Shown one piece after another: positions 1-64,000 of a stretch of 64,000 nt of DNA; positions within the stretch are counted from its first letter, which is position 1, and each line of letters begins with the position of its first letter. The notes beneath the pieces were generated by a model. It saw nothing but the letters and a program-made list of their open reading frames with translations. It was not told the DNA's origin and did no database searches. The stretch covers positions 1 to 64,000 of the forward strand of contig NZ_JAGJCF010000022.1 of NCBI RefSeq assembly GCF_017815135.1, in the 5' to 3' direction. This DNA comes from Jiella mangrovi. GTDB lineage: Bacteria > Pseudomonadota > Alphaproteobacteria > Rhizobiales > Rhizobiaceae. Position numbers and translations under genes: made by a program.

Positions 1-256
1 CAGCCTCATGCAACTGTTCAGGTTTCGAAGACGGCGCGGGAAGGGGCCATGCCAGGCACCGGTCTGCCTTGCGGACGACCAGGATTCTCTCGGCCTCCTT
101 CCCGCCTCCCACCATACACCAATTCGAACACACAGGATTCTCGGGACGGGGCCCGAGAATGACGAAGCGTCGAATGCTGCGCCTTATCGATCAAGTCGTG
201 GCCGGCCTTCGAGGATCGTGTCGTGCACACCGGCGTCCATTCGGACGCCCGCCTCG
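1..256. other. Window edge without a supportable gene
   Basis: This is the stretch downstream of the monooxygenase gene, at the edge of the window. Several open frames cross it, but none has a recognisable protein sequence or a convincing ribosome binding site. I see no RNA gene or repeat. Confidence 0.4.
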
Positions 257-2218
257 CTAGGCGGCGGCCGTTTCGGCCACGGACGTCTGCGCCTTCGCCG
301 GCAACAGGACGCCGGCGAAGAAGCCGGCGAGCGCCTCGTGGGCGTTGAGCGGCAGGACATGCGCGACATACTGGTCGGGGCGCACGATAACGAGGCAGCC
401 CTCCTGACGGGAGATGCCGCGCAGCGCGAAGATGTCCCGGCCGGGCGCGTCGTCCCGGCGGAAGGTCTTTTCGTAGTCGACGAGACCAAGCCGCCCCTTG
501 TTCGGCAACAGGATCGGCGGCAGCGTCTCGAGGGCGAGGTCCTTCGCCGCCTGCTGGAAGACCACGCGCAGATCGATCACCGCATCGATGTCGGATCCCG
601 GCGGGGTATGGCGAAGGATCGGGGAGGCGGGATCCGACGCGAGATAGCCGCACAGGGACCGGATCGCCGAGCCTTCCGCGGCCGGATCCGCGGTGGGGGC
701 GAAGGCGAAGAGCCGCCAGCGCGCATCGGCCCGGACGGTCTCGCCGAGTTCCATCGCCTTGGCGTCCGCAAGGCGGATCACCGGGGCGGAATGCAGTCGC
801 TCGCCGATGGGAAAGCCCGGAGCCAGTGACTGCCAGCTTGCATCACCCGTCAGCACCGACGGCTCGTAGGCGACGGACATGCCCGCGGTGTAACGGCCAT
901 GCTCGACGAAATAGCGCTGGAACTTCGGCGCTTCACCGGTGTCGGACGCGTCCGCGCTCGCCCGCTCGCTCATGATCTTCGACCATTCCCGGTCGAATTC
1001 AATGAGATCGCGCGCCACCGCCTGGCGCTCCTGCGAATAGCTCGAAAGCAGCTCCGGCGCCGAGCGGCCGGTCAGCACCGAGACGAGCTTCCAGCCGAGA
1101 TTGAAGGCGTCGCCCATCGAGACGTTCATGCCCTGGCCGGCCTTGGGGCTGTGGGTATGGCAGGCGTCGCCGGCGATGAAGATGCGCGGAAGCCGCGCGT
1201 CGTCCTCGCTCGTATCGTCGAACCGGTCGGTCAGGCGCTGGCCGATCTCGTAGACCGACCACCAGGCGACCTCCTTCACCGCGAAGTCATAGGGCCGGAA
1301 CGTCCGCTGTACGGCCTCGATGAGCCGATCGACGGTCACCTCGTCGCGGGCGAGCCGCTCACCCTTTCCGAGCGCGCCCAGCTCGACGTAGAACCGCAGG
1401 AGATAGCCGCCCTCGCGGGGAATGATGATGATGTTGCCGCCGCCCGAGGCCTGGATCAGCGTCTTGCAGCGGATGTCGGGAAAGTTCGTGACGGCAAGGA
1501 CGTCCATCACGCCCCAGGCCTGATTGGCGGAGTCGCCCTTGAGTTCGAGGCCCATGGCACGGCGCACGCCGCTGCGGGCGCCGTCGCAGCCGACCACGTA
1601 TCTGGCGCGCACGGTGACGGTCTCGTCGCGATCGGCGTCGCGGCCTTCAGCGGTCTCGGCGACCCGCTTCAGCGTGACCGTGACGGGATAGTCGCCGCCT
1701 TCCGGATCACGCGTCACGTCGACGACTTCGAGGCCGTAGTCCGGCACCAGCCGCGACGGCGATTTCGCCATCACCTGAAGATACATGTCGTGGACGCGCG
1801 CCTGGTTGAGGATCATGTGCGGCATCTCGGAGAGGCCGTCCTCGACGTCCTTGATGCGGCCCGAGCGCAGGATGTGCTCCGGCTTGTCGGGATCGGCCTT
1901 CCAGAAGGTCGTCTCGTTCACCCAGTAGCCCTGGCGCTTCACGGTGTCGGCGAAGCCGAAGGCCTCAAACATCTCCATCGAGCGGCACGAGATGCCGTCC
2001 GCCTGGCCCTTTTCCATCGGGCCGGGCTTTTGTTCGACGATCCGTGTCGTGATTTCAGGAAAGGCGGAGAGCTGCGCGGCGAGCGTCAGTCCGGCGGGCC
2101 CGCAGCCGACGATGAGAACGTCGACGTGGTCGGGAAGCTTTGATGCGGCGGGCCGGCCGGGCGCTGCGGGAGCCTTGTCCGGATCGCCGGGGCGAAAGCC
2201 GTCGAGATGGTATTGCAT
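257..2218 (-). CDS. FAD-dependent aromatic ring monooxygenase (phenol 2-monooxygenase / 3-hydroxybenzoate 4-monooxygenase family)
   Basis: A 653-residue class A flavoprotein hydroxylase, expected to insert one oxygen atom into a phenolic ring using NAD(P)H and O2 in the cytoplasm. Visible motifs are the dinucleotide-binding GCGPAG at residues 38-43, the CDG motif near 211-213, and the GD motif in AGDACHTHSP near 350-358 that contacts FAD ribityl. The C-terminal third (about 430-640) matches in length the thioredoxin-like domain of phenol hydroxylase and MobA. The start has a GGGAGG ribosome binding site. A marR gene is divergent, so induction by an aromatic compound is likely. The exact substrate cannot be read from the sequence; no ring-cleavage gene lies nearby in this window. 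Confidence 0.88.
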   Translation of the reverse strand: MQYHLDGFRPGDPDKAPAAPGRPAASKLPDHVDVLIVGCGPAGLTLAAQLSAFPEITTRIVEQKPGPMEKGQADGISCRSMEMFEAFGFADTVKRQGYWVNETTFWKADPDKPEHILRSGRIKDVEDGLSEMPHMILNQARVHDMYLQVMAKSPSRLVPDYGLEVVDVTRDPEGGDYPVTVTLKRVAETAEGRDADRDETVTVRARYVVGCDGARSGVRRAMGLELKGDSANQAWGVMDVLAVTNFPDIRCKTLIQASGGGNIIIIPREGGYLLRFYVELGALGKGERLARDEVTVDRLIEAVQRTFRPYDFAVKEVAWWSVYEIGQRLTDRFDDTSEDDARLPRIFIAGDACHTHSPKAGQGMNVSMGDAFNLGWKLVSVLTGRSAPELLSSYSQERQAVARDLIEFDREWSKIMSERASADASDTGEAPKFQRYFVEHGRYTAGMSVAYEPSVLTGDASWQSLAPGFPIGERLHSAPVIRLADAKAMELGETVRADARWRLFAFAPTADPAAEGSAIRSLCGYLASDPASPILRHTPPGSDIDAVIDLRVVFQQAAKDLALETLPPILLPNKGRLGLVDYEKTFRRDDAPGRDIFALRGISRQEGCLVIVRPDQYVAHVLPLNAHEALAGFFAGVLLPAKAQTSVAETAAA

Positions 2219-2233
2219 GGATCCTCCCAGAGT

Positions 2234-2296
2234 TAATATGTGTACTTACTATAGACCTTCGGCGTGGCCAGGGCAAGGTGATACGTGTACATATCA
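2234..2296. promoter_or_regulatory. Paired MarR-type operators in the divergent promoter region
   Basis: Two related elements lie between the divergent monooxygenase and marR genes. At 2279-2296 TGATACGTGTACATATCA is a near-perfect palindrome with five matching bases on each flank. At 2236-2251 a second copy shares the core ATATGTGTAC. The two GTGTAC cores are 45 bp apart (2240-2245 and 2285-2290). Their position between the genes suggests that the regulator controls both promoters. That binding is an inference from position and symmetry. Confidence 0.6.
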
Positions 2297-2330
2297 TTGC
2301 GACAGGGGACATGAGCGAGGGGAATGAGAG

Positions 2331-2789
2331 TTGCCGGAAGAGAGGAAGGGCTCGGCGAGCCTGGCGTTGCCGGGCCATCTGATCCGCAGGCTGCATCAGG
2401 TGTCGACGATGGTGTTCCACAGCCGCGTCGAGGCGGCGGGATACGACATCACGCCGGTTCAGTTCTCCGCCCTCGACGCGCTCGCCCATAATCCGGAGAT
2501 CGATCAGAAGGGGCTTGCCAAGCTCGTCGCAAAAGACCGCGCCACCCTCGGCTCGGTCCTCGAGCGGCTGGAGCAGAAGGGCCTCGTCGACCGCCGTGTC
2601 AGCCCACAGGACAAGCGGGCGAGGGTGCTTGCCTTGACGCCGGAGGGGGAGGCGGTCCTCGCCAAGCTGCTCCCGGTGGTCATGTCCCTGCAGAGGGACA
2701 TTCTTCCGGGGCTCGACGAGGAGGAGTACCGGCAGTTCATCGCGCTGGCCGCGAAGGTTTCGTCCGTCGCAGCTGCAGGAGAGGGCTGA
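2331..2789 (+). CDS. MarR family transcriptional regulator
   Basis: A 152-residue winged-helix regulator. Residues about 45-110 show the MarR helix-turn-helix and wing, with the stretch LAKLVAKDRATLGSVLERLE followed by GLVDRRVSPQDKRARVLALT. It probably represses the divergent monooxygenase gene and is released by an aromatic ligand, as is usual for this family. The likely start is TTG at 2331, preceded by a purine-rich GAGGGGAATGAGAG. The ATG codons at 2311 and 2324 are in other frames, so no in-frame ATG gives a full-length protein. Confidence 0.85.
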   Translation: MPEERKGSASLALPGHLIRRLHQVSTMVFHSRVEAAGYDITPVQFSALDALAHNPEIDQKGLAKLVAKDRATLGSVLERLEQKGLVDRRVSPQDKRARVLALTPEGEAVLAKLLPVVMSLQRDILPGLDEEEYRQFIALAAKVSSVAAAGEG

Positions 2790-2838
2790 TCGCGCCGGCT
2801 GCACATGGTGCGGCACGATGCGCAGATTCCATAGGGTA

Positions 2839-2876
2839 GAGCGTCCTCAGTGCGTCCATTCTGACGCACGGCGCTC
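2839..2876. terminator. Hairpin between convergent marR and lysR
   Basis: A 7-bp perfect stem GTGCGTC/GACGCAC with a six-base loop (2850-2869) is nested in an outer GAGCG/CGCTC pairing. It sits between the 3' ends of two convergent genes, so it may terminate both transcripts. There is no T-tract on either side, which makes the call tentative. Confidence 0.35.
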
Positions 2877-2942
2877 CAGGCTACGGATTTCGGGCCGCAG
2901 GCCGCTCGTTCCAAAGGCTTCGCCCGCGCAGTCCCGTAAATC

Positions 2943-3821
2943 TCACGGCCTGTCGCCGGTCAGCTCTCGCAGGAGTGGATTGGGAAATTGGCGTTTGAGC
3001 GTCACGGCATAGAAGGTCTCGGACATCTGAGGGAACTGATCGACTTCCAGAAGCTCGCCGCGTTGCAATTCGTCTTTCACGACGATCGGCGGCACGATGG
3101 CAAGACCGACGCCCTCCCGCGCGAGGAGGCGGATCATGGCCATGTCGTCGACCTCGGCGGCGATGCGGGGGCGAATGTGCAGGCGATCGAACAGCGCGTC
3201 GAGCCCGGATCGGATGCTGCTGTCGATCGTCGGCAGGACGAGCGGTTGGCGTGAGAGCAGCTCTTCGAAGGTGGATCCGTTGCCGAGCCGTTCCGGTGTT
3301 CCGATGAGGCTGACGGGCTGTTCGGCGATCGCGTGGGAAATCCACGGTGTGGCCGCGTCGCGTGGTGGCGAGATCGTCGCGAGAACCACATCGAGCCGGT
3401 GTGCCTCAAGGTTCTTCAAAAGGTCGCCGAGGGCGCCCGAACGGATGACGATCTCGACGTCGTTGCGGCCGAGCAGCGGCTGGAGATATCCGATCTGGAA
3501 ATTCCTGGAGAGCGTCGCCTGCGACCCGACCCGCAGCACCCGGCGCTGGTCGGACGTTCGCCCGCGAAGGGTGTTCACGAGCTCATCCCCGGCAGCGAAG
3601 ATCGCGTCGGCATGGTCGAGGGCGATCTGCCCCGCCTCGGTCAGGACCAGCGAGCGTCCCTGCCGATCGAACAGATTCTGCCCCAGGCGTTCCTCGAGCT
3701 GGCGGATCTGCGTCGACACCGCCGACTGCGACACGTTCAGGCGCTCGGCCGCGCGGGTGAGATTGCCGTCGCGGGCGACGGTCCGGAAATAGCGGAGGTG
3801 GTGAAAGTTCAGTTCGCTCAT
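2943..3821 (-). CDS. LysR family regulator divergent from the dab genes
   Basis: A 292-residue LysR-type regulator. The N-terminal winged helix-turn-helix (residues 5-63) contains LTRAAERLNVSQSAVSTQIR, and the rest is a periplasmic-binding-protein-like effector domain. It diverges from the fused dabBA gene, and LysR genes often control the operon they diverge from, so it is the probable regulator of inorganic carbon uptake here. It is not clearly CbbR; the effector domain is too divergent to assign by eye. No Shine-Dalgarno sequence precedes the ATG, because the space is taken by a perfect palindrome two bases upstream of the start. Confidence 0.88.
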   Translation of the reverse strand: MSELNFHHLRYFRTVARDGNLTRAAERLNVSQSAVSTQIRQLEERLGQNLFDRQGRSLVLTEAGQIALDHADAIFAAGDELVNTLRGRTSDQRRVLRVGSQATLSRNFQIGYLQPLLGRNDVEIVIRSGALGDLLKNLEAHRLDVVLATISPPRDAATPWISHAIAEQPVSLIGTPERLGNGSTFEELLSRQPLVLPTIDSSIRSGLDALFDRLHIRPRIAAEVDDMAMIRLLAREGVGLAIVPPIVVKDELQRGELLEVDQFPQMSETFYAVTLKRQFPNPLLRELTGDRP

Positions 3822-3823
3822 AC

Positions 3824-3842
3824 CGTTCTGTTAAACAGAACG
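3824..3842. promoter_or_regulatory. Perfect 19-bp palindrome between lysR and dabBA
   Basis: CGTTCTGTTAAACAGAACG has two perfect 9-bp arms around a single central A. It begins two bases upstream of the lysR start codon and ends 88 bp before the dabBA start. It is probably the autoregulatory LysR site. Its position replaces the ribosome binding site expected for lysR. An mRNA hairpin that blocks lysR translation is the alternative reading. Confidence 0.6.
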
Positions 3843-3930
3843 ATATCGCAATGACAATGTATTTTTCTTAAAGCGCAGCGGAGCTTACGACACCGGGCAG
3901 ATCTCCGACTTTCAACAAAGCGAGCTGTCC

Positions 3931-6900
3931 ATGACCTATGATCTGGCTTTGGCGATCGGCCCCGCCGCTCTCCTTCTGGCCGCAACTTTCGCCTTCTGTC
4001 TTCCGGGGCGCCGCCAACCCCTCGTCGCCAGAACCGCCGAGGCGGCGACGATCCTTGCCTTCGGCGCATCGGCCGTCTCGGCCATCCTGTTGATCGCCCA
4101 TGGCGCAAACACCGGTCCGGTCATCGGCCTTGGCGGTATCGGATACTCGGCGCGGCTCGATCTGGTGAGCGCGACGATGTCGATGCTCGTCGCCTTCGTC
4201 GGCTGGATCGTGATCCGGTATTCGGCCTCCTATCTCGACGGCGAGGCGCGGCAGGGGGCTTTCCTCGGCTGGATGATGACGACGCTCGCCACCGTGCTGC
4301 TGCTCGTTCAGGCCGGCAATCTCGTTCACTTCGTCCTCGCCTGGATCGCCACCAGCATGTGCCTGCACCGGCTGCTCCTCTTCTACGGTGATCGCGTTCA
4401 GGCCCGGCGCGCCGCTCGCAAGAAATACATCATCGCGCGGATCGGTGACGTCGCTTTGATCGGCGCGGCCCTCCTGCTCTATGGCGGCTACGGCACGCTG
4501 GACATCGCGTCGATCCTGTCCGCTGCAAAGGCTGGCGATGCGCCTTCCGGCATCGTCTGGGCCGCGGGCTTGCTGGCGCTCGCGGCGGTGCTGAAATCGG
4601 CGCAGTTCCCATCCCATGGCTGGCTGACGGAGGTGATGGAAACGCCGACGCCGGTTTCGGCGCTGCTGCATGCCGGTGTCGTCAATGGCGGCGGGTTTCT
4701 GCTCATCCGCTTCGCCGACGTCATGCTGCTTTCTCCGGGCGTCCTGGCCGTGCTGGTCATGATCGGCGGCTTCACCGCGCTCTTCGGCGGCCTTGCGATG
4801 CTCTCGCAGTCGGGCGTGAAGAACTCGCTCGCCTGGTCGACGATCGCCCAGATGGGGTTCATGACGATGCAGTGCGGGCTCGGCCTGTTTCCGCTGGCGC
4901 TCCTGCACATCGTCGCGCACTCGCTCTACAAGGCCCATGCCTTCCTGACGTCGGGAACGGCCGTCGATCTGGTGGCTTCGCTTCGCCGGCCGGGCCCGAT
5001 CGCCATCCCCAACGGCCGGGCGGTGCTGCGGGCCTTTGCGCTGGCGCTGGCGATCTATGCGGTGATCGGTTTCGCCTTCGGCTTCGATCACAAGTCACCG
5101 CAGGCGATCGCCCTCGGCGCCATCCTGATCTTCGGCGTCGCCTATCTGCTCGCCCAGGGTCTGGCCGATGCCGCGCCGCGGGTGCTGACCCGGCAGACCG
5201 CGCTCTATGCCGTCGGCGCCTCCGTCAGCTACTTCGCGCTGCAATCTGCCGCCGAGTGGCTGGCCAAGGGCGCGCTGCCGCCGACGCCGGCGCCCGGTGC
5301 CCTGGAATGGGGGCTGATCGTCCTCGCCGTTCTGAGCTTCGGCGTCGTCGCTGTGGCGCAGGCGATGTTCCCGCTCTGGTCGGATCATCCGGCGGCCGCG
5401 GGCCTGCGGGTGCATCTGACCAACGGCCTTTATGCCAATGCGCTCTTCGATCGGCTCATGGACAACTGGTCGACGGGCGATGCTCCCCTCGGCGCAAAAG
5501 AGGAGACCGCGCTGGACGAAGACCTCGTTCCGGCCGGTAAGATCGGCGACGGCGCGCTCGAAGCGGCCGCGGACGCAGCCGCGCGGCAGATCCCGCCGCT
5601 GTGGCCGCTGTCGTCGTCCGTCGCCGTCAACCCGTTCCTCGGGCAGACGACACAGACGCTCGCGGAGACCGGCGCGCGGCTTGCCCGCCTGGGCGACACC
5701 CCCGTCACGATGAAGCGGTCCTGGTATCGCGACAGGATCGCCGCGGGCACGATCGGGGAGGGGGACCTCGCCGCGGCGCTTCAAGCTTCACCGCATGCCA
5801 ATGCTCCGGCGAACGTCATGGCGCTGAGGGCAGCCGCCGCCAAAGAGCGGCCCGAGCCCGGCGCGCTGCCGACGATCGCCGAACTCGCGGCGCGGGCGAC
5901 GGCAGTCGACTGGCCGGGGATCATCTCGGACCGCTTCGGCCTCTGGGCCGGTGGCTATCTCGATCAGGGCCAGGCGTTGTGGGCGGCGCCGCGGGGCAGA
6001 TCGGCCTGGGCGGCGTGGTGCGCCTACGCGACGCACGATCTGACGCCCGAGATCATGGGGCTGAAAGGCTTTGCGGCCTTCGTCGCCGATGCGCCGGAAA
6101 GACCCGGCGAAGCAGTGGCGCGGGCCGCCCGGCGGCTCGGCCTCACCGATGCGGCCCTCGACAGCTATTTCCACCAGTTGCTGCTGTCCCTCGGCGGATG
6201 GGCGCAATATGCCCGCTACGAGCTGTGGCGCGCCGAGCTGGCGGGAGGCACGGATTCGACGCTGCTGGACATGCTGGCGATCCGGCTTATGTGGGAAGAG
6301 GCGCTGCTGGCCCGGCACGAGGCGGCGATCGGCAGCGAATGGGCGGCCGTCCGCAGCGTTCACGAGACGCCGATCGTTCCCTCGCAGGACGACGTCGTCG
6401 ACGAGATCCTGCAGGAGGCCGCCGAGCGCGCTGTCCAGCGTGAACTTGCCGGCACACTTGAAAGCGTCACCCCGATCGCTCGCGAAAGCCGCCCGGCGAT
6501 GCAGGCCGCCTTCTGCATCGACGTTCGCTCCGAGGTCTTCCGGCGGGCGCTCGAGGCGGTGAGCCCATCGATCAGGACTCTGGGTTTCGCCGGTTTCTTC
6601 GGCGTCTCGACGAGCCACCGGCGCTTCGCCTCGGACGTGGTGGAACGGCGGTTCCCCGTCCTGCTCAACCCTGCCGTCGGCTCGGCGTCTGGCGGGCAGG
6701 ACGACGCCGACGACGATCTCGCGACCCGTTACAGGGCGCGGGCGAAACGCGCCTGGGGCCGGTTCAAGCTGGCGGCCGTTTCGTCCTTTGCTTTCGTCGA
6801 GGCGACGGGGCCGGTCTATGTGGGCAAGCTGTTGCGCGATGGTCTGAACCTTCACCACCACGCGGCGCCGAACGATCCGGCGCCGCGTTTCGAGCCCGAA

Positions 6901-7938
6901 CTCGACCTCGAAAGCCGCATCGCCGCGGCGGAGACCGTCTTGCGGGCTATGTCTTTGACCGACGGTTTCGCCCGGATCGTCCTCCTCGTCGGGCATGGCG
7001 CGCATGTCGTGAATAACCCTCATGCCAGCGGGCTGCATTGCGGGGCCTGCGGCGGCTATTCCGGCGACGTCAACGTGCGGCTGCTCGCGGGCCTATTGAA
7101 CGATCCGAAGGTGCGCAGCGGCCTCGCCGCGCGGGGCCTCGTGCTGCCGGACGACACCCTGTTCGTCGGTGCGCTGCACGACACGACGACGGATCGGGTG
7201 ACGATCTACGAAGCCGACGTCGCTGCCAACGACCATGCCGCCGATCTCGTCCAGATCCGCAAATGGCTCGACGAGGCCGGCAGGCTCGCACGCGGCGAGC
7301 GGGCTCTGCGGCTGCCGGGGGCGTGCCATGAGGGCGACATTGAGCTGCGCTCGCGCAACTGGGCGGAGGTGCGTCCCGAATGGGGGCTCGCGGGATGCAA
7401 GGCCTTCGTCGCCGCGCCCCGCAACCGGACCGTCGGTCGCAGCCTGGAGGGGCGCGCCTTCCTGCACGACTACGGCTGGCGTCAGGACAGTGAGCGCGGC
7501 TTCCCGGTGCTCGAGCTGATCATGACCGCGCCCGTCGTCGTGGCGAGCTGGATCAGCCTGCAATATTACGGCTCGACGGTCGCGCCCGAGACCTTCGGCG
7601 CGGGCAACAAGCTCCTCCACAACGTCGTCGGCGGCATCGGCGTCTTCGAAGGCAATGGCGGTCTTTTGCGGGCCGGATTGCCCTGGCAGTCGATCCATGA
7701 CGGCGAGGCCTATGTCCACGACCCCTTGCGGCTTTCGGTCTGCATCGAAGCGCCGCGGGAGGCGATGAACGACATCCTGGCGCGCCACGAAGGCGTCCGG
7801 GCGCTCTTCGACAATCGCTGGCTCCACCTCTTTGCCCTCGACGAACGGGGACGGCTCGCATGGCGCTATGCTGGCGGGCTCGAATGGGAGCCGGTGGAGA
7901 CTTCGGCAATGGCCGCTGATCTGGAGGACGTCGCATGA
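3931..7938 (+). CDS. dabBA: Fused DabB-DabA inorganic carbon transporter (NuoL-like proton channel joined to DUF2309)
   Basis: A 1335-residue protein joining two parts normally encoded by adjacent genes. Residues about 1-520 form a polytopic membrane domain of the NuoL/Mrp antiporter family, with the signature [20 protein letters not shown] followed by VSALLHAG. After a linker (about 520-545) the DUF2309/DabA part begins at [19 protein letters not shown]. Putative zinc and catalytic residues of the beta-carbonic-anhydrase-like site are visible: C862 and D864 in CIDVRSE, H1022 in GHGAH, and C1037 in HCGACGG. The 15-residue H-to-C spacing equals the one I recall for characterised DabA. In known DAB systems DabA hydrates CO2, driven by proton flow through DabB. 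The frame is open throughout, so the fusion is not a sequencing join visible here. A LysR gene diverges upstream. Confidence 0.9.
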
Positions 7939-8111
7939 CCATCCGTCAGACAGGATCCCGGCTTTCGCTTCTCGCCGGGCCGGGCGCCGGCGATCTCCCG
8001 TCGGTCGTCGACGTGACACTCCCCGCCCGGACGCGCGAGCGCCCGGGCAGGATCGCGGGCAGCGCCGATGCCGGCTCGCTGGAGCCGCAGCAGCGGCAAG
8101 GGAGCTTTTGA
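7935..8111 (+). CDS. Small protein of unknown function in the dab operon (58 aa)
   Basis: A 58-residue open frame whose ATG overlaps the dabBA stop codon (ATGA), which suggests translational coupling. It ends one base before the ATG of the next gene. The product begins [17 protein letters not shown], is rich in Gly, Pro, Arg and Ser, and has no membrane segment or cysteine. I do not recognise it. The tight packing is the main support. It could instead be a non-coding spacer that happens to be open. Confidence 0.45.
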
Positions 8112-8112
8112 G

Positions 8113-8979
8113 ATGGCGCCGCCGGCTCACTATTCGCTTCAGGGCAAGCGCGCCGCACTCGCCACCATGCATGGCAAGGAGCGGGTGATCGCGCCTTTGC
8201 TCGAAGGAGCACTGGGACTTCATGTCAGCGTGCCGCAAGGGGTCGACACGGATCGGTTCGGCACGTTCAGCCGCGAGATCGAGCGGACGGGAAGCCAGCT
8301 CGATGCGGCGCGCCGCAAGATCCTCGCCGCTTTCGATGCCGACCCCGATGCGGATGTCGCGATTGCCAGCGAGGGCAGCTTCGGCCCGCATCCCGTCTAT
8401 TTCTTCGCGGCGCTGGGGAGCGAGATCGTGGTCCTTCAAGACCGCCGATCGGGCCTCGAACTGATCGGTCGCCAGGCCGACCTGAAGACCAATTTCGGCC
8501 ATGTGACCACTCGCTCGGTTGACGACGCCGCAGCTTTTGCCGAGCGGATCGGGTTTCCTGAGCATGGGGTGATCGTGATCGGCACGTCGGGCGGCGACCC
8601 GGCACCCGAGCGATATCTTCGCAAGGACGTGTCGAGCCTCGAAGAACTGGCGGCGAGCGTGAACGAAGCCATCGCCGCATGCGGGGAGGCCCATGTCGAG
8701 GCCGATATGCGCGCCCATCGCAATCCGACGCGCATGCGCGCGATCAGACGGGCGACCGTCGACCTCGTCCGTGTTTGCCGGTCGCTCTGTCCCCGGTGCG
8801 CGCGCCCCGGCTTCGTCGTTACCGAGACGCTTGCCGGCCTGCCCTGCGACTGGTGCGGCACCGCGACGAATGCCGTTCGGGCAGAGGTCTCCGTTTGTGC
8901 CGGCTGCCGGTATCGCGCCGAGAATCCCGTCGCGGCGGCGGTGGCCGATCCAGGCCATTGCCCACGCTGCAATCCGTAG
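8113..8979 (+). CDS. DUF6671-like protein with C-terminal double zinc ribbon, dab operon
   Basis: A 288-residue soluble protein. The N-terminal part (about 10-190) contains ATMHGKERVIAPLL and a VIVIGTSGG stretch. The C-terminal 70 residues hold four CxxC pairs (CPRC, CDWC, CAGC, CPRC), expected to form two zinc ribbons. I believe this is the DUF6671 family, which tends to occur beside DUF2309 genes, but that assignment is from memory. A GGGAG sequence eight bases before the ATG supports this start over an ATG at 8068. The place in the operon suggests an accessory or regulatory part in inorganic carbon uptake; the biochemical role is unknown. Confidence 0.75.
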   Translation: MAPPAHYSLQGKRAALATMHGKERVIAPLLEGALGLHVSVPQGVDTDRFGTFSREIERTGSQLDAARRKILAAFDADPDADVAIASEGSFGPHPVYFFAALGSEIVVLQDRRSGLELIGRQADLKTNFGHVTTRSVDDAAAFAERIGFPEHGVIVIGTSGGDPAPERYLRKDVSSLEELAASVNEAIAACGEAHVEADMRAHRNPTRMRAIRRATVDLVRVCRSLCPRCARPGFVVTETLAGLPCDWCGTATNAVRAEVSVCAGCRYRAENPVAAAVADPGHCPRCNP

Positions 8980-9001
8980 GATCTGTCGGAAGGAGACCGA
9001 G

Positions 9002-9250
9002 ATGGAAACGCAGGATCCCCATGAACTGGTTTTGAAAGACGTCGACGATCAGATCGACTGGGTGCTGGAAAATCAAAGAATGAGCGCGTGGCTGCGACAA
9101 TCGCTGCGAAGCGCAAGGGATCGCGATCCTGTCGATATTCTGAACGATCTGTATCTCCTCTCTTACCTCCTGAAACGAAGAGCCGATGCACAGATCGCGA
9201 AGAGCTTGTCGTTACAGGGTGCCGCAATGAGGAGGCACAAGGCGGGCTGA
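9002..9250 (+). CDS. Small acidic-start helical protein, dab operon (82 aa)
   Basis: An 82-residue protein beginning METQDPHELVLKDVDDQIDW, preceded by a very good AAGGAG ribosome binding site and only 22 bases after the zinc-ribbon gene. It is predicted mostly helical (IDWVLENQRMSAWLRQSL, then ILNDLYLLSYLLKRRADAQI), without membrane segments or signal peptide. I do not recognise a family. As the last gene of the dabBA operon it is a candidate small partner of the transporter. Confidence 0.7.
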   Translation: METQDPHELVLKDVDDQIDWVLENQRMSAWLRQSLRSARDRDPVDILNDLYLLSYLLKRRADAQIAKSLSLQGAAMRRHKAG

Positions 9251-9324
9251 AGTCGGCGTACGGAGGAAACATAGCCTCGCAAGACGGCTAGGGTGCCCAA
9301 ACGCCGCGCCGGGTGCTCGATGGA

Positions 9325-10698
9325 TCAGCTTGCCGTGTGGCGCTCGACGAGGGAGGCGGTTCGAACGACGCTGGCCTCGTCGAACGCGGCGCCGGCGATC
9401 TGAAAGCCGATCGGGAGGCCTCCGTCATCGAAGCCGCAGGGGACCGTGATGGCGGGCAGACCCAGAAGGTTCCAGGGATAGGTGAAGCGCCAGGAGGTTT
9501 CGAGCACGGCCTCGGTCTTGCCGCCGAGAACGACTTCCTTCTGTCCGATCCGCCAAGCGGTGATCGGCATGGTCGGGCCCACGACGACATCGACATTTGC
9601 AAAGACTTCCCGGAACCTGCGGCCCAGCAGCGTCCGGTAGCGTTCGGCTTGCAGATAGTCCGAACCGGTCACCAGCCGGCCCATCTCGACCAGCAGCCGG
9701 ACGTCCGGCGCATAGGCATCGACGCGGCCGGCGGAAAGATGCGGCAGATGGTAGGCGGTCGAAGAGGAGAGCTCGATCGCGAAGATCGCGCCGAGGCCAT
9801 ATTGGAGTTCGCGAACCTCAAATTCCACGACGGTGGCGCCGAGCCGGCCGAGCAGTGCGATGGTGTTTTCCACGGCGCGTTCGACCTGTGGATCGAGCGC
9901 CTCGAAGAAGTGGTTGCGGCACACACCGACGCGAAGGCCTTTGGCATCCTGCGTCAGAGCTGCGGAAAGATCGGTCGGGCCGGCTTCGGCAGAGCCGGCG
10001 TCCTTCGGATCGTGACCGGACATGATGTCGACGAGGAGGGCTGCGTCGGCGACGTTCCGGGCGAGAGGGCCTGCGTGATCCAGCGACCAGGAATGCGGCA
10101 CGATGCCGGATCGCCCGATCCGCCCGAAGGTCGGTTTGAAGCCGACATTGCCGCAAAGGCTCGCCGGGATGCGGATCGAGCCGCCGGTGTCGGAGCCGGT
10201 GGCGGCGAGACAGAAGCCGGCGGTGACCGCCGCTCCCGAGCCGCCGCTCGACCCGCCGGGGACGCGTGTCTCGTCATAGGGATTGGTTGTCGGCGGTGTC
10301 TCCATGCCCCAGGCGAATTCGTGCATCCGCGTCTTGCCGATGAGGATCGCGCCGGCCGCCCGCAGCCTGGCAACCGCCGCCCCGTCCTCCAGCGGAAAGG
10401 CGATCTGCGCCGCTGTGCCGGCGGTCGTCGGCATGTCGGCTGTCAGGTAGTTGTCCTTGATGGCGATGGGGATGCCGTGCAGTGGACCGGTCGAAGCGCC
10501 GGAACGGGCGGCGTCGTCGCAGCGGCGTGCCTGATCGAGCGCATCGCCGGCGATGTGAACGAAGGCCTTGAGCGCTCCGTCGCGGGCTTCGATGTTTTCG
10601 ATGCAGCGCGCGACGAGATCGGCCGACGACAGACGGCCGGCGCGAATGGCGGCGGCGACTTCGGTGATCGGAGCTTTCAGGGCGTCATCCGGCGTCAT
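9325..10698 (-). CDS. Amidase signature family hydrolase (AtzE/GatA-like)
   Basis: A 457-residue amidase. The Ser-cisSer-Lys triad is visible: K81 in PIAIKDNY, S150 in GGSSGGSGAAV and S174 in DTGGSIR, with the 24-residue serine spacing of GatA. It hydrolyses a C-N amide bond in the cytoplasm. The closest described relatives that travel with a small partner are AtzE (1-carboxybiuret amidohydrolase) enzymes. No cyanuric acid hydrolase or allophanate hydrolase gene is present, so the substrate remains open. It is the last gene of the nine-gene minus-strand block and overlaps the small gene upstream by 14 bp, which suggests co-translation of a two-subunit enzyme. Confidence 0.88.
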   Translation of the reverse strand: MTPDDALKAPITEVAAAIRAGRLSSADLVARCIENIEARDGALKAFVHIAGDALDQARRCDDAARSGASTGPLHGIPIAIKDNYLTADMPTTAGTAAQIAFPLEDGAAVARLRAAGAILIGKTRMHEFAWGMETPPTTNPYDETRVPGGSSGGSGAAVTAGFCLAATGSDTGGSIRIPASLCGNVGFKPTFGRIGRSGIVPHSWSLDHAGPLARNVADAALLVDIMSGHDPKDAGSAEAGPTDLSAALTQDAKGLRVGVCRNHFFEALDPQVERAVENTIALLGRLGATVVEFEVRELQYGLGAIFAIELSSSTAYHLPHLSAGRVDAYAPDVRLLVEMGRLVTGSDYLQAERYRTLLGRRFREVFANVDVVVGPTMPITAWRIGQKEVVLGGKTEAVLETSWRFTYPWNLLGLPAITVPCGFDDGGLPIGFQIAGAAFDEASVVRTASLVERHTAS

Positions 10699-10915
10699 CG
10701 GTTAATTCCCTTCGAAGGACGGGCCGGAAGATGACCGACGGGTGCGTGTCCTCAAGGTCGAGCGTCCGCAGAAGGGCGATCTGTCGGCCGATGACCTCAT
10801 AGGCCTGCCGCACCTCGCGCAGCCGGTCCGCGCGGATCAGGGTTTCGGGATCGCGGCCTGTCTGGTCGTCGCTCATCACGTCGTTTGCGTGGGTCGTGCC
10901 GGTCGGATCACTCAT
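10685..10915 (-). CDS. Small GatC/AtzG-like companion of the amidase
   Basis: A 76-residue protein between the DUF1028 gene (ATGA overlap) and the amidase gene (14-bp overlap). The C-terminal half has the pattern RQIALLRTLDLEDTHPSVIF, which recalls the short C-terminal segments by which GatC and AtzG wrap around their amidase subunits. An internal ATG at 10876 could be an alternative start. Assignment rests on position, size and this weak resemblance. Confidence 0.6.
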   Translation of the reverse strand: MSDPTGTTHANDVMSDDQTGRDPETLIRADRLREVRQAYEVIGRQIALLRTLDLEDTHPSVIFRPVLRRELTDDAG

Positions 10916-11658
10916 GGACGATCGCTCCCGCCGCCGCCCGGCCGCTCGGGCGGCGATTTCAAAAGCAGCTCCATGACGCTCGAAGGAAAGGCGCTGGGCG
11001 ACGTTCGCTTCGGCATTCCCTCGACGAAAGGCATCAGCTGCGAGCGGGCGACCTCAAAGACCTTGCGCAGGCGCGCGACCGGATCGGGATCCTCGTCGAC
11101 CCGGAGATCGACGGTCGCATAGACCTCTTCGCCGAAGACGATCAGGCCGGCTGCCTGCTTGCCGCGCTTGTCGCCGCCGACGGCCTGCGCCGCCTCGAGA
11201 CATGTCATCAGCCGCTCGGCGAGACTGTCGGCGGGGTGCGCCTCGAAGGTCTTCGCGAGGGCGTCGATCACCTGCGGACCCGTCAGCATGTTGCCCTGGG
11301 CGCTGAAGTTCGTCCCGTTCCGCGAACCATGCCACGCGGTGCAACTCGCGCCGGTCCACACGGCCGATCGACCATTCGCGTCGACGACGCCGACCTGGCG
11401 CAGGTCGGCCTCCGGATCGCTCTCCAACGCGCCTGCCAGCGCCGCTTCTGCAGACGAACCGGCAGCAAGGGCGTCGAGGATCGTCGTCGCCAGATAGGGA
11501 TTGACCCAGGACTGGGTGGTGACCGCGCCGATGCCCGGCCGGACATAGGGGCAGATCGCCCCGACGGCGGGAACAGCCGATGCCACCGCGACGCCGAGTT
11601 CTCCCGTGCGATCACATCGCGCGACGATCGAGAAGGTGTTGGCTTGGATGCCTGTCAT
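10912..11658 (-). CDS. DUF1028 family putative amidohydrolase
   Basis: A 248-residue protein of the DUF1028 family. The N-terminus NTFSIVARCDRTGELGVAVA, the VTTQSWVNPY segment, and NFSAQGNMLTG in the middle are typical of the family. DUF1028 proteins are thought to adopt an Ntn-hydrolase-like fold and often sit beside amidase and transporter genes, but no reaction is established to my knowledge. It is encoded between livF (24 bp) and the small amidase partner (overlap), so it probably takes part in breaking down the transported compound. Confidence 0.85.
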   Translation of the reverse strand: MTGIQANTFSIVARCDRTGELGVAVASAVPAVGAICPYVRPGIGAVTTQSWVNPYLATTILDALAAGSSAEAALAGALESDPEADLRQVGVVDANGRSAVWTGASCTAWHGSRNGTNFSAQGNMLTGPQVIDALAKTFEAHPADSLAERLMTCLEAAQAVGGDKRGKQAAGLIVFGEEVYATVDLRVDEDPDPVARLRKVFEVARSQLMPFVEGMPKRTSPSAFPSSVMELLLKSPPERPGGGGSDRP

Positions 11659-11682
11659 GCCGCGTCTCCCGGTGCAAAAAAT

Positions 11683-12411
11683 CTAGATCCGCAGGTGCTC
11701 TTCGAGGGTTGCGGCCGTATCGGCATGGGCCGCATCCCCGCGCGCGACGATCTCGCCGATCTTGAGGATGGCATAGCGATCGGCGACGGACAGCGCGAAG
11801 GGCAGGTTCTGCTCGACGAGAAGCACGGCGACACCGTTCTTTTGCTTGGTGGCCTTCAGGACCTCCGCCATCTTGGCCACCATGGTCGGCTGCAGGCCCT
11901 CTGAAATCTCGTCGATCAGCATGATCTTCGGCCGGGCGATCAGCCCGCGCGACAGGAGCAGCATCTTCTGCTCGCCGCCCGACAGCGTGCCGGCGCGCTG
12001 ACGCAGGCGCTCCACGATCCGCGGGAAGGCGGCTTCGACGTCTCCCATCCGGTCCTCAAGCAGATCGTCGCTCTCGACGCCGAGCCGCAGATTTTCGGCG
12101 ACGGTGAGGTCCTGGAAGATCGCGTATTCCTGTGGCGTATAGGCGACGGCTCGCCGGGCGATCAGATGCGGCGGACCGTTGGTGATGTCCGCCCCGTCGA
12201 GCGCCACCGTTCCGCTGGAAGCGCGCACGAAGCCCATGATGGTCTTCAAAAGCGTCGATTTGCCCATGCCATTCTTGCCGAGGATGACCAGGATCTCGCC
12301 GGGGTCGATCGAAAAGGACACGTCCCTGACGACGGGCGCGGCGTCGTAGCCGCTGGTGAGGCCAGCGACTTCGAGGACGCTGTGGGAGGAACCGTTCAGT
12401 AAAGCGCTCAT
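11683..12411 (-). CDS. Liv-type ABC transporter ATP-binding protein (LivF)
   Basis: A 242-residue ABC ATPase of the branched-chain amino acid/amide/urea group. Walker A is GKNGMGKST, the signature is LSGGEQ, and Walker B is PKIMLIDEIS. The ATG at 12411 overlaps the stop codon of the upstream permease-ATPase gene (ATGA), and the length matches LivF and UrtE. It pairs with the ATPase half of the upstream fusion to energise import of an amide-like solute. Confidence 0.92.
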   Translation of the reverse strand: MSALLNGSSHSVLEVAGLTSGYDAAPVVRDVSFSIDPGEILVILGKNGMGKSTLLKTIMGFVRASSGTVALDGADITNGPPHLIARRAVAYTPQEYAIFQDLTVAENLRLGVESDDLLEDRMGDVEAAFPRIVERLRQRAGTLSGGEQKMLLLSRGLIARPKIMLIDEISEGLQPTMVAKMAEVLKATKQKNGVAVLLVEQNLPFALSVADRYAILKIGEIVARGDAAHADTAATLEEHLRI

Positions 12412-14231
12412 GCCGGCGCCTCCGTCTCCTGGCCCGAATAGACCGCCTTGACGAGATCGGAGGAGACGACCTCCTCGACGCTGCCGTCGAGCAGCATCTT
12501 GCCCTGATGAAGGACGACGATCCGGCTGGAGATCTCGCGAACGAAATCGAGATCGTGCTCGATCAGGAAGACGCAAAGCCCGTAATCCTCGACGAGCCGG
12601 GTCAAGACGCTGCCGATCGCGGTGCGCTCGGCCTTGGTCAGGCCCGCCGTCGGCTCGTCGAGCAGAAGGACGCGCGGTTCGGTGGCGAGCACCATGGCCA
12701 GCTCAAGGCCTCGCTTCATGCCATGGGAAAGGTAGCGGGTCTCGAGGCCGAGCTGCCGGTCGAGCCCGGTCGCCTTGAGGATGTCGAGGGCAGGCTCGGG
12801 CAGGGCGACCTTGTCGCTGCGCTCGAAATAGCGGGCGCCGTCGATGCGGTAGCGGGCCAGGCGCAGGCAGTCGCCGACAGTCAGGCTGTCGAACAGGCTG
12901 GTGTTCTGGAAGCTGCGGCCGACGCCGAGCGCAACGATCTTCTGCGGCGATTTCCGCCCGATGGTCTCGCCGCCGATCGTGACCTCGCCGCCGCTGCGCT
13001 CGCTGCCATTGCTGATGCAGCGCATCAGCGTGGTCTTGCCGGCGCCGTTCGGCCCGACGATCGACAAAAGCTCGCCCCTCCTGCCCTCGACCTCGATCCC
13101 GTCGAGAACCGTGAGGCTGCCATAGCGGCAGGTCAGCGCCTCGATCCTGATCGGGGACGTGTCGGCCGCAAGGTTTTCTTCCAGCCCGCGTCCCTTGGCC
13201 GGGACGAGGGTGACGGTTTCCCGGTGCATGTGCGCCGCGGCGCCGTCCTTGCCGTGTCGCTTGTAGCGGCGCCAGGCACCGGTGACGAGCGAGGCGATGC
13301 CGTTTGGCAGGAGGATGATCACCACGACGAATGCGACGCCGACGATGAATTTCCACAGGAAGGGAAGGCTGCCCGACAGATAGGAGGAGGTGACGTCGAT
13401 GCCGATGGCGCCGAGGATCGGCCCGATCAGCGTCGCCCGGCCGCCGAGCGCGACCCAGATCAGCGATTCCGTTCCGAGCAGAAAGCCGGCAAGTTCCGGC
13501 GCGACGACGTCCGTGAAGGCCGCGTAGCCGAAGCCGGCGACCGCTCCGATCGCTCCGCAGACGACGAAAAGCCCCGTCTTGATGCGCGAGACGGGGATGC
13601 CGAGATAGGCGCAGCGGTCCTCGTTCTCGCGGATCGCGATGAGAATGCGGCCGAAGTCGCCGCGCACGAAGAGCCAGGCGAATGCGGCGACGACGACGAG
13701 AAGCGCGCCGGCAATGACGAACCATGTGGCGAGCGACCAGTAATAGGTCGGAAAGCCCGAAAGCCCGCTGCTCGATCCGGTGAAGGTGCCGCCGGCAAAG
13801 ATGATCTGGACGAGGACGATCGGCAGCGCCAGGGTCATGATCGAGGAGTAGAGCGGTGAGGCGCCGTGATAGAAGGACAGAAGTCCCACCAGCCACGCCA
13901 CCAGCGCCGCCGAAACGATCGCGATGACGAGCGCTGCGGCGAACCATCCCGGGCCGAAGCCCCAATGGGTGAACACCAGTGCGCAGGCATAGGCGCCGAT
14001 GCCGTAAAAGGCGGACTGGCCGAACGTCAGGATCCCGGTGTAGCCCCAGACGAGATCGACCGTCAGTGCGAGCACGCCCAGAAAAAGGGCGCGGATCATG
14101 ACGTTGGTCAGGTAGATGCCGAGGAAGTGCGGTGCCGCCACGACGACGGCTAGTGCGAGCGCGGCCACGATCGCCGTCGCCCAATAGGACGAAAGCGAGC
14201 GCCCTGCGCGTTCGGAGGCGATGTCAACCAC
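12408..14231 (-). CDS. Fused Liv-type permease (LivM) and ATPase (LivG)
   Basis: A 607-residue fusion. Residues about 1-320 are a LivM-type inner membrane permease (VWGYTGILTFGQSAFYGIGA is characteristic). Residues about 345-600 are a LivG-type ATPase with Walker A GPNGAGKTTL (K399) and LSHGMKRGLELAMVLATEP in place of the canonical LSGGQ. Such fusions occur in several alphaproteobacterial Liv systems. It overlaps the next gene by 4 bp and the upstream livH by 8 bp, so the transporter genes are co-translated. The altered signature is normal for LivG/UrtD members. Confidence 0.92.
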   Translation of the reverse strand: MVDIASERAGRSLSSYWATAIVAALALAVVVAAPHFLGIYLTNVMIRALFLGVLALTVDLVWGYTGILTFGQSAFYGIGAYACALVFTHWGFGPGWFAAALVIAIVSAALVAWLVGLLSFYHGASPLYSSIMTLALPIVLVQIIFAGGTFTGSSSGLSGFPTYYWSLATWFVIAGALLVVVAAFAWLFVRGDFGRILIAIRENEDRCAYLGIPVSRIKTGLFVVCGAIGAVAGFGYAAFTDVVAPELAGFLLGTESLIWVALGGRATLIGPILGAIGIDVTSSYLSGSLPFLWKFIVGVAFVVVIILLPNGIASLVTGAWRRYKRHGKDGAAAHMHRETVTLVPAKGRGLEENLAADTSPIRIEALTCRYGSLTVLDGIEVEGRRGELLSIVGPNGAGKTTLMRCISNGSERSGGEVTIGGETIGRKSPQKIVALGVGRSFQNTSLFDSLTVGDCLRLARYRIDGARYFERSDKVALPEPALDILKATGLDRQLGLETRYLSHGMKRGLELAMVLATEPRVLLLDEPTAGLTKAERTAIGSVLTRLVEDYGLCVFLIEHDLDFVREISSRIVVLHQGKMLLDGSVEEVVSSDLVKAVYSGQETEAPA

Positions 14232-15060
14232 GCGACAGACCTCCTGGCCTGATCCGCAAAATCACCGCCGCGAGGACGACGATCGTGATTCCGCCGATGA
14301 TCGGGCTGACGAAGGTCGATACCAGAACCTGCGCGCCTCCAAGCAGAAGGGAGGCGAGTGCGAGACCCGGGATGGCGACGCCGGAGACGAGCACCAGCAT
14401 GAAGGAGTTCACCAGCCAGGGAAGGCCCATGTTCGGATCGATGGAAAGAAGCGGGGTGATCAGCGCGCCTGCGGCGCAGGCGAGCGCGGCGCCGAGGCCG
14501 AAGGTGACGGCACGCACCCTGACGCTGTCGATGCCAAGGCCGCGCGCAAGGTTCTCATTCATGATCACAGCGCGGGCGTTCAGTCCGAAACGGGTATAGT
14601 AGAGAAGCGCGGTGAGGGCGGCTCCGAGCGCCAGCGCGACGACGACGAGGACGAGACGCCAGGACGAATAACCGACGGAGAGAAGATCGGTGGTCCCCGA
14701 GATCGGGCTTTCGGCGAACTGCACGCCGCGCCCGAAGATGAAAGTTATGATCTGTGCGATAACGATGCCGAGCCCCCAGGTGGCGAGGATCGCGTCGAGC
14801 GGCCGGTCGTAGAGCGGGCGCAGGATGACGCGTTCGACGACGATGCCGAGGAGGAAGCCGACGACGGCTGCCGCCGGGATCGTCAGCCAGGCGTTGAAGC
14901 CGGCATTCGTGACGACGTGGGCGGAGTAGCCGCCGACCGTCAGAAAGGCGCCGTGGGCGAAATTGATCAGCTTCATCACGCCGAGAATGATCATCAGACC
15001 GGCCGCGATGATGAAGAGCATCGACGACGTCGTGACGATGTCGAGCAGCAGGGTCGCCAT
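14224..15060 (-). CDS. Liv-type ABC transporter permease (LivH)
   Basis: A 278-residue polytopic permease of the LivH group, with about eight membrane segments. The N-terminal INFAHGAFLTVGGYSA region is the family hallmark, and GLGIDSVRVRAVTFGLGAAL matches the conserved cytoplasmic loop. It forms the membrane channel together with the fused LivM part. A strong hairpin separates it from the binding-protein gene upstream. Confidence 0.92.
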   Translation of the reverse strand: MATLLLDIVTTSSMLFIIAAGLMIILGVMKLINFAHGAFLTVGGYSAHVVTNAGFNAWLTIPAAAVVGFLLGIVVERVILRPLYDRPLDAILATWGLGIVIAQIITFIFGRGVQFAESPISGTTDLLSVGYSSWRLVLVVVALALGAALTALLYYTRFGLNARAVIMNENLARGLGIDSVRVRAVTFGLGAALACAAGALITPLLSIDPNMGLPWLVNSFMLVLVSGVAIPGLALASLLLGGAQVLVSTFVSPIIGGITIVVLAAVILRIRPGGLSRG

Positions 15061-15104
15061 GGTGGGTTCGATCCTTGCGCGAAGGGGGGCGGGCAGGTTG
15101 TCGA

Positions 15105-15134
15105 GGCGAGGCGGGAACGTTCTCCCGCCTCGCC
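15105..15134 (-). terminator. Strong hairpin after the binding-protein gene
   Basis: A perfect 12-bp stem, GGCGAGGCGGGA paired with TCCCGCCTCGCC, with a six-base loop, lies 11 bases after the stop of the binding-protein gene and before livH. There is no T-tract on the minus strand. Such structures usually protect the upstream mRNA or attenuate transcription, so that binding protein is made in excess over permease. Confidence 0.6.
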
Positions 15135-15145
15135 CTTCTTCGGCA

Positions 15146-16300
15146 TCAAAGGTTCGGGCACTGGTCGCCCGGATCGACGTCCTTGAAGGTGTTGATGACC
15201 TTCACGCTGCCATCGTCCTTGACCTGGCCGAGATACATGGTCAGCGGCGTGTGGTGCTGCTTGTCCATCTTGATGACGCCGCGCGGCCCCTTGAAGGAGA
15301 CTTCGGGCAGCGCGTCGACGACGGCCTGTGGATCGGTGGAGCCGGCCTTCTCGACCGCCGCCTTGTAGAGATAGATCGCCTCGTATTGCGGCACCGAGAG
15401 GTCGTTCGGCGTCTTCAGGCCGGAGCCGAACTTCTTTTCCATCGCGGCGAGGAACTTCTTGTTCTCCTTGCTGGAGATGCCTGTCAGGTAGGACTGCGAG
15501 ATGAAGATGCCGGAGGCATCCGAGCCCATGCTCTTCGCGGTGCCCTCGTCGACGGCGAGGTTGCCGTAGGGAATGGTGACGCCGGCATTGCGCAGCTGCT
15601 TGGTCAGCGTGACGTTCGGGGCGCCGCCGGCCGTCGAGGTGATCAGCGCGTCAGGGTTCTTCGACTTCAGATCGGAGATGATCGCGGTCCAGTCCGAGCC
15701 GTCCATGGGCAGATATTCTTCGCCGAGGACCTTGCCGCCGCTTTTCTCGATGTACTGACGGGTGAACTCCAGCATGCCGCGGCCGAAGGCGTAATCGGAG
15801 CCGATGAGGTAGAAGCTCTTGGCGCCTTCCTCCTTCATGAAGTGATCGACGATCGGGGTGACCTGCTGCTCGGGGACCCAGGCATCGACATACATCCACG
15901 GGCTGCAGGAATGACCCTCGTAGAACGAGGTGTAGATGTAAGGCTTGCCGGCGCGGTTGACGATCGGCAGGCCGGCATTGCGGGCGGCGCTCGTCTCCAT
16001 CGAGATCAGCACGTCGACGTCGTCCTGGAACACCAGCGAGTTGAAGGCGCTCTGGGCGCCTTGCGCGCCGCTGCCGTCGTCGGCGACGACGAGTTTGACC
16101 TTGCGGCCGAGAATGCCGCCATTGGCATTGATCTCTTCGGCCGCCAGTTCGCTCGACTGGACGACGGAGGGCGCGACGACGCTGTTTGCGCCGCTGAGGC
16201 CGACCGGGATGCCGATCTTGATCGGATCTTCCTGCGCCGCAGCGCCGGAGGTCATCGCTGCGAGCAGCAAAACGCTGCCTGCCAGATGGGTGAGTTTCAT
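15146..16300 (-). CDS. ABC transporter substrate-binding protein, AmiC/UrtA-like
   Basis: A 384-residue periplasmic binding protein. Residues 1-22 form a signal peptide (KLTHLAGSVLLLAAMTSGAA, cleaved before QEDPI). The mature protein begins KIGIPVGLSG and continues with SELAAEEINANGGILGRKVK, as in the type I receptor family that binds amides, urea or branched-chain amino acids. An AGGGAACG ribosome binding site supports the start. Its neighbours are amidohydrolases, which favours an amide or carbamoyl ligand over an amino acid. The ligand itself cannot be read from the sequence. Confidence 0.9.
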   Translation of the reverse strand: MKLTHLAGSVLLLAAMTSGAAAQEDPIKIGIPVGLSGANSVVAPSVVQSSELAAEEINANGGILGRKVKLVVADDGSGAQGAQSAFNSLVFQDDVDVLISMETSAARNAGLPIVNRAGKPYIYTSFYEGHSCSPWMYVDAWVPEQQVTPIVDHFMKEEGAKSFYLIGSDYAFGRGMLEFTRQYIEKSGGKVLGEEYLPMDGSDWTAIISDLKSKNPDALITSTAGGAPNVTLTKQLRNAGVTIPYGNLAVDEGTAKSMGSDASGIFISQSYLTGISSKENKKFLAAMEKKFGSGLKTPNDLSVPQYEAIYLYKAAVEKAGSTDPQAVVDALPEVSFKGPRGVIKMDKQHHTPLTMYLGQVKDDGSVKVINTFKDVDPGDQCPNL

Positions 16301-16332
16301 GACGTCGTTCCCTGTTTGCGAACCGCTCGTTG

Positions 16333-17202
16333 TCAGTGCCAGTCGGGGCGAGCCTCGGTTCCCAACATTTCCCCGTAAAGATCCGTCCGGCGATCGCGGA
16401 CGACCTGGTTGAAGGCGTTCCAGTTGCGCTGCCGGCGCGCCTGCGAAAGGTCGATCCGGGCCGTGATCTCTTCCGGCTCGTCCTTGCTGGCTGGACCCGC
16501 GACGGGCCAGCCATTGTGATCGACGATCAGGCTCTGGCCGATGAAGGGCTGGCCGCGCTCGGTGCCGACGCGGTCGCAGGCGGCGACGACCATCGAGTTG
16601 GAATGCGCCGCGCCCATGCAAAGGATGTTGGCCATAGCCGGAAGATGGCCCGGCTGCTTTTCCATGGGCACCCAGTTGGTCGGGACGCAGACGATGTCGG
16701 CGCCCTGCATGGCGAGGAGGCGCCAGGCTTCGGGAAACCAGCCATCGTAGCAGATCAGCACGCCGAGCCGGCCAAAGCGCGTGTGGAAGACAGGAAAGCC
16801 GAGATCGCCGCGTTCGAAGAAGAGGGCCTCGGCATTCCACAAATGGGTCTTGCGATAGGTGCCGATGATGCCGTCCGGCCCGATGACAACGGCGCTGTTG
16901 TAGAGCTTCACGCCCTCACGTTCGAGAAAGCCGGCGACGAGGGTGACGTTGGTTTCGGCGGCAAGTTTCGTCCAGGCGGCGATGGTCTCGCCCGTCGCGA
17001 CTTCCTCGGAAAGTTCGTAGGCCTCAGCCCGGCTTTCCAGGACGTAGCCGGAATTGCAGAGCTCCGGCAGGACGATCAGTTGCGAGCCTTTCGCGGCGAG
17101 CGTTTCGACGAGCGCGATGCTCGCCGCGAGGTTCCGCTTCTTTTCGCCGATGCGCGGCTCGAACTGCGCGCATGAAATCTGGATCTGCGCTTCCTGCACC
17201 AT
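16333..17202 (-). CDS. Nitrilase-superfamily carbon-nitrogen hydrolase
   Basis: A 289-residue cytoplasmic amidohydrolase. The Glu-Lys-Cys triad is visible as E47 in VLPELCNSGY, K118 in GTYRKTHLW and C151 in GVLICYDGWFPEAWR. Members split amides, N-carbamoyl compounds or nitriles; the sequence resembles the N-carbamoylputrescine amidase/beta-ureidopropionase group. The ATG at 17202 is chosen because it begins the conserved domain; upstream GTG codons at 17208 and 17214 are possible alternatives. It lies directly before the binding-protein gene and downstream of the palindromic operator, so it is the first gene of the transporter operon. Confidence 0.88.
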   Translation of the reverse strand: MVQEAQIQISCAQFEPRIGEKKRNLAASIALVETLAAKGSQLIVLPELCNSGYVLESRAEAYELSEEVATGETIAAWTKLAAETNVTLVAGFLEREGVKLYNSAVVIGPDGIIGTYRKTHLWNAEALFFERGDLGFPVFHTRFGRLGVLICYDGWFPEAWRLLAMQGADIVCVPTNWVPMEKQPGHLPAMANILCMGAAHSNSMVVAACDRVGTERGQPFIGQSLIVDHNGWPVAGPASKDEPEEITARIDLSQARRQRNWNAFNQVVRDRRTDLYGEMLGTEARPDWH

Positions 17203-17306
17203 GGACACCCGCACTCCCGATGTCTGCGCCACGGGGGTCGTCGCAAGCCGCTCCGGCTGCTCTGCGCGACGGCGCTCACATCCGGAACCTACCCGATCTT
17301 TCCCGC

Positions 17307-17325
17307 CATTCAAGTGACTTGAATG
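17307..17325. promoter_or_regulatory. Perfect 19-bp palindromic operator upstream of the amide operon
   Basis: CATTCAAGTGACTTGAATG has two perfect 9-bp arms around a central G. It lies 104 bp upstream of the nitrilase start codon and 133 bp beyond the end of the XRE/cupin regulator gene. A second palindrome, TTTTGCGCAAAA, is at 17357-17368. The surrounding 60 bp are AT-rich compared with the flanking genes, as expected for a promoter. The XRE/cupin protein is the obvious candidate binder. Confidence 0.65.
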
Positions 17326-17458
17326 AATTTGTGAAAAGAATCTGAGCGAGCCTAATTTTTGCGCAAAATGGCCGCCATGTGCTCATCAAAAGGTGGATGG
17401 CCCGGATTGCGGGCAACCGTCGCTCTGGCCGACCATACTCGATGGCCATTTGGGGAGG

Positions 17459-18040
17459 TCAAAAGGTCGGGGGCGTGTTGACCCACAGTATCCGCGCCAC
17501 CTGATCGCCATCGTTGCGATACTCGTGGGCTTTCTCGGAGCGGAAGGCGAAAGAATCGCCGGCAGAAAGCTCGTAGGCCGTCCCTTCGACGGTGAGAACC
17601 ACCTGTCCTTCAAGAACGAAACCCATTTCCTCGCCGACATGGCTGAAGGCGCCATCGGTCGATCCACCGGGATTGACGATGTGGATGTTCGCCTCGAGGA
17701 GGTTCTGGCGCGACGAGGGCGGGAGGCGCTCGAGCATGATGCCGGCCCCGAAGCGCGACTGGCCGATGCCGATCAACGGACGCTCGCCGGCACGATGGAC
17801 GACGGTCTCGCGGTCGTCCTCCTCGCTGAACAGGAAGGTGATGTTGATCCCGAGCGTGTCGACGAGCTTGCGCAGCATCGTCATGGTCGGGTTGACCTTG
17901 CCGGTCTCGATCTTCGACAGCATGCTTTCCGAGCAGCCGACGGTCTGGGCGAGCTGCTTGAGGGAAAGACTGTGGAGTGTCCGCATATGGCGGAGCTTCA
18001 TTCCGAGATCGGCCGGTAAGGTGCCGCTGCTTTCATTCAT
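17459..18040 (-). CDS. XRE-family regulator with C-terminal cupin domain
   Basis: A 193-residue regulator. Residues about 12-70 form an XRE helix-turn-helix (LKQLAQTVGCSESMLSKIET), and residues about 110-190 form a cupin sensor domain (HVGEEMGFVLEGQVVLTVEG). This is the PuuR/SutR-type architecture, in which the cupin domain senses a small metabolite. It is encoded upstream of, and in the same direction as, the nitrilase-transporter-amidase block, separated by 256 bp containing a perfect palindrome. It is therefore the likely regulator of that block. Confidence 0.88.
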   Translation of the reverse strand: MNESSGTLPADLGMKLRHMRTLHSLSLKQLAQTVGCSESMLSKIETGKVNPTMTMLRKLVDTLGINITFLFSEEDDRETVVHRAGERPLIGIGQSRFGAGIMLERLPPSSRQNLLEANIHIVNPGGSTDGAFSHVGEEMGFVLEGQVVLTVEGTAYELSAGDSFAFRSEKAHEYRNDGDQVARILWVNTPPTF

Positions 18041-18192
18041 TCGATCGTAAGCCCTGGTCGGTGCCGGCTAGATGGCTGCGGCGCCTCATCCCACGCCGCC
18101 ACATGGACGAGGCCCCGAAACGCACCGAGGTCGTCCGGAGAGCCTGTCGAGCATATCTCAGCTTGCATAGAGGAGAAACAACCCCGTCGGGA

Positions 18193-18206
18193 TTGATGTC
18201 GATCAA
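18193..18206. promoter_or_regulatory. Perfect FNR/FixK-type box
   Basis: TTGATGTCGATCAA matches the FNR/Anr/FixK consensus TTGAT-N4-ATCAA exactly. It lies in the 224-bp gap between the end of poxB (18265) and the start of the XRE/cupin gene (18040), 153 bp upstream of the latter. No gene on the plus strand follows it before the poxB 3' end. It could link the XRE/cupin gene to low oxygen, or serve a small RNA not visible by eye. Confidence 0.5.
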
Positions 18207-18264
18207 CATCCCTGTCGGCGCAACGCGTGCGGTGCCGACGGGGGCTGTCATCGGGATGGTGCGA

Positions 18265-20001
18265 TCATCGCCGCAGAAGGTTCTCCTTTGCCAGATCCAC
18301 CACCTCGTCGCCGCGTCCGCTCATCACCGCGCGGATCATCCACAGGCCGAAGCCTTTGACCTGTTCGGCGCCGATCGTCGGCGGTATCGACAGTTCCTGC
18401 GTCGCCGTGACGACGTCGAGCACCGCTGGCCCGTCATGGGCGAGGAACGTCTCGACGGCCCCCGGCAGATCGCCCGGATCCTCGACGCGCGCACCATGTA
18501 TGCCGATGGCCCGGGCCATCGCCGCGAAGTCGGGATTGTCGAGCCTGGTGCCGAGTTCGACGAAGCCGGCCGCCTTCATTTCCAAAGCCACGAAGCCGAG
18601 CGTGCCGTTGTTGTAGATGACGATCTTTACGGGGAGCTTTTCCTGGGAAAGGGTCAGGAGGTCGCCCATTAGCATGGCAAAGCCGCCGTCGCCGGAGAGC
18701 GAGATCACCTGACGCCTCGGCTCGCTCGCAGCAATGCCGATCGCCTGTGCCATGGCATTGGCCATCGAGCCATGGATCAGCGAGCCGATCAGCCGGCGCT
18801 TGCCGTTCATCTTGAGATAGCGCGCTGCCCAGATCGTCGGCGTGCCGACATCGAAGGTGAAGACGGCATCGTCGGCCGCCTGCTCGTCGAGAAGGCGAGT
18901 CAGATATTGCGGATGGATCGGCTTGCGGCCGGGCGTTCCCTCGGCAAGCTCGTCGAGCGAGGCGCGGACCTTCTTGTAGCGTTTGACGCTGTCGTCGAGA
19001 TGTTTGCGGTCGGTCTTTTCGTCGAGCTTCGGCAAAAGGGCGGCGATGGTTTCGCCGACGTCGCCGACCACGCCGACATCGAGCCGCGCCCGCCGGCCGA
19101 GCTGCTCCGGCGTGATGTCGATCTGGGCGATCCTGATGCCCTTCGGAATGAACTGCTTGTACGGAAAATCGGTGCCGAGCATCAGAAGGGCGTCGCAGTC
19201 GTGCATCGCCTCATAGCCCGAGGAAAAGCCGATGAAACCGGTCAGTCCGACGTCATAGGGATTGTCGTATTCGACATGCTCCTTGCCGCCGAGGGCATGG
19301 ACGATGGGGCTCTTCAGCGTCTCGGCGAGGCGCATCAGCCCGGCATGGGCACCGGCGCAGCCCCGGCCGCAGAACAGCGTGACCTTGCCGGCGCCGTTCA
19401 GAAGATCGGCCAGTCGCTCGACGGTCTCCTCGCTCGGCACGACCTGCGGCGCCACCGGCAAAAGGCCGGCCAGAGGTGACATGGCCCGCTCGGGCGCGGG
19501 CTTCAGCGCGACGTCTCCGGGAATGACGACGACCGCGACACCCCGCTTACCGACGGCTGCGCGGATGGCGTTTTCCAGCACATAGGGCATCTGGCTCGTT
19601 TCGGAGACCATCTCGCAATAGACGCTGCACTCCTGAAACAGGTTCTGCGGATGGGTTTCCTGGAAATAGCCGCCGCCGATCTCGGAGGAGGGGATCTGCG
19701 CCGCGATGGCGAGCACCGGAGTGCGGCTGCGCTGGGCATCGAAGAGGCCGTTGACGAGGTGCAGGTTGCCCGGCCCGCAGGATCCGGCGCAGACTGCCAG
19801 CTCGCCGGTCAGCTGGGATTCCGCCGAGGCGGCGAAGGCCGCGACCTCTTCGTGGCGCACATGCACCCAGCGGATCGTCTCACGCTGACGCAGCGCCTCG
19901 GTCAGGGCATTCAGACTGTCGCCGACGACCCCGTAAATTCTCTTCACGCCGACTTCGTGAAGCGTATCGACGATCAGATCCGCCACGTTGCCCTTGGTCA
20001 T
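18265..20001 (-). CDS. poxB: Thiamine diphosphate-dependent pyruvate dehydrogenase (quinone)/pyruvate oxidase-like enzyme
   Basis: A 578-residue ThDP enzyme of the PoxB type. The N-terminal PYR domain has HVRHEEVAAFAASAESQLTG with the catalytic glutamate, the middle domain is about 190-320, and the C-terminal domain has the ThDP motif beginning at LSGDGGFAMLMGDLLTLSQE and ending near YNN. PoxB oxidatively decarboxylates pyruvate to acetate and CO2, passing electrons to quinone at the membrane. The ATG at 20001 has a GGAG site and gives the usual length. Acetolactate synthase or glyoxylate carboligase is less likely given the YGVVGDSLNALTEALR start. Confidence 0.85.
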   Translation of the reverse strand: MTKGNVADLIVDTLHEVGVKRIYGVVGDSLNALTEALRQRETIRWVHVRHEEVAAFAASAESQLTGELAVCAGSCGPGNLHLVNGLFDAQRSRTPVLAIAAQIPSSEIGGGYFQETHPQNLFQECSVYCEMVSETSQMPYVLENAIRAAVGKRGVAVVVIPGDVALKPAPERAMSPLAGLLPVAPQVVPSEETVERLADLLNGAGKVTLFCGRGCAGAHAGLMRLAETLKSPIVHALGGKEHVEYDNPYDVGLTGFIGFSSGYEAMHDCDALLMLGTDFPYKQFIPKGIRIAQIDITPEQLGRRARLDVGVVGDVGETIAALLPKLDEKTDRKHLDDSVKRYKKVRASLDELAEGTPGRKPIHPQYLTRLLDEQAADDAVFTFDVGTPTIWAARYLKMNGKRRLIGSLIHGSMANAMAQAIGIAASEPRRQVISLSGDGGFAMLMGDLLTLSQEKLPVKIVIYNNGTLGFVALEMKAAGFVELGTRLDNPDFAAMARAIGIHGARVEDPGDLPGAVETFLAHDGPAVLDVVTATQELSIPPTIGAEQVKGFGLWMIRAVMSGRGDEVVDLAKENLLRR

Positions 20002-20199
20002 CCCGGTTCTCCAGAAAAGCGCGTGCCGCCGCCGCGACATTTGATCTGGACGTCAAACTAGGAGCGGCGGCGATGAGAGCAATTCGGGCGGGTAAAGGCA
20101 GGGATGTCAACCGAAGCGGCCTTCCTGTCGAGGGCAGGGAGCGGTTTGCATGGCCGATGATGAAGGCCGGCGGCGGCCATGCCGCCACCGTCGCCGGGT

Positions 20200-21468
20200 T
20201 CACTTCACGGCGAGGCGGTCCGAGGATTTATCCACGAACTCGACGGTGGTGACCGAGGGCTGGACGAGCTTTGCCAGGGCGGCCGCGTCCCAGTTGGTCA
20301 GGCGCACGCAGCCATGGCTGCGGCTCTTGTCGATGCGGCTTGGATAGGGCGTGCCGTGAATGCCGAAGGTCGGCTTCGACAGCGCGATCCAAGTCGAGCC
20401 GACCGGTCCGTTCGGGCCTGCCGGGATGGTCAGCGGGCCTGTATTGTCGCCCTGGGTGAAGTTCCTGGCCGGATTGTAGCTGTAGGTCGGGTTTTCCGCG
20501 ACGCCGGTGACCGTCAGATGCCCGCTCGGCGATGGCGTATCGTCCGAGCCGATCGTCGCGGGGTCGAGCAGGACAATGTTGCCGTTTGCATCGTAGGCGA
20601 TGAGTTCGCCGCGCTCCTTGTCGATCACGATGCGGGCGACCTTCGTCGTCGGGGCCTGCCCCACATCGGCGACGAGGATCCTGGTCCCGGCCGCGCGTAG
20701 ATCAGCATTCGGGTTCATGGCGAGGAGCAGATCCTCATCCATGTGAAAGCGCTCGCCGAACATTTCTGCGGGGGACTGGTAGCCCAGCCATTCCATCTTC
20801 GCCAGCTCGCCGTAGTCATCGGGGATACGGTCGACATAGCGCGTCGCCGCGTCCTCTTCGGTGATGGTGTAGGTCTTGATCGCCTTGCCCTGATCGACGG
20901 TCAGGATGACCCAGAGATCGGCGTCGATCTCGCCGTCCTCGGGAAGACCACGCATCGCCTCATAGGCCGCGATCGCCTTGCGGGTGTTCTCGCCGTTGAA
21001 ACCGTCGATGACACCGGGGGAGGCGTGCGCGCGATCGAGAAGGATCTGCAAGCGGATCAGGAACGGGTCCGGATGCTTTTGCTCGTCCGCGGTCTCGAGA
21101 CTGGCCTCGTCGGGAAGATCCGTCGAATAGGACGGCGACGTGATCTCAAGATCGGGAGCGTCCGATACGGGAACGTCCTCACTTGTCAGCATGGCCGCGG
21201 CCGCGCTCGGCGGTGCGTCTGTGGAGCCGGTCCGCGTCTGGTCGAGCGTGTCCAGCGGGCTCTCGTCGGCGGCATGGACATCGGGGACCGTGTCGTCGCG
21301 TCTGGCGGTGGCGGCCACGGCGTTCGCCTCACGAACCGACGCCTGCCAGGACTGGAACGTGGCGGCCTCGATCGCTTCTTGCGAAAGGGGGCGCCACTCG
21401 CCTGCAAGCGAGACATGGGGCATCGTTGCCGCAAGCAGGCCTGCTGCGGCGAGGGACTTGATTTTCAT
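20200..21468 (-). CDS. L,D-transpeptidase (YkuD) with peptidoglycan-binding domain
   Basis: A 422-residue exported protein. Residues 1-22 are a signal peptide (KIKSLAAAGLLAATMPHVSL). A low-complexity acidic region is followed by a peptidoglycan-binding module (about 165-225, RLQILLDRAHASPGVIDGFN) and then the YkuD catalytic domain with HGTPYP and SHGCVR (H385, C387). It makes 3-3 cross-links in peptidoglycan or attaches proteins to it in the periplasm. The ATG at 21468 follows a GAGG site and begins the signal peptide. The AT-rich 110 bp upstream look like a promoter, with an inverted repeat GAGAC/GTCTC at 21516-21533. Confidence 0.9.
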   Translation of the reverse strand: MKIKSLAAAGLLAATMPHVSLAGEWRPLSQEAIEAATFQSWQASVREANAVAATARRDDTVPDVHAADESPLDTLDQTRTGSTDAPPSAAAAMLTSEDVPVSDAPDLEITSPSYSTDLPDEASLETADEQKHPDPFLIRLQILLDRAHASPGVIDGFNGENTRKAIAAYEAMRGLPEDGEIDADLWVILTVDQGKAIKTYTITEEDAATRYVDRIPDDYGELAKMEWLGYQSPAEMFGERFHMDEDLLLAMNPNADLRAAGTRILVADVGQAPTTKVARIVIDKERGELIAYDANGNIVLLDPATIGSDDTPSPSGHLTVTGVAENPTYSYNPARNFTQGDNTGPLTIPAGPNGPVGSTWIALSKPTFGIHGTPYPSRIDKSRSHGCVRLTNWDAAALAKLVQPSVTTVEFVDKSSDRLAVK

Positions 21469-21610
21469 GGAGATGCGCCTCGAAAAGGAGTAGAACCCGT
21501 ACTCGCAGACCGTGTGAGACGACGTTTTGTCTCGCAAATTCAAGAATATAAGAATATGCTTAAAATAATATGAACGGATGTGTTTCGACAATTGGCCGGG
21601 AACCTGTCAG

Positions 21611-21778
21611 ATGCGCTCGGAGGAAGGCTACGCCAAGCGGGGTCGCTCGAAGCTAGGGCCTCAGTTCGTTCTCCTTTTTCTATTTTTGATCGTGATCGCC
21701 GGCGCCGTCTGGATCTCCAGTGACGATACCGAGGTCTCGTCGCCGGAAGTCCCGCGTCCCATCGCGCCGACGCAGTAG
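21611..21778 (+). CDS. Small single-pass membrane protein (55 aa)
   Basis: A 55-residue frame with one clear hydrophobic helix, PQFVLLFLFLIVIAGAVWIS, a basic N-terminus and a Ser/Pro-rich tail ending in IAPTQ. An ATG at 21578 would add 11 residues. It diverges from the L,D-transpeptidase gene and shares its AT-rich upstream region. I do not recognise a family. The membrane helix and short basic head make it plausible as a real small envelope protein. Confidence 0.45.
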   Translation: MRSEEGYAKRGRSKLGPQFVLLFLFLIVIAGAVWISSDDTEVSSPEVPRPIAPTQ

Positions 21779-21957
21779 ATGAGCTCCACCGGATTGCGCT
21801 GATCGGCGGTCCCTGCGCTCGCCGAAACGTTTGTGACGCGGCGTCTGGCGCGATGGTCTTTGCCGAAAACGGGCGGCCGCAAGGGGCGGTCTGTCAGCGT
21901 CGTCCTTCTCGCAATGGCGATCTGTGAGAGGAACCGGGAAGCGCACCGAGAAATCCG

Positions 21958-22470
21958 TCACCACAGCCATACGACGACGGCTGCCATGGAGCCCGTCAGC
22001 GCGGCGCCCAGAACCGTTCTGTCCAGCCAGATGGGACGTTCCCACTGGCCGAAGATCTGAAGCGCATCCTGCCGGTCCCAGACGAGGTCGCCGATATTTT
22101 CCTTGGCGGGACGGCGTGTCGCGGCGCTGATCGCAAAGTGAAGCGCGATGGCGGCAAGCATGATGATGCTCGACATGATCGTATAGTGAATGTCCGGCAG
22201 TCCAAGACCCGACCACACGTCCGTCACTTCCTTGGCAATGAAGATCGGAACACCGACGAGGAGGCCGAGGACAATCGTCCAGAAGGCGCCGTTGCCATTC
22301 AGCCATGGAACGAACAGGCCGAGAATATAGACGACGATGATCGGCGGCACGACGTAGCTGAGCGACGACTGGAAATAGCCGAATAGGCTTTCGAACCCGG
22401 CGATCGAGGGCGCGTAGATCGCGCCGATGACCATGGCAACGCCCGTCACGATCCGCCCGAGCTTGACCAT
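21958..22470 (-). pseudogene. C-terminal remnant of a sodium:solute symporter (SSS family)
   Basis: A 170-residue frame matching only the last third of sodium:solute symporters (usual length about 500-550 residues). GFESLFGYFQSSLSYVVPPI and FVPWLNGNGAFWTIVLGLLV are typical of the last membrane helices, and the C-terminal tail is intact. The missing first two thirds should lie upstream, but trmL ends only 16 bp before the remaining ATG. A deletion has therefore removed the front of the gene. Whether the fragment is still translated is unknown. Confidence 0.75.
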
Positions 22471-22486
22471 TGTCTCTTCGGAAATC

Positions 22487-22999
22487 TCAGCCGACGGGAA
22501 ATAGATGCATTTGCCGCAATGCCTCCGCTGCGACGATGCCGGCCGAGACGGCGAGGTTCAGCGAGCGGGTGGCCGGTGCCATCGGAATCTTGAGGCGCGC
22601 ATCGACGACGTCGTGAACGTCCTGAGGAACGCCGGCACTTTCCCGGCCGAAGACGAGCCGATCCGTCGCCTGGAAGGTGAAATCGGTGTAGATGGTCTCG
22701 GCCTTCGTGGTCAGGAGGACGAGACGGCCCGGCCGGTTTTCGAGATCGCGCAGGAATGCGGTCCAGTCGTCGTGACGCCTGAGGGCTGCCATCGCCGCAT
22801 AGTCCATCCCGGCTCGCTTCAAGGCGCGATCAGACGAATCGAAGCCGGCGGGCTCGACCAGTTCGACGGTCAGGCCGAAGCAGGCGGCAAGGCGCAGGAT
22901 CGCACCGGTGTTGCCGGCGATGTCGGGCTGAAAGAGGACGAGGGAGGGGCGCTGATGGCCCGCCGGCGGGTTGCCTTCGTTTTCCATGTATCTTGCCAT
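22487..22999 (-). CDS. trmL: tRNA (cytidine(34)-2'-O)-methyltransferase
   Basis: A 170-residue SPOUT-fold methyltransferase. The N-terminal FQPDIAGNTGAILRLAACFG, the central LVFGRESAGVP loop and the C-terminal ATRSLNLAVSAGIVAAEALR knot are the TrmL/TrmH motifs. It methylates the ribose of the wobble base of leucine tRNAs, using S-adenosylmethionine. A second ATG four codons in (22987) is an alternative start. Its downstream neighbour is a symporter remnant, so it probably ends its own transcript. Confidence 0.9.
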   Translation of the reverse strand: MARYMENEGNPPAGHQRPSLVLFQPDIAGNTGAILRLAACFGLTVELVEPAGFDSSDRALKRAGMDYAAMAALRRHDDWTAFLRDLENRPGRLVLLTTKAETIYTDFTFQATDRLVFGRESAGVPQDVHDVVDARLKIPMAPATRSLNLAVSAGIVAAEALRQMHLFPVG

Positions 23000-23053
23000 A
23001 TTGTGCCGTCGGAGCGTACGGCGCGGTTTCGGACGGACGAGTGATCATTCGAC

Positions 23054-24481
23054 ATGCCCTTCCAGGCCTTTCCCGACAAGGCACGACGGTTTCTGGCACG
23101 CGCGCGGCGGGTGGCGACCGGCAGATCGATGCGTGCGTTCGGCGGCCGGCCGAAATCGGCTCGCCTGGCGCCAGGCCGGCTTTCAGCGCGGCTTGGTGCG
23201 CGAACGAGCGGTCTCGTGGAAGGGGGCGCAGAGCGGCTTCCGCGCCTGCGGCTGTTTGCGAGGATCAGATCGAAGCTCCCGAGATTTTCGGGCAGGGCAG
23301 CACTGACGAGGGTTTCGGACAACGTTCGGTCAGCACTCGGCGCTTTCGCCGCCAAGGCCCGTCTTGCCGGGTTGAGAGCTCGCGCTGGCGTCCTGAAAGG
23401 AGCTGCCAGACTCAAGGGTCGCGGAGGTGCAGCCCAAGCCGAAGTGCCGACACGCAGACCCGGCAATGCGTCGTCGGAGGCGAAGCCGGCGGGACCTCCC
23501 TCCCGCAGTCCTGCATGGGATGCCCCGACGATCGCGGGGGCCGCGCCAGCCGCGCGGCGGTTCGACGGTCTTGCGGTCCTTGGTCCGGCGACGCGCCTCA
23601 TCTTTGTTGCGCTGCTGATCGCCATGGGCTTGTTCGTGCTGTTCCTCAATACGGATCGGGGTGTTTCTATCGGCGAGCGGCTGAAGCGCGCCGCGGAGAC
23701 CGGAGCCGTCTTCAGCGAGCCGGCCGCAAGCTCTTCCGCAAACCGCAGCGCCCTTGATGCCCTGCAGCCTTCGCCGGAGGGCGAGGCGGGGGAGGGCCCG
23801 AAGGTCGCCCCGCTTGCCTCGGACCGCCTGCTCATGCCGCCAGCGACGAAAATCGCGGAGGATTTCGTGCGCCTTGCCACCGTCAGTCCCAAGCGGATCT
23901 GCCGGGCGATCGATCCGGGCCAGCGGCTCATGAAATGGAGCGAAAGCCCGCTGATGCGCGGCCAGTGGGAATGCTACGCGACCGCGACGGCGGACGGGGA
24001 GCGCGTGACGAGCGAGAGGGATCTCGAAGATGAGCCCGCGACGGAAGATCCCGATACGGTGATCGAGCCGTCACTGCCGACAGAGCCGCAGCTCTTCGTG
24101 ATGGCGCGCGGGGTTGCGCGCGACACACTCACGAGCATTCGCATCAAACTGGTTGCCGACAGCGGCGCGAAGGCGAAACGGGGCGCCAAGCGGTTGGCGG
24201 AACTCACCGCGGCCCTGTTCGACGTTCTGCAATGGAGCCCGCCGGGCGGGCTTCTGGAGAAGCTGCGCAACCTTCAGGATTTCGAGATCGACCAGGCGGG
24301 CACGCGACTGCGGTTCAAGCGCGAGCTGAGCGCTGGATGGCAGTACAATCTGATCGTGATCTTTCCCAACGCGATCAAATACCGAAAAGGATCAGCGTTT
24401 CAGGGGCCTCAGCCGGAACCCAGTCCCCTCCCGCAGCCGCCCGGCGATCCGTCAGTCGACGCGCCTGCCGGCGACCGCTGA
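23054..24481 (+). CDS. Single-pass membrane protein with basic N-terminal region, unknown function
   Basis: A 475-residue protein of unrecognised function. Residues 1-175 are rich in Arg, Ala, Gly and Pro and strongly basic. A single membrane helix follows at about 180-198 (LIFVALLIAMGLFVLFLN). The remainder, about 260-450, would be periplasmic and contains IRIKLVADSGAKAKRGAKRL and an NLIVIFPNAIKYRK end. Codon use in the first 100 residues looks less GC-biased at third positions than in the neighbours. The 3' end overlaps the convergent DUF2336 gene by 30 bp. Confidence 0.65.
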   Translation: MPFQAFPDKARRFLARARRVATGRSMRAFGGRPKSARLAPGRLSARLGARTSGLVEGGAERLPRLRLFARIRSKLPRFSGRAALTRVSDNVRSALGAFAAKARLAGLRARAGVLKGAARLKGRGGAAQAEVPTRRPGNASSEAKPAGPPSRSPAWDAPTIAGAAPAARRFDGLAVLGPATRLIFVALLIAMGLFVLFLNTDRGVSIGERLKRAAETGAVFSEPAASSSANRSALDALQPSPEGEAGEGPKVAPLASDRLLMPPATKIAEDFVRLATVSPKRICRAIDPGQRLMKWSESPLMRGQWECYATATADGERVTSERDLEDEPATEDPDTVIEPSLPTEPQLFVMARGVARDTLTSIRIKLVADSGAKAKRGAKRLAELTAALFDVLQWSPPGGLLEKLRNLQDFEIDQAGTRLRFKRELSAGWQYNLIVIFPNAIKYRKGSAFQGPQPEPSPLPQPPGDPSVDAPAGDR

Positions 24482-25477
24482 CGGCAACTGGCGCCGCCGG
24501 CCGAAGGTCGTTTTCCTGGTGGCCGTGCCCTTGCGGAGGCCTGCGCCTTCCACATGCAACGGCTGGTGCTGGCCTTTGTCGCGCTTGACCGGCACGTCGA
24601 TTGGAGTGGCAGCCTCGAGGCCGAGAAGCTCGCGCGCGGCCGGCTTCGTCAATCCGTCGTAGACGCGTCTGAGGGCGGCGAAGGCCGTGGCATCGTGGCC
24701 GGCGGTCCGGTGGACCATCAGGACGAGCGTCATGGCGTCGGCGGTCGTCAGGTCGAGAAGTTTGAGGGCGGCGGCAAGGAACGTGCCATCCTCGCCCTCG
24801 ACGAGAGTGACGGCCGTTTGCGCCGGGAGCTTCAGGGTCGAGGCGATCGCCCGGGCGGCGCCTCCGGGATTGCCGTTGCGGGCTTCGTGCAGCAGGGCTG
24901 GGAATGGCGGTGTGCCGGGTTCCAGCCGAAACACCGCCGTTTCGCTCGTCTGCGCGCCGGGCTGCGCGGGGCGTGGCTTTGCGCGGACAAGCGCTCTCAA
25001 TGCATCGCGGGCGGCGGCAGCATTCTTCAGGGGTGGTGGGGCTGTTTCCTTGCCGGCCCCATCAGAGCGCTGGACGTTCGGCTCCACGCTTTGACGTGGG
25101 AGATGAACGCGGGCCGCCTCGGCCGGCGGCACGGCTTCTTCCGCCGCTTGCAGCGAAAGGACATCCGTCTCAGTCAGGCAGGGGCTCGAAAACAGGAAGG
25201 GCGCTGCGATCTCCGCAGGTTCGTTCAGGAAAAGCTCGACGACGGGACGCGGCACATCGGGAGACTTCGCCAGCGAGATGGCGATCTGGCGCTTCGTTTC
25301 GGTGGACAGTTTCGGCCATGTCGAGGCGATGAGCCGAGCAAAATCCGCAGCATGGGCGGGGCCCGGCCGACGCATATCGAGAAACCCCGCGACGGCAGCC
25401 GTCGCGATGGTATCAAAGGCGCTCCGGCCCTGACGGGTTTCGAGTGAACGGAAGAGGCGCGGCATCTTGTCGACCAT
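24452..25477 (-). CDS. DUF2336 domain protein
   Basis: A 341-residue cytoplasmic protein with the DUF2336 helical repeat features of alphaproteobacteria, for example PVVELFLNEPAEIAAPFLFS followed by SPCLTETDVLSL. The middle is low-complexity, and the C-terminal tail is basic. The ATG at 25477 has GGAG five bases upstream; an in-frame ATG at 25567 would add 30 residues without a good site. No function is established for the family. The gene stands alone, convergent with the preceding membrane protein gene. Confidence 0.75.
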   Translation of the reverse strand: MVDKMPRLFRSLETRQGRSAFDTIATAAVAGFLDMRRPGPAHAADFARLIASTWPKLSTETKRQIAISLAKSPDVPRPVVELFLNEPAEIAAPFLFSSPCLTETDVLSLQAAEEAVPPAEAARVHLPRQSVEPNVQRSDGAGKETAPPPLKNAAAARDALRALVRAKPRPAQPGAQTSETAVFRLEPGTPPFPALLHEARNGNPGGAARAIASTLKLPAQTAVTLVEGEDGTFLAAALKLLDLTTADAMTLVLMVHRTAGHDATAFAALRRVYDGLTKPAARELLGLEAATPIDVPVKRDKGQHQPLHVEGAGLRKGTATRKTTFGRRRQLPSAVAGRRVD

Positions 25478-25745
25478 GTCGCTCCAGCGAAGCTGCGTTT
25501 CCCGATCGGCGCCCGAACCGCTCCATCGCCAGATCGAAGCCAGCCGGGGCTGGCGCCAATTGATCACAGCTAGAGATGGAAAGTGCCCTTGGCATCACGA
25601 AACGGCAATTTGAAAGTCTTTGGATAGGTTTACGCAAGATTTCTTAGCAAGTTGTTAACCCTCGGGATGTGTTCTCTGAGCTTGTAGAGGCAGGTTCATT
25701 TTCGCGGCGGCGCGACGACGCCAGAGGAAGGGGGATTGGGGAAAA

Positions 25746-25973
25746 ATGGGCGCTATTTTGAGCTTCGAACGAAAGAAATTCGGTGACGACCCATCGCCGC
25801 CGACAAGGAATCAGCAGGGCGGTACCGCCGAGATCGTGATCTTGCCCTGTATTCGCTACGAACGCCGCGCGGCATCCGAGGCCCATCGCGACGTCCATGG
25901 CAAAGGCACTCGCTCCGCAATGTCCGGCGAGCGGTGCTCGAATTCGATCAGCCGCGACCCAACCGCCGCCTGA
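25746..25973 (+). CDS. Small hypothetical protein (75 aa)
   Basis: A 75-residue frame beginning MGAILSFERKKFGDDPSPPT and preceded by a G-rich stretch (AGGGGGATTGGGG). The segment EIVILPCIRYERR resembles short conserved proteins of Hyphomicrobiales, but I cannot name a family. An AT-rich promoter-like stretch at 25590-25680 precedes it. The antisense frame over 25644-26063 is a weaker candidate. Confidence 0.5.
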   Translation: MGAILSFERKKFGDDPSPPTRNQQGGTAEIVILPCIRYERRAASEAHRDVHGKGTRSAMSGERCSNSISRDPTAA

Positions 25974-26075
25974 GGCGACGCGGGCACTTTTTCGCGCTTC
26001 GAGCATCCGGCTCGTCGTGCTGGCATGTCGCCCCGGGGACAGGCTCTCGGATGTGTCCGGCAAATCCCCTGATCG

Positions 26076-26711
26076 TCAGCCTCCGCTGGCGGCCGGCGAC
26101 TTGCGGCGGATCGAATTCGTCGAGATCGCGTCGTCGGTCGGCGAGGGATCGCATCCGATCGAAGAGACGAAGGCATCGACGCTCGGTCGTTTGCTCTCCT
26201 CGTCGACGAGGACGCGGATCGTCATGTATCCCTCGCTCATTTCGACCTCGACGGGGATCTGCGCTTCCGGCGCATCCTGGACGGCTGCCTTGTCGACGAG
26301 CTGTTCCGGCGTTCCCACCATCAGATCGAAGGCATTGTCGACCGCCGAGCGGTCGTTGATGCTGTAGAGATTGTCCCCCCGGCGGTCGTAGATCGAGGCC
26401 GACCAGAAGGCGGGATCGTTTTGCAAGGCGTGAATCCTGACCGGGCCGTCGACCAGGGAAAAGCGACAGCCGGCCGTGATGAAGGCCGGATCGACAAAGG
26501 CGAACTCGCCGTTGGTCGAGCCGCCGGATTCTCCAGGCTCAGCAGGGCTTTCCAGCGCCTCGACGCGCACGAGCCGATCCGTTTCGCCAAGCTCTGCCAA
26601 CCGGCTCCAGCCGTTGCGACTGGCAACGTCCGGCATCGAGAATATGACGGCGATATGCACGAGACCGGCCCCGACCAGTCCGACCATGACAGCCAGAAGG
26701 AGCTTACCCAT
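26076..26711 (-). CDS. DUF1254-type envelope protein
   Basis: A 211-residue protein with an N-terminal membrane anchor or signal (residues 4-25, LLLAVMVGLVGAGLVHIAVI). The rest is exported and contains FAFVDPAFITAGCRFSLVDG and FDLMVGTPEQL, a pattern I associate with the short DUF1254 proteins of rhizobia. It overlaps the upstream DUF1214 gene by 8 bp, and the two families commonly occur as a pair. No biochemical role is known for either. Confidence 0.75.
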   Translation of the reverse strand: MGKLLLAVMVGLVGAGLVHIAVIFSMPDVASRNGWSRLAELGETDRLVRVEALESPAEPGESGGSTNGEFAFVDPAFITAGCRFSLVDGPVRIHALQNDPAFWSASIYDRRGDNLYSINDRSAVDNAFDLMVGTPEQLVDKAAVQDAPEAQIPVEVEMSEGYMTIRVLVDEESKRPSVDAFVSSIGCDPSPTDDAISTNSIRRKSPAASGG

Positions 26712-27288
26712 CGGCGCAACCCTCCTGCCGAATCGTCGGCAAGGACAGGCTGGAGGCGCCGCTCGCCGCGCTCGCGGGGGTGTCGTAAAGGGCCAGAACG
26801 AAAATCATCGGACCCTTGCCGGAGGTTGCCAGCCAGTTGCCCGCTCTCGCTGTCGGTCCGATGGCGATCTCGAAGGAGTTGTCGTCCCGTCGCATGAGAT
26901 TGTTGGAGGTCAGCCAGCCCGATCGACCCGCGCCCGGGCGCACGAGCCGGCCGTCCGGGAGATAGGTCGCGAGGGTGAAGATGCGGGCGGGCGGCGTCGA
27001 GCCAGCGATCCTGTAGGTGCATTCGCGCCGCAGCGGCCGTCCCTGGTCGTCGCTGTCGCTGCGAAACTGGATGCCTTCGCCGATGCCGAGGGTGAGGTTG
27101 CCGACCATGGCGAGACGGGCCTTGGAATAGGGGTCGGCGTCGGGCGCCCCGGCAGAAGGGGTTGCCCGCCACTGACCGACCGAGACGGTGCCGATCTCGC
27201 CGGAGTGATCGACCGCCCATTTGGCCGACCAACCCCCAAGAGAAAGGGCGATGCCAAGCGCAATCATGACGAGGACGGTGAAACGCAT
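26704..27288 (-). CDS. DUF1214 domain exported protein
   Basis: A 194-residue protein with an N-terminal signal anchor (about 3-22). The DUF1214 motifs are PYSKARLAMVGNLTLGIGEG, the RRECTYRIAGSTPPARIFTL segment and IAIGPTARAGNWLATSGKGP. It is the first gene of a two-gene operon with the DUF1254 protein and follows the penicillin-binding protein gene by 34 bp on the same strand, so the three may be co-transcribed. The function is unknown; an envelope location is likely. Confidence 0.85.
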   Translation of the reverse strand: MRFTVLVMIALGIALSLGGWSAKWAVDHSGEIGTVSVGQWRATPSAGAPDADPYSKARLAMVGNLTLGIGEGIQFRSDSDDQGRPLRRECTYRIAGSTPPARIFTLATYLPDGRLVRPGAGRSGWLTSNNLMRRDDNSFEIAIGPTARAGNWLATSGKGPMIFVLALYDTPASAASGASSLSLPTIRQEGCADG

Positions 27289-27322
27289 CGGTTCGATTAT
27301 ATCAAGGATTGGAGTGGGGCTG

Positions 27323-29500
27323 CTATCGGACGGGAGCCGCGGCGGCGGTATCGACGCTGGTCGTTTCTGCGGCCGAGGCGAGCTGTTCGGGGGCCAGCGG
27401 CTTCATCGTCTCGAGGCGGTCCGCGATGTCGGACAGGACATGCTGGGCCTTCTTGCTGAGGACTTCGGTGCTATTCGCTCGCGATCCATCCTCTTCGGTC
27501 GTCGCCACCTTGCCGCTCGATGCGGGGAAAGGATCGTCGATATAGGGGATGGGCTTCAAGTCGATGTTCTTGTGCGCCGCCTCCATGAACCGCTGCCACG
27601 TCAGGGCCGGAAGCGAGCCGCCGGTGAGCTTGTTGGTCGGCTTGAAGCTGTCGTTGCCGAACCAGACGGCGCCGACATAGTTGCCGGTGAAGCCGACGAA
27701 CCAGCCGTCGCGATAGGACTGGGTGGTGCCCGTCTTGCCGCCGACGCGGGTCATCGTCAGCTGGGCCTTGCGCGCGGTGCCGCGTTCGGTGACGCCGACG
27801 AGCATCTCGTTCATGTAGCCGGTCGCCTTTTCCGACAGAATGCGCTTGCGCGCGGGCATGTCGCGCCGCGCATCCCACACGACCTCGCCGGTCGGACCGA
27901 GCAGCTGTTCGATCGCGTGACGATTGGAGTTCATCCCGCCATTGGCAAAGACGGTGTAGGCGGTCGCCTGATCCATGACGGTCACCTCGCTGGTGCCCAG
28001 CGCCATGGTCTTGTCGCCTCTCAGCGGCGATTCGATCCCCATGGCCTTGGCGGTCTTGACCGTGTTGTCGAAGCCGACCTTCTGGTAGAGCTTCACCGCC
28101 GGGACATTGAGCGAGCGGGCGAGCGCGTTGGCGAGGGTGACGCGGCCGGAGAAGGAGCGGCCGTAGTTCTGCGGCGACCATTTGCCGATGGTGATCGGGC
28201 TGTCGACGATCGTATCGGACGGCTTCATGCCCTCCTGCATGGCCGTCGCATAGACATAGACCTTGAAGGACGAACCGGGCTGGCGCAAAGCCCTGGTCGC
28301 GCGGTTGAACTGGGAGACGCCGTAGTCGCGGCCGCCGACGATCGCCCTGACGCTGCCGTCGGAGGCGAGCACCACCATTGCCGCCTCGCCGACGTCGTAA
28401 GTCTTGCCGTACTGGCGAAGATTGTATTCGACCGATTCGTCGGCGAGCTTCTGAAGATCGAGGTCGATGGTCGTGCGGGCCGTGAAATTGCGCTGCTTCA
28501 GGCCCTTTTCCTTGGCGATGCGCTGAACCTCGTCGAAGGCATAGTCGAGGAAATAGTCGGGCGAGGGGGTGGAGGAGCGGTCGATCGCGGTCGCGGGATT
28601 GCGCCTGGCGGCGATCACCTGGCCTTCGGTGAGGAAGTTCGCCTGGACCATATTGGTCAGGACTTCGTTGGCTCTGGCCCTGGCCGCGGGAAGGTTGATG
28701 TGCGGCGCGTATTTGGCCGGCGCCTTGAAGAGGCCGGCCAGCATCGCCGCCTCGGCCAGCGACACGTCACGGATATTCTTGCCGAAATAGAACTCGGACG
28801 CCGCCGCCGCGCCGAAGGTGCCGCCGCCCATATAGGCCCGGTCGAGATACATCGCGAGGATCTGGCGCTTGGAGTAATGCGACTCCAGCCACAGCGAGAG
28901 AAAGGCTTCCTTGATCTTGCGATCGAGGCTGCGTTCATTGGTGAGGAAGAGGTTCTTCGCCAGCTGCTGGGTCAGCGTCGAGCCGCCCTGGACGACGCCG
29001 CCGGCCTGGGCATTGACCGTCAGGGCGCGGACGAGGCCGAGAAAGTCGATGCCGAAATGATCGAAGAAGCGGCGATCCTCGGTGGCAAGCAGCGCCTTGA
29101 TGAAGCTGTCGGGCATCTCGTCGATGGGGACGGCGGCTGCGCGAAGGATGCCGCGCCGTCCAATCTCGTCGCCATGCTTGTCGAGGAAGAGGACGGAATA
29201 GTCGCTCTCCTGGGGCAGACCGTTTTTCGTCATCTTGATCGCGGGCTGGGCCAGGGCAAAGAGGAGGATGAAGCCGGCAAGGCCGAGCGTCAGACCCTCG
29301 CAGGCGACCTCCACCAGTGCCCGGTTGAGACCGCGTACCCGGAACTTTCTGAAGAAGATCGTGACGCCTTCCCACCAGGCGAGGAAGGAATGAAAGGCGC
29401 GCCAGAGGCTCGAATCGATCCAGGCGTCGACCTCGATAAGGCGCGAGGGCTGCCGGCGCTTCCGGGGTTTGGTCTCGTCGTTCTGCAAGGCTCGGCCCAT
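27323..29500 (-). CDS. Class A penicillin-binding protein (PBP1-type)
   Basis: A 725-residue bifunctional peptidoglycan synthase. A membrane anchor lies near residues 70-90. The glycosyltransferase domain (GT51) has ATEDRRFFDHFGID with E141 and GGSTLTQQLAKNLFL. The transpeptidase domain has the SxxK motif SSFK (S410, K413), SLN, and KTGT (K589). It polymerises and cross-links peptidoglycan in the periplasm. The start at 29500 is preferred over one 22 codons upstream because it begins at the conserved basic cytoplasmic tail; the choice is not certain. Confidence 0.92.
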   Translation of the reverse strand: MGRALQNDETKPRKRRQPSRLIEVDAWIDSSLWRAFHSFLAWWEGVTIFFRKFRVRGLNRALVEVACEGLTLGLAGFILLFALAQPAIKMTKNGLPQESDYSVLFLDKHGDEIGRRGILRAAAVPIDEMPDSFIKALLATEDRRFFDHFGIDFLGLVRALTVNAQAGGVVQGGSTLTQQLAKNLFLTNERSLDRKIKEAFLSLWLESHYSKRQILAMYLDRAYMGGGTFGAAAASEFYFGKNIRDVSLAEAAMLAGLFKAPAKYAPHINLPAARARANEVLTNMVQANFLTEGQVIAARRNPATAIDRSSTPSPDYFLDYAFDEVQRIAKEKGLKQRNFTARTTIDLDLQKLADESVEYNLRQYGKTYDVGEAAMVVLASDGSVRAIVGGRDYGVSQFNRATRALRQPGSSFKVYVYATAMQEGMKPSDTIVDSPITIGKWSPQNYGRSFSGRVTLANALARSLNVPAVKLYQKVGFDNTVKTAKAMGIESPLRGDKTMALGTSEVTVMDQATAYTVFANGGMNSNRHAIEQLLGPTGEVVWDARRDMPARKRILSEKATGYMNEMLVGVTERGTARKAQLTMTRVGGKTGTTQSYRDGWFVGFTGNYVGAVWFGNDSFKPTNKLTGGSLPALTWQRFMEAAHKNIDLKPIPYIDDPFPASSGKVATTEEDGSRANSTEVLSKKAQHVLSDIADRLETMKPLAPEQLASAAETTSVDTAAAAPVR

Positions 29501-29674
29501 GATCGCGCGCCACGCCCGCAGGGGGACCGGCCCTCGCGGCCTACCCTCCCACGATCGTCGTGGCAATTCCCGGCCGCGACTTGTGCGGCCATCGATGACA
29601 TCTTACGTCGTCCCCAACGCCCCTTATAGTTCGATGGCACGAAAAAATCTGCAAAAACAAAGCATGGTTTCCGG

Positions 29675-30187
29675 ATGAACGATCGCAGCCCTGATCACGA
29701 TGACGTGCCCTACTGGAAGGCGAAGTCGCTCGAAGAGATGCCGCCACAGGAGTGGGAGCGGCTGTGCGACGGCTGCGGACGCTGCTGCCTGAACAAGCTG
29801 GAAGACTGGGACACCGGCGAGATCGCCTGGACGAACGTCGCCTGCCAGCTTCTCGACGGGCACGCCTGCCGCTGCCGGCAATACGAGACGCGGCACGAGG
29901 TCGTGCCGGACTGCGTCGGATTGTCGCCCGACGCGGTGCGCACGCTCACCTGGCTGCCGCCGAGCTGCGCCTACCGGCTGATCGCCGAGGGGCGCGAGCT
30001 CTATTGGTGGCACCATCTCGTCTCGGGCGATCGCGAGACCGTGCACCAGGCGGGCGTCTCGGTGCAGGATCGGACGGTCAGCGAAGTGGGGATGGAGCTC
30101 GAGGATTACGAGGACCATCTGGTGGAATGGCCGGGGCAGGATGTGGATGTCGCGGAGGCCGACAGGAAATATGAAAAAATTCCTTGA
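29675..30187 (+). CDS. YcgN/UPF0260 cysteine-cluster protein
   Basis: A 170-residue cytoplasmic protein of the UPF0260 (YcgN) family. The cysteine cluster [11 protein letters not shown] lies at about residues 31-41, and [17 protein letters not shown] follows, which suggests metal binding. [20 protein letters not shown] is the usual N-terminus. The function is not established. It precedes the GTA cluster by 143 bp; its stop codon overlaps a TTGACT that could act as a -35 element for that cluster. Confidence 0.9.
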
Positions 30188-30330
30188 CTGCGTGACGGTG
30201 ATCCAGTAGGGTTCAGTCATCATCAAAAATCTGTCGGCGGCACCGGGCAACTGGGGCCGTTTTTTCGTTTCTGGTGCCGGGTCGCGTTGGAGGCCGCCGG
30301 GCACGGGAGCGAACACGGGGCGAGGGGCGA

Positions 30331-30825
30331 ATGGCGGAACTCTTGTCGGACCGGCTCTTCATGCTTCTCCTGCGCGAGGTGGAACGTCTCGAAGACGAGA
30401 TTGGAGAAAATAGTCCTAACAAGAATTCGACCGAACCTTTCGGCGGCGAAGGCGCCGGGAAGATTGGCGTCTCTGCGGGGCGAACGAGCGCGAAGCCGGC
30501 ATCGGCAGGCACGAAGGCAGCGTCGACCCGCGCCGGCTTCAAGGAGCGGGCCGATGCGCTGATCCTTTTGACGCGCACCCTCGAGAAGCTTCTGGAACTG
30601 CGCGCCGAGGAGTCGGCGGCGGGCCAGGACGACGAAGCCGAAACGCTGCGGCTGCGCGACGAATTCATGCGCCGGCTGCGGGCGCTCGACGCCAGGCGCG
30701 CCGGCGGCGCACGCTTGTTTGCGGACGGGGCGGCCAAGGCGGGCAAGCCGGCGACGAAGGGCAGGCGCCGGGCGAAGGGGCCCGCGCCAAAGCCCAGGGA
30801 TCGGGACCCCGATGGCGGCGCCTGA
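30331..30825 (+). CDS. GTA gp1: putative small terminase
   Basis: A 164-residue protein at the head of the GTA cluster, overlapping the large terminase gene by 14 bp. In Rhodobacter capsulatus the gene at this place (g1) encodes the small terminase that recruits DNA to the packaging motor. Visible here are an N-terminal helix (MAELLSDRLFMLLLREVERL), a low-complexity middle, a charged helical region RADALILLTRTLEKLLELRA, and a basic tail. The ATG at 30331 follows GAGGGGCG. Assignment is by position and general shape. Confidence 0.7.
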   Translation: MAELLSDRLFMLLLREVERLEDEIGENSPNKNSTEPFGGEGAGKIGVSAGRTSAKPASAGTKAASTRAGFKERADALILLTRTLEKLLELRAEESAAGQDDEAETLRLRDEFMRRLRALDARRAGGARLFADGAAKAGKPATKGRRRAKGPAPKPRDRDPDGGA

Positions 30826-32155
30826 CGAGGAGCCTCTCGCCGGCGCAAAGGGCGCGCCGCTGAGCGAGGCCGACTTCTGGAGCGAAACGGACGATCTGAT
30901 TGCGCGGCAGAAGGCGCCGGTGCTCATGCAAGCGAGGCTTCCCTGGGCGAGCCTCGCTCGGGCCTCGCAACTGCCGCCGCCGGGCGACTGGCGGCAATGG
31001 CTGATCGTCGGCGGGCGAGGCTCGGGCAAGACGCGGGCGGGCGCCGAATGGGTGCGGGCGATGGCGACGGGCGAGCCGCCCTTTGCCGAGAGGGCCCATG
31101 GGCGGATCGGGCTGCTCGCCGAGACGCTGGCCGATGCCCGCGAGGTGATGATCGACGGGGAGAGCGGGCTTCTGGCGATCAGCGGGCGTCCGCGCCCGGT
31201 CTTCGAGGCAAGCCGGCGACGGGTGGTCTTCGCCAACGGGGCCATCGCGCAGATCTTTTCGTCGGAGGATCCGGACGCGCTGCGGGGCTATCAGTTCGAT
31301 CTCGCCTGGGGCGACGAGCTGGCGAAATGGGTGCATGGCGAGGCGTGTTTCGACAATCTGCAACTGGCGTTGCGACTGGGCGGGAACCCGCGGGCGCTGT
31401 TTACGACGACGCCGCGGCCGATCCCCTTGTTGAAGCGGCTGATGGCCGATCCGCAGACCGCAACGACCCACATGACGACGGCGGAAAACGCCGGCAATCT
31501 GGCGCCGGGTTTTCTCGCCGCGATGACCGAACGCTACGGCGGCACGCGGCTCGGACGGCAGGAGCTCGACGGGCAGATTCTTTCGGCAAGGGAGGACGCG
31601 CTGTTCGACCTTGCGAAGATCGAGCGGGAGCGCTGCGAGCCGCCGGAAGAGCTGCAGCGGATCGTCGTTGCGGTCGATCCGCCGGCAACGGCGACCGCGC
31701 GCTCCGACGCTTGCGGCATCATCGCGGCCGGCCGGGGCGCGGACGGGACGATCTACATTCTGGCGGACAGGAGCCGGCGGCGGGCCAAGCCGCATGAATG
31801 GGCGGGCTCTGCGATCTCGCTCTATCAGGCGCTGGGTGCCGACCGGATCGTCGCCGAGGTGAATCAGGGCGGCGACATGGTCGAGGCGGTGATCCGGGCG
31901 GCACAGCCCGATACGCCGTTTCAGGCGGTGCGGGCGAGCCGGGGCAAATGGCTGCGGGCCGAGCCCGTCGCCGCGCTCTACGAACGCGGACGAGTGCGCC
32001 ATGCCGGGCGGTTTCCCGAACTGGAAGACGAGATGGCCGATTTCGGCCCGGATGGATTGTCCGGCGGCCGCTCGCCGGACCGGCTCGACGCGCTGGTCTG
32101 GGCGGTGAACGCGCTGACGGGGGGACGTGAGGCGCCGCGGATACGAGGGCTTTGA
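30812..32155 (+). CDS. GTA gp2: large terminase subunit (DNA packaging ATPase-nuclease)
   Basis: A 447-residue packaging motor protein. Walker A GGRGSGKT is at residues 67-74, and the Walker B/coupling region is GYQFDLAWGDELAKW. The C-terminal RNase-H-like nuclease shows AVDPPATATARSDACGI, EVNQGGDMVEAVI and SPDRLDALVWA. It pumps host DNA into the prohead; in GTAs packaging is by headful and not sequence-specific. All catalytic motifs are present, so the cluster is not obviously decayed. Confidence 0.93.
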   Translation: MAAPDEEPLAGAKGAPLSEADFWSETDDLIARQKAPVLMQARLPWASLARASQLPPPGDWRQWLIVGGRGSGKTRAGAEWVRAMATGEPPFAERAHGRIGLLAETLADAREVMIDGESGLLAISGRPRPVFEASRRRVVFANGAIAQIFSSEDPDALRGYQFDLAWGDELAKWVHGEACFDNLQLALRLGGNPRALFTTTPRPIPLLKRLMADPQTATTHMTTAENAGNLAPGFLAAMTERYGGTRLGRQELDGQILSAREDALFDLAKIERERCEPPEELQRIVVAVDPPATATARSDACGIIAAGRGADGTIYILADRSRRRAKPHEWAGSAISLYQALGADRIVAEVNQGGDMVEAVIRAAQPDTPFQAVRASRGKWLRAEPVAALYERGRVRHAGRFPELEDEMADFGPDGLSGGRSPDRLDALVWAVNALTGGREAPRIRGL

Positions 32156-32212
32156 GGGGCGTTTGCGCGGTTGGCGAGCTTCTTTTGGGGCGGGGTGCAG
32201 GCGGAGGCGTTA

Positions 32213-32386
32213 CCCCCCTCTGCCCTGCCGGGCATCTCCCCCACAAGGGGGGAGATCGAGCTCGCTCGGGTCGATCCGCCTCATTGTCGGTCGTTTCGGA
32301 TCGCGTGGCCGGCGGAGTGGCGGGCGAGGGCGGCGAAATTTCTGATCTCACCCCTGTTGGGGGAGATGCCGGCAGGCAGAGGGGGG
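32213..32386. repeat. RIME-like palindromic interspersed repeat
   Basis: A 174-bp element bounded by imperfect inverted copies. The left arm (32213-32257) contains CCCCCCTCTGCCCTGCCGGG and the right arm (32344-32386), read on the other strand, contains the same GC-rich sequence with a few changes. Both arms carry GGCATCTCCCCC followed by a small hairpin-forming AGGGG run. The layout matches the RIME-type intergenic repeats of Rhizobiaceae. It fills most of the 311-bp gap between terminase and portal, where other GTA clusters have almost no spacing. Confidence 0.8.
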
Positions 32387-32466
32387 CGCCGTAGGGCGAA
32401 GCCTTCGAAAGCCGGAGGGCGACCGCAGGCGGCTTGCAGAATTCCAAACACATCGGAGCATTGGCA

Positions 32467-33693
32467 ATGGGACTTGCGCGATCGATGGCCGGCTGGCTCG
32501 GCGCGGGCCGGCGGCCGGCCGAGACGGCGGCTGCCGACGGTGGAGCAGGGGAGGCGAAATCCGCCGCGACCGTCTCGGGAACGCTGGTGTTCACCGGCGG
32601 GGGCGACGGCATCTGGGCCGAGCGCTCCTATGCCGCTTTGTCGCGGGCCGGCTTCATGCAGAACCCGGTCGCTTATCGCTCTGTCCGGATGATCAGCGAG
32701 GCGGCGGCGGCGATCCCGCTCGTCCTTTATGATGGCGCGGAGGAGGTGAGCGAGCATCGCTTGCTCGATCTCTTGAGGCGACCCAACGGGATGACGGACG
32801 GCGCCGCCTTCGTCGAGGCGATCTGCGGGCATCTGCTGTTGTCCGGCAACGCCTATGTCGAGGCGGCGCTGATCGAGGGCGAGGTGAGGGCGCTGCACTT
32901 GCTGCGGCCGGACCGGGTGCGGCTGATCGAGGGCGCGGACGGTTGGCCGGAAGCCTACGAGTACCGCGCGGGAACGCGGGTGAGGCGGATTGCGGCCGAA
33001 GGGCCGGGCGGCGAGCCGGCGACGCTGTTGCAGCTTCAGCTCTTCCATCCGCTCGCCGACCATTCCGGCTATGCGCCGCTCGGCGCCGCGCAGAACGCGC
33101 TCGATCTTCACAACGCCGCCGCGCGCTGGAACCGGGCGCTGCTCGACAATTCGGCAAGGCCGTCGGGCGCGCTGATCTACAAGGCGGAAGGCGGTGGCAA
33201 TCTCTCGCCCGATCAGTTCGACCGGCTGAAGGCCGAACTCGAGAGCGGCTATGCCGGCGCGGCCCGGGCCGGGCGTCCGCTGCTTCTGGAAGGCGGCCTC
33301 GACTGGAAGGCGATGGCGCTGACGCCGAAGGACATGGACTTCATCGAGGCACGGAACGGCGCGGCGCGGGATATCGCGCTCGCCTTCGGCGTGCCGCCGA
33401 TGCTGCTCGGCATCCCGGGCGACGCGACCTATTCCAACTATGCCGAGGCGAACCGGGCGCTCTACCGACTGACCGTCCTGCCGATCGTCAAGCGCATCTG
33501 CGGGGCGCTGGGCGGCTGGCTCGGCGGCCATCTCGGCGAGTCGGGCCTGACGCTCTCGATCGATCTCGACCAGGTGGAAGGACTTTCGGCCGAGCGCGAG
33601 GCGCTGTGGGCGCGGGTCGGCGCGGCGGACTTCCTGACGAGAAGCGAAAAGCGGGAGGCGGTCGGCTATGGCAGGGATGGCGACGATGCTTGA
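32467..33693 (+). CDS. GTA gp3: HK97-type portal protein
   Basis: A 408-residue portal protein of the HK97 family. FMQNPVAYRSVRMISEAAAA at the N-terminus, LLRRPNGMTDGAAFVEAICG, and DMDFIEARNGAARDIALAFG in the C-terminal half are the family motifs. Twelve copies form the ring through which DNA enters the capsid. The ATG at 32467 is preferred to a TTG at 32434, but there is no strong ribosome binding site, because the RIME-like repeat lies just upstream. Confidence 0.92.
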   Translation: MGLARSMAGWLGAGRRPAETAAADGGAGEAKSAATVSGTLVFTGGGDGIWAERSYAALSRAGFMQNPVAYRSVRMISEAAAAIPLVLYDGAEEVSEHRLLDLLRRPNGMTDGAAFVEAICGHLLLSGNAYVEAALIEGEVRALHLLRPDRVRLIEGADGWPEAYEYRAGTRVRRIAAEGPGGEPATLLQLQLFHPLADHSGYAPLGAAQNALDLHNAAARWNRALLDNSARPSGALIYKAEGGGNLSPDQFDRLKAELESGYAGAARAGRPLLLEGGLDWKAMALTPKDMDFIEARNGAARDIALAFGVPPMLLGIPGDATYSNYAEANRALYRLTVLPIVKRICGALGGWLGGHLGESGLTLSIDLDQVEGLSAEREALWARVGAADFLTRSEKREAVGYGRDGDDA

Positions 33694-34186
33694 GACGCGC
33701 GGCGTTGCGGCGGCGACCCTTGCGGACGCGCGACCGGTTGCGGCGGGGGCGATCCGGGCAGGGGCGATGGCGCCGCCGGCGCGATTTTCCGGCTATGCGG
33801 CGATCTTTGGGGCGACCGATCTCGCGGGCGACCGGATCGAGCCCGGCGCCTTCGCCGCCTCTCTGATCGGCCGGCGCGCGAGCGAGGTACGCATGCTCTG
33901 GCAGCACGATCCGGCCCGGCCGATCGGCCGCTGGCTGGAGATCTTCGAGGATCGTGTGGGCCTGAAGGTCGCCGGCGAGTTCGCCCTCGAAACCGAGGGC
34001 GGGCGGGAGGCCGCAGCGCTTGCCGCCGCCGGGGCGATCGACGGGCTGTCGATCGGCTTTCGCACCAAGCTCGCAAGACGCGATCCGGGCGGCGCCAAGC
34101 GCCGGCTGGTGACGATCGACCTGTGGGAAATCTCGCTGGTCACCTTCCCGATGCAGGACCGGGCCCGGCTGACGGTCATCGCCTGA
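33668..34186 (+). CDS. GTA gp4: HK97-type prohead protease
   Basis: A 172-residue prohead protease. PARFSGYAAIFGATDLAGDR opens the fold. The catalytic His is in MLWQHDPARPIGRW and the Ser in GAIDGLSIGFRT. It matures the capsid by cutting the scaffold part of the major capsid protein. It overlaps the portal gene by 26 bp, with GGGAGG upstream of the ATG. The small g3.5 gene found between portal and protease in R. capsulatus is absent. Confidence 0.92.
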   Translation: MAGMATMLETRGVAAATLADARPVAAGAIRAGAMAPPARFSGYAAIFGATDLAGDRIEPGAFAASLIGRRASEVRMLWQHDPARPIGRWLEIFEDRVGLKVAGEFALETEGGREAAALAAAGAIDGLSIGFRTKLARRDPGGAKRRLVTIDLWEISLVTFPMQDRARLTVIA

Positions 34187-34202
34187 CTTCGACGCGGTCC
34201 GC

Positions 34203-34220
34203 TCGCCGACCTTTCGGCGA
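34203..34220 (+). other. Hairpin upstream of the capsid gene
   Basis: A perfect 7-bp stem, TCGCCGA paired with TCGGCGA, and a four-base loop, 47 bp before the major capsid start codon. There is no T-tract, so it is more likely an mRNA-processing or stabilising structure than a terminator. Confidence 0.5.
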
Positions 34221-34267
34221 AACGCCAGGGGCATTTCGAAAACCAGACGCAACACCAGGAGAAAGAC

Positions 34268-35518
34268 ATGGACGAGACCGCGCTTGCCGGCTTCGAGACG
34301 AAGACGGTCACCCCCGAAATCCGCGGGCTGCAGGACGAGATGCAGCGGACCTTCGAGAGCTTTCGCGAGGCCAACGACATGCGCCTCGACGAGCTCGAAA
34401 GGCGCATGACGGGCGACGTCGTGACGAGTGATAAGGTCGACCGCATCGCGGCGGCGCTCGACGCCCAGAACCAGAGGATCGAGCGCCTTGCGCTGAAGGA
34501 AATGCGCCCGGCGCTCGGCCAGGACAGGGCCCGGCGCGGCGAGCCGGCGAGCGAGCACAAGAGCGCCTTCGAGCGCTATGTCCGCGGCGGCGACGAGACG
34601 GCGCTTCGGCGCTTTGAAGAAAAGGCGATGTCGAATCTGACCGGTGCCGATGGCGGCTTCCTCGTCCCCGACGAGACCGAAACCGAGATCGGCCGCAGGC
34701 TGGCGTCGATCTCGCCGATCCGCTCGATTGCCGCGGTGCGGACCGTCTCCAGCGCGGTTCTGAAGAAGCCCTTCGCGATTTCCGGCGCCGAGAGCGGCTG
34801 GGTGAGCGAAGCCGCCGATCGCGAGCAGACCGCCGCGCCGCAGCTCGCCGAACTCTCCTTCCCGACCATGGAACTCTACGCCATGCCGGCGGCGACGGCG
34901 ACGCTTCTCGACGATGCCGCGGTCGATATCGATCGCTGGATCGGCGAGGAGGTCGAGCAGGCCTTCGCAGCCCAGGAGGGCTCGGCCTTCGTCAATGGCG
35001 ACGGCGTCAGCAAGCCGAAAGGCTTCATGACCTACGCCAAGGCCGACGAAAGCGCCTGGGCCTGGGGCAAGGTCGGCACGATCTCCACCGGCGCAAACGG
35101 GGCGTTTGCCGAGGGAGAGGCCGCCGACGCGCTGATCGACCTCGTCTATGCGCTGAAGGCGGGCTACCGCCAGAACGCCAGCTTCGTGATGAACAGGAAG
35201 ACGCAAGGATCGGTTCGCAAGCTGAAGGACGAGGACGGCAACTATCTGTGGCTGCCGCCGGCTTCGGCGGGCGCGCGGGCGACGCTGATGGGCTTTCCGA
35301 TCGTCGAGGCGGAAGACATGCCGAACATCGCGACGGGCAATTGCGCCATCGCCTTCGGCGACTTCCAGCGCTTCTACCTCGTCGTCGACCGGCAGGGCGT
35401 GCGCGTGCTGCGCGACCCCTATTCCGCCAAGCCCTACGTCCTGTTCTATACGACGAAGCGCGTCGGCGGTGGCATCCAGGACTTCGACGCGGCCAAGCTG
35501 CTCGATTTCTCCGCCTGA
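34268..35518 (+). CDS. GTA gp5: HK97-type major capsid protein
   Basis: A 416-residue major capsid protein. Residues 1-110 are the charged helical scaffold (delta) domain (GLQDEMQRTFESFREANDMR) removed by the prohead protease. The HK97 fold follows, with LTGADGGFLVPDETETEIGR, NGDGVSKPKGFMTY and a C-terminal GDFQRFYLVVDRQGVRVLRD. AGGAGAAAGAC precedes the ATG. A hairpin upstream and a terminator downstream set the gene apart, as expected for the most abundant protein of the particle. Confidence 0.95.
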   Translation: MDETALAGFETKTVTPEIRGLQDEMQRTFESFREANDMRLDELERRMTGDVVTSDKVDRIAAALDAQNQRIERLALKEMRPALGQDRARRGEPASEHKSAFERYVRGGDETALRRFEEKAMSNLTGADGGFLVPDETETEIGRRLASISPIRSIAAVRTVSSAVLKKPFAISGAESGWVSEAADREQTAAPQLAELSFPTMELYAMPAATATLLDDAAVDIDRWIGEEVEQAFAAQEGSAFVNGDGVSKPKGFMTYAKADESAWAWGKVGTISTGANGAFAEGEAADALIDLVYALKAGYRQNASFVMNRKTQGSVRKLKDEDGNYLWLPPASAGARATLMGFPIVEAEDMPNIATGNCAIAFGDFQRFYLVVDRQGVRVLRDPYSAKPYVLFYTTKRVGGGIQDFDAAKLLDFSA

Positions 35519-35547
35519 TCGCAAGACGAGCGATCGCCACCCATTCG

Positions 35548-35573
35548 AAAGCCCGGCCACGTGCCGGGCTTTT
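35548..35573 (+). terminator. Intrinsic terminator after the major capsid gene
   Basis: A 7-bp GC stem GCCCGGC/GCCGGGC (35551-35557 and 35563-35569) is flanked by A's on the left and four T's on the right, 29 bp after the capsid stop codon. It would lower transcription of the genes after gp5. Confidence 0.8.
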
Positions 35574-35593
35574 GGCTCTTTCGGAGACAATTC

Positions 35594-36151
35594 ATGACGA
35601 CGATCGATCTTGGCGTGACCGCCGAGCCGCTGACGCTCGAAGCCGCCAAGGCCTGGGCACGCATCGAGCGGGACGACGAGGACGCGCTGATCGCCGATCT
35701 CATTCGCGCCGGGCGCGAGGCGATCGAGCGCGAGACCGGCCTGTCGCTGATCGCCCGCAGCTTTCGTCTTTCTCTCGACCCGGTACCCCGAAACGGCTGG
35801 GTCGAGGCGACGCGGCGACCGCTGGTCTCGATCGATGCGGTCACGGCCTTTGATGGGGCGGGCAGTCCGGTCGTGTTCACCGCGGCCGAGGCGATCGTCG
35901 AGCGGCCGCGCGGATCAGACGGATACCGGCTTTCGGGCGCCGCCGTCGATCAGGCTGTGAACGGCGTCGAGATCGAATTTTCCGCCGGCTTTGCGGTCGG
36001 GAAATGCCCGGCCGATCTCGTGCTGGCCCTGAAGGCCATCGTCGCTGCCAGCTACGAGGCGCGGGCGCTGGTCGAGCCGGGGATGCAGCCGGCGCTGCGC
36101 CCGGCGATCGCCGATCGGCTGCTCGCGCCCTATCGGCCGGTGAGGCTGTGA
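35594..36151 (+). CDS. GTA gp6: head-tail connector (adaptor)
   Basis: A 185-residue protein of the HK97 gp6/phage adaptor type, which joins the portal ring to the neck. The N-terminus LTLEAAKAWARIERDDEDAL and IADLIRAGREAIERETG are characteristic. GGAG precedes the ATG. It sits just after the terminator and overlaps gp7 by one base (TGATG). Confidence 0.88.
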   Translation: MTTIDLGVTAEPLTLEAAKAWARIERDDEDALIADLIRAGREAIERETGLSLIARSFRLSLDPVPRNGWVEATRRPLVSIDAVTAFDGAGSPVVFTAAEAIVERPRGSDGYRLSGAAVDQAVNGVEIEFSAGFAVGKCPADLVLALKAIVAASYEARALVEPGMQPALRPAIADRLLAPYRPVRL

Positions 36152-36483
36152 TGGCGCCCCTGTTTCTCGATCCGGGCCTTTTCAACCGCCGCGTCGCGCT
36201 GGACGAGCCCGTCGTCGTTCCGGATGGGGCAGGCGGCGGCGAGACGAGCTGGCAGGAGATCCGCGAGCTTTCCGTGCGGATCGAGCCGCTTTCCGTCCGC
36301 TCGCGCGAACGCTTCGATCAGCGCGAGGCGAAAGTGACGCACCGGGTTCTCGTTCGAACGAACCCGGTCGTCGCGCGCGGTCTGTCGTTTCGGACAAGCG
36401 GCCGGCGGCTCGTCATCCACTCGGTGCACGACCCGGACGAAAGCGGGCGCTACCTCGTCTGCCGCTGCGAAGAGGAGCGTTGA
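36151..36483 (+). CDS. GTA gp7: head closure / head-tail joining protein
   Basis: A 110-residue protein of the phage head-tail joining family. RRVALDEPVVVPDGAGGGET at the N-terminus and RLVIHSVHDPDESGRYLVCR at the C-terminus fit it well. It closes the neck after DNA packaging. Its ATG overlaps the gp6 stop codon. Confidence 0.85.
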   Translation: MAPLFLDPGLFNRRVALDEPVVVPDGAGGGETSWQEIRELSVRIEPLSVRSRERFDQREAKVTHRVLVRTNPVVARGLSFRTSGRRLVIHSVHDPDESGRYLVCRCEEER

Positions 36484-36486
36484 GGA

Positions 36487-36708
36487 ATGAGGCTGCAGGT
36501 CACGGTGGCGAAGGGCACGCTGCAACGCAGTCTGCGGGCATTCGTCGAGCGGCGGGCCGCGCAGCGCGATAGGCGCGAACCGACGTCTGGGCCGACGCGA
36601 TTTCCTGCCACTTCCGGGTTCAAAAATTCGCGGGAGATCCAGGACATGATCGACGATCCCTTCGAGGATGGGGTCCCGTTGCGGAGGCCGGACGCAACGA
36701 AAACGTAA
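36487..36708 (+). CDS. Small ORF of unknown function inside the GTA cluster (73 aa)
   Basis: A 73-residue frame starting three bases after the gp7 stop codon, with GAGGA just before its ATG. The product begins MRLQVTVAKGTLQRSLRAFV and is basic in its first half. It ends near DDPFEDGVPLRRPDATKT. I know no counterpart at this position in the R. capsulatus cluster, where gp7 is followed by gp8. It may be a lineage-specific addition or a fortuitous frame. Confidence 0.45.
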   Translation: MRLQVTVAKGTLQRSLRAFVERRAAQRDRREPTSGPTRFPATSGFKNSREIQDMIDDPFEDGVPLRRPDATKT

Positions 36709-36840
36709 GGTAGCGAAAAAGTTAAAATTGCCGGCGTTGACCGGAGCGACAGCGCAACCATTTCAGGTTATGTTTCATGGCGTCGTTCAAAGTGAACGCT
36801 GGCTTTTACGGAAATGGCATCGTGAACAGGGGCGAGAACC
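36709..36840 (+). promoter_or_regulatory. AT-rich spacer with inverted repeat before gp8
   Basis: The GTA genes are otherwise packed, but this 132-bp spacer has an AT-rich start (AAAAAGTTAAAATT at 36716-36729), a TTGACC and a perfect inverted repeat CGTTCA/TGAACG at 36784-36798. It could hold a promoter for the tail genes. I cannot point to a good -10 element. Confidence 0.35.
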
Positions 36841-37251
36841 ATGGCGCATCCGAGCGCTGAACTCCAGCAGTCGATCTTTTCCACTCTGACGTCCGACCCT
36901 GCGCTGACGGCGTTGCTCGGCGGGCCGAAGGTCTTTGACCGGCGGCCGGAGCGGGCGAACTTCCCCTATCTGACGCTCGGCCGGACGGCGGTCGTCGACT
37001 GGTCGACCGGCACCGAGGACGGGGCCGAGCATATCCTCACCCTGCATGTCTGGGCGAAGGGTGGCGGCAAGGCCGAGACCTACGCGATCATGGACAAGGT
37101 GGCCGAAAAGCTGAACGACACGGCGCTGGCGCTGGAGGGGCACCATCTGGTGAACCTTCGGCTGCAATTTGCCGAGGCGCGGCGGGAGGAAGACTCCTCG
37201 ACCTATCACGGCATTCTGCGGTTTCGCGCGGTGACCGAGCCCTTGGCCTGA
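36841..37251 (+). CDS. GTA gp8: tail terminator protein (DUF3168)
   Basis: A 136-residue DUF3168 protein. ELQQSIFSTLTSDPALTALL, the VFDRRPERANFPYLTLGRTA segment and HILTLHVWAKGGGKAETYAI are family hallmarks. It caps the tail tube and joins it to the neck. A GGGGCGAGAACC sequence precedes the ATG. Confidence 0.9.
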   Translation: MAHPSAELQQSIFSTLTSDPALTALLGGPKVFDRRPERANFPYLTLGRTAVVDWSTGTEDGAEHILTLHVWAKGGGKAETYAIMDKVAEKLNDTALALEGHHLVNLRLQFAEARREEDSSTYHGILRFRAVTEPLA

Positions 37252-37330
37252 GCCGAGGCCGGGCCGACCACGAGGCTCAGGGCGTTTTTCCGGCCTCGCT
37301 GCTGCGAGCATTCTTGATGACATCACTTCA

Positions 37331-37357
37331 GGGCGGTCCTTCGGGGCCGCCCTTTTT
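37331..37357 (+). terminator. Intrinsic terminator (UUCG loop) before the major tail gene
   Basis: A 9-bp stem GGGCGGTCC/GGGCCGCCC closed by a TTCG tetraloop and followed by five T's (37353-37357). A further perfect 9-bp pairing, CGAGGCCGG with CCGGCCTCG, lies just upstream (37254-37262 and 37290-37298). Transcription entering from gp8 should largely stop here. Confidence 0.85.
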
Positions 37358-37407
37358 CGTTGCCGCTGCGAGATGACGGCGGATGAACGCGAAGATGGGA
37401 CGAACCG

Positions 37408-37821
37408 ATGAGCGCGCAAAAAGGCAAGGACCTCCTTCTCAAGATCGACGAGGAGGGGGACGGCAGTTTCACGACGATCGCCGGGCTTCGCAGCCGGCGG
37501 ATCGCCTTCAATGCCCAGACCGTCGACATCACCGATTCTGAAAGTGCCGGACGCTGGCGCGAGTTGCTCGGCGGCGCCGGCGTGCAGCGGGCGGCGCTTT
37601 CGGGCTCAGGCATCTTCAAGGATGCGGCGTCGGACGCGACGCTTCGGCACGTGTTCTTCGAATCGCGGGTTGCCGCGTTTCAGGCGGTGATCCCCGATTT
37701 CGGCAGGGTGACCGGGCCGTTCCAGGTGACGGCGCTGGAATATGGCGGCGAGCACGATGGCGAGGTCACCTTCGAGGCGACGCTGGAATCGGCCGGCGCG
37801 CTCTCCTTCGAGGCGATCTGA
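37408..37821 (+). CDS. GTA gp9: major tail tube protein
   Basis: A 137-residue tail tube protein of the TP901-1 type. MSAQKGKDLLLKIDEEGDG and FNAQTVDITDSESAGRWREL are the family pattern. Many copies stack to form the tail tube, so high expression is needed. It lies 51 bp after a strong terminator, which implies its own promoter or regulated readthrough. Confidence 0.92.
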   Translation: MSAQKGKDLLLKIDEEGDGSFTTIAGLRSRRIAFNAQTVDITDSESAGRWRELLGGAGVQRAALSGSGIFKDAASDATLRHVFFESRVAAFQAVIPDFGRVTGPFQVTALEYGGEHDGEVTFEATLESAGALSFEAI

Positions 37822-37823
37822 CC

Positions 37824-38186
37824 ATGGCGGTGAACCGAAAACGCGGCGAGGTATCCGCCACCATCGACGGCGAGGAGCGGCGGCTCTGCCTGACGCTTGG
37901 AGCGCTGGCCGAACTGGAGGACGCGTTTGCCGCCGACAATCTCGGCGAACTCGCCGACCGGTTTCGCGGGGGGCGGCTCTCGGCGCGGGATCTGACGCGG
38001 ATCATCGGCGCCGGCTTGCGCGGCGCGGGCGCCGAGGTGAGCGATGCCGAGGTCGGCGCCATGCATATCGATGGCGGGGCCGCGGGGGCGGCGGCGACCG
38101 CCGTCGAACTCCTGGCCGCGGCTTTCGGCAGCGATCAGGAGGTGGCCGGAACGGGCGCTGCAAACCCTCGCGAAGCGGCGCTCTGA
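37824..38186 (+). CDS. GTA gp10: tail assembly protein (gene transfer agent family)
   Basis: A 120-residue protein of the GTA-gp10 family. MAVNRKRGEVSATIDGEERR and LCLTLGALAELEDAFAADNL are typical. It probably works like a tail assembly chaperone with the next small gene. It starts two bases after the gp9 stop codon. Confidence 0.88.
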   Translation: MAVNRKRGEVSATIDGEERRLCLTLGALAELEDAFAADNLGELADRFRGGRLSARDLTRIIGAGLRGAGAEVSDAEVGAMHIDGGAAGAAATAVELLAAAFGSDQEVAGTGAANPREAAL

Positions 38187-38221
38187 GCGCCGAACGTCGG
38201 GCCGAGGGCGAAGCCGTCGCG

Positions 38222-38425
38222 TTGCCGGTCGCCTTTCCTTGGGACGAGGCGATGGCCATCGGTTTCGGCGTGTTGCGGTTGTCGTCCCGGGATTTCTGGA
38301 GGCTGACGCCGCGCGAGCTGGCGGCCGTCTTGGGCCCGCGCTCGCCTGCCAGTGCGCCATCAGCCGGAGAACTCGCGGGTTTGATGCGGCGGTTTCCCGA
38401 TCGACGGCGAGGTGATCGCGTCTGA
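38222..38425 (+). CDS. GTA gp10.1: phage tail assembly chaperone (rcc01693 type)
   Basis: A 67-residue protein of the small chaperone family that follows gp10 in GTAs. FPWDEAMAIGFGVLRLSSRD and FWRLTPRELAAVLG are the hallmarks. A TTG start at 38222 keeps the conserved FPWDEAM, while the ATG at 38252 would cut it off, so TTG is chosen. GAGGG lies about 12 bases upstream. It follows gp10 by 35 bp. Confidence 0.75.
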   Translation: MPVAFPWDEAMAIGFGVLRLSSRDFWRLTPRELAAVLGPRSPASAPSAGELAGLMRRFPDRRRGDRV

Positions 38426-38470
38426 TCGAACCGCCGGCGCGAGAGGCTCGCTCTCCGTGCTGCCGGACAG

Positions 38471-38488
38471 CTCGCCCCAAGGGGCGAG
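38471..38488 (+). other. Hairpin before the tape-measure gene
   Basis: CTCGCCCC and GGGGCGAG form a perfect 8-bp inverted repeat separated by AA, 38 bp before the gp11 start codon. It is not followed by T's, so mRNA processing is more likely than termination. Confidence 0.45.
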
Positions 38489-38526
38489 ACCGATTTCCGT
38501 AGACCTTTCAAGTACAGGACGAGACC

Positions 38527-39096
38527 ATGGAAGAGGACGAGACCTTCACCGTCGCGATCCGCGCCGATACGTCCGGGCTCGACCGGGCGCTGTCGGATCT
38601 TTCAAGCCGCGCCGAACGGTTCGGCTCCGCGCTGACAACTGCCCTTGCCGGCGCAGTCACCGGCAGCCGCTCGCTCGACGGCGTTCTGAAGCAGCTGGCC
38701 GCGAGGCTCTCGACCATTGCGCTCGATGCCGCGCTGAAGCCGCTCGGCGAGCTGGCTTCGAGCGCCATCGGCCAGATCACCTCGGTGTTCGGCGGCGGGA
38801 CGGGAGGTGGCGATGGCAGCGTCCTGCCTTTCGCCAAGGGCGGGGTCGTCGCATCGCCGAGCTTCTTTCCGGTCGGCGGCAAGACAGGGCTGATGGGGGA
38901 GGCGGGGGCGGAGGCGATCCTGCCGTTGTCGCGGGGCGCGGACGGCACGCTCGGCGTCGCGGCGCCGCAGGGGCGTGACGGCTCGACGATCGTCTTCAAC
39001 GTATCGACGCCGGATGCGCCGAGCTTCAAGCGGGCCGAGGCGCAGATCCAGGCAATGCTGGCGCGCGCTGCGACACGTGGGCGAAGGGGCCTTTGA
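38527..39096 (+). CDS. GTA gp11: short tail tape-measure protein
   Basis: A 189-residue protein with a helical start (SGLDRALSDLSSRAERFGSA) and the LPFAKGGVVASPSFFPVGGK plus MGEAGAEAILPLSRG motifs found at the end of tape-measure proteins. Tape-measure length sets tail length, and the short protein fits the short GTA tail. It ends two bases before the gp12 ATG. Confidence 0.88.
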   Translation: MEEDETFTVAIRADTSGLDRALSDLSSRAERFGSALTTALAGAVTGSRSLDGVLKQLAARLSTIALDAALKPLGELASSAIGQITSVFGGGTGGGDGSVLPFAKGGVVASPSFFPVGGKTGLMGEAGAEAILPLSRGADGTLGVAAPQGRDGSTIVFNVSTPDAPSFKRAEAQIQAMLARAATRGRRGL

Positions 39097-39098
39097 CC

Positions 39099-39734
39099 AT
39101 GGCGATCATCGCCTTCAGCGAAGAGCGGTTTCCGCTGCGGATCGCGTTCGGCACCAGCGGCGGGCCGGAGCGCAGGACGGACATCGTCCGGCTTTCGACC
39201 GGTTTCGAAAAGCGCAATCAGCGCTTTGCCCGCTCGGTCCGACGCTACGACGCGGGCTCGGGGTTGAAGAGCCTTGCCGATCTTGCCGCGGTGCTCGAAT
39301 TCTTCGAGGCGATGCGCGGGCGGATGACGGGGTTTAGGTTTCGCGACCCGCTCGACCACGCCTCGGCGCGGCTCGGCCTTCCGGTCTCGCCGCTCGACCA
39401 GGCGATCGGAACCGGCGATGGCGAAGGGCGGGAGTTTGCGCTGATCAAGGCCTATGGCAGCGGCGAGGGCGCCTATATGCGGTCGATCGAAAAGCCGGTC
39501 GGCGGCAGTGTGCGCGTCGCGGTTGGCGGCGTCGAGACCGCTGCGGGCGTTGTCGTCGATCCATCGAAAGGCGTGGTCATCTTCGATGCGCCACCCGCCG
39601 AAGGGGCAACGATTACGGCCGGCTTCGAGTTCGACGTCCCGGTCCGCTTCGACACCGACCAGCTGGCCATCAACATCGCCGCCTTCGAGGCCGGTGACAT
39701 TCCGACCATCCCGCTGATCGAGGTGCGGCCATGA
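39099..39734 (+). CDS. GTA gp12: distal tail protein (DUF2460)
   Basis: A 211-residue DUF2460 protein. FSEERFPLRIAFGTSGGPER at the N-terminus and the FFEAMRGRMTGFRFRDPLDH segment are characteristic. It forms the ring at the end of the tail tube. The ATG at 39099 follows GAAGGGG; it overlaps gp13 by 4 bp (ATGA). Confidence 0.9.
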   Translation: MAIIAFSEERFPLRIAFGTSGGPERRTDIVRLSTGFEKRNQRFARSVRRYDAGSGLKSLADLAAVLEFFEAMRGRMTGFRFRDPLDHASARLGLPVSPLDQAIGTGDGEGREFALIKAYGSGEGAYMRSIEKPVGGSVRVAVGGVETAAGVVVDPSKGVVIFDAPPAEGATITAGFEFDVPVRFDTDQLAINIAAFEAGDIPTIPLIEVRP

Positions 39735-40621
39735 GAACGCTGTCTCCAGATCTCGCTGCCGCGATCGAGCAGCCGGTCACGACGCTTGCCAATTGCTGGC
39801 GACTGACGCGGACGGACGGCGTCGTCCTCGGCTTTACCGATCACGACGAAGCGCTGACCTTCGAAGGGACGACGTTCGAGGCCGCGACCGGGCTCACGGC
39901 CTCCGAGGCAGAAGCGACGCTCGGCCTCGGCGCGGCGACCGCCGAGGTCGAGGGGGCGCTGTCCTCGGCTGCGATCGAGGAAACGGATATCGCCGCCGGC
40001 CGCTTCGACGGCGCGCGCATCGAGACCTTCGTCGTCGACTGGCAGAATGTCGACCGGCATGTGCGCATCGACGTTTCGGATCTCGGCGAGGTCAAATGGG
40101 GCGAGATCGCCTTCACGGCGGAATTGCGAAGCATCGCGGCCAGGCTGGAGGCCGTGCGCGGCCGCCTCTATCGAAGGCGCTGCGATGCCGTTCTGGGTGA
40201 CGAGCGCTGTCGCTTCGACCTGTCGCAGCCGCCCCATAGGGTGGAATGCGCAGTTCACTCCGTGGGCGACGGCTGGATCGAGATCGACGGGGCGCTCGGC
40301 GCCGATCCCGATCGCTACGCTTCGGGACGGTTGACGATGATCGATGGCGATGCCGGCGGGCTTGGCTCTGATGTCGCTTCGGCGGCTGCGATGGCCACCG
40401 GACGTGTGCGAATATTCCTGGCCGAAACCATCGTCCCCGCGATCGGCGCAGGCGACCGGCTGAGCCTCGTGCAAGGCTGCGACAAGCGCTTTCAGACCTG
40501 CAAGGAACGCTTCGGCAATCATCTGAATTTCCGGGGTTTCCCGCACATTCCCGGCAGCGATGCCACTCTGCAGGTCGCAAGGACGGGGAGTTTCCACGAC
40601 GGCTCGCCGGTCGTGCCATGA
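39731..40621 (+). CDS. GTA gp13: hub protein (DUF2163), cysteines for an Fe-S cluster
   Basis: A 296-residue DUF2163 protein. FTDHDEALTFEGTTFEAATG near the N-terminus is typical. C151 and C160 (RRCDAVLGDERC) and C250 and C257 (GCDKRFQTC) match the four-cysteine set that holds an iron-sulfur cluster in the R. capsulatus hub protein, as I recall from its structure. It links the distal tail ring to the tail tip and overlaps both neighbours by 4 bp. Confidence 0.9.
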   Translation: MRTLSPDLAAAIEQPVTTLANCWRLTRTDGVVLGFTDHDEALTFEGTTFEAATGLTASEAEATLGLGAATAEVEGALSSAAIEETDIAAGRFDGARIETFVVDWQNVDRHVRIDVSDLGEVKWGEIAFTAELRSIAARLEAVRGRLYRRRCDAVLGDERCRFDLSQPPHRVECAVHSVGDGWIEIDGALGADPDRYASGRLTMIDGDAGGLGSDVASAAAMATGRVRIFLAETIVPAIGAGDRLSLVQGCDKRFQTCKERFGNHLNFRGFPHIPGSDATLQVARTGSFHDGSPVVP

Positions 40622-41049
40622 GCGAGGAAACGCGTAGACGCGCGCTCGCCATCGCCCGGCGCTGGCTCGGGACGCCCTATCGGCACCAGGGCTCGACGCA
40701 GGGCGTCGGCTGCGACTGCCTCGGCCTTCTGCGCGGCATCTGGCGCGAGCTGCATGACAGCGAGCCCGAAGAGCCGGGCGCCTATGCCATCACATGGAGC
40801 TTGCGGGCCGGGCCGGACCGGCTGTTGGCGGCGGCGGAGCGGCATCTCGTGCCGATCGAACCGGCCGAGGCCCTGGAAGGCGACGTCCTGCTGTTTCGCT
40901 GGCGCACCGGCGCGCCGGCCACGCATTGCGCCCTCGTCGACGGGGGCGGGCGCATCATCCATGCCTATCAGGGCAGCGCCGTCGTTTCGACGGCCTTGCC
41001 GAGAAGCTGGCGCGCGCGCATCGCCGGCGCCTTCCGTTTTCCGGAGTGA
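40618..41049 (+). CDS. GTA gp14: NlpC/P60 cell wall peptidase
   Basis: A 143-residue peptidase. C34 in GCDCLGLL, H103 in THCALVDGGG and H115 in IIHAY are the NlpC/P60 catalytic residues. It opens the peptidoglycan of the recipient cell during DNA delivery. No signal peptide is present, consistent with packing into the particle. It overlaps gp13 (ATGA). Confidence 0.92.
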   Translation: MSEETRRRALAIARRWLGTPYRHQGSTQGVGCDCLGLLRGIWRELHDSEPEEPGAYAITWSLRAGPDRLLAAAERHLVPIEPAEALEGDVLLFRWRTGAPATHCALVDGGGRIIHAYQGSAVVSTALPRSWRARIAGAFRFPE

Positions 41050-41052
41050 ACC

Positions 41053-44000
41053 GTGGCGACCATCGTTTTTCAGGCGGCCGGGGCCGCGTTCGGCACCATT
41101 CTCGGTGGCCCGCTCGGCGCCGTGATCGGCCGTGCGGCCGGCGCGTTGGCCGGGTCCATCTTCGACGGACAGCTGTTTTCCGAGACGAAGCGCTACGAGG
41201 GGCCGCGGCTCGAGGCCGGGCGCGTCATGACCGCCGACGAGGGCGGCGGCGTGGCGCGCGTCTACGGCGCGGCACGGGTTGCCGGGCAGGTGATCTGGAC
41301 GACGCGTTTCGAGGAGAAGAGCGAAACCGAGCGGCAGGGCGGCAAGGGCGGTGCGCCGACCAGCGAGGTCACCACCTACAGCTATTTCGGCAATGTCGCC
41401 GTCGGGCTTTGCGAAGGGCCGATCGCGGCGATCCGCAGGGTCTGGGCCGATGGTGAGGAAATGGACCTGTCGGAGATCGACGTCAGGGTCTATCTCGGCG
41501 ACGAGGAACAACAGCCTGACCCGCTGATCGAGGTGAAGCAGGGCGCCGGCAATGCGCCGGCCTATCGCGGGCTCGCCTATCTCGTCTTCGAGCGGCTTCC
41601 TCTCGAACAATACGGCAATCGCATCCCGCAGATCTCCTGCGAAGTTCTGCGGCCGGTCGGCCGATTGGAAGAGCAGGTCAGAGCCGTCACGATCATCCCA
41701 GGCGCCACCGAGCACGGGCTCGATCCCGAACGCGTGCGCGAGAAGCTTTCCGAGGGCGAGGACAGGCTGATCAACCGCAACGTCCTTCATGGCGACAGCG
41801 ACATTTCGGCCTCCGTCGATGAAATGCTCGCGCTCTGCCCCAATCTCGAGCGCGCGGCGCTCGTGGTTTCGTGGTTCGGGGACGATCTGCGGGCCGGCCA
41901 TTGCTCGATGCGCCCGAAGGTCGAGATCTCGAAGCGGCGCGAGAACACCAATTGGCGGGTCGCGGGCCTCAGCCGGGACAATGCCAGGACGGTCTCGACC
42001 GTCGATGGCAGCCCGGCTTTTGGCGGGACCCCGAGCGACGGCGGCGTGATGCGCGCGATCGCGGCGCTCAAGGACCGGGGGCTGAAGGTCACCTACTACC
42101 CGTTCCTGCTGATGGACGTGCCGCCCGGCAACGGGCTGCCGGATCCCTATGGCGAGCAGGAGCAGGCGGCGTTTCCCTGGCGCGGGCGGATCAGCCTCGA
42201 CGTCGCGGTCGGGCGAGCGGGAAGCGCCGACGGCACGGCCGACGCTCGCACGGCGATCGCGGCCTTTCTCGGTACCGCCGGGCCCGGCGATTATTCGTAT
42301 TCGGGCGGCCGCGTGACCTATCACGGGCCGTCCGAGTGGTCCTATCGCCGGATGATCTTTCACCAGGCCCGCCTTGCGGCGGCCGGCGGCGCCGACGCCT
42401 TCGTCATCGGCTCGGAGCTGCGCGGACTGACGCGCATCCGCGACCATGAGGGGCGCTTTCCTTTCGTCGAGGGTCTGATCGAGATCGCCGAGGGCGTGAA
42501 GCAGATCATGCCCGGCGCGACCGTGACCTACGCGGCAGACTGGAGCGAGTATTTCGGCTATCAACCGTCGGACGGCTCGGGCGACGTCTTCTTCAATCTC
42601 GATCCGCTCTGGGCCTCGTCGTCGATCGACGTCATCGGGATCGACAACTACCTGCCGATCACCGACTGGCGCGATGGCGATGAGGAGCCCGAGGCCGCCT
42701 CGATCTATGATCGGGACGGGCTGAAGGCCGGGATCGCGGCCGGCGAGTATTTCGACTGGTTCTACGAGAACGAGGAGGCGCGAGCGGAAAAGGACCGCAC
42801 GCCAATCAGTGATGGCGCGTACGGAAAGTCCTGGGTGTTCCGGCCGAAGGACATCGTCTCCTGGTGGTCGAACCGGCATTTCGACCGGCGCGGGGGCATC
42901 GAGATCGAGCAGCCGACGGACTACGTCCCGATGGCGAAACCGATCTGGCTGACCGAGCTCGGCTGCCCGGCGATCGACAAGGGACCCAACCAGCCCAACC
43001 TCTTCGTCGATTCCAAATCCGCCGAAAGCGCCATCCCCCATTTTTCCCGCGGCGGCCGGGACGATCTCGTGCAGCGGCGGTTCCTCGAAGCCCATCTGGA
43101 ACATTGGAGCCCGGGATCGGCGGGCTTCGACGAGGCCGCCAATCCGGCCTCGCCGCTCTATGGCGGGCGCATGATCGATCCCGCCGCCATACATCTCTGG
43201 ACCTTCGACGCACGGCCGTTTCCCGCCTTTCCAACGCTCACCGAGGTTTGGAGCGACGGCGAGAACTGGCGCCGGGGGCATTGGCTGAACGGCAGGCTCG
43301 GCAATGCGCCTCTGGACGCTCTGGTCGCCGCGATCCTGGAGCGCCATGGGATCGAGGCGCATGATCTGTCGGGGCTCGAGGCCTCGCTTGCGGGGTGGGT
43401 CGAGACGGGGCCGACCTCGGCGCGCGATACTCTGGAGAGCCTGTTCAGCCTCGTCGGCGCGGTCGCGCATGCCGAGGATGGCCGGTTCGTCGCGCGCTCG
43501 CTGGAGCGCCTTCGCCCCAAAGCCACGATCTCGGCTTTCGTCGATGAGGAGGACGCTCCCTTCGTCGAGCTTCGGCGGACCGAGGCCACCGCGACGGTCG
43601 ATGCCGTCGCCTTGTCGTTCCTCGACCCATGGCGCCACTATCAGCCCGGCAGCGCCGAGGCGATGCGCGCGAGCGTCGCCGCACCGCGAAGGCAGCTCAT
43701 CGGCTTGCCGGCCGTGATGGACGAGGCCGAGGCGGAGGCGTTTGCCGCCTCGATCCTCGCCGAAAATGGCTCGGTTTCGGAGACGGCGAGCTTCGCCGTT
43801 CCTGCCAGCGACCTCTCGCTCGCGGTTGGCGACGTCTTGCGTCTCGACGGACGCGATGGCGAATGGCTGGTCACGCGGATCGAAACCGGGGCGTCCAACC
43901 GGGTCAGCGCCAGGCGATTGCCGGTGCGGCGTGGCGGTGCGGCGGCCGGTGGCACGATACCGAGTGTCGCTCAGCTCCGCCCGGTCCTCGCGTCGCAGCC

Positions 44001-44934
44001 TTTCGCGGCCTTTCTCGATCTTCCGCTGCCGCCGGGGGGAAGCGGCTTCGAGGGCGCGCGTGTCGCCGTCAGTGCTTCGCCCTTTGCGGGCTACGAGGTG
44101 GCGAGCCTCTCCGACGATGGCACGTTGAAGTCGAGAGCGCGCGTGGCGCAGCCGGCAGTTCTCGGCCGGCTTGCCGGCGCACTCCGCCCCGGCCCCGAGG
44201 GACGCATCGATCCGGCAAACGACCTGATCGTCGAGTTGCCGCGCGGAGCGCTTTCGTCTGTCTCGCCGGCGTCGATGCTGTCAGGTGGCAATCTTTGCGC
44301 CGTTCGCTGCGACGATGGCGGCTTCGAGGTGCTGCAGTTCGAGCGGGCCGAAGAGATTGCGCCGGGACAATTCCGGCTCAGCCGGCTTTTGAGGGCGCAG
44401 GGCGGGACGGAGGACGCCATGGCGGCCGGAGCCTCGGCGGGCGCCGTCTTCGCACTTCTCGACGGGGCGAGTGCCGCGCTTTCCCTTGCCGAGGGGGACG
44501 TCGGACGGCAGCTGGAGTTTCGCGTTCAGCCCTTCGGTCGCGCCCGGGACGACGCGGCGGTGCTCTCCGAGAGCGCCGCCTTGGGGGGACGCTCCGTGCG
44601 GCCGCTTTCGCCAGTTCATCTGAGGGCAGCTTTTGCCGCCGATGGCGACGTTTCGATCGCATGGGTGCGCCGCACCCGGACCGGCGGCGACAGCTGGGCC
44701 GCGCGCGAAGTCCCGCTGGGGGAGGAAGCGGAACGCTATCATGTGCTGATCGAAGCAGAGAGCGGGATCAGCGCGACGATCGATACGAGCGAGCCGCGTC
44801 TTTCCCTGTCTGCGGCGGCGCAGGAGCAGCGTTTCGGTGTTCTGCCGGATGCCTTGGCAGTCTCGGTCGCGCAGGTCAGTCCCGTCTGGGGCGCGGGAAC
44901 GTTTCGCAAGGCGACGTTCCGGCGGCCTGGCTGA
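41053..44934 (+). CDS. GTA gp15: tail tip / host-specificity protein with glycoside-hydrolase TIM-barrel domain
   Basis: A 1293-residue protein. The N-terminus has a glycine/alanine-rich helix (IVFQAAGAAFGTILGGPLGA), then tail-tip domains. A GTA TIM-barrel-like domain follows at about 430-750, with E455 in VIGSELRGL and E635 in WLTELGCP at the positions of catalytic glutamates. A phage-tail_3-type region and beta-rich C-terminal domains end the protein. It contacts the recipient surface and may cleave its polysaccharide. It is the last gene of the structural cluster and is intact. Confidence 0.92.
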   Translation: MATIVFQAAGAAFGTILGGPLGAVIGRAAGALAGSIFDGQLFSETKRYEGPRLEAGRVMTADEGGGVARVYGAARVAGQVIWTTRFEEKSETERQGGKGGAPTSEVTTYSYFGNVAVGLCEGPIAAIRRVWADGEEMDLSEIDVRVYLGDEEQQPDPLIEVKQGAGNAPAYRGLAYLVFERLPLEQYGNRIPQISCEVLRPVGRLEEQVRAVTIIPGATEHGLDPERVREKLSEGEDRLINRNVLHGDSDISASVDEMLALCPNLERAALVVSWFGDDLRAGHCSMRPKVEISKRRENTNWRVAGLSRDNARTVSTVDGSPAFGGTPSDGGVMRAIAALKDRGLKVTYYPFLLMDVPPGNGLPDPYGEQEQAAFPWRGRISLDVAVGRAGSADGTADARTAIAAFLGTAGPGDYSYSGGRVTYHGPSEWSYRRMIFHQARLAAAGGADAFVIGSELRGLTRIRDHEGRFPFVEGLIEIAEGVKQIMPGATVTYAADWSEYFGYQPSDGSGDVFFNLDPLWASSSIDVIGIDNYLPITDWRDGDEEPEAASIYDRDGLKAGIAAGEYFDWFYENEEARAEKDRTPISDGAYGKSWVFRPKDIVSWWSNRHFDRRGGIEIEQPTDYVPMAKPIWLTELGCPAIDKGPNQPNLFVDSKSAESAIPHFSRGGRDDLVQRRFLEAHLEHWSPGSAGFDEAANPASPLYGGRMIDPAAIHLWTFDARPFPAFPTLTEVWSDGENWRRGHWLNGRLGNAPLDALVAAILERHGIEAHDLSGLEASLAGWVETGPTSARDTLESLFSLVGAVAHAEDGRFVARSLERLRPKATISAFVDEEDAPFVELRRTEATATVDAVALSFLDPWRHYQPGSAEAMRASVAAPRRQLIGLPAVMDEAEAEAFAASILAENGSVSETASFAVPASDLSLAVGDVLRLDGRDGEWLVTRIETGASNRVSARRLPVRRGGAAAGGTIPSVAQLRPVLASQPFAAFLDLPLPPGGSGFEGARVAVSASPFAGYEVASLSDDGTLKSRARVAQPAVLGRLAGALRPGPEGRIDPANDLIVELPRGALSSVSPASMLSGGNLCAVRCDDGGFEVLQFERAEEIAPGQFRLSRLLRAQGGTEDAMAAGASAGAVFALLDGASAALSLAEGDVGRQLEFRVQPFGRARDDAAVLSESAALGGRSVRPLSPVHLRAAFAADGDVSIAWVRRTRTGGDSWAAREVPLGEEAERYHVLIEAESGISATIDTSEPRLSLSAAAQEQRFGVLPDALAVSVAQVSPVWGAGTFRKATFRRPG

Positions 44935-44985
44935 GCCGGCGGCAGCGTCCGCTGGAAAACGACGTGTTTGGTAGCAAGTCGGACA

Positions 44986-45666
44986 TCAGGCAATGAGCTG
45001 CCGGATGAGCCGAGGCGTGAGTGTCGAATAGTCGGTGATCTCTACCGTCGCCCGCGCTCTTGCTTCGGCGTCCGGCGCATAGCCGAAGTCGACCAGGACA
45101 GAGGGAATTCTCGCGGCGAGCGCGGCGTCGATGTCGGCGGCTGAATCGCCGATCATGATCGCGCGCTCGCGCACACCGCCGGCGCGCTGGATCGTCGCCT
45201 CGATATGGGCCGGATGCGGCTTGCGGGCGGGCACGGTATCGGCGCCGCAGATCGCGGCGAAGCGGTGGGCGAGGCCGAGTGTCGCAAGGAGGAGGCGAGC
45301 CAGCTCCTCGCGCTTGTTGGTACAGACGGCGAGCCGGAAACCGTCACCGGCAAGAGCATCCATCGCCGCGACGACGTTGGGATAGGGCCGCGACTTGTCG
45401 GCGATATGCGCCTCGTAGTGAGACAGGAATCGCTCGAGCGCGCTCGCCATCTCAGGTTCCGTCAGGACGCGGCCACGACGCTCGTAGGCCGCAGTCAGCA
45501 TGGCGCGGGCGCCGTGACCGGCATGGGGCCGCACGACGGCCAGAGCATCGGCCTCGAGCCCGGCGGCACCGAGACAGTGGTTGAGCGCGTCAGCCAGATC
45601 CGGCGCCGTGTCGACCAGCGTCCCGTCGAGGTCGAAGATGACGAGACCGGCATCGTTCAAGGTCAT
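44986..45666 (-). CDS. HAD-family hydrolase, phosphoglycolate phosphatase-like
   Basis: A 226-residue HAD phosphatase. D12 (nucleophile) and D14 are in VIFDLDGTLVDT, a conserved lysine and threonine are in VCTNKRE, and the acidic pair is in MIGDSAADIDAA. The cap domain and AGLEADALAVVRPHAGHGAR are like Gph. It would remove phosphate from 2-phosphoglycolate or a similar small substrate. It lies opposite to the GTA genes, separating the tail-tip gene from the lysis cassette. Confidence 0.85.
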   Translation of the reverse strand: MTLNDAGLVIFDLDGTLVDTAPDLADALNHCLGAAGLEADALAVVRPHAGHGARAMLTAAYERRGRVLTEPEMASALERFLSHYEAHIADKSRPYPNVVAAMDALAGDGFRLAVCTNKREELARLLLATLGLAHRFAAICGADTVPARKPHPAHIEATIQRAGGVRERAIMIGDSAADIDAALAARIPSVLVDFGYAPDAEARARATVEITDYSTLTPRLIRQLIA

Positions 45667-45961
45667 GATCGGCGTCCAATTCGTCGGTGAGGCAGCTCAA
45701 GAGTTCCGCTGCGCGAGCAGCCTGTAGGCGCAGGCTTGCGCATAAAGCCCGACGGGGCGTCCAGCGCAAGCCGGCCTCCGAGGTGAGACCGCCAGCCGTT
45801 CACGAGCCGGAGCAGGGCGCCGGGTCTATTCCGTCCTCCCGGCAGATCGTCGATCGAGTGAGCTGCGCGATCCCAATCCCCGTTCTTCGAGGCATCAGTC
45901 TCGCCGGGCCCCGCCAGCGTGCCTGCGGTCTTGTGTTCCGATCCTTTGCGAGGAGATGACC

Positions 45962-46699
45962 ATGACATTCGAAACCTGGCTGCAGAGCCGGCTGACCGCG
46001 CACGGCTTTGCGTGCGGGCCGATCGATGGGGTGGTCGGTCCGATCACCCGCTCGGCCATTCGTGCCTTCGAGACAGCGAGGAACCTGACCGCCGACGGCA
46101 TCGCCGACGAGGCGGTCGTTTCGGCCTTGCGGCAATCGGCGAGTAAGGTCGACCCGGAGACCGCAGAGGCCGTGAAGGACCGTCTGGTCTCGGAGGCCGA
46201 GATCCAGACGATCGACCTTGCCGATCTCAAGACTAACAGCTGGCCGCGCCAGTCGGGTGTGCCGGCCTATTACGGCGCGGTCGGCACGCGCCAGACCCGG
46301 GTCGAGATCCCGTTCGACATGGCACTCGCCTGGTCGAAGACGACGCGGATCAGGACGATGACCCTGCACGAAAGGGTCGCCGCCTCGGCTAGCCGGGTGC
46401 TCCAGACCGTGGCGGCGACCTATTCGGCGGAGGAACGCCAGGCGCTCGGCCTCGATCTCTTCGGCGGTTCCCTGAATGTCAGGCGCATGCGCGGCGGCTC
46501 GGCCTGGTCGATGCACTCCTGGGGCATCGCGATCGATTTCGACCCCGAGCGCAACCAGCTCAAATGGGGCGCGCCGAAAGCGCGCCTGTCCCATGCCGAC
46601 GCGCTGCCGTTCTGGAAAGCCTTCGAAGCGGAAGGCTGGCTCTCGCTTGGCCGCGCCCGGAACTACGACTGGATGCATGTCCAGGCGGCGAGGCTCTGA
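45962..46699 (+). CDS. M15-family peptidoglycan endopeptidase with binding domain (endolysin-like)
   Basis: A 245-residue cytoplasmic-start protein. Residues about 5-60 form a peptidoglycan-binding module (PIDGVVGPITRSAIRAFETA). The C-terminal domain is a D-Ala-D-Ala-type M15 peptidase, with zinc ligands H185 and D192 in SMHSWGIAIDFD and H239 in DWMHVQ. AGGAG lies six bases before the ATG at 45962. There is no signal peptide, so release would need the holin-like gene downstream, as in phage lysis. Confidence 0.88.
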   Translation: MTFETWLQSRLTAHGFACGPIDGVVGPITRSAIRAFETARNLTADGIADEAVVSALRQSASKVDPETAEAVKDRLVSEAEIQTIDLADLKTNSWPRQSGVPAYYGAVGTRQTRVEIPFDMALAWSKTTRIRTMTLHERVAASASRVLQTVAATYSAEERQALGLDLFGGSLNVRRMRGGSAWSMHSWGIAIDFDPERNQLKWGAPKARLSHADALPFWKAFEAEGWLSLGRARNYDWMHVQAARL

Positions 46700-46752
46700 C
46701 GGCGGCCGAAACGGCTTCACACTCACCGACGACGACGCGAAGAGGATGTCCG

Positions 46753-46962
46753 ATGAATTTTTCCAAAGTTGCCAAGGCCATCGCCGCGACTGTCGCGACC
46801 ATCGGCGCGACCGGAACGACGGTGTTTGCCACAGTGCCCGAAGGCGTCGAGATGCCCTGGTATGCGTGGCTTGGCCTCGGCCTGTTCAACGCGCTGCTCG
46901 GCTTCGGGGTGGTTTACCTGTCGCCGAAAAACACCACAGACGCCGACGATCTGACGCAATGA
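46753..46962 (+). CDS. Holin-like small membrane protein
   Basis: A 69-residue protein with two hydrophobic segments (AKAIAATVATIGATGTTVFA and WLGLGLFNALLGFGVVYLS) and a short charged tail (SPKNTTDADD). GAGGA precedes the ATG. Size, topology and position right after the endopeptidase fit a holin that lets the enzyme reach the wall. It overlaps the next gene by 4 bp. Confidence 0.7.
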   Translation: MNFSKVAKAIAATVATIGATGTTVFATVPEGVEMPWYAWLGLGLFNALLGFGVVYLSPKNTTDADDLTQ

Positions 46963-47387
46963 TCTTCGTCCATTTTCGCAAGAAGGCGCGAGCGAGGGTG
47001 TCGGAGTGGTTCTGCGCCGTGAACCTTGCGCTCTTCGGCCTGACGCTGCTTGCGCCCGGCGCGACATTCGAAGCCCCCGCCTATGCGGCTTTCGAGGCCG
47101 TGCTCGGCGAGGTCCTGACCGGCGCCCTGGCGCTCGGCCTCGGCGCCGTCTGGATGGGCGGGCTCATCGTCAACGGCTGCCGGCAAAATCTTACCTCTTC
47201 GGTCCGGGCGACATGCTGCTTTGCCGGCGTGATCGTCTACGGCCTCATCTCCGTGGCCTATGCGATCGGCGCGGCAAGGATTGGCGTGCTGATGCCGGCC
47301 GTCGCGGGTAATGCCGCCATCGCGGTTTTGGCGCTGTTCTGCCTCTACTGGATCGGCGAGGAAAAAGGCTGCCGCGACCATGTTTGA
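46959..47387 (+). CDS. Polytopic membrane protein of the lysis-like cassette
   Basis: A 142-residue protein with about four membrane segments, including LALFGLTLLAPGATFEAPAY and VIVYGLISVAYAIGA. Its ATG overlaps the holin-like gene (ATGA). I do not recognise a family; it may be a second holin-type or phage-derived membrane protein. Confidence 0.6.
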   Translation: MIFVHFRKKARARVSEWFCAVNLALFGLTLLAPGATFEAPAYAAFEAVLGEVLTGALALGLGAVWMGGLIVNGCRQNLTSSVRATCCFAGVIVYGLISVAYAIGAARIGVLMPAVAGNAAIAVLALFCLYWIGEEKGCRDHV

Positions 47388-47751
47388 TACGAATGCCCTG
47401 CCAGAGTGGGTGCTGTGGATCGGCGGAGGGGTCGGTGTCGCGGTCTCGACGATCGTTCTGAAACTGGGCCTGAAGAGCGGCGAAGCGGCCGGCGACCGGA
47501 CCGAGCCTGTCCGCCTCGATGGAGCCCTTGTCGACAGCGTCTCGGTCAGGCAACTGGCAGGCTCCGTCGAGGGGCTCTCGCTGACCATGCGCGAACTCGA
47601 CAAGAGGCTTGGCGAGCGGGCGCGGGAAACCGGCCACAACGCCGCACAGCACGCCGAAACACTTGGCGATCTGATGCACGACCTCAGCCGCGAGGTGCAG
47701 GAACTCAGGCTGGAACTGCGCCAGATCCGCGCCGAGCTGAGCCGGGGCTGA
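47380..47751 (+). CDS. Membrane-anchored coiled-coil protein of the lysis-like cassette (123 aa)
   Basis: A 123-residue protein with one N-terminal membrane helix (VLWIGGGVGVAVSTIVLKLG) followed by a long helical, charged tail (LSREVQELRLELRQIRAELS) likely to form a coiled coil. The topology recalls phage Rz-type spanins or the DUF2730 proteins found near phage lysis genes. Its start overlaps the previous gene by 8 bp. Confidence 0.6.
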   Translation: MFDTNALPEWVLWIGGGVGVAVSTIVLKLGLKSGEAAGDRTEPVRLDGALVDSVSVRQLAGSVEGLSLTMRELDKRLGERARETGHNAAQHAETLGDLMHDLSREVQELRLELRQIRAELSRG

Positions 47752-47872
47752 TGCGCGCGCCGTGGCAAGTGTCGATGTCACGCGCTGCGGCTCGAATCCG
47801 CTTCAAAAACCGGCCATCTTTGCCTATGTCAGAGGCACATGCCCAGGCTGGGTGAAGGAGCGAGGTAACGAC

Positions 47873-48190
47873 ATGGCCTTTGAAAATCGCGGACAAGACT
47901 TCGAGTCGCGCTATGTGCACGATCAGGAGCTGCGGTTCCGCATCGAGGCGCGGCGCAACAAGCTGCTCGGGCTTTGGGCTGCGCAAAAGCTCGGCTATAG
48001 CGGCGACGACGCCAGCCGTTACGCGCAGGACCTGATCAATGTCGCGTTCCAGACGCCAGGCGACGACGGCATCTTCCAGAAGATCCGCGCGGATTTCGAC
48101 GGTGCCAAGGTCGAACAATCGGATCACCAGATCCAGCGCCACATGAGCGAGTTTCTCGCCGAGGCGGAGACGCAGCTTCGCAACGACTGA
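47873..48190 (+). CDS. ATP synthase zeta-type inhibitor (DUF1476)
   Basis: A 105-residue DUF1476 protein. FENRGQDFESRYVHDQELRF and RRNKLLGLWAAQKLGYSGDD are family hallmarks. In alphaproteobacteria this small helical protein (zeta) binds F1-ATPase and blocks ATP hydrolysis. GGTGAAGGAG lies upstream of the ATG at 47873. It is a single gene here. Confidence 0.92.
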   Translation: MAFENRGQDFESRYVHDQELRFRIEARRNKLLGLWAAQKLGYSGDDASRYAQDLINVAFQTPGDDGIFQKIRADFDGAKVEQSDHQIQRHMSEFLAEAETQLRND

Positions 48191-48198
48191 CCGGGCGA

Positions 48199-48221
48199 GC
48201 GGGAGCGATCCGTCCTCCCGC
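48199..48221. terminator. Hairpin between convergent genes
   Basis: A perfect 7-bp stem GCGGGAG/CTCCCGC with a nine-base loop, in the 36-bp gap between the ends of the ATPase inhibitor and the hydrolase genes. No T-tract is present, so termination is tentative. Confidence 0.35.
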
Positions 48222-48226
48222 CACCT

Positions 48227-48838
48227 TCAGCCATGCGGCAGCCGGCTCATGAAGCGCCCGAAGGTCAAGAGGCCCTCGGGCCAGGGGCCATGTCCGCTGT
48301 CGGCATTGATATGGCCGATTTCCCCGGCATCGATGAACAGCGATCCCCAGGCTCCGGCGATGTCCTCTGCCGCCTCGAAGGACGAGAACATGTCGTTGCG
48401 GCTGGCAACGACGAGGCTCGGAAAGGGGAGCGGGTCGCGGGGATACGGCCCGAAGGTGCGAAGATGCTTCGGCCGGATCGCATCATTGGCGACGTCGGGC
48501 GGCGCGACGAAAAACCCGCCTGCGATCGGGCGCTCGCATTTGCCAAGCGCCTGAACGGCAGCGGCGACACCCAAGGAATGGGCAACGAGGACGACAGGGC
48601 GCTGGCAGCCGTTCACCGCATCGGCGACGGCGTTCGTCCAGTCCTCCACGACGGGTTTGGACCATTCCTTCTGACCGACGCGGCGCGCGGTGGAAAGCTT
48701 GCGCTCCCAGCGGCTTTGCCAGTGGTCGTCCGGGGATCCCTTGTAACCGGGAATGATGAGAATATCAGCTTCGGCAACTCGCATGCTTCGCACATGCGAA
48801 GTGACGGCGTCGAAGTCAACCTCATCCAGTGAGGCCAT
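48227..48838 (-). CDS. RBBP9/YdeN-family alpha/beta serine hydrolase
   Basis: A 203-residue hydrolase. The triad is S88 in VAHSLG, D150 in SRND and H184 in SGHGPWPEG, and the N-terminal IIPGYKGSPDDHWQSRW is the family signature. The reaction and substrate are unknown. An internal ATG at 48784 would give a protein 18 residues shorter that begins just before the first strand. Neither start has a clear ribosome binding site. Confidence 0.88.
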   Translation of the reverse strand: MASLDEVDFDAVTSHVRSMRVAEADILIIPGYKGSPDDHWQSRWERKLSTARRVGQKEWSKPVVEDWTNAVADAVNGCQRPVVLVAHSLGVAAAVQALGKCERPIAGGFFVAPPDVANDAIRPKHLRTFGPYPRDPLPFPSLVVASRNDMFSSFEAAEDIAGAWGSLFIDAGEIGHINADSGHGPWPEGLLTFGRFMSRLPHG

Positions 48839-49057
48839 TTACCCGCGGGACGCTTGACGCGAGATTTTCCGTAGCGGAAATTGCTGGTGTCGCCATCGCG
48901 GACATGACCGGGCGAGTGCGGTGCCCTGCCCATCGTCCATAAACCATGATGACAGCCGGCGAGGCGGGACGTCGTCTCGCTCATGATATGGAAAGGCCGG
49001 ATGGCAGACTGTATCTGTGTGTCTGCCTTTTCATCCAATCCGGTCGAATCATCACGG

Positions 49058-50494
49058 ATGTCCCGTTCCATGGTCCCCTCGCCGACAATCATCCCGATCA
49101 TCATGGCTGGTGGCGCTGGCTCGCGGCTCTGGCCGGTTTCCCGCGATTCGATGCCCAAGCAGTTCATCGAACTGCTCGACGGCGGCCTCTCGGCCTTTCA
49201 GGCGACGATCCGCCGCGTCGTGGGCAAGGGGTTCGGCAGGCCGATCGTCGTCACCAACAACGACTTCCGCTTCATCACCGCCGAGCAGTTGGCGGCGCTC
49301 GGCGTCGAGGCCGAGATCGTCCTCGAACCGGAGCGGCGCGACAGTGCGGCCGCTGTCGCCGTGGGCGCGCTGCTGGCGGAGCGACAGGCCATCGGTGGCG
49401 GCACCTGCCTGCTGCTCGCCTCAGACCACGTGATCGGCGACGAGGCGGGCTTCCTGAATGCCGTGCGCGAGGCGTCGAGCGTCGCGGCGACCGGGCGGAT
49501 CATGACACTCGGCATCACCCCGGACCATCCTTCGACGGCCTACGGCTATATTCATCCCGGCTCCGAGGATCTCGGCCAGGGCGCCCGCTCGATCGAGCGC
49601 TTCGTCGAAAAGCCGGATCGCCAGACCGCCGAGCGCTACATTGCCGAAGGCTATGTCTGGAACTCGGGCAACTTCGCATTCGCCACCGAGGTGATGCTGC
49701 AGGAGCTCGAAACATACGCTCCGGGCGTTCTGGCCGCCGCCCGCGAGGCCGTCGACAAGGCGGTTCTCGATCTCGACTTCGTGCGCCTTGACGCTTTGTC
49801 TTTCGCGGCCTCGCCGACGATTTCGATCGACTATGCGGTTATGGAAAAGACCAAGCGCGGCGGGGTGCTGGCGGCGGAATTCGGCTGGTCGGACATCGGT
49901 TCCTGGGATTCGCTCCACGCCGTCAAGGACAAGGACGAGAACGGCAACCGGCTCGAAGGCGACGTGGTTGCGATCGACACCACCAACAGCTTCGTGCGCT
50001 CCGAAGAGGCGCTGACGACCGTCGTCGGGCTCGACGACGTCGTCGTCGTCACCACCCATGACGCGGTTCTGGTCTCCTCGATGCAGGCCGCCCCGAAGGT
50101 GAAGACGCTGGTGGCCGAGCTGAAGCGGGCCGGCCGTCGGGAGGCCGGCGAACACATGCGCATCCACCGGCCCTGGGGCTGGTATCAACGCATCGACATC
50201 GGCGACCGGTTTCAGGTCAAGCATATCTGCGTCAAGCCGGGCGGACGCCTCAGCCTGCAGCGCCACCATCACCGCGCCGAGCACTGGGTCGTCGTTCACG
50301 GCACGGCGGAAGTGACCATCGACGGGGCGGTGAAATTCTATCACGAGAACGAGGCGGCCTATCTGCCGATCGGATGCGTCCATCGTCTCCACAATCCCGG
50401 CAAGATCGATCTGAAGCTGATCGAGGTGCAGGTCGGCAGCTATACCGGCGAGGACGACATCGTGCGCATCGAGGATGTCTACGCCCGCAGCTAG
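49058..50494 (+). CDS. manC: Mannose-1-phosphate guanylyltransferase / mannose-6-phosphate isomerase
   Basis: A 478-residue bifunctional enzyme making GDP-mannose from mannose-1-phosphate. The nucleotidyltransferase motif MAGGAGSRLWPVSRDSMPKQ opens the protein, and the C-terminal isomerase cupin has HHHRAEHWVVVHGTAEVT. The start could be ATG 49058 or 49070; neither has a strong site. It is followed by phosphomannomutase, so the pair supplies GDP-mannose for polysaccharide or glycan synthesis. Confidence 0.92.
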   Translation: MSRSMVPSPTIIPIIMAGGAGSRLWPVSRDSMPKQFIELLDGGLSAFQATIRRVVGKGFGRPIVVTNNDFRFITAEQLAALGVEAEIVLEPERRDSAAAVAVGALLAERQAIGGGTCLLLASDHVIGDEAGFLNAVREASSVAATGRIMTLGITPDHPSTAYGYIHPGSEDLGQGARSIERFVEKPDRQTAERYIAEGYVWNSGNFAFATEVMLQELETYAPGVLAAAREAVDKAVLDLDFVRLDALSFAASPTISIDYAVMEKTKRGGVLAAEFGWSDIGSWDSLHAVKDKDENGNRLEGDVVAIDTTNSFVRSEEALTTVVGLDDVVVVTTHDAVLVSSMQAAPKVKTLVAELKRAGRREAGEHMRIHRPWGWYQRIDIGDRFQVKHICVKPGGRLSLQRHHHRAEHWVVVHGTAEVTIDGAVKFYHENEAAYLPIGCVHRLHNPGKIDLKLIEVQVGSYTGEDDIVRIEDVYARS

Positions 50495-50549
50495 GGCGTG
50501 GAGGACCGACACGCGACGCGGGTCAGAGGTCCGGAACGAAAGGGAGCCG

Positions 50550-51992
50550 ATGTCGAGCCTGAAATTCGGCACAAGCGGATTGCGCGGTCTCGTCAGCGAC
50601 CTTGCCGGCTGGCCGAGCTATGCCTACAGCCTGGCCTTCCTGCGTTATCTCGGTGTCGCCGAGATCGTCTGCGGTCGGCGCGCATTGCTGGTCGGCCGTG
50701 ATCTGCGATCGAGCAGCCCCGAGATCGCGGGCCTCGTTCTGGCCGCGGCCGAGGCCGGAGGCTTCGAGCCGGTCGATTGCGGGGCGCTGCCGACGCCGGC
50801 GCTGGCGCTGGCGGCGCTGGAGCATCGGGCGCCGGCCATCATGGTCACCGGCAGCCACATCCCCGACGATCGCAATGGCCTGAAGTTCTATTTGCCGACG
50901 GGCGAGATCGGCAAGGCCGACGAGGCCGGCATCCTCGAAGCCTTCCTTGCCCTGCGGGAAGACGATCTCCTGGAATTCGAGGCGCTTGCCGAGTGGAAAC
51001 GGCCGGCCGTAAGTTTCGATGCGACGACGCCCTATGTCGAACGCTACGCGGCTTTCTTCGGCCCGCACGCGCTCGAAGGGCTGACCGTCGGCATCTATCA
51101 GCACTCCTCGGTCGCACGCGACATCCTGGTCGATGTCCTCGCAAAGCTCGGTGCACGGACAATCACCTATGGCCGATCGGAATCCTTCATTCCGGTCGAT
51201 ACGGAAGCACATCGGCCGGAAGACATCGCCCTTTTGCGGGAATGGGCCGGGGAGGGGCGCTGCGATGCATTCGTCTCGACCGATGGCGACGCCGACCGGC
51301 CGCTCGTTGCGGATGCGGCGGGCCATGTCCTGCGCGGTGACGTGATCGGTCTGCTGACGGCCCGGCATCTCGGCCTGTCGACGATCGTGACGCCGGTCAC
51401 CTCGAGCTCGGCGATCGAGCGCTCGGGCATCGCGTCCAGTGTCCGCCGCACGAAGGTCGGCAGTCCCTTCGTCATCGCCGGCATGGAGGAAGGCGGCCGG
51501 GCCGGCGAAGCCGGCATCGTCGGCTTCGAGGCGAATGGCGGTCTGCTGCTCGGCTCAGACATAGAGCTCTTCGGGCGGTGGCTTGCGGCCCTGCCGACGA
51601 GAGACAGCGTCCTGCCGATCCTTGCCGTGCTCGCCGAGATCGCCGCGACGCAAAAGACGCTCTCGGCGATCGTCGATGGGCTCGAGGCGGGCTTCACGGC
51701 CGCCCACCGACTCAAGGAAGTCGAGGCGACCGCGAGTGGCCCGTTCCTCGCCCGGCTGGCGGAGGACGAGGCGTATCGCCGGGCGTTTTTCCGACCGGTC
51801 GATGACGTTGAGGACGTCAACCGCGTCGACGGCGTTCGAACGACGCTGGCGAGTGGCGAAACCGTGCACTATCGCGCGTCCGGCAACGCGCCTGAGCTGC
51901 GCTGTTACGTGGAAGCGGCGAGCGAAGAGGCGGCGACGCGGCTTCTCGAATGGGGGCTCGGCGCGGCGCAAGCGGCGCTCGATCGTTCCTGA
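50550..51992 (+). CDS. Phosphomannomutase/phosphohexomutase
   Basis: A 480-residue phosphohexomutase. The phosphoserine is S102 in TGSHIPDDRNG, the metal loop is DGDADR (D245, D247, D249), and the sugar-binding loop is in FEANGG. It interconverts mannose-6- and mannose-1-phosphate, feeding the upstream guanylyltransferase. AAAGGGAG precedes the ATG. The protein starts directly at KFGTSGLRG. The 55-bp spacing suggests a two-gene operon. Confidence 0.9.
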   Translation: MSSLKFGTSGLRGLVSDLAGWPSYAYSLAFLRYLGVAEIVCGRRALLVGRDLRSSSPEIAGLVLAAAEAGGFEPVDCGALPTPALALAALEHRAPAIMVTGSHIPDDRNGLKFYLPTGEIGKADEAGILEAFLALREDDLLEFEALAEWKRPAVSFDATTPYVERYAAFFGPHALEGLTVGIYQHSSVARDILVDVLAKLGARTITYGRSESFIPVDTEAHRPEDIALLREWAGEGRCDAFVSTDGDADRPLVADAAGHVLRGDVIGLLTARHLGLSTIVTPVTSSSAIERSGIASSVRRTKVGSPFVIAGMEEGGRAGEAGIVGFEANGGLLLGSDIELFGRWLAALPTRDSVLPILAVLAEIAATQKTLSAIVDGLEAGFTAAHRLKEVEATASGPFLARLAEDEAYRRAFFRPVDDVEDVNRVDGVRTTLASGETVHYRASGNAPELRCYVEAASEEAATRLLEWGLGAAQAALDRS

Positions 51993-52028
51993 TAGGGGCC
52001 CGAAGAACCACCGGGATCCGCATATGAG

Positions 52029-52058
52029 AAACCCCGCCGGGATGATCTGCCGACGGGG
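52029..52058 (-). terminator. Intrinsic terminator after dps
   Basis: On the minus strand a 9-bp stem CCCCGTCGG/CCGGCGGGG (one G-T pair) with a nine-base loop is followed by TTTCTCAT. It ends the dps transcript and may also serve the phosphomannomutase gene from the other side. Confidence 0.65.
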
Positions 52059-52114
52059 ATCGAATTTCGGTGACCGGCAAGCCGCAGCTTGCCGCGCCAG
52101 AAAGACCGGACGGA

Positions 52115-52597
52115 TCAGGCGGCCGAGCCCCGCAGATGCGCACGCAGCATCCAGGCGAACTTGTCATGGGCCTCGATGCGAGCCGTCGCCATATCGTTGG
52201 TCGCCCAATCGCCATGCTGATCGGCGACCTCGGCGAGAGCCGACAGCGTCGAGGACAGGGTTTCCTGGTCCTTGAGCAGGGTCTCGATCATGGTCTTCGC
52301 GTCGGTCTTGCCGTCATGCTCGGAGATCGCGCTGCGCGACAGGAAAACGCTGTAGCGGCCCTCGGCATGGGCATCCATCGCCTTGATACGCTCGGCGAGG
52401 AAATCCTGACCCTCGAAATGGTCCTCGTAGATCTTCTGGAACAGCTCGTGCAGCGGGCCGAAGGCCATGCCGGTGACGTTCCAGTGGAAGTTCTGCGCCT
52501 TCATCGTCTCGACCGAGGTCTCGGCCAGAGCCTGCGTCAGGCCCTCGACGATTTCTTCCTTGGCGGTGGGTTCCATTTTTGCGGCCACGAGGGTCAT
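52115..52597 (-). CDS. dps: Dps-family DNA-protecting ferritin
   Basis: A 160-residue Dps protein. The ferroxidase residues are in NFHWNVTGMAF, LHELFQKIYEDH and HFEGQDFLAERI. The 12-subunit shell oxidises and stores iron and shields DNA during oxidative or starvation stress. GAAGGAGAT precedes the ATG at 52597. It is a single-gene unit with its own terminator. The 268 bp upstream contain an AT-rich promoter-like region near 52600-52680. Confidence 0.93.
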   Translation of the reverse strand: MTLVAAKMEPTAKEEIVEGLTQALAETSVETMKAQNFHWNVTGMAFGPLHELFQKIYEDHFEGQDFLAERIKAMDAHAEGRYSVFLSRSAISEHDGKTDAKTMIETLLKDQETLSSTLSALAEVADQHGDWATNDMATARIEAHDKFAWMLRAHLRGSAA

Positions 52598-52864
52598 GGC
52601 GATCTCCTTCGATACTTTTCTCAAATTCGCAGAACGCCTTCCGACGCTCGGTTTTCCTGTTTCTAGAATAATTCTAAAAAGGATGGAAGCGGTCAGACAT
52701 GATTTTGTCGATTTTTCCGAACGGGCCTCGCGCCCGAAACGCGCAAGTCACCGAAAAAAACCGGCCTTGTGTCGGGGTGTGGACGGGACGAATGGACAGT
52801 CAAAGGACGGGGCGGAGCGGCAATCTGGCCGAGCGGTGCGTGCCATCGAACTCCTCCGTCGGGT

Positions 52865-53341
52865 TCACAAGCGCGAGGAAACGGCCTCGGCCAGGAAGCG
52901 CAGCCAGTGGCGCCCGACGGGCGCGACGCGCCAGGCGATCAGTGCGGCGCCGGCCTTGCGTTCGCCGTCGCGCCAGGCCGAAAGCAGGCGAAGCAGCCAG
53001 ATCTCGTCTTCCGAGGGATGCCTTGCGCCCGGCCGGTAGAAGGCGAGGTCGCGATTGGCATGTTCTTCGAGCGCCCGAAAGAAAATGGTCGCGAGATGTT
53101 CCACGGTGGGCGCGGCCTGTGCCGTGAGAACCAGGCAGGCGCGCTCGACATCGGGCCGCGGTGCGAGGCGGCTCTTGAGCGCGAACCAGCGCAGACGGTT
53201 CAGCCGATCACGATCTTCTTCGCCAAGCTGCGGGACACGCTGCGCCACGGTCGGGCACTGGAAGCTGCCTCCCGAGCGCAGGGGAAGAACCACTCCGCCG
53301 GTCTCAACCGGTTGTGCATAGGCGAATGCTGCGCTCATCAT
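52865..53341 (-). CDS. Hypothetical protein, possibly Hyphomicrobiales-specific
   Basis: A 158-residue protein without signal peptide or membrane helix. The C-terminal ALIAWRVAPVGRHWLRFLAE resembles short conserved proteins of this order. EDEIWLLRLLSAWRDGERKA is likely helical. I cannot assign a function. Adjacent ATG codons at 53341 and 53338 are both possible starts. The overlapping plus-strand frames are less convincing. Confidence 0.6.
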   Translation of the reverse strand: MMSAAFAYAQPVETGGVVLPLRSGGSFQCPTVAQRVPQLGEEDRDRLNRLRWFALKSRLAPRPDVERACLVLTAQAAPTVEHLATIFFRALEEHANRDLAFYRPGARHPSEDEIWLLRLLSAWRDGERKAGAALIAWRVAPVGRHWLRFLAEAVSSRL

Positions 53342-53548
53342 GCCGTCCGTCGATGGTCCGCTTCAGCAAGCCCCGAGGGACTGTCAGTCTGGACCCATTC
53401 TAAAACTTGACAATTCTCGTCAGTCTTTATAGCAGGCCGAGCCGAAGGGCAAAAGGGCAGATCGGCGCTTCGGCTGGCATTTCTGCCAGGTAGTAACCGC
53501 CGCCCGGGTCCGCGCTCAGCTCAGGCCATCACTCGATTGGGGAAGTTC

Positions 53549-53812
53549 GTGGCGAAACGATGGGCCAAGGCGCCGTCGCCATGCATCGGTGTCTGCAAAT
53601 TCAGCGGCGAAGGCGGCGGCTGCATCGGCTGCTTCATGACCAAGCCGGAAAAGAAGCGCTTCAAGCGCCTTGAGAAGAAGTCGAAGAAGAAGGCCTTCTT
53701 CCGCATGCTCGTCGATCGTCTGACCGAACGCGGCAGACTGTCGCGCTGGGAGCGCGTCTATCGGCGCAAATGCGACAAAAAGGCCGTCCCCTGTCCGCTC
53801 GAAAAACTCTGA
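53549..53812 (+). CDS. DUF1289 family protein
   Basis: An 87-residue protein with the DUF1289 motif PSPCIGVCKFSGEGGGCIGC, a four-cysteine pattern likely to bind metal, followed by a strongly basic helix (EKKRFKRLEKKSKKKAFF). GTG at 53549 with GGGGAAG just upstream is chosen; a TTG at 53537 has no site. The function is unknown. Confidence 0.88.
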   Translation: MAKRWAKAPSPCIGVCKFSGEGGGCIGCFMTKPEKKRFKRLEKKSKKKAFFRMLVDRLTERGRLSRWERVYRRKCDKKAVPCPLEKL

Positions 53813-54073
53813 CTTGTATCAGTCTGCGGTGCCCAACCTCTGATCGTCACGCATGAGTAGACGAGGCTTTGCCGGTTCTCGACGTTCGGTGTCTCGCCGC
53901 CGCGAAGCCTGATGCCAAATGCTGCGCCACCAGGCTTTGCCTGCATTTCCTGCCTTGGTGGCTTAACCAATCCTTCAACATTTGATTGCCGCGAGTGGGA
54001 TGAAAAGCGACAGATAAGGAAATTTGGTCGATAATAGGCTTTGGGCAGGCCTGGTCGGAGGATGAAGACCTCC

Positions 54074-55159
54074 ATGCATTTTCGGATATTCGATTGTTGG
54101 CGCTTCGTCGCAGCAATACTGATCATGACGTATCATTTCGTGTTCTGGGCGCCTTACGGTGTCGAGACGGGCGTTTCGATCTTGTATCGCCTGCTGCCCC
54201 TGCTCGACATGTTCTTCATGATCTCGGGCTTCTTCATCACCATCCGTTACCGCGATCGGGTCGGCGACCTTGCGAGCTATGGCCGCTTCATGCGCGCTCG
54301 CGCGGCTAGGCTTCTGCCCCTCCATTACGCGATCACCGCCTTCTTCGCCGTCGTCGCACTCGCCGCCTTTGTCGTCGATGCCCCGCATTACCCGTGGGCG
54401 CGTGACCTCGCAGCGCTGCCCTTTCACATTTCGCTCTTGCATGCTCACGGTTTCACCGACGGGCTTGCTCTCAACTATCCGTCCTGGTCGATCAGCGCCG
54501 AGTTCTTCTGCTACGCCTTGTTTCCGGTGGTCTGCCTGACGCTGCGCTTCGGCGGGCTGGGCGGGCTTCTTGCCGTGATCGCGATGTGGATCGGCTGTCT
54601 GGAGCTGGCATCGGCGCAGGGATGGTTTCCCTCCGGAAGCTGGACGACTGCCGATTCGATGGGCGCCTATCGTGCGCTGGCCGATTTCCTGATCGGCGCG
54701 GCAGTCGCCACCGTCGTCGCGCGACGGATCGTCGATGTTCGAAGTCACGTGCCGGGACTGATCGCCACCGGGCTCGTCCTCGCCGCGATGCTCGCCGGCT
54801 TCCACTACGCCCTCGTCATGCCGCTGATGGTGGCGGCGCTGACGCTGACGGCGCTGGCCGAGATCGCACGGCCCGAATCGACGCGCTCTCTGCAGCCGTT
54901 GATGCCGCTGACGCGCGTCGCTTTCAGCATCTATCTTCTCCATCCAGTGATGGAGTTCATCTTCCTGGAAGTGATCTGGTATCACTGGCTGCGGCAGACG
55001 GGTTTCGTCGACTTCTACCTCTACTGGATGTTGCCGATGATCGCGACGATCGCCGCCGCCGTCCTGTCCGGCAAATATCTGGAGCCGGCCTGCGCGAAGG
55101 TGCTTCTTCCCGCAAGGCCGGATCCATCAAGTCCCGCCGCTCGGCTGGCTGCGGTCTGA
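54074..55159 (+). CDS. Acyltransferase 3 family membrane protein (OafA/YrhL type)
   Basis: A 361-residue polytopic protein with about ten membrane helices. The N-terminal RIFDCWRFVAAILIMTYHF has the conserved Arg and His of acyltransferase 3 enzymes, which O-acylate exported or membrane-bound glycans. GGAGG at 54057-54061 lies 12 bases before the ATG at 54074; an ATG at 54062 is too close to use it. The substrate is unknown. The GDP-mannose genes are 2 kb away, but no link is shown. Confidence 0.88.
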   Translation: MHFRIFDCWRFVAAILIMTYHFVFWAPYGVETGVSILYRLLPLLDMFFMISGFFITIRYRDRVGDLASYGRFMRARAARLLPLHYAITAFFAVVALAAFVVDAPHYPWARDLAALPFHISLLHAHGFTDGLALNYPSWSISAEFFCYALFPVVCLTLRFGGLGGLLAVIAMWIGCLELASAQGWFPSGSWTTADSMGAYRALADFLIGAAVATVVARRIVDVRSHVPGLIATGLVLAAMLAGFHYALVMPLMVAALTLTALAEIARPESTRSLQPLMPLTRVAFSIYLLHPVMEFIFLEVIWYHWLRQTGFVDFYLYWMLPMIATIAAAVLSGKYLEPACAKVLLPARPDPSSPAARLAAV

Positions 55160-55553
55160 CGATCTTTCCGCGGCCACGCGAGCCGGCTCTGTGCGCGAGT
55201 TGTCGATACGCGCCACTATTCCTCCTCTGCGGCCTATGGTATCGGCGGACATACGTTCCTAGATGAACGAAAAGTCATCGGCGCTGAGCCCGACGTGTCG
55301 CCCGACCATGCGGCGACCATCCGGGAGCTGCAGCTGGTTCGAAGGGGCGGGTGGCGCGATCGATCCTTGCGGGGTTTTGCCAATGTCCACGGTGATGACA
55401 GGTGTCCCGTGGCGTCCGGTGGTTTCGCGGGATCTGTCGGCGGGGCCGCCGCGAAAACGTTTTGAAGGTCTGAACTCCCGCTTTGGCCTGGCGCCGGCGG
55501 AGCGCATCCCCGCGAAGGCTGCGGATTTGGACTGAGAACTGATGGAAGCTTGA
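55160..55553. other. 394-bp gap before dnaJ with ambiguous short frames
   Basis: Two overlapping open frames occupy this gap, 55263-55535 on plus and 55259-55507 on minus. Both have moderately GC-rich third positions, but neither has a ribosome binding site or a protein sequence I recognise. The region must hold the dnaJ promoter; no clear heat-shock promoter or hairpin is visible. Confidence 0.4.
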
Positions 55554-56693
55554 ATGAAGGCCGATTACTACGAGATGCTCGGCGTAGCCCGTGACGTGGA
55601 CGAGAAGGGGCTGAAAAGTGCGTTTCGCAAGCTCGCCATGCAATATCATCCCGATCGCAACCCCGGGGATGCCGAATCCGAGGTCAAGTTTAAGGAGCTC
55701 GGCGAGGCCTACGAGGTCCTGAAGGACCCTCAGAAGCGCGCGGCCTACGATCGCTTCGGCCACGCGGCCTTCCAGAACGGCGGCGCCGGCGCTGGCGGAT
55801 TTAGAGGCGATTTTGCTTCGTCCATGGCCGACATCTTCGACGACATCTTCGGCGAGATGATGGGCGGCCGGGCAAGGGGCCGGCAGGGCGGCAGCGGCCG
55901 CGAGCGCGGGTCGGACCTGCGCTACAACATGGAAATCAGCCTCGAGGAGGCCTTTGCCGGCAAGACCGCCGACATCGGCGTGCCGACATCGATCCAGTGC
56001 GACGAATGCACCGGCTCCGGCGCAAGCCCGGGCTCCACCCCGAAGACCTGCCCGACCTGCGGTGGCGTCGGCCGGGTGAGGGCGGCCCAGGGCTTCTTTT
56101 CGGTCGAGCGGACATGCCCGGCCTGTCAGGGCCGTGGTCAGGTCATCACTGATCCATGCGGCAAATGCGGCGGCGAGGGCCGGCTTCCCGAAGAGCGGAC
56201 GCTTTCGGTGAACATTCCCGCCGGCATCGAGGATGGCACACGCATCCGGCTCGCCGGCGAGGGAGAGTCGGGCCTGCGCGGCGGGCCAGCCGGCGATCTC
56301 TACATCTTCCTGTCGATCCGGCCGCACGAGTTCTTCCAGCGCGACGGCTCGGACCTGTTCTGCAAGGTGCCGGTGTCGATGACGACCGCCGCGCTCGGCG
56401 GCAACATCGACGTCCAGACCCTCGACGGCAACACCAGCCGGGTGAAGATCCCCGACGGCACGCAGAGCGGAAAGCAGTTCCGCCTGCGTGGCAAGGGCAT
56501 GCCCGTGCTGCGCTCCCCGCAGACCGGTGATCTCTTCATCCAGGTTGCGATCGAGACGCCGCAAAATCTTTCACGGCGCCAGCGCGAGCTGCTCGAAGAG
56601 TTCGAGCAGATCTCGTCGAAGGAAAATTCCCCCCAGTCCAGTGGCTTCTTCGCCCGTATGAAGGAGTTCTTCGAAGGGTTGAGCGAGACGTAG
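55554..56693 (+). CDS. dnaJ: Chaperone DnaJ
   Basis: A 379-residue DnaJ. The J domain has HPD at residues 32-34, a short Gly/Phe region follows ([12 protein letters not shown]), and the zinc region carries four CxxCxGxG-type repeats ([32 protein letters not shown]). The C-terminal substrate-binding domains are complete. It delivers unfolded proteins to DnaK. No dnaK gene is adjacent, so this may be a separate copy from a dnaKJ operon elsewhere. Confidence 0.94.
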
Positions 56694-56814
56694 GCCGCTC
56701 CATCTTCTTTACCGACCGTTTCGTATCGACGGCTGATATTCCGCCGATTCAGGCTTTCGTAACGCACCGGTTTTGGTTAGGCCGGTCAATATCTACGTCG
56801 ACGGAGGAAGAAGC

Positions 56815-57507
56815 GTGCTGGAAACACCGCCGCGGCGATCTCGAATGGTCGCGCGATCGCGATCCGAGACGCGACCACGTGTCAAGGTCAGCGACGAGGC
56901 ACGATTCTTTCGCGGCTGGCTGCAGAGTCCCCTGACTATGGGAGCGGTGTCGCCGTCGTCCCGCGCGCTCGGCCGGGCCATGGCGGCCTATGTTCCCGAT
57001 CCGGCGTCCTTCCGACCCAATTCCAAGGTTCTGGAGCTCGGGCCTGGAACCGGCGTCGTGACGCAGATGCTGATCGCCCGAGGCGTTTCCGAAGCATCCT
57101 TGGTGCTTGTCGAGTTTTCGCCGGAATTCTGCAAGCTTCTCGAAAAGCGCTTTCCCGAGGCCCGGGTCATCCGGGGCGATGCCTATGCGATCGGGACGAT
57201 GTTTTCCGAATGGATCGGCGATGACCCGCTCGAGGCCGTCGTATCGAGCCTGCCGCTGTTCACCCGCCCCGACGAGATGCGCGAAGAGGTGATCGGCCGT
57301 TCGATCGCCCGGATGAAGCCGGGGGCGCCGTTCGTCCAGTTTTCCTATGCGTTGACTCAGCCGGTGAAGGCGAAGCGGATCGGCGCGACGCTGGAGCTCA
57401 GCCCGTGGATCAAGCGGAATCTGCCACCGGCGCGCGTGCTGGTCTATCGATCCGAGGCGGCGGGCATACAAGCGTCTAAGATGGGCCTTTCCACTCCCGC
57501 CCCGTAG
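56815..57507 (+). CDS. PmtA-like phospholipid N-methyltransferase, copy 1
   Basis: A 230-residue SAM-dependent methyltransferase. FFRGWLQSPLTMGAVSPSSR and the SAM-binding VLELGPGTGVVTQML match rhizobial-type PmtA, which methylates phosphatidylethanolamine toward phosphatidylcholine. GTG at 56815 with GGAGGAAGAAGC before it is the best start. A related gene follows 37 bp downstream, and the two share about the first half of the fold. Confidence 0.82.
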   Translation: MLETPPRRSRMVARSRSETRPRVKVSDEARFFRGWLQSPLTMGAVSPSSRALGRAMAAYVPDPASFRPNSKVLELGPGTGVVTQMLIARGVSEASLVLVEFSPEFCKLLEKRFPEARVIRGDAYAIGTMFSEWIGDDPLEAVVSSLPLFTRPDEMREEVIGRSIARMKPGAPFVQFSYALTQPVKAKRIGATLELSPWIKRNLPPARVLVYRSEAAGIQASKMGLSTPAP

Positions 57508-57544
57508 AAAGACACCCGTAGTAAGAGTCGAGGCTAGTGACGAG

Positions 57545-58159
57545 ATGAGCCGATCGAAAACCGAAAGTGGGGCGGGCGACTGGCTGCCGTTTCTGGCGAC
57601 CTGGGTTCGCAGCCCGGTGAAGATGGGGGCGGTCGCGCCCTCGAGCCGCTCCTACTGCCGAATGATGGTTCGCCACGCGACGACCGCCATCGACGGGCCG
57701 ATCCTGGAACTGGGGCCCGGCCTCGGCGTCGTCACCCGCACGCTTCTCGAACAGGGCGTCGCCCCCGAGCGCATCACCTCGATCGAATACGACCAGGACT
57801 TCGCCAGAAAGCTGCAGCGCCGGTTTCCAAAGGTCAACGTCATCAACGGCGACGGGATCGATCTCGAAAAGACGCTCGGACCAGCCGAAGACAGCCCGAA
57901 ATATGCGGCCATCCTGTTTGCGATCCCCATCGTCAACATGTCCCAGGCCAAGCGTCAGGCGCTGTTTACCCGGTATTTCGAGCGGCTCCTGCCGGGGGGC
58001 AACCTGACCCAGCTCTCCTACATGGTGACCCCTCCCGTGCGCCCCGTGCCGGGTGTCTTCTCCGTCTCGTCCTCGCGAAGGGTCTGGACCAACATTCCAC
58101 CGGCAAAGGTCTGGATCTACGATCAGGACACTGCCGGCAGCGGGGCCAGAACTGCTTGA
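57545..58159 (+). CDS. PmtA-like methyltransferase, copy 2
   Basis: A 204-residue paralogue of the preceding gene. FLATWVRSPVKMGAVAPSSR and ILELGPGLGVVTRTLLEQGV align with copy 1. The later part is more diverged (LFAIPIVNMSQAKRQALFTR). It may carry out a different methylation step or act on another lipid. It overlaps the flavin reductase gene by 4 bp. Confidence 0.8.
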   Translation: MSRSKTESGAGDWLPFLATWVRSPVKMGAVAPSSRSYCRMMVRHATTAIDGPILELGPGLGVVTRTLLEQGVAPERITSIEYDQDFARKLQRRFPKVNVINGDGIDLEKTLGPAEDSPKYAAILFAIPIVNMSQAKRQALFTRYFERLLPGGNLTQLSYMVTPPVRPVPGVFSVSSSRRVWTNIPPAKVWIYDQDTAGSGARTA

Positions 58160-58740
58160 GCACCAATGTCCTGATCATGCCGGGCTCGCTCCGGCTCGGC
58201 TCCTACAATCGCATGCTCGCCTCGGAAATCATGCGGCTGATCGCCGTGTCGGATGCCGTCGTCAGCCGCGTCGATCTTTCCGACTATCCGCTGCCGATCT
58301 ATGACGGCGACTTCGAGACGGAAGCCGGCGTCCCCGAGAATGCCAAGCTCCTGGCCCAGCGCATCGCTGCGCAGGACGCTCTCTTGATCGTCTCGCCGGA
58401 ATACAACGCCTCGATCCCGCCGCTCCTCAAGAACACCATCGACTGGGTCAGCCGGGTGCGCAAGGTCGACGATCGGCCGGTCCAGCCCTTCAAGGGACTG
58501 GTCGTCGGTCTCGCCGCAGCCTCGCCCGGCCGTTTCGGCGGGCTGAGAGGGCTGGAGGCGGTTCGCATCGTCATGCGGGCCCTTGGCGCCGACGTCATCA
58601 CCCAGCAGTGCCTCGTATCCAACGCCGCCACCGGTTTCGACGAAAGCGGGCGGCTGACGGATGATGCCTCCCGCTCCAACCTCGAATCGCTGTGCGACAA
58701 GCTGCTCGACACGGCCCGCAGCCTGAGCCGGCACGGCTGA
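58156..58740 (+). CDS. NAD(P)H-dependent FMN reductase
   Basis: A 194-residue flavodoxin-like reductase. The FMN loop is MPGSLRLGSYNRML, and SPEYNASIPPLLKNTIDWVS is the family motif. It reduces FMN or quinones. The likely start is TTG at 58156, overlapping the previous stop codon; the first in-frame ATG would cut off the first strand and the start of the FMN loop. It is probably co-transcribed with the two methyltransferases. Confidence 0.88.
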   Translation: MSTNVLIMPGSLRLGSYNRMLASEIMRLIAVSDAVVSRVDLSDYPLPIYDGDFETEAGVPENAKLLAQRIAAQDALLIVSPEYNASIPPLLKNTIDWVSRVRKVDDRPVQPFKGLVVGLAAASPGRFGGLRGLEAVRIVMRALGADVITQQCLVSNAATGFDESGRLTDDASRSNLESLCDKLLDTARSLSRHG

Positions 58741-58890
58741 GGCTGGCTAGGCGACAACGACCCTTGGACGAGGGGCATTCTGAAGCTTCGTCCATGTCGG
58801 GAACCGTCAGCCGCGAACGGACTTCAATTTATCGATGCGATGGCGCTCGCCCTGGCTGGTCGCGATCGAATGCGAATGGAGGCCACCGTC

Positions 58891-59508
58891 ATGCCCACCG
58901 AAATCCGTCCAAGCGAGCCTGCGACCACCGAAGCCAAGCAGCGCGCCGCCGTGAAGGCGGTCCAGCGTTACCTGCACGACCACTGGAAATACTACACCTT
59001 CCAGGGCGCGCTGATGATCGTCGTCGGATTTCTGGCCTTGCTCGTGCCCTTTGCCGCGACGCTGGCAACGACGCTGTTCTTCGGCTGGCTGTTGATCCTC
59101 GGCGGTGTCGTCGGGGTTGTCGCGGCCGTCCGCTCCAAAGAGGCGCCGGGGTTCTTGTCGAACCTCCTTCTTGCCATCCTTAGCGTCGTCCTCGGCGGGG
59201 TCATCATCTACGATCCGATCGCCGGGACGGTGACGCTGACCTGGATTCTGGCGGCGTTCTTCGTCCTGTCCGGCCTGTTCAACTTCTCGATCGCGCGAGC
59301 GGTCAAGCTGTCGACGACCCGCTTCTGGCTGGTCGTCGTCTCGGGCGTCGTCGATATCGCGCTCGCGGTCTTTCTGATTCTCGGCCTGCCGGGCACAGCC
59401 GTCTGGGCGGTCGGCGTGTTCCTCGGCATTTCCTTCATCTCGTCGGGCTTCGGCCTGCTCTTCACCGCCCTCGACGCCCGCAACAACCCGCCGGCCTCGC
59501 GGCTGTGA
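58891..59508 (+). CDS. HdeD-family membrane protein
   Basis: A 205-residue protein with six to seven membrane helices, including GALMIVVGFLALLVPFAATL and ISFISSGFGLLFTALDARNN. Members include HdeD of E. coli, linked to acid resistance; the mechanism is unknown. The ATG at 58891 has ATGGAGG nine bases upstream and is preferred to ATG codons at 58840 and 58870. Confidence 0.85.
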   Translation: MPTEIRPSEPATTEAKQRAAVKAVQRYLHDHWKYYTFQGALMIVVGFLALLVPFAATLATTLFFGWLLILGGVVGVVAAVRSKEAPGFLSNLLLAILSVVLGGVIIYDPIAGTVTLTWILAAFFVLSGLFNFSIARAVKLSTTRFWLVVVSGVVDIALAVFLILGLPGTAVWAVGVFLGISFISSGFGLLFTALDARNNPPASRL

Positions 59509-59527
59509 AGCGCGAGGCTCTCAGGCC

Positions 59528-60277
59528 TCAGACGTGCTGCCCGCCATTGATATGGAGTTCGGAGCCGTTGACGTAGCTCGACTGGTTCGAGCACAGGAAA
59601 TAGATGACGTCGGCGACCTCGGCGGTCTGGCCGAGCCGGCGCAGCGGGATGTCCTCGATCATGTTCTCGGTTCCCGGCGACAGGATCGCGGTCTCGATCT
59701 CGCCCGGTGCGATGGCGTTGACACGGATGCCGGCCGGGCCGAAATCGTGGGCCATCTCGCGGGTCAGCGAGTTCAGCGCCGCCTTCGAGGTCGCGTAGGC
59801 GGTGCCGGCGAAGGGATGGACGCGGCCGCCGGCGATCGAGGTCACGTTGACGATCGAGCCCTTGGCGTTGGCCAATTCCTTGAACAGCCCGCGCGCCAGC
59901 ATGATCGGCGCGAAGAAATTCACCTGGAAGACGTCGCGCCACATATGCATCGGCGTCTGGATCGAATCGAGCCGCGAGCCGCCCTGGGCCTTGGGCGAAA
60001 TCGCCGCATTGTTGACGAGCGCATGCAGTTTCGAGCCGTTCGCCTCCAGCCGGCGGCGGATTTCGGACGTCGCGTAGCCGACATCCTCCTGGTCCGACAG
60101 ATCGACACGGATGTGGTCTTCCGGGCCGGCGGGCCAGGGGCAGTTTTCGGCGAAATCCTGGCGCGAACAGGTGATCACCCGCCAGCCTTCGCGCGAAAAG
60201 CGCTTGACGGTCGCGTGGCCGATGCCCCGGGATGCCCCGGTGAGAACGAGTGTCTTGCGTTCGTCGCGATCGCTCAT
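59528..60277 (-). CDS. Short-chain dehydrogenase/reductase
   Basis: A 249-residue SDR. The cofactor motif TGASRGIG is at residues 13-20, NNAA follows, and the catalytic Tyr161 and Lys165 are in TAYATSKAALN. It would oxidise or reduce an unknown alcohol/ketone substrate with NAD(P). It converges on the HdeD-like gene, 19 bp away. Confidence 0.92.
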   Translation of the reverse strand: MSDRDERKTLVLTGASRGIGHATVKRFSREGWRVITCSRQDFAENCPWPAGPEDHIRVDLSDQEDVGYATSEIRRRLEANGSKLHALVNNAAISPKAQGGSRLDSIQTPMHMWRDVFQVNFFAPIMLARGLFKELANAKGSIVNVTSIAGGRVHPFAGTAYATSKAALNSLTREMAHDFGPAGIRVNAIAPGEIETAILSPGTENMIEDIPLRRLGQTAEVADVIYFLCSNQSSYVNGSELHINGGQHV

Positions 60278-60496
60278 TTGGCGCTTCTCCTGAGCCGGCG
60301 GGAGGCCGGCCGGCTTGAATCATGTGTCTGCCTTGGTTTGTCCATAGCCGATGCGCAGGCGGTTGGCACCAGCCCATCTTGCCTGATTTCAAGGCGCGGC
60401 TGGGCGAAACAAATTTCGCCGGCGATCGAAACTGAGACTATAGGGCGGTTGGGCTGGCCGGTCCGTCGCGCCCCAGATGTCACCGAGGAGTGGAAT

Positions 60497-61717
60497 ATGG
60501 TTCAAATTCGGGTCGCTGCCATGGCCGTGGCGGCAAGCGTGATGATCGCCGGTGCCGCACGGGCCGATCAGGCCCCCGATCCCGCCTGGCAGACCGTCCT
60601 CGACGAGGCGAAGGGCGAGACGGTCTATTTCGACGCCTGGGGCGGCTCGCAGAACATCAACGACTATATCGACTGGGTCGGCGACGAAGTGTCGAAGCGG
60701 TTCGGCGTCACGCTGAAGCACGTCAAGCTCGACGATACGGCGGCGGCCGTCTCGACCGTCGTCGCCGAAAAAGCCGCCGGCAAGAACGACGGCGGCTCGA
60801 TCGACCTCATCTGGATCAACGGCGAGAACTTCGCCGCGATGCAGGAACAGGGTCTCCTTGCGAAAGGCTTTGCGACCGATCTTGCCAACTGGAGATATGT
60901 CGACACGAAAAACCCCAGCGTGACGGTGGATTTCACTTTGCCGACAAAGGGCCAGGAATCGCCCTGGGGCGGGGCGAAGCTCGTGTTCTTTTCCGACACC
61001 GCGCGCTCGGGCCCCGTCGACGCCATGCCCAAATCGGCCGACGAACTGCTCGCCTGGGCGAAGGCCCATCCCGGCCGCTTTTCCTATCCGGCCCCGCCGG
61101 ACTTCATCGGCTCCAGCTTCCTCAAGCAGGTCCTGATCGAAAAGGTCGCCGATCCCGCCGTCCTGCAGAAACCGGTCGATGAGGCCAGTTTCGAGACGGT
61201 GACGAAGCCGCTCTGGGACTGGCTCGACGCGATCCAGCCCGTCCTCTGGCGCTCCGGCCGCGACCATCCGCAGAACTATCCGGCGATGAAGCAGCTCCTC
61301 GCCGACGGCGAGCTCGACATCATCTTCGCCTTCAATCCGGCCGAGGCCTCCTCTGGGATCGCGGCGGGCGAATTGCCGGATACGGTGCGCTCCTTCGTCT
61401 TTTCCACGGGCACGCTCGGCAACACCCATTTTGTCGCGATCCCTTACAATTCCTCGGCCAAGGCCGCGGCGAAGGTCGTCGCCAACTTCCTCATCTCGCC
61501 CGAGGCGCAGCTTAGGAAGGAGGATCCCCGCTACTGGGGCGATCCGACCGTCCTCGCCATGGACACGCTGCCGCAAGAAGATCGCGACGCCTTCGCCGAG
61601 ATCGACCGGGGCATCGCCACCTTGCCGCCGTCGAAGCTCGGCCCGGTTCTCGCCGAACCGCATCCCAGCTGGATGAACCGCATCGAGGAGGAATGGAAGA
61701 AGCGCTATGGCGGTTGA
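60497..61717 (+). CDS. ynjB: ABC transporter substrate-binding protein YnjB
   Basis: A 406-residue periplasmic binding protein. Residues 1-22 are a signal peptide (AAMAVAASVMIAGAARA). VYFDAWGGSQNINDYIDWVG and GGSIDLIWINGENFAAMQEQ match E. coli YnjB closely. The transported solute is not established. GGAG lies before the ATG at 60497. It is the first gene of a ynjBCD operon. Confidence 0.92.
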   Translation: MVQIRVAAMAVAASVMIAGAARADQAPDPAWQTVLDEAKGETVYFDAWGGSQNINDYIDWVGDEVSKRFGVTLKHVKLDDTAAAVSTVVAEKAAGKNDGGSIDLIWINGENFAAMQEQGLLAKGFATDLANWRYVDTKNPSVTVDFTLPTKGQESPWGGAKLVFFSDTARSGPVDAMPKSADELLAWAKAHPGRFSYPAPPDFIGSSFLKQVLIEKVADPAVLQKPVDEASFETVTKPLWDWLDAIQPVLWRSGRDHPQNYPAMKQLLADGELDIIFAFNPAEASSGIAAGELPDTVRSFVFSTGTLGNTHFVAIPYNSSAKAAAKVVANFLISPEAQLRKEDPRYWGDPTVLAMDTLPQEDRDAFAEIDRGIATLPPSKLGPVLAEPHPSWMNRIEEEWKKRYGG

Positions 61718-61849
61718 GGGCTATGAGGAAATTCACGTCGCTTTCGTCGTGAGAGTGGCTTGAACCGCTGTGGTATCCGCCAGCGCAGCCGGTCTGGTCG
61801 CGCGGCGTCGGACAGGGTGAGCCGGTGATCGCCGCAAACGGATGCCGTC

Positions 61850-63574
61850 ATGAGCGCTGACGTGTCATCGCGCTCCTCCCGGGCGGCGGTCGCTTTCGCG
61901 GTGCCTCTTTTCCTCGCCCTGCCGGTCGGTGTCGGGCTGATCGGCGTCGTCCTGCCGGCCTTCGGCTATCTGCCGGCGCTTGGCGGCGACGCGTTTTCGC
62001 TCAAGCCGTTTCGGCATCTTTTCGCCCAGCCGGGTCTTGCCGCCTCCGCCCTGTTGTCTCATGCCAGCGGCCTTGTCACCACCGCCATATCGACCCTTGG
62101 CGTCGCGCTGTTCCTGGCGGCCTTTCACGGCACTGCGGTCGAGCGCATCGCCCGGCGGGCCCTGGCGCCGCTGCTCGCCGTGCCCCATGCGGCGGCAGCG
62201 TTCGGTCTGGCGTTTCTAATCGCGCCTTCGGGGCTGATCTTCCGTCTTCTCGCCGCTCCGTTCGACCTCGACCGTCCGCCGGATCTCCTGATCATCGGCG
62301 ATCCGTTCGGCCTTGCGATGATGGCCGGGCTGATCGCGAAGGAGATGCCGTTCCTCCTGCTCGTCGCCTTCGCTGCCTTGCCGCAAGCGGATCCGCGGCG
62401 GCGCATGCAGCTTGCCGCCTCGCTCGGCTACGGCCGGATGGCGGGCTTTCTCCACACCGTCTGGCCCGGCGTCTATCGCCAGATCCGGCTGCCGGTGCTG
62501 GCGGTCGCGGCCTATGCTTCTGGCGTCGTCGACGTCGCTCTGATCCTCGGCCCGTCGCTGCCGGCCCCGCTTGCCGTGCGTCTCGTCTCCTGGATGAACG
62601 ATCCCGACCTGTCGCTGCGCTTCATGGCATCGGCCGGCGCCTTGCTGCAGCTCGCCATCACCGGTCTGGTGCTGCTCTTGTGGTTCGTCGGCGAGCGCCT
62701 CGTCGGCAGGATCCGGCGAAGCGTCGGGGCAGGGGGCTGGCGCCTGTCCGGCGACGGCGCCCTGCGCGCGGCGTCCTGCATTCCCGTTGCGCTTTCCGGG
62801 GGCGCGATCTTCTTCGGCCTCTTCTGGCTGCTTCTCTGGTCGGTCGCCGGCTTCTGGGCCTTTCCCGCCATCCTGCCGCCGAGCGTCAGTCTTCAGACCT
62901 GGGGCCGCGCACTGGAAAGTGCCGGCGGACCTCTCGCCACGACGTTCCTCGTCGCCATCCTCTCGGCGAGCGCCGCCCTCGTCCTCGTCGTCGTTCTTCT
63001 CGAAGCCCGCCGCCGGCAGTTCCGCGCGTCGGCGGCAAGGGCGGTGCGGCTTTCGTCGGTGATGGCAGGGCTCATCTACTTGCCGCTGATCGTGCCGCAG
63101 ATCGCCTTCATCTTCGGCCTGCAGGTGACGATCCTCGCCCTCGGCCTGACGCCGTCGCTGCTTCTCCTTTCGGCGGTTCATCTCGTCTTCGTCGCGCCCT
63201 ATGTCGCGCTGGCGCTGGCCGATCCGTGGTTTGCGGTCGATCCGCGCTACGATCAGGTTGCGGCGAGCCTCGGCCACGGCTCGCTGAAGACCTTGTTCCG
63301 CATTCGCCTGCCGATCCTGACCCATGCCGTGCTGACGGCTCTCGCCATCGGCTTTGCCACTTCCGTCGGCCAGTATCTGCCGACGGTTCTGATCGGCGCC
63401 GGCCGGTTGCCGACGATCACCACCGAGGCGGTCGCCCTGGCATCGGGCGGCAATCGCCGGGTCATCGGCGCCTATGCGCTCTTGCAGACGCTGTTGCCCT
63501 TTCTCGCCTTCACGCTCTCGGGAACCCTGCCGCGCTTGCTCTCTGGCCGGCGATTGGCCATGAAACGCCGATGA
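61850..63574 (+). CDS. ynjC: ABC transporter permease YnjC (double permease)
   Basis: A 574-residue membrane protein with two tandem permease halves, each of about six helices. The conserved cytoplasmic loops are in AASLGYGRMAGFLHTVWPGV and AASLGHGSLKTLFRIRLPIL. The two-domain layout is like that of ThiP and YnjC. It overlaps the ATPase gene by 4 bp and follows ynjB by 132 bp. Confidence 0.92.
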   Translation: MSADVSSRSSRAAVAFAVPLFLALPVGVGLIGVVLPAFGYLPALGGDAFSLKPFRHLFAQPGLAASALLSHASGLVTTAISTLGVALFLAAFHGTAVERIARRALAPLLAVPHAAAAFGLAFLIAPSGLIFRLLAAPFDLDRPPDLLIIGDPFGLAMMAGLIAKEMPFLLLVAFAALPQADPRRRMQLAASLGYGRMAGFLHTVWPGVYRQIRLPVLAVAAYASGVVDVALILGPSLPAPLAVRLVSWMNDPDLSLRFMASAGALLQLAITGLVLLLWFVGERLVGRIRRSVGAGGWRLSGDGALRAASCIPVALSGGAIFFGLFWLLLWSVAGFWAFPAILPPSVSLQTWGRALESAGGPLATTFLVAILSASAALVLVVVLLEARRRQFRASAARAVRLSSVMAGLIYLPLIVPQIAFIFGLQVTILALGLTPSLLLLSAVHLVFVAPYVALALADPWFAVDPRYDQVAASLGHGSLKTLFRIRLPILTHAVLTALAIGFATSVGQYLPTVLIGAGRLPTITTEAVALASGGNRRVIGAYALLQTLLPFLAFTLSGTLPRLLSGRRLAMKRR

Positions 63575-64000
63575 ATCTTCACCAGAGCGCAAGAACACCG
63601 GCGAGCGGGGCCGCATCTGACGCCGAAGGCGGACTCATCCTCCGTGATGTCGAGATCAGCCTCGACGGCCGCTCGCTGCTCGCCCTCGATCGCCGGGTTC
63701 TGCCCGGCGAGACGCTGACCGTCATGGGACCGTCCGGCTCGGGCAAGTCGACGCTGTTTGCTTTCGTTGCGGGGTTTCTCGATCCGGCCTTCACCGCAAG
63801 GGGGAAGGTGCTGCTTGGCGGCCGCGATGTCTCAGGCCTGACGCCGCAAGAGAGGCGGATCGGCCTGTTGTTTCAGGACGCGCTGCTGTTTCCGCATATG
63901 TCGGTGGGGGAGAACCTGCTCTTTGCCCTGCCGGCCGCGCTGAAGGGCCGGCGCGCGCGGGGCGAGGCGGCAGAGCGCATGCTTGCCGAGGTCGGCCTTG
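63571..64000 (+). CDS. ynjD: ABC transporter ATP-binding protein YnjD (truncated by window edge)
   Basis: The first 143 residues of an ABC ATPase. Walker A GPSGSGKST follows an N-terminal VEISLDGRSLLALD, and the Q-loop is in GLLFQDALLFPHMSVGENLL. The ATG overlaps the ynjC stop codon (ATGA). The gene continues beyond base 64000, so the signature and Walker B are not seen. It energises the YnjBC transporter. Confidence 0.9.
   Translation, partial: MNLHQSARTPASGAASDAEGGLILRDVEISLDGRSLLALDRRVLPGETLTVMGPSGSGKSTLFAFVAGFLDPAFTARGKVLLGGRDVSGLTPQERRIGLLFQDALLFPHMSVGENLLFALPAALKGRRARGEAAERMLAEVGL

Follow-up and report, generated by a model that had tools for sequence, protein, structure and literature searches.

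A natural single-chain DabB-DabA protein in Jiella mangrovi, apparently derived separately from its actinomycetote counterpart

The sequence analysed, called here the window, is a 64,000-nucleotide stretch of Jiella mangrovi DNA (contig NZ_JAGJCF010000022.1, positions 1 to 64,000). Positions 3931-7938 of its plus strand form one uninterrupted frame, ATG to TGA, of 1335 amino acids, which carries both parts of a DAB inorganic carbon system (Table 1). Pfam places PF00662 at residues 71-111 (E 3.3e-07), PF00361 at 128-344 (E 2.5e-42) and the DabA family PF10070 at 548-1298 (E 1.7e-255), the last at full length (model positions 2-747 of 747). Among solved structures, Halothiobacillus neapolitanus DabA2 and DabB2 (PDB 9rd0) are the closest in sequence: chain B, DabB2, matches residues 7-511 (E 8.6e-71), and chain A, DabA2, matches residues 547-1325 (E 1.1e-171). 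An earlier note on this DNA had proposed a single frame with the channel at the amino terminal end, and the open reading frame and the Pfam search bear it out; its point that a single chain fixes a 1:1 ratio of the two parts is judged right. Translation finds no frameshift or stop between residues 510 and 550, either in the window or in the two alphaproteobacterial relatives that share the fusion. The gene is thus confirmed as a real natural fusion.

Table 1. Coordinates in the window of the fused gene's parts and of its neighbours
Feature	Position	Strand	Basis
Divergent LysR-type gene, probable regulator of the fused gene, judged from position	2943..3821	-	PF00126/PF03466
DabB-like proton-channel domain, residues 1-509	3931..5457	+	PF00662, PF00361, 9rd0 chain B
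Linker, about residues 511-545	5461..5565	+	Species-variable; open in all three alphaproteobacterial fusions
GAGGAGACC, candidate relic of an old dabA ribosome-binding site	5500..5508	+	Comparison with split L019
DabA domain (residues 548-1298), the catalytic part, resembling a beta-carbonic anhydrase	5572..7824	+	PF10070, 9rd0 chain A
C862, D864, R866: zinc ligand and Asp-Arg dyad (DabA2 C351, D353, R355)	6514..6528	+	Alignment with DabA2
E957: finger-motif glutamate (DabA2 E444), putative proton-path role	6799..6801	+	Alignment; role from available parts of PMC13144422
H1022, C1037: other two zinc ligands (DabA2 H524, C539)	6994..7041	+	Alignment with DabA2
DUF6671 gene, repeatedly found downstream of dabA, putative member of the system	8068..8979	+	Profile match and recurrence

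The linker had been put at about 25 residues. It is nearer 30-35, as residue 511 is the last to match DabB2, residue 547 is the first to match DabA2, and an AlphaFold2 model has coil over residues 511-539. In that model, made for residues 136-1335 only from 30 rows, pLDDT is below 50 over residues 483-535, which agrees with a flexible linker. Its quality is moderate (mean pLDDT 68, pTM 0.59), so it is too weak to reveal the docking of DabB and DabA. The best 50 of 296 Foldseek matches to the model are without exception NuoL-type chains of complex I or NDH-1, and none is a DAB.

Are the functional residues of a DAB retained? The putative zinc and catalytic residues that had been picked out earlier, C862, D864, H1022 and C1037, are all present and align with C351, D353, H524 and C539 of DabA2. 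The spacing from the histidine to the last cysteine is 15 in the window and in Halothiobacillus DabA2, in agreement with the earlier note. All 22 positions discussed in PMC13144422 are identical in the window by sequence alignment: 11 of 11 in DabA (C351, H524, C539, D353, R355, S356, A376, E444, H585, D590 and L658 of DabA2) and 11 of 11 in DabB (I151, R182, D185, K235, S256, H260, K310, S316, H339, H343 and K347 of DabB2). The transition-state Gln/His of canonical beta-carbonic anhydrases is absent; L1153 aligns with DabA2 L658, which occupies that place according to the available parts of PMC13144422. In those parts it is proposed that proton transfer via DabB2 and the finger glutamate E444 of DabA2 activates CO2 hydration at a buried zinc. 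Since the same parts of DAB2 are present in the window protein, the same mechanism is what we would infer for it.

The same fusion occurs within the genus in Fulvimarina sp. NAT173 (L083, a MAG) and in Jiella pelagia HL-NP1 (L089, a complete chromosome); by translation, both frames are open across DabB, linker and DabA. Copies of these loci carry several labels: the window is L001 and L031, the Fulvimarina locus is also L062 and L145 (genome G684), and the J. pelagia locus is also L063, L146 and L187 (G681). The three fusions are 87-89% identical in DabB and 82-84% in DabA, with dN/dS of 0.124-0.141 and 0.151-0.186, respectively. Both domains are under purifying selection. Over the 34 linker codons compared, identity is 35-56% and dN/dS 0.38-0.84, and the window linker is longer by one whole codon than the other two. 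A linker that drifts so fast and yet keeps an open, continuous frame speaks for being translated, and the fused protein is probably functional.

How common is the arrangement? From 212 loci, 172 have a DabA match that spans 600 or more model positions; dropping copies more than 97% identical leaves 154. In 107 of these non-redundant loci dabB and dabA lie in different frames, in 42 they share a frame with a stop, in four they are fused and in one the stretch has no dabB match. The four fusions fall in two separate lineages, three being alphaproteobacterial and one actinomycetote (L188). Fragments and long DabA forms stand outside the 154 and were searched for single frames hit by both domain models; in the translated loci, these forms included, no fused frame was found beyond the four species. 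Among the translated loci a stop between the domains is missing only in the window (L001, L031), L083, L089 and L188. None of seven loci outside the 154 (L214-L220) is fused, L220 being a fragment with a stop. The earlier note had asked whether fused DabB-DabA proteins are already described as common: they are described, but at four of 154 non-redundant loci they are rare.

Genomes with a DabA match number 45 of 297 in the order, 25 of 199 in the family, 4 of 10 in the genus and 68 of 398 in the phylum (67 over the family's cut-off); the order, genus, family, phylum and class samples overlap. Such matches were also found in 19 of 296 genomes in the phylum of the actinomycetote L134, and in 10 of 198 in the class of G1279. 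In the order, family and phylum surveys, each untranslated match is either a fragment or has a listed frame of insufficient length for both domains. A whole-protein search of 385 genomes of the class gave, among the matches listed, a tally of 346, which takes in NuoL-like matches of every kind and does not count DabA. Plasmid records gave 384 matches, of which 60 were listed; 57 of these fall on two separate annotated genes and three have none under the match.

Two sets of long frames resemble fusions and are not. Apparent DabB plus DabA frames, e.g. in G598, G521 and G316, are listed frames that read through stops. Actinomycetota frames of about 1300 residues (L189-L193, L196, L200-L202) are long DabA proteins with DabB separate. 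DabA in these Actinomycetota loci has a long N-terminal extension or an insert; a NuoL-like frame lies upstream in L192 and downstream in several other loci of the kind.

How did the fused gene originate? A DabA tree was built from 63 of the 154 loci, picked because they resemble the window or L188, by a quick method with SH-aLRT support only, and 23 of its 60 inner branches are open. All three alphaproteobacterial fusions group in a single clade (SH-aLRT 100), which adjoins the split locus L071 (SH-aLRT 86, not starred) and lies near the split locus L070; both are from the same family as the window and have dabB and dabA in one frame. L188 stands apart from this clade, with other rows, on a long branch of unsure placement. 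Common descent of the window fusion with the actinomycetote one is not found in this 63-row tree, and because L188 lies elsewhere in it, no fewer than two changes are required to explain the fused state.

The junction is 183 nt in the fused loci L062 and L063 and in the split loci L071, L070, L018 and L034, in a comparison of twelve loci from which L102 was left out. The stop and the dabA ATG of L071, L070 and L018 appear as sense codons in the fused genes. Because the split genes of L071 and of L070 share a frame, loss of one stop and one start codon suffices. Three near relatives (L115, L092, L127) have dabB and dabA in different frames. The simplest reading, not a proven one, is that the one-frame state was probably ancestral: a normal dabB-dabA operon in the Jiella/Fulvimarina lineage, its genes probably already in the same frame, would have lost the dabB stop and the dabA start. 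Might a trace of the old start persist? In the window GAGGAGACC is followed by GCG, and in split L019 GAGGAGACC stands directly before the dabA ATG. A ribosome-binding-site relic is no more than suggested by this match, which is nine bases long and sits in a variable region. From tree and junction, the fusion apparently arose once in the Jiella/Fulvimarina lineage, separately from the actinomycetote fusion. Another genome of the genus, G685 (L147), has a split DAB whose DabA belongs to another clade; the genus has thus held two DAB versions.

Might the fusion be an artefact of sequencing or assembly, a stop lost or a frame shifted by mistake? With dabB and dabA in the same frame and a stop between them at 42 of 154 loci, one miscalled base could mimic it. 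However, two further genomes have the same open fusion with differing linkers, and the dabA start codon as well as the stop is replaced by sense codons at homologous positions; with both domains also under purifying selection, this is not a sequencing slip, and an error is hardly credible. Decay of the fused protein, or loss of DAB function with one activity kept, e.g. ion conduction, would fit the absence of a DabA match from six of the ten genomes searched within the genus and the J. pelagia locus, where the neighbouring LysR and DUF6671 genes give only partial matches. It is very improbable, as dN/dS is 0.12-0.19 in both domains and all 22 functional residues checked are kept.

A different possibility accepts the open frame and has DabA also made alone from an internal start, so that fused and free DabA coexist. 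In the window a CTG at codon 528 sits 6 nt after GAGGAG, where a weak non-standard start is conceivable, and L083 has one GTG in the linker, at codon 534. But window codons 511-593 hold no in-frame ATG, GTG or TTG, the next being M594, within DabA, which makes free DabA unlikely. In L089 the first candidate start past codon 510 is TTG559, also within DabA, and no internal start common to the three fused species was found. The coexistence of both forms is therefore unlikely.

The preferred reading, to which we give a probability of about 0.86, is that the locus encodes a single-chain DAB/DAC for the hydration of CO2, and that this form descends, through one fusion event, from an ordinary dabB-dabA operon. 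By analogy with the DAB2 work, from which its catalytic and coupling mechanism is drawn, it would be a vectorial CO2 hydratase driven by the proton-motive force. The N-terminal DabB part would conduct protons through the membrane, and the C-terminal DabA part would be tethered to it by a flexible linker some 30-35 residues long. The DabA zinc site would hydrate CO2 to bicarbonate, switched on by proton transfer via DabB and the finger motif of DabA.

What of the neighbouring genes and the host? A LysR match is present in 46 of 52 loci; in 45 of these the gene lies a short way upstream of dabB and is divergent from it. DUF6671 occurs in 20 of the 154 loci, a count that is a lower bound because many stretches hold little beyond 1 kb downstream; in 17 it follows the DabA frame at a distance of up to about 1 kb, on the same strand. 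It directly follows the fused gene in the window. In L083 and L089 a PAPS-reductase-family gene lies between dabA and the DUF6671 match, which is partial in L089. DUF6671 and dabA are also neighbours in the gammaproteobacterial loci L129 and L132, a hint that DUF6671 is linked to CO2/bicarbonate uptake. The host genome (4.9 Mb, 41 contigs) has one beta-carbonic anhydrase and gives no match to RuBisCO. This genome content suggests a role in bicarbonate supply for the ordinary carboxylations of a heterotroph, not in Calvin-cycle fixation.

Elsewhere in the window, positions 12408-14231 of the minus strand encode another fusion, of 607 residues, between a UrtC-like ABC permease and a UrtD-like ATPase of the branched-chain-amino-acid/urea type. 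Positions 41053-44934 of the plus strand encode a gene-transfer-agent tail protein (GTA_TIM, Phage-tail_3, Rcc01698_C), which suggests an RcGTA-like cluster within the window.

The earlier note knew of no described fusion. This does not hold, as the available parts of PMC13144422 (2026) name a natural single-subunit system of Acidimicrobium ferrooxidans, for which Schmid et al. 2021 (J Bacteriol 203:e00377-21) is cited, and call an engineered DabB2-DabA2 fusion a mirror of it. The same parts report that two-gene DAB2 dissociated in purification and was fused to allow cryo-EM, and that the engineered fusion did not significantly affect growth yield. The available parts of PMC10880623 and PMC12628692 contain no mention that we found of a single-subunit or fused DAB or of Acidimicrobium, and no report of an alphaproteobacterial DAB fusion was found in searches of an open-access library. 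L188, from the actinomycetote G1279 (2.2 Mb), has a fused frame with DabB before DabA and a linker unlike that of the window. With the Acidimicrobium system and L188 at hand, the DAB system and the single-chain architecture are known; what the window adds is a second, apparently separately derived example.

There may have been two or more origins of single-chain DABs, one in an actinomycetote and one among the heterotrophic Alphaproteobacteria of the Jiella/Fulvimarina group, where an in-frame stop and a start would have been lost and the fusion kept, possibly for the stability of the complex; we hold this whole proposal at even odds. Stabilization by the tether is a possible reason because two-gene DAB2 came apart in purification. 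If the proposal is true, the clade is a natural experiment on the effect of tethering upon a vectorial carbonic anhydrase. The fused genes and their split, same-frame relatives of the same family are a matched set for relating tethering to activity or stability, and the natural single-chain protein could be used for structural work on a complex that is hard to keep together. The understanding of how DABs work is unchanged by the finding.

Three known systems offer comparisons, and what is said of each from PMC13144422 refers to the available parts of that paper. DAB2 of Halothiobacillus neapolitanus (PDB 9rd0, 9rd8, 9rd9) has the same two domains, zinc site and proton-path residues as the window protein, but in nature it is encoded by two genes and is fused by engineering only, whereas the window protein is fused naturally. 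MpsAB of Staphylococcus aureus is a homologous pair in a non-autotroph; it is a two-protein complex from an operon, unlike the single-chain window protein, and has been proposed to be sodium-coupled, so proton coupling is assigned here by homology. The single-subunit DAC of Acidimicrobium ferrooxidans is like the window protein in that both subunits form one natural polypeptide, and the order DabB then DabA is common to the window, L188 and the engineered mirror of the Acidimicrobium system. The window protein differs from an Acidimicrobium-type DAC in its host, which lacks a RuBisCO match, and in a probable separate origin, as judged from L188, possibly but not certainly from that species.
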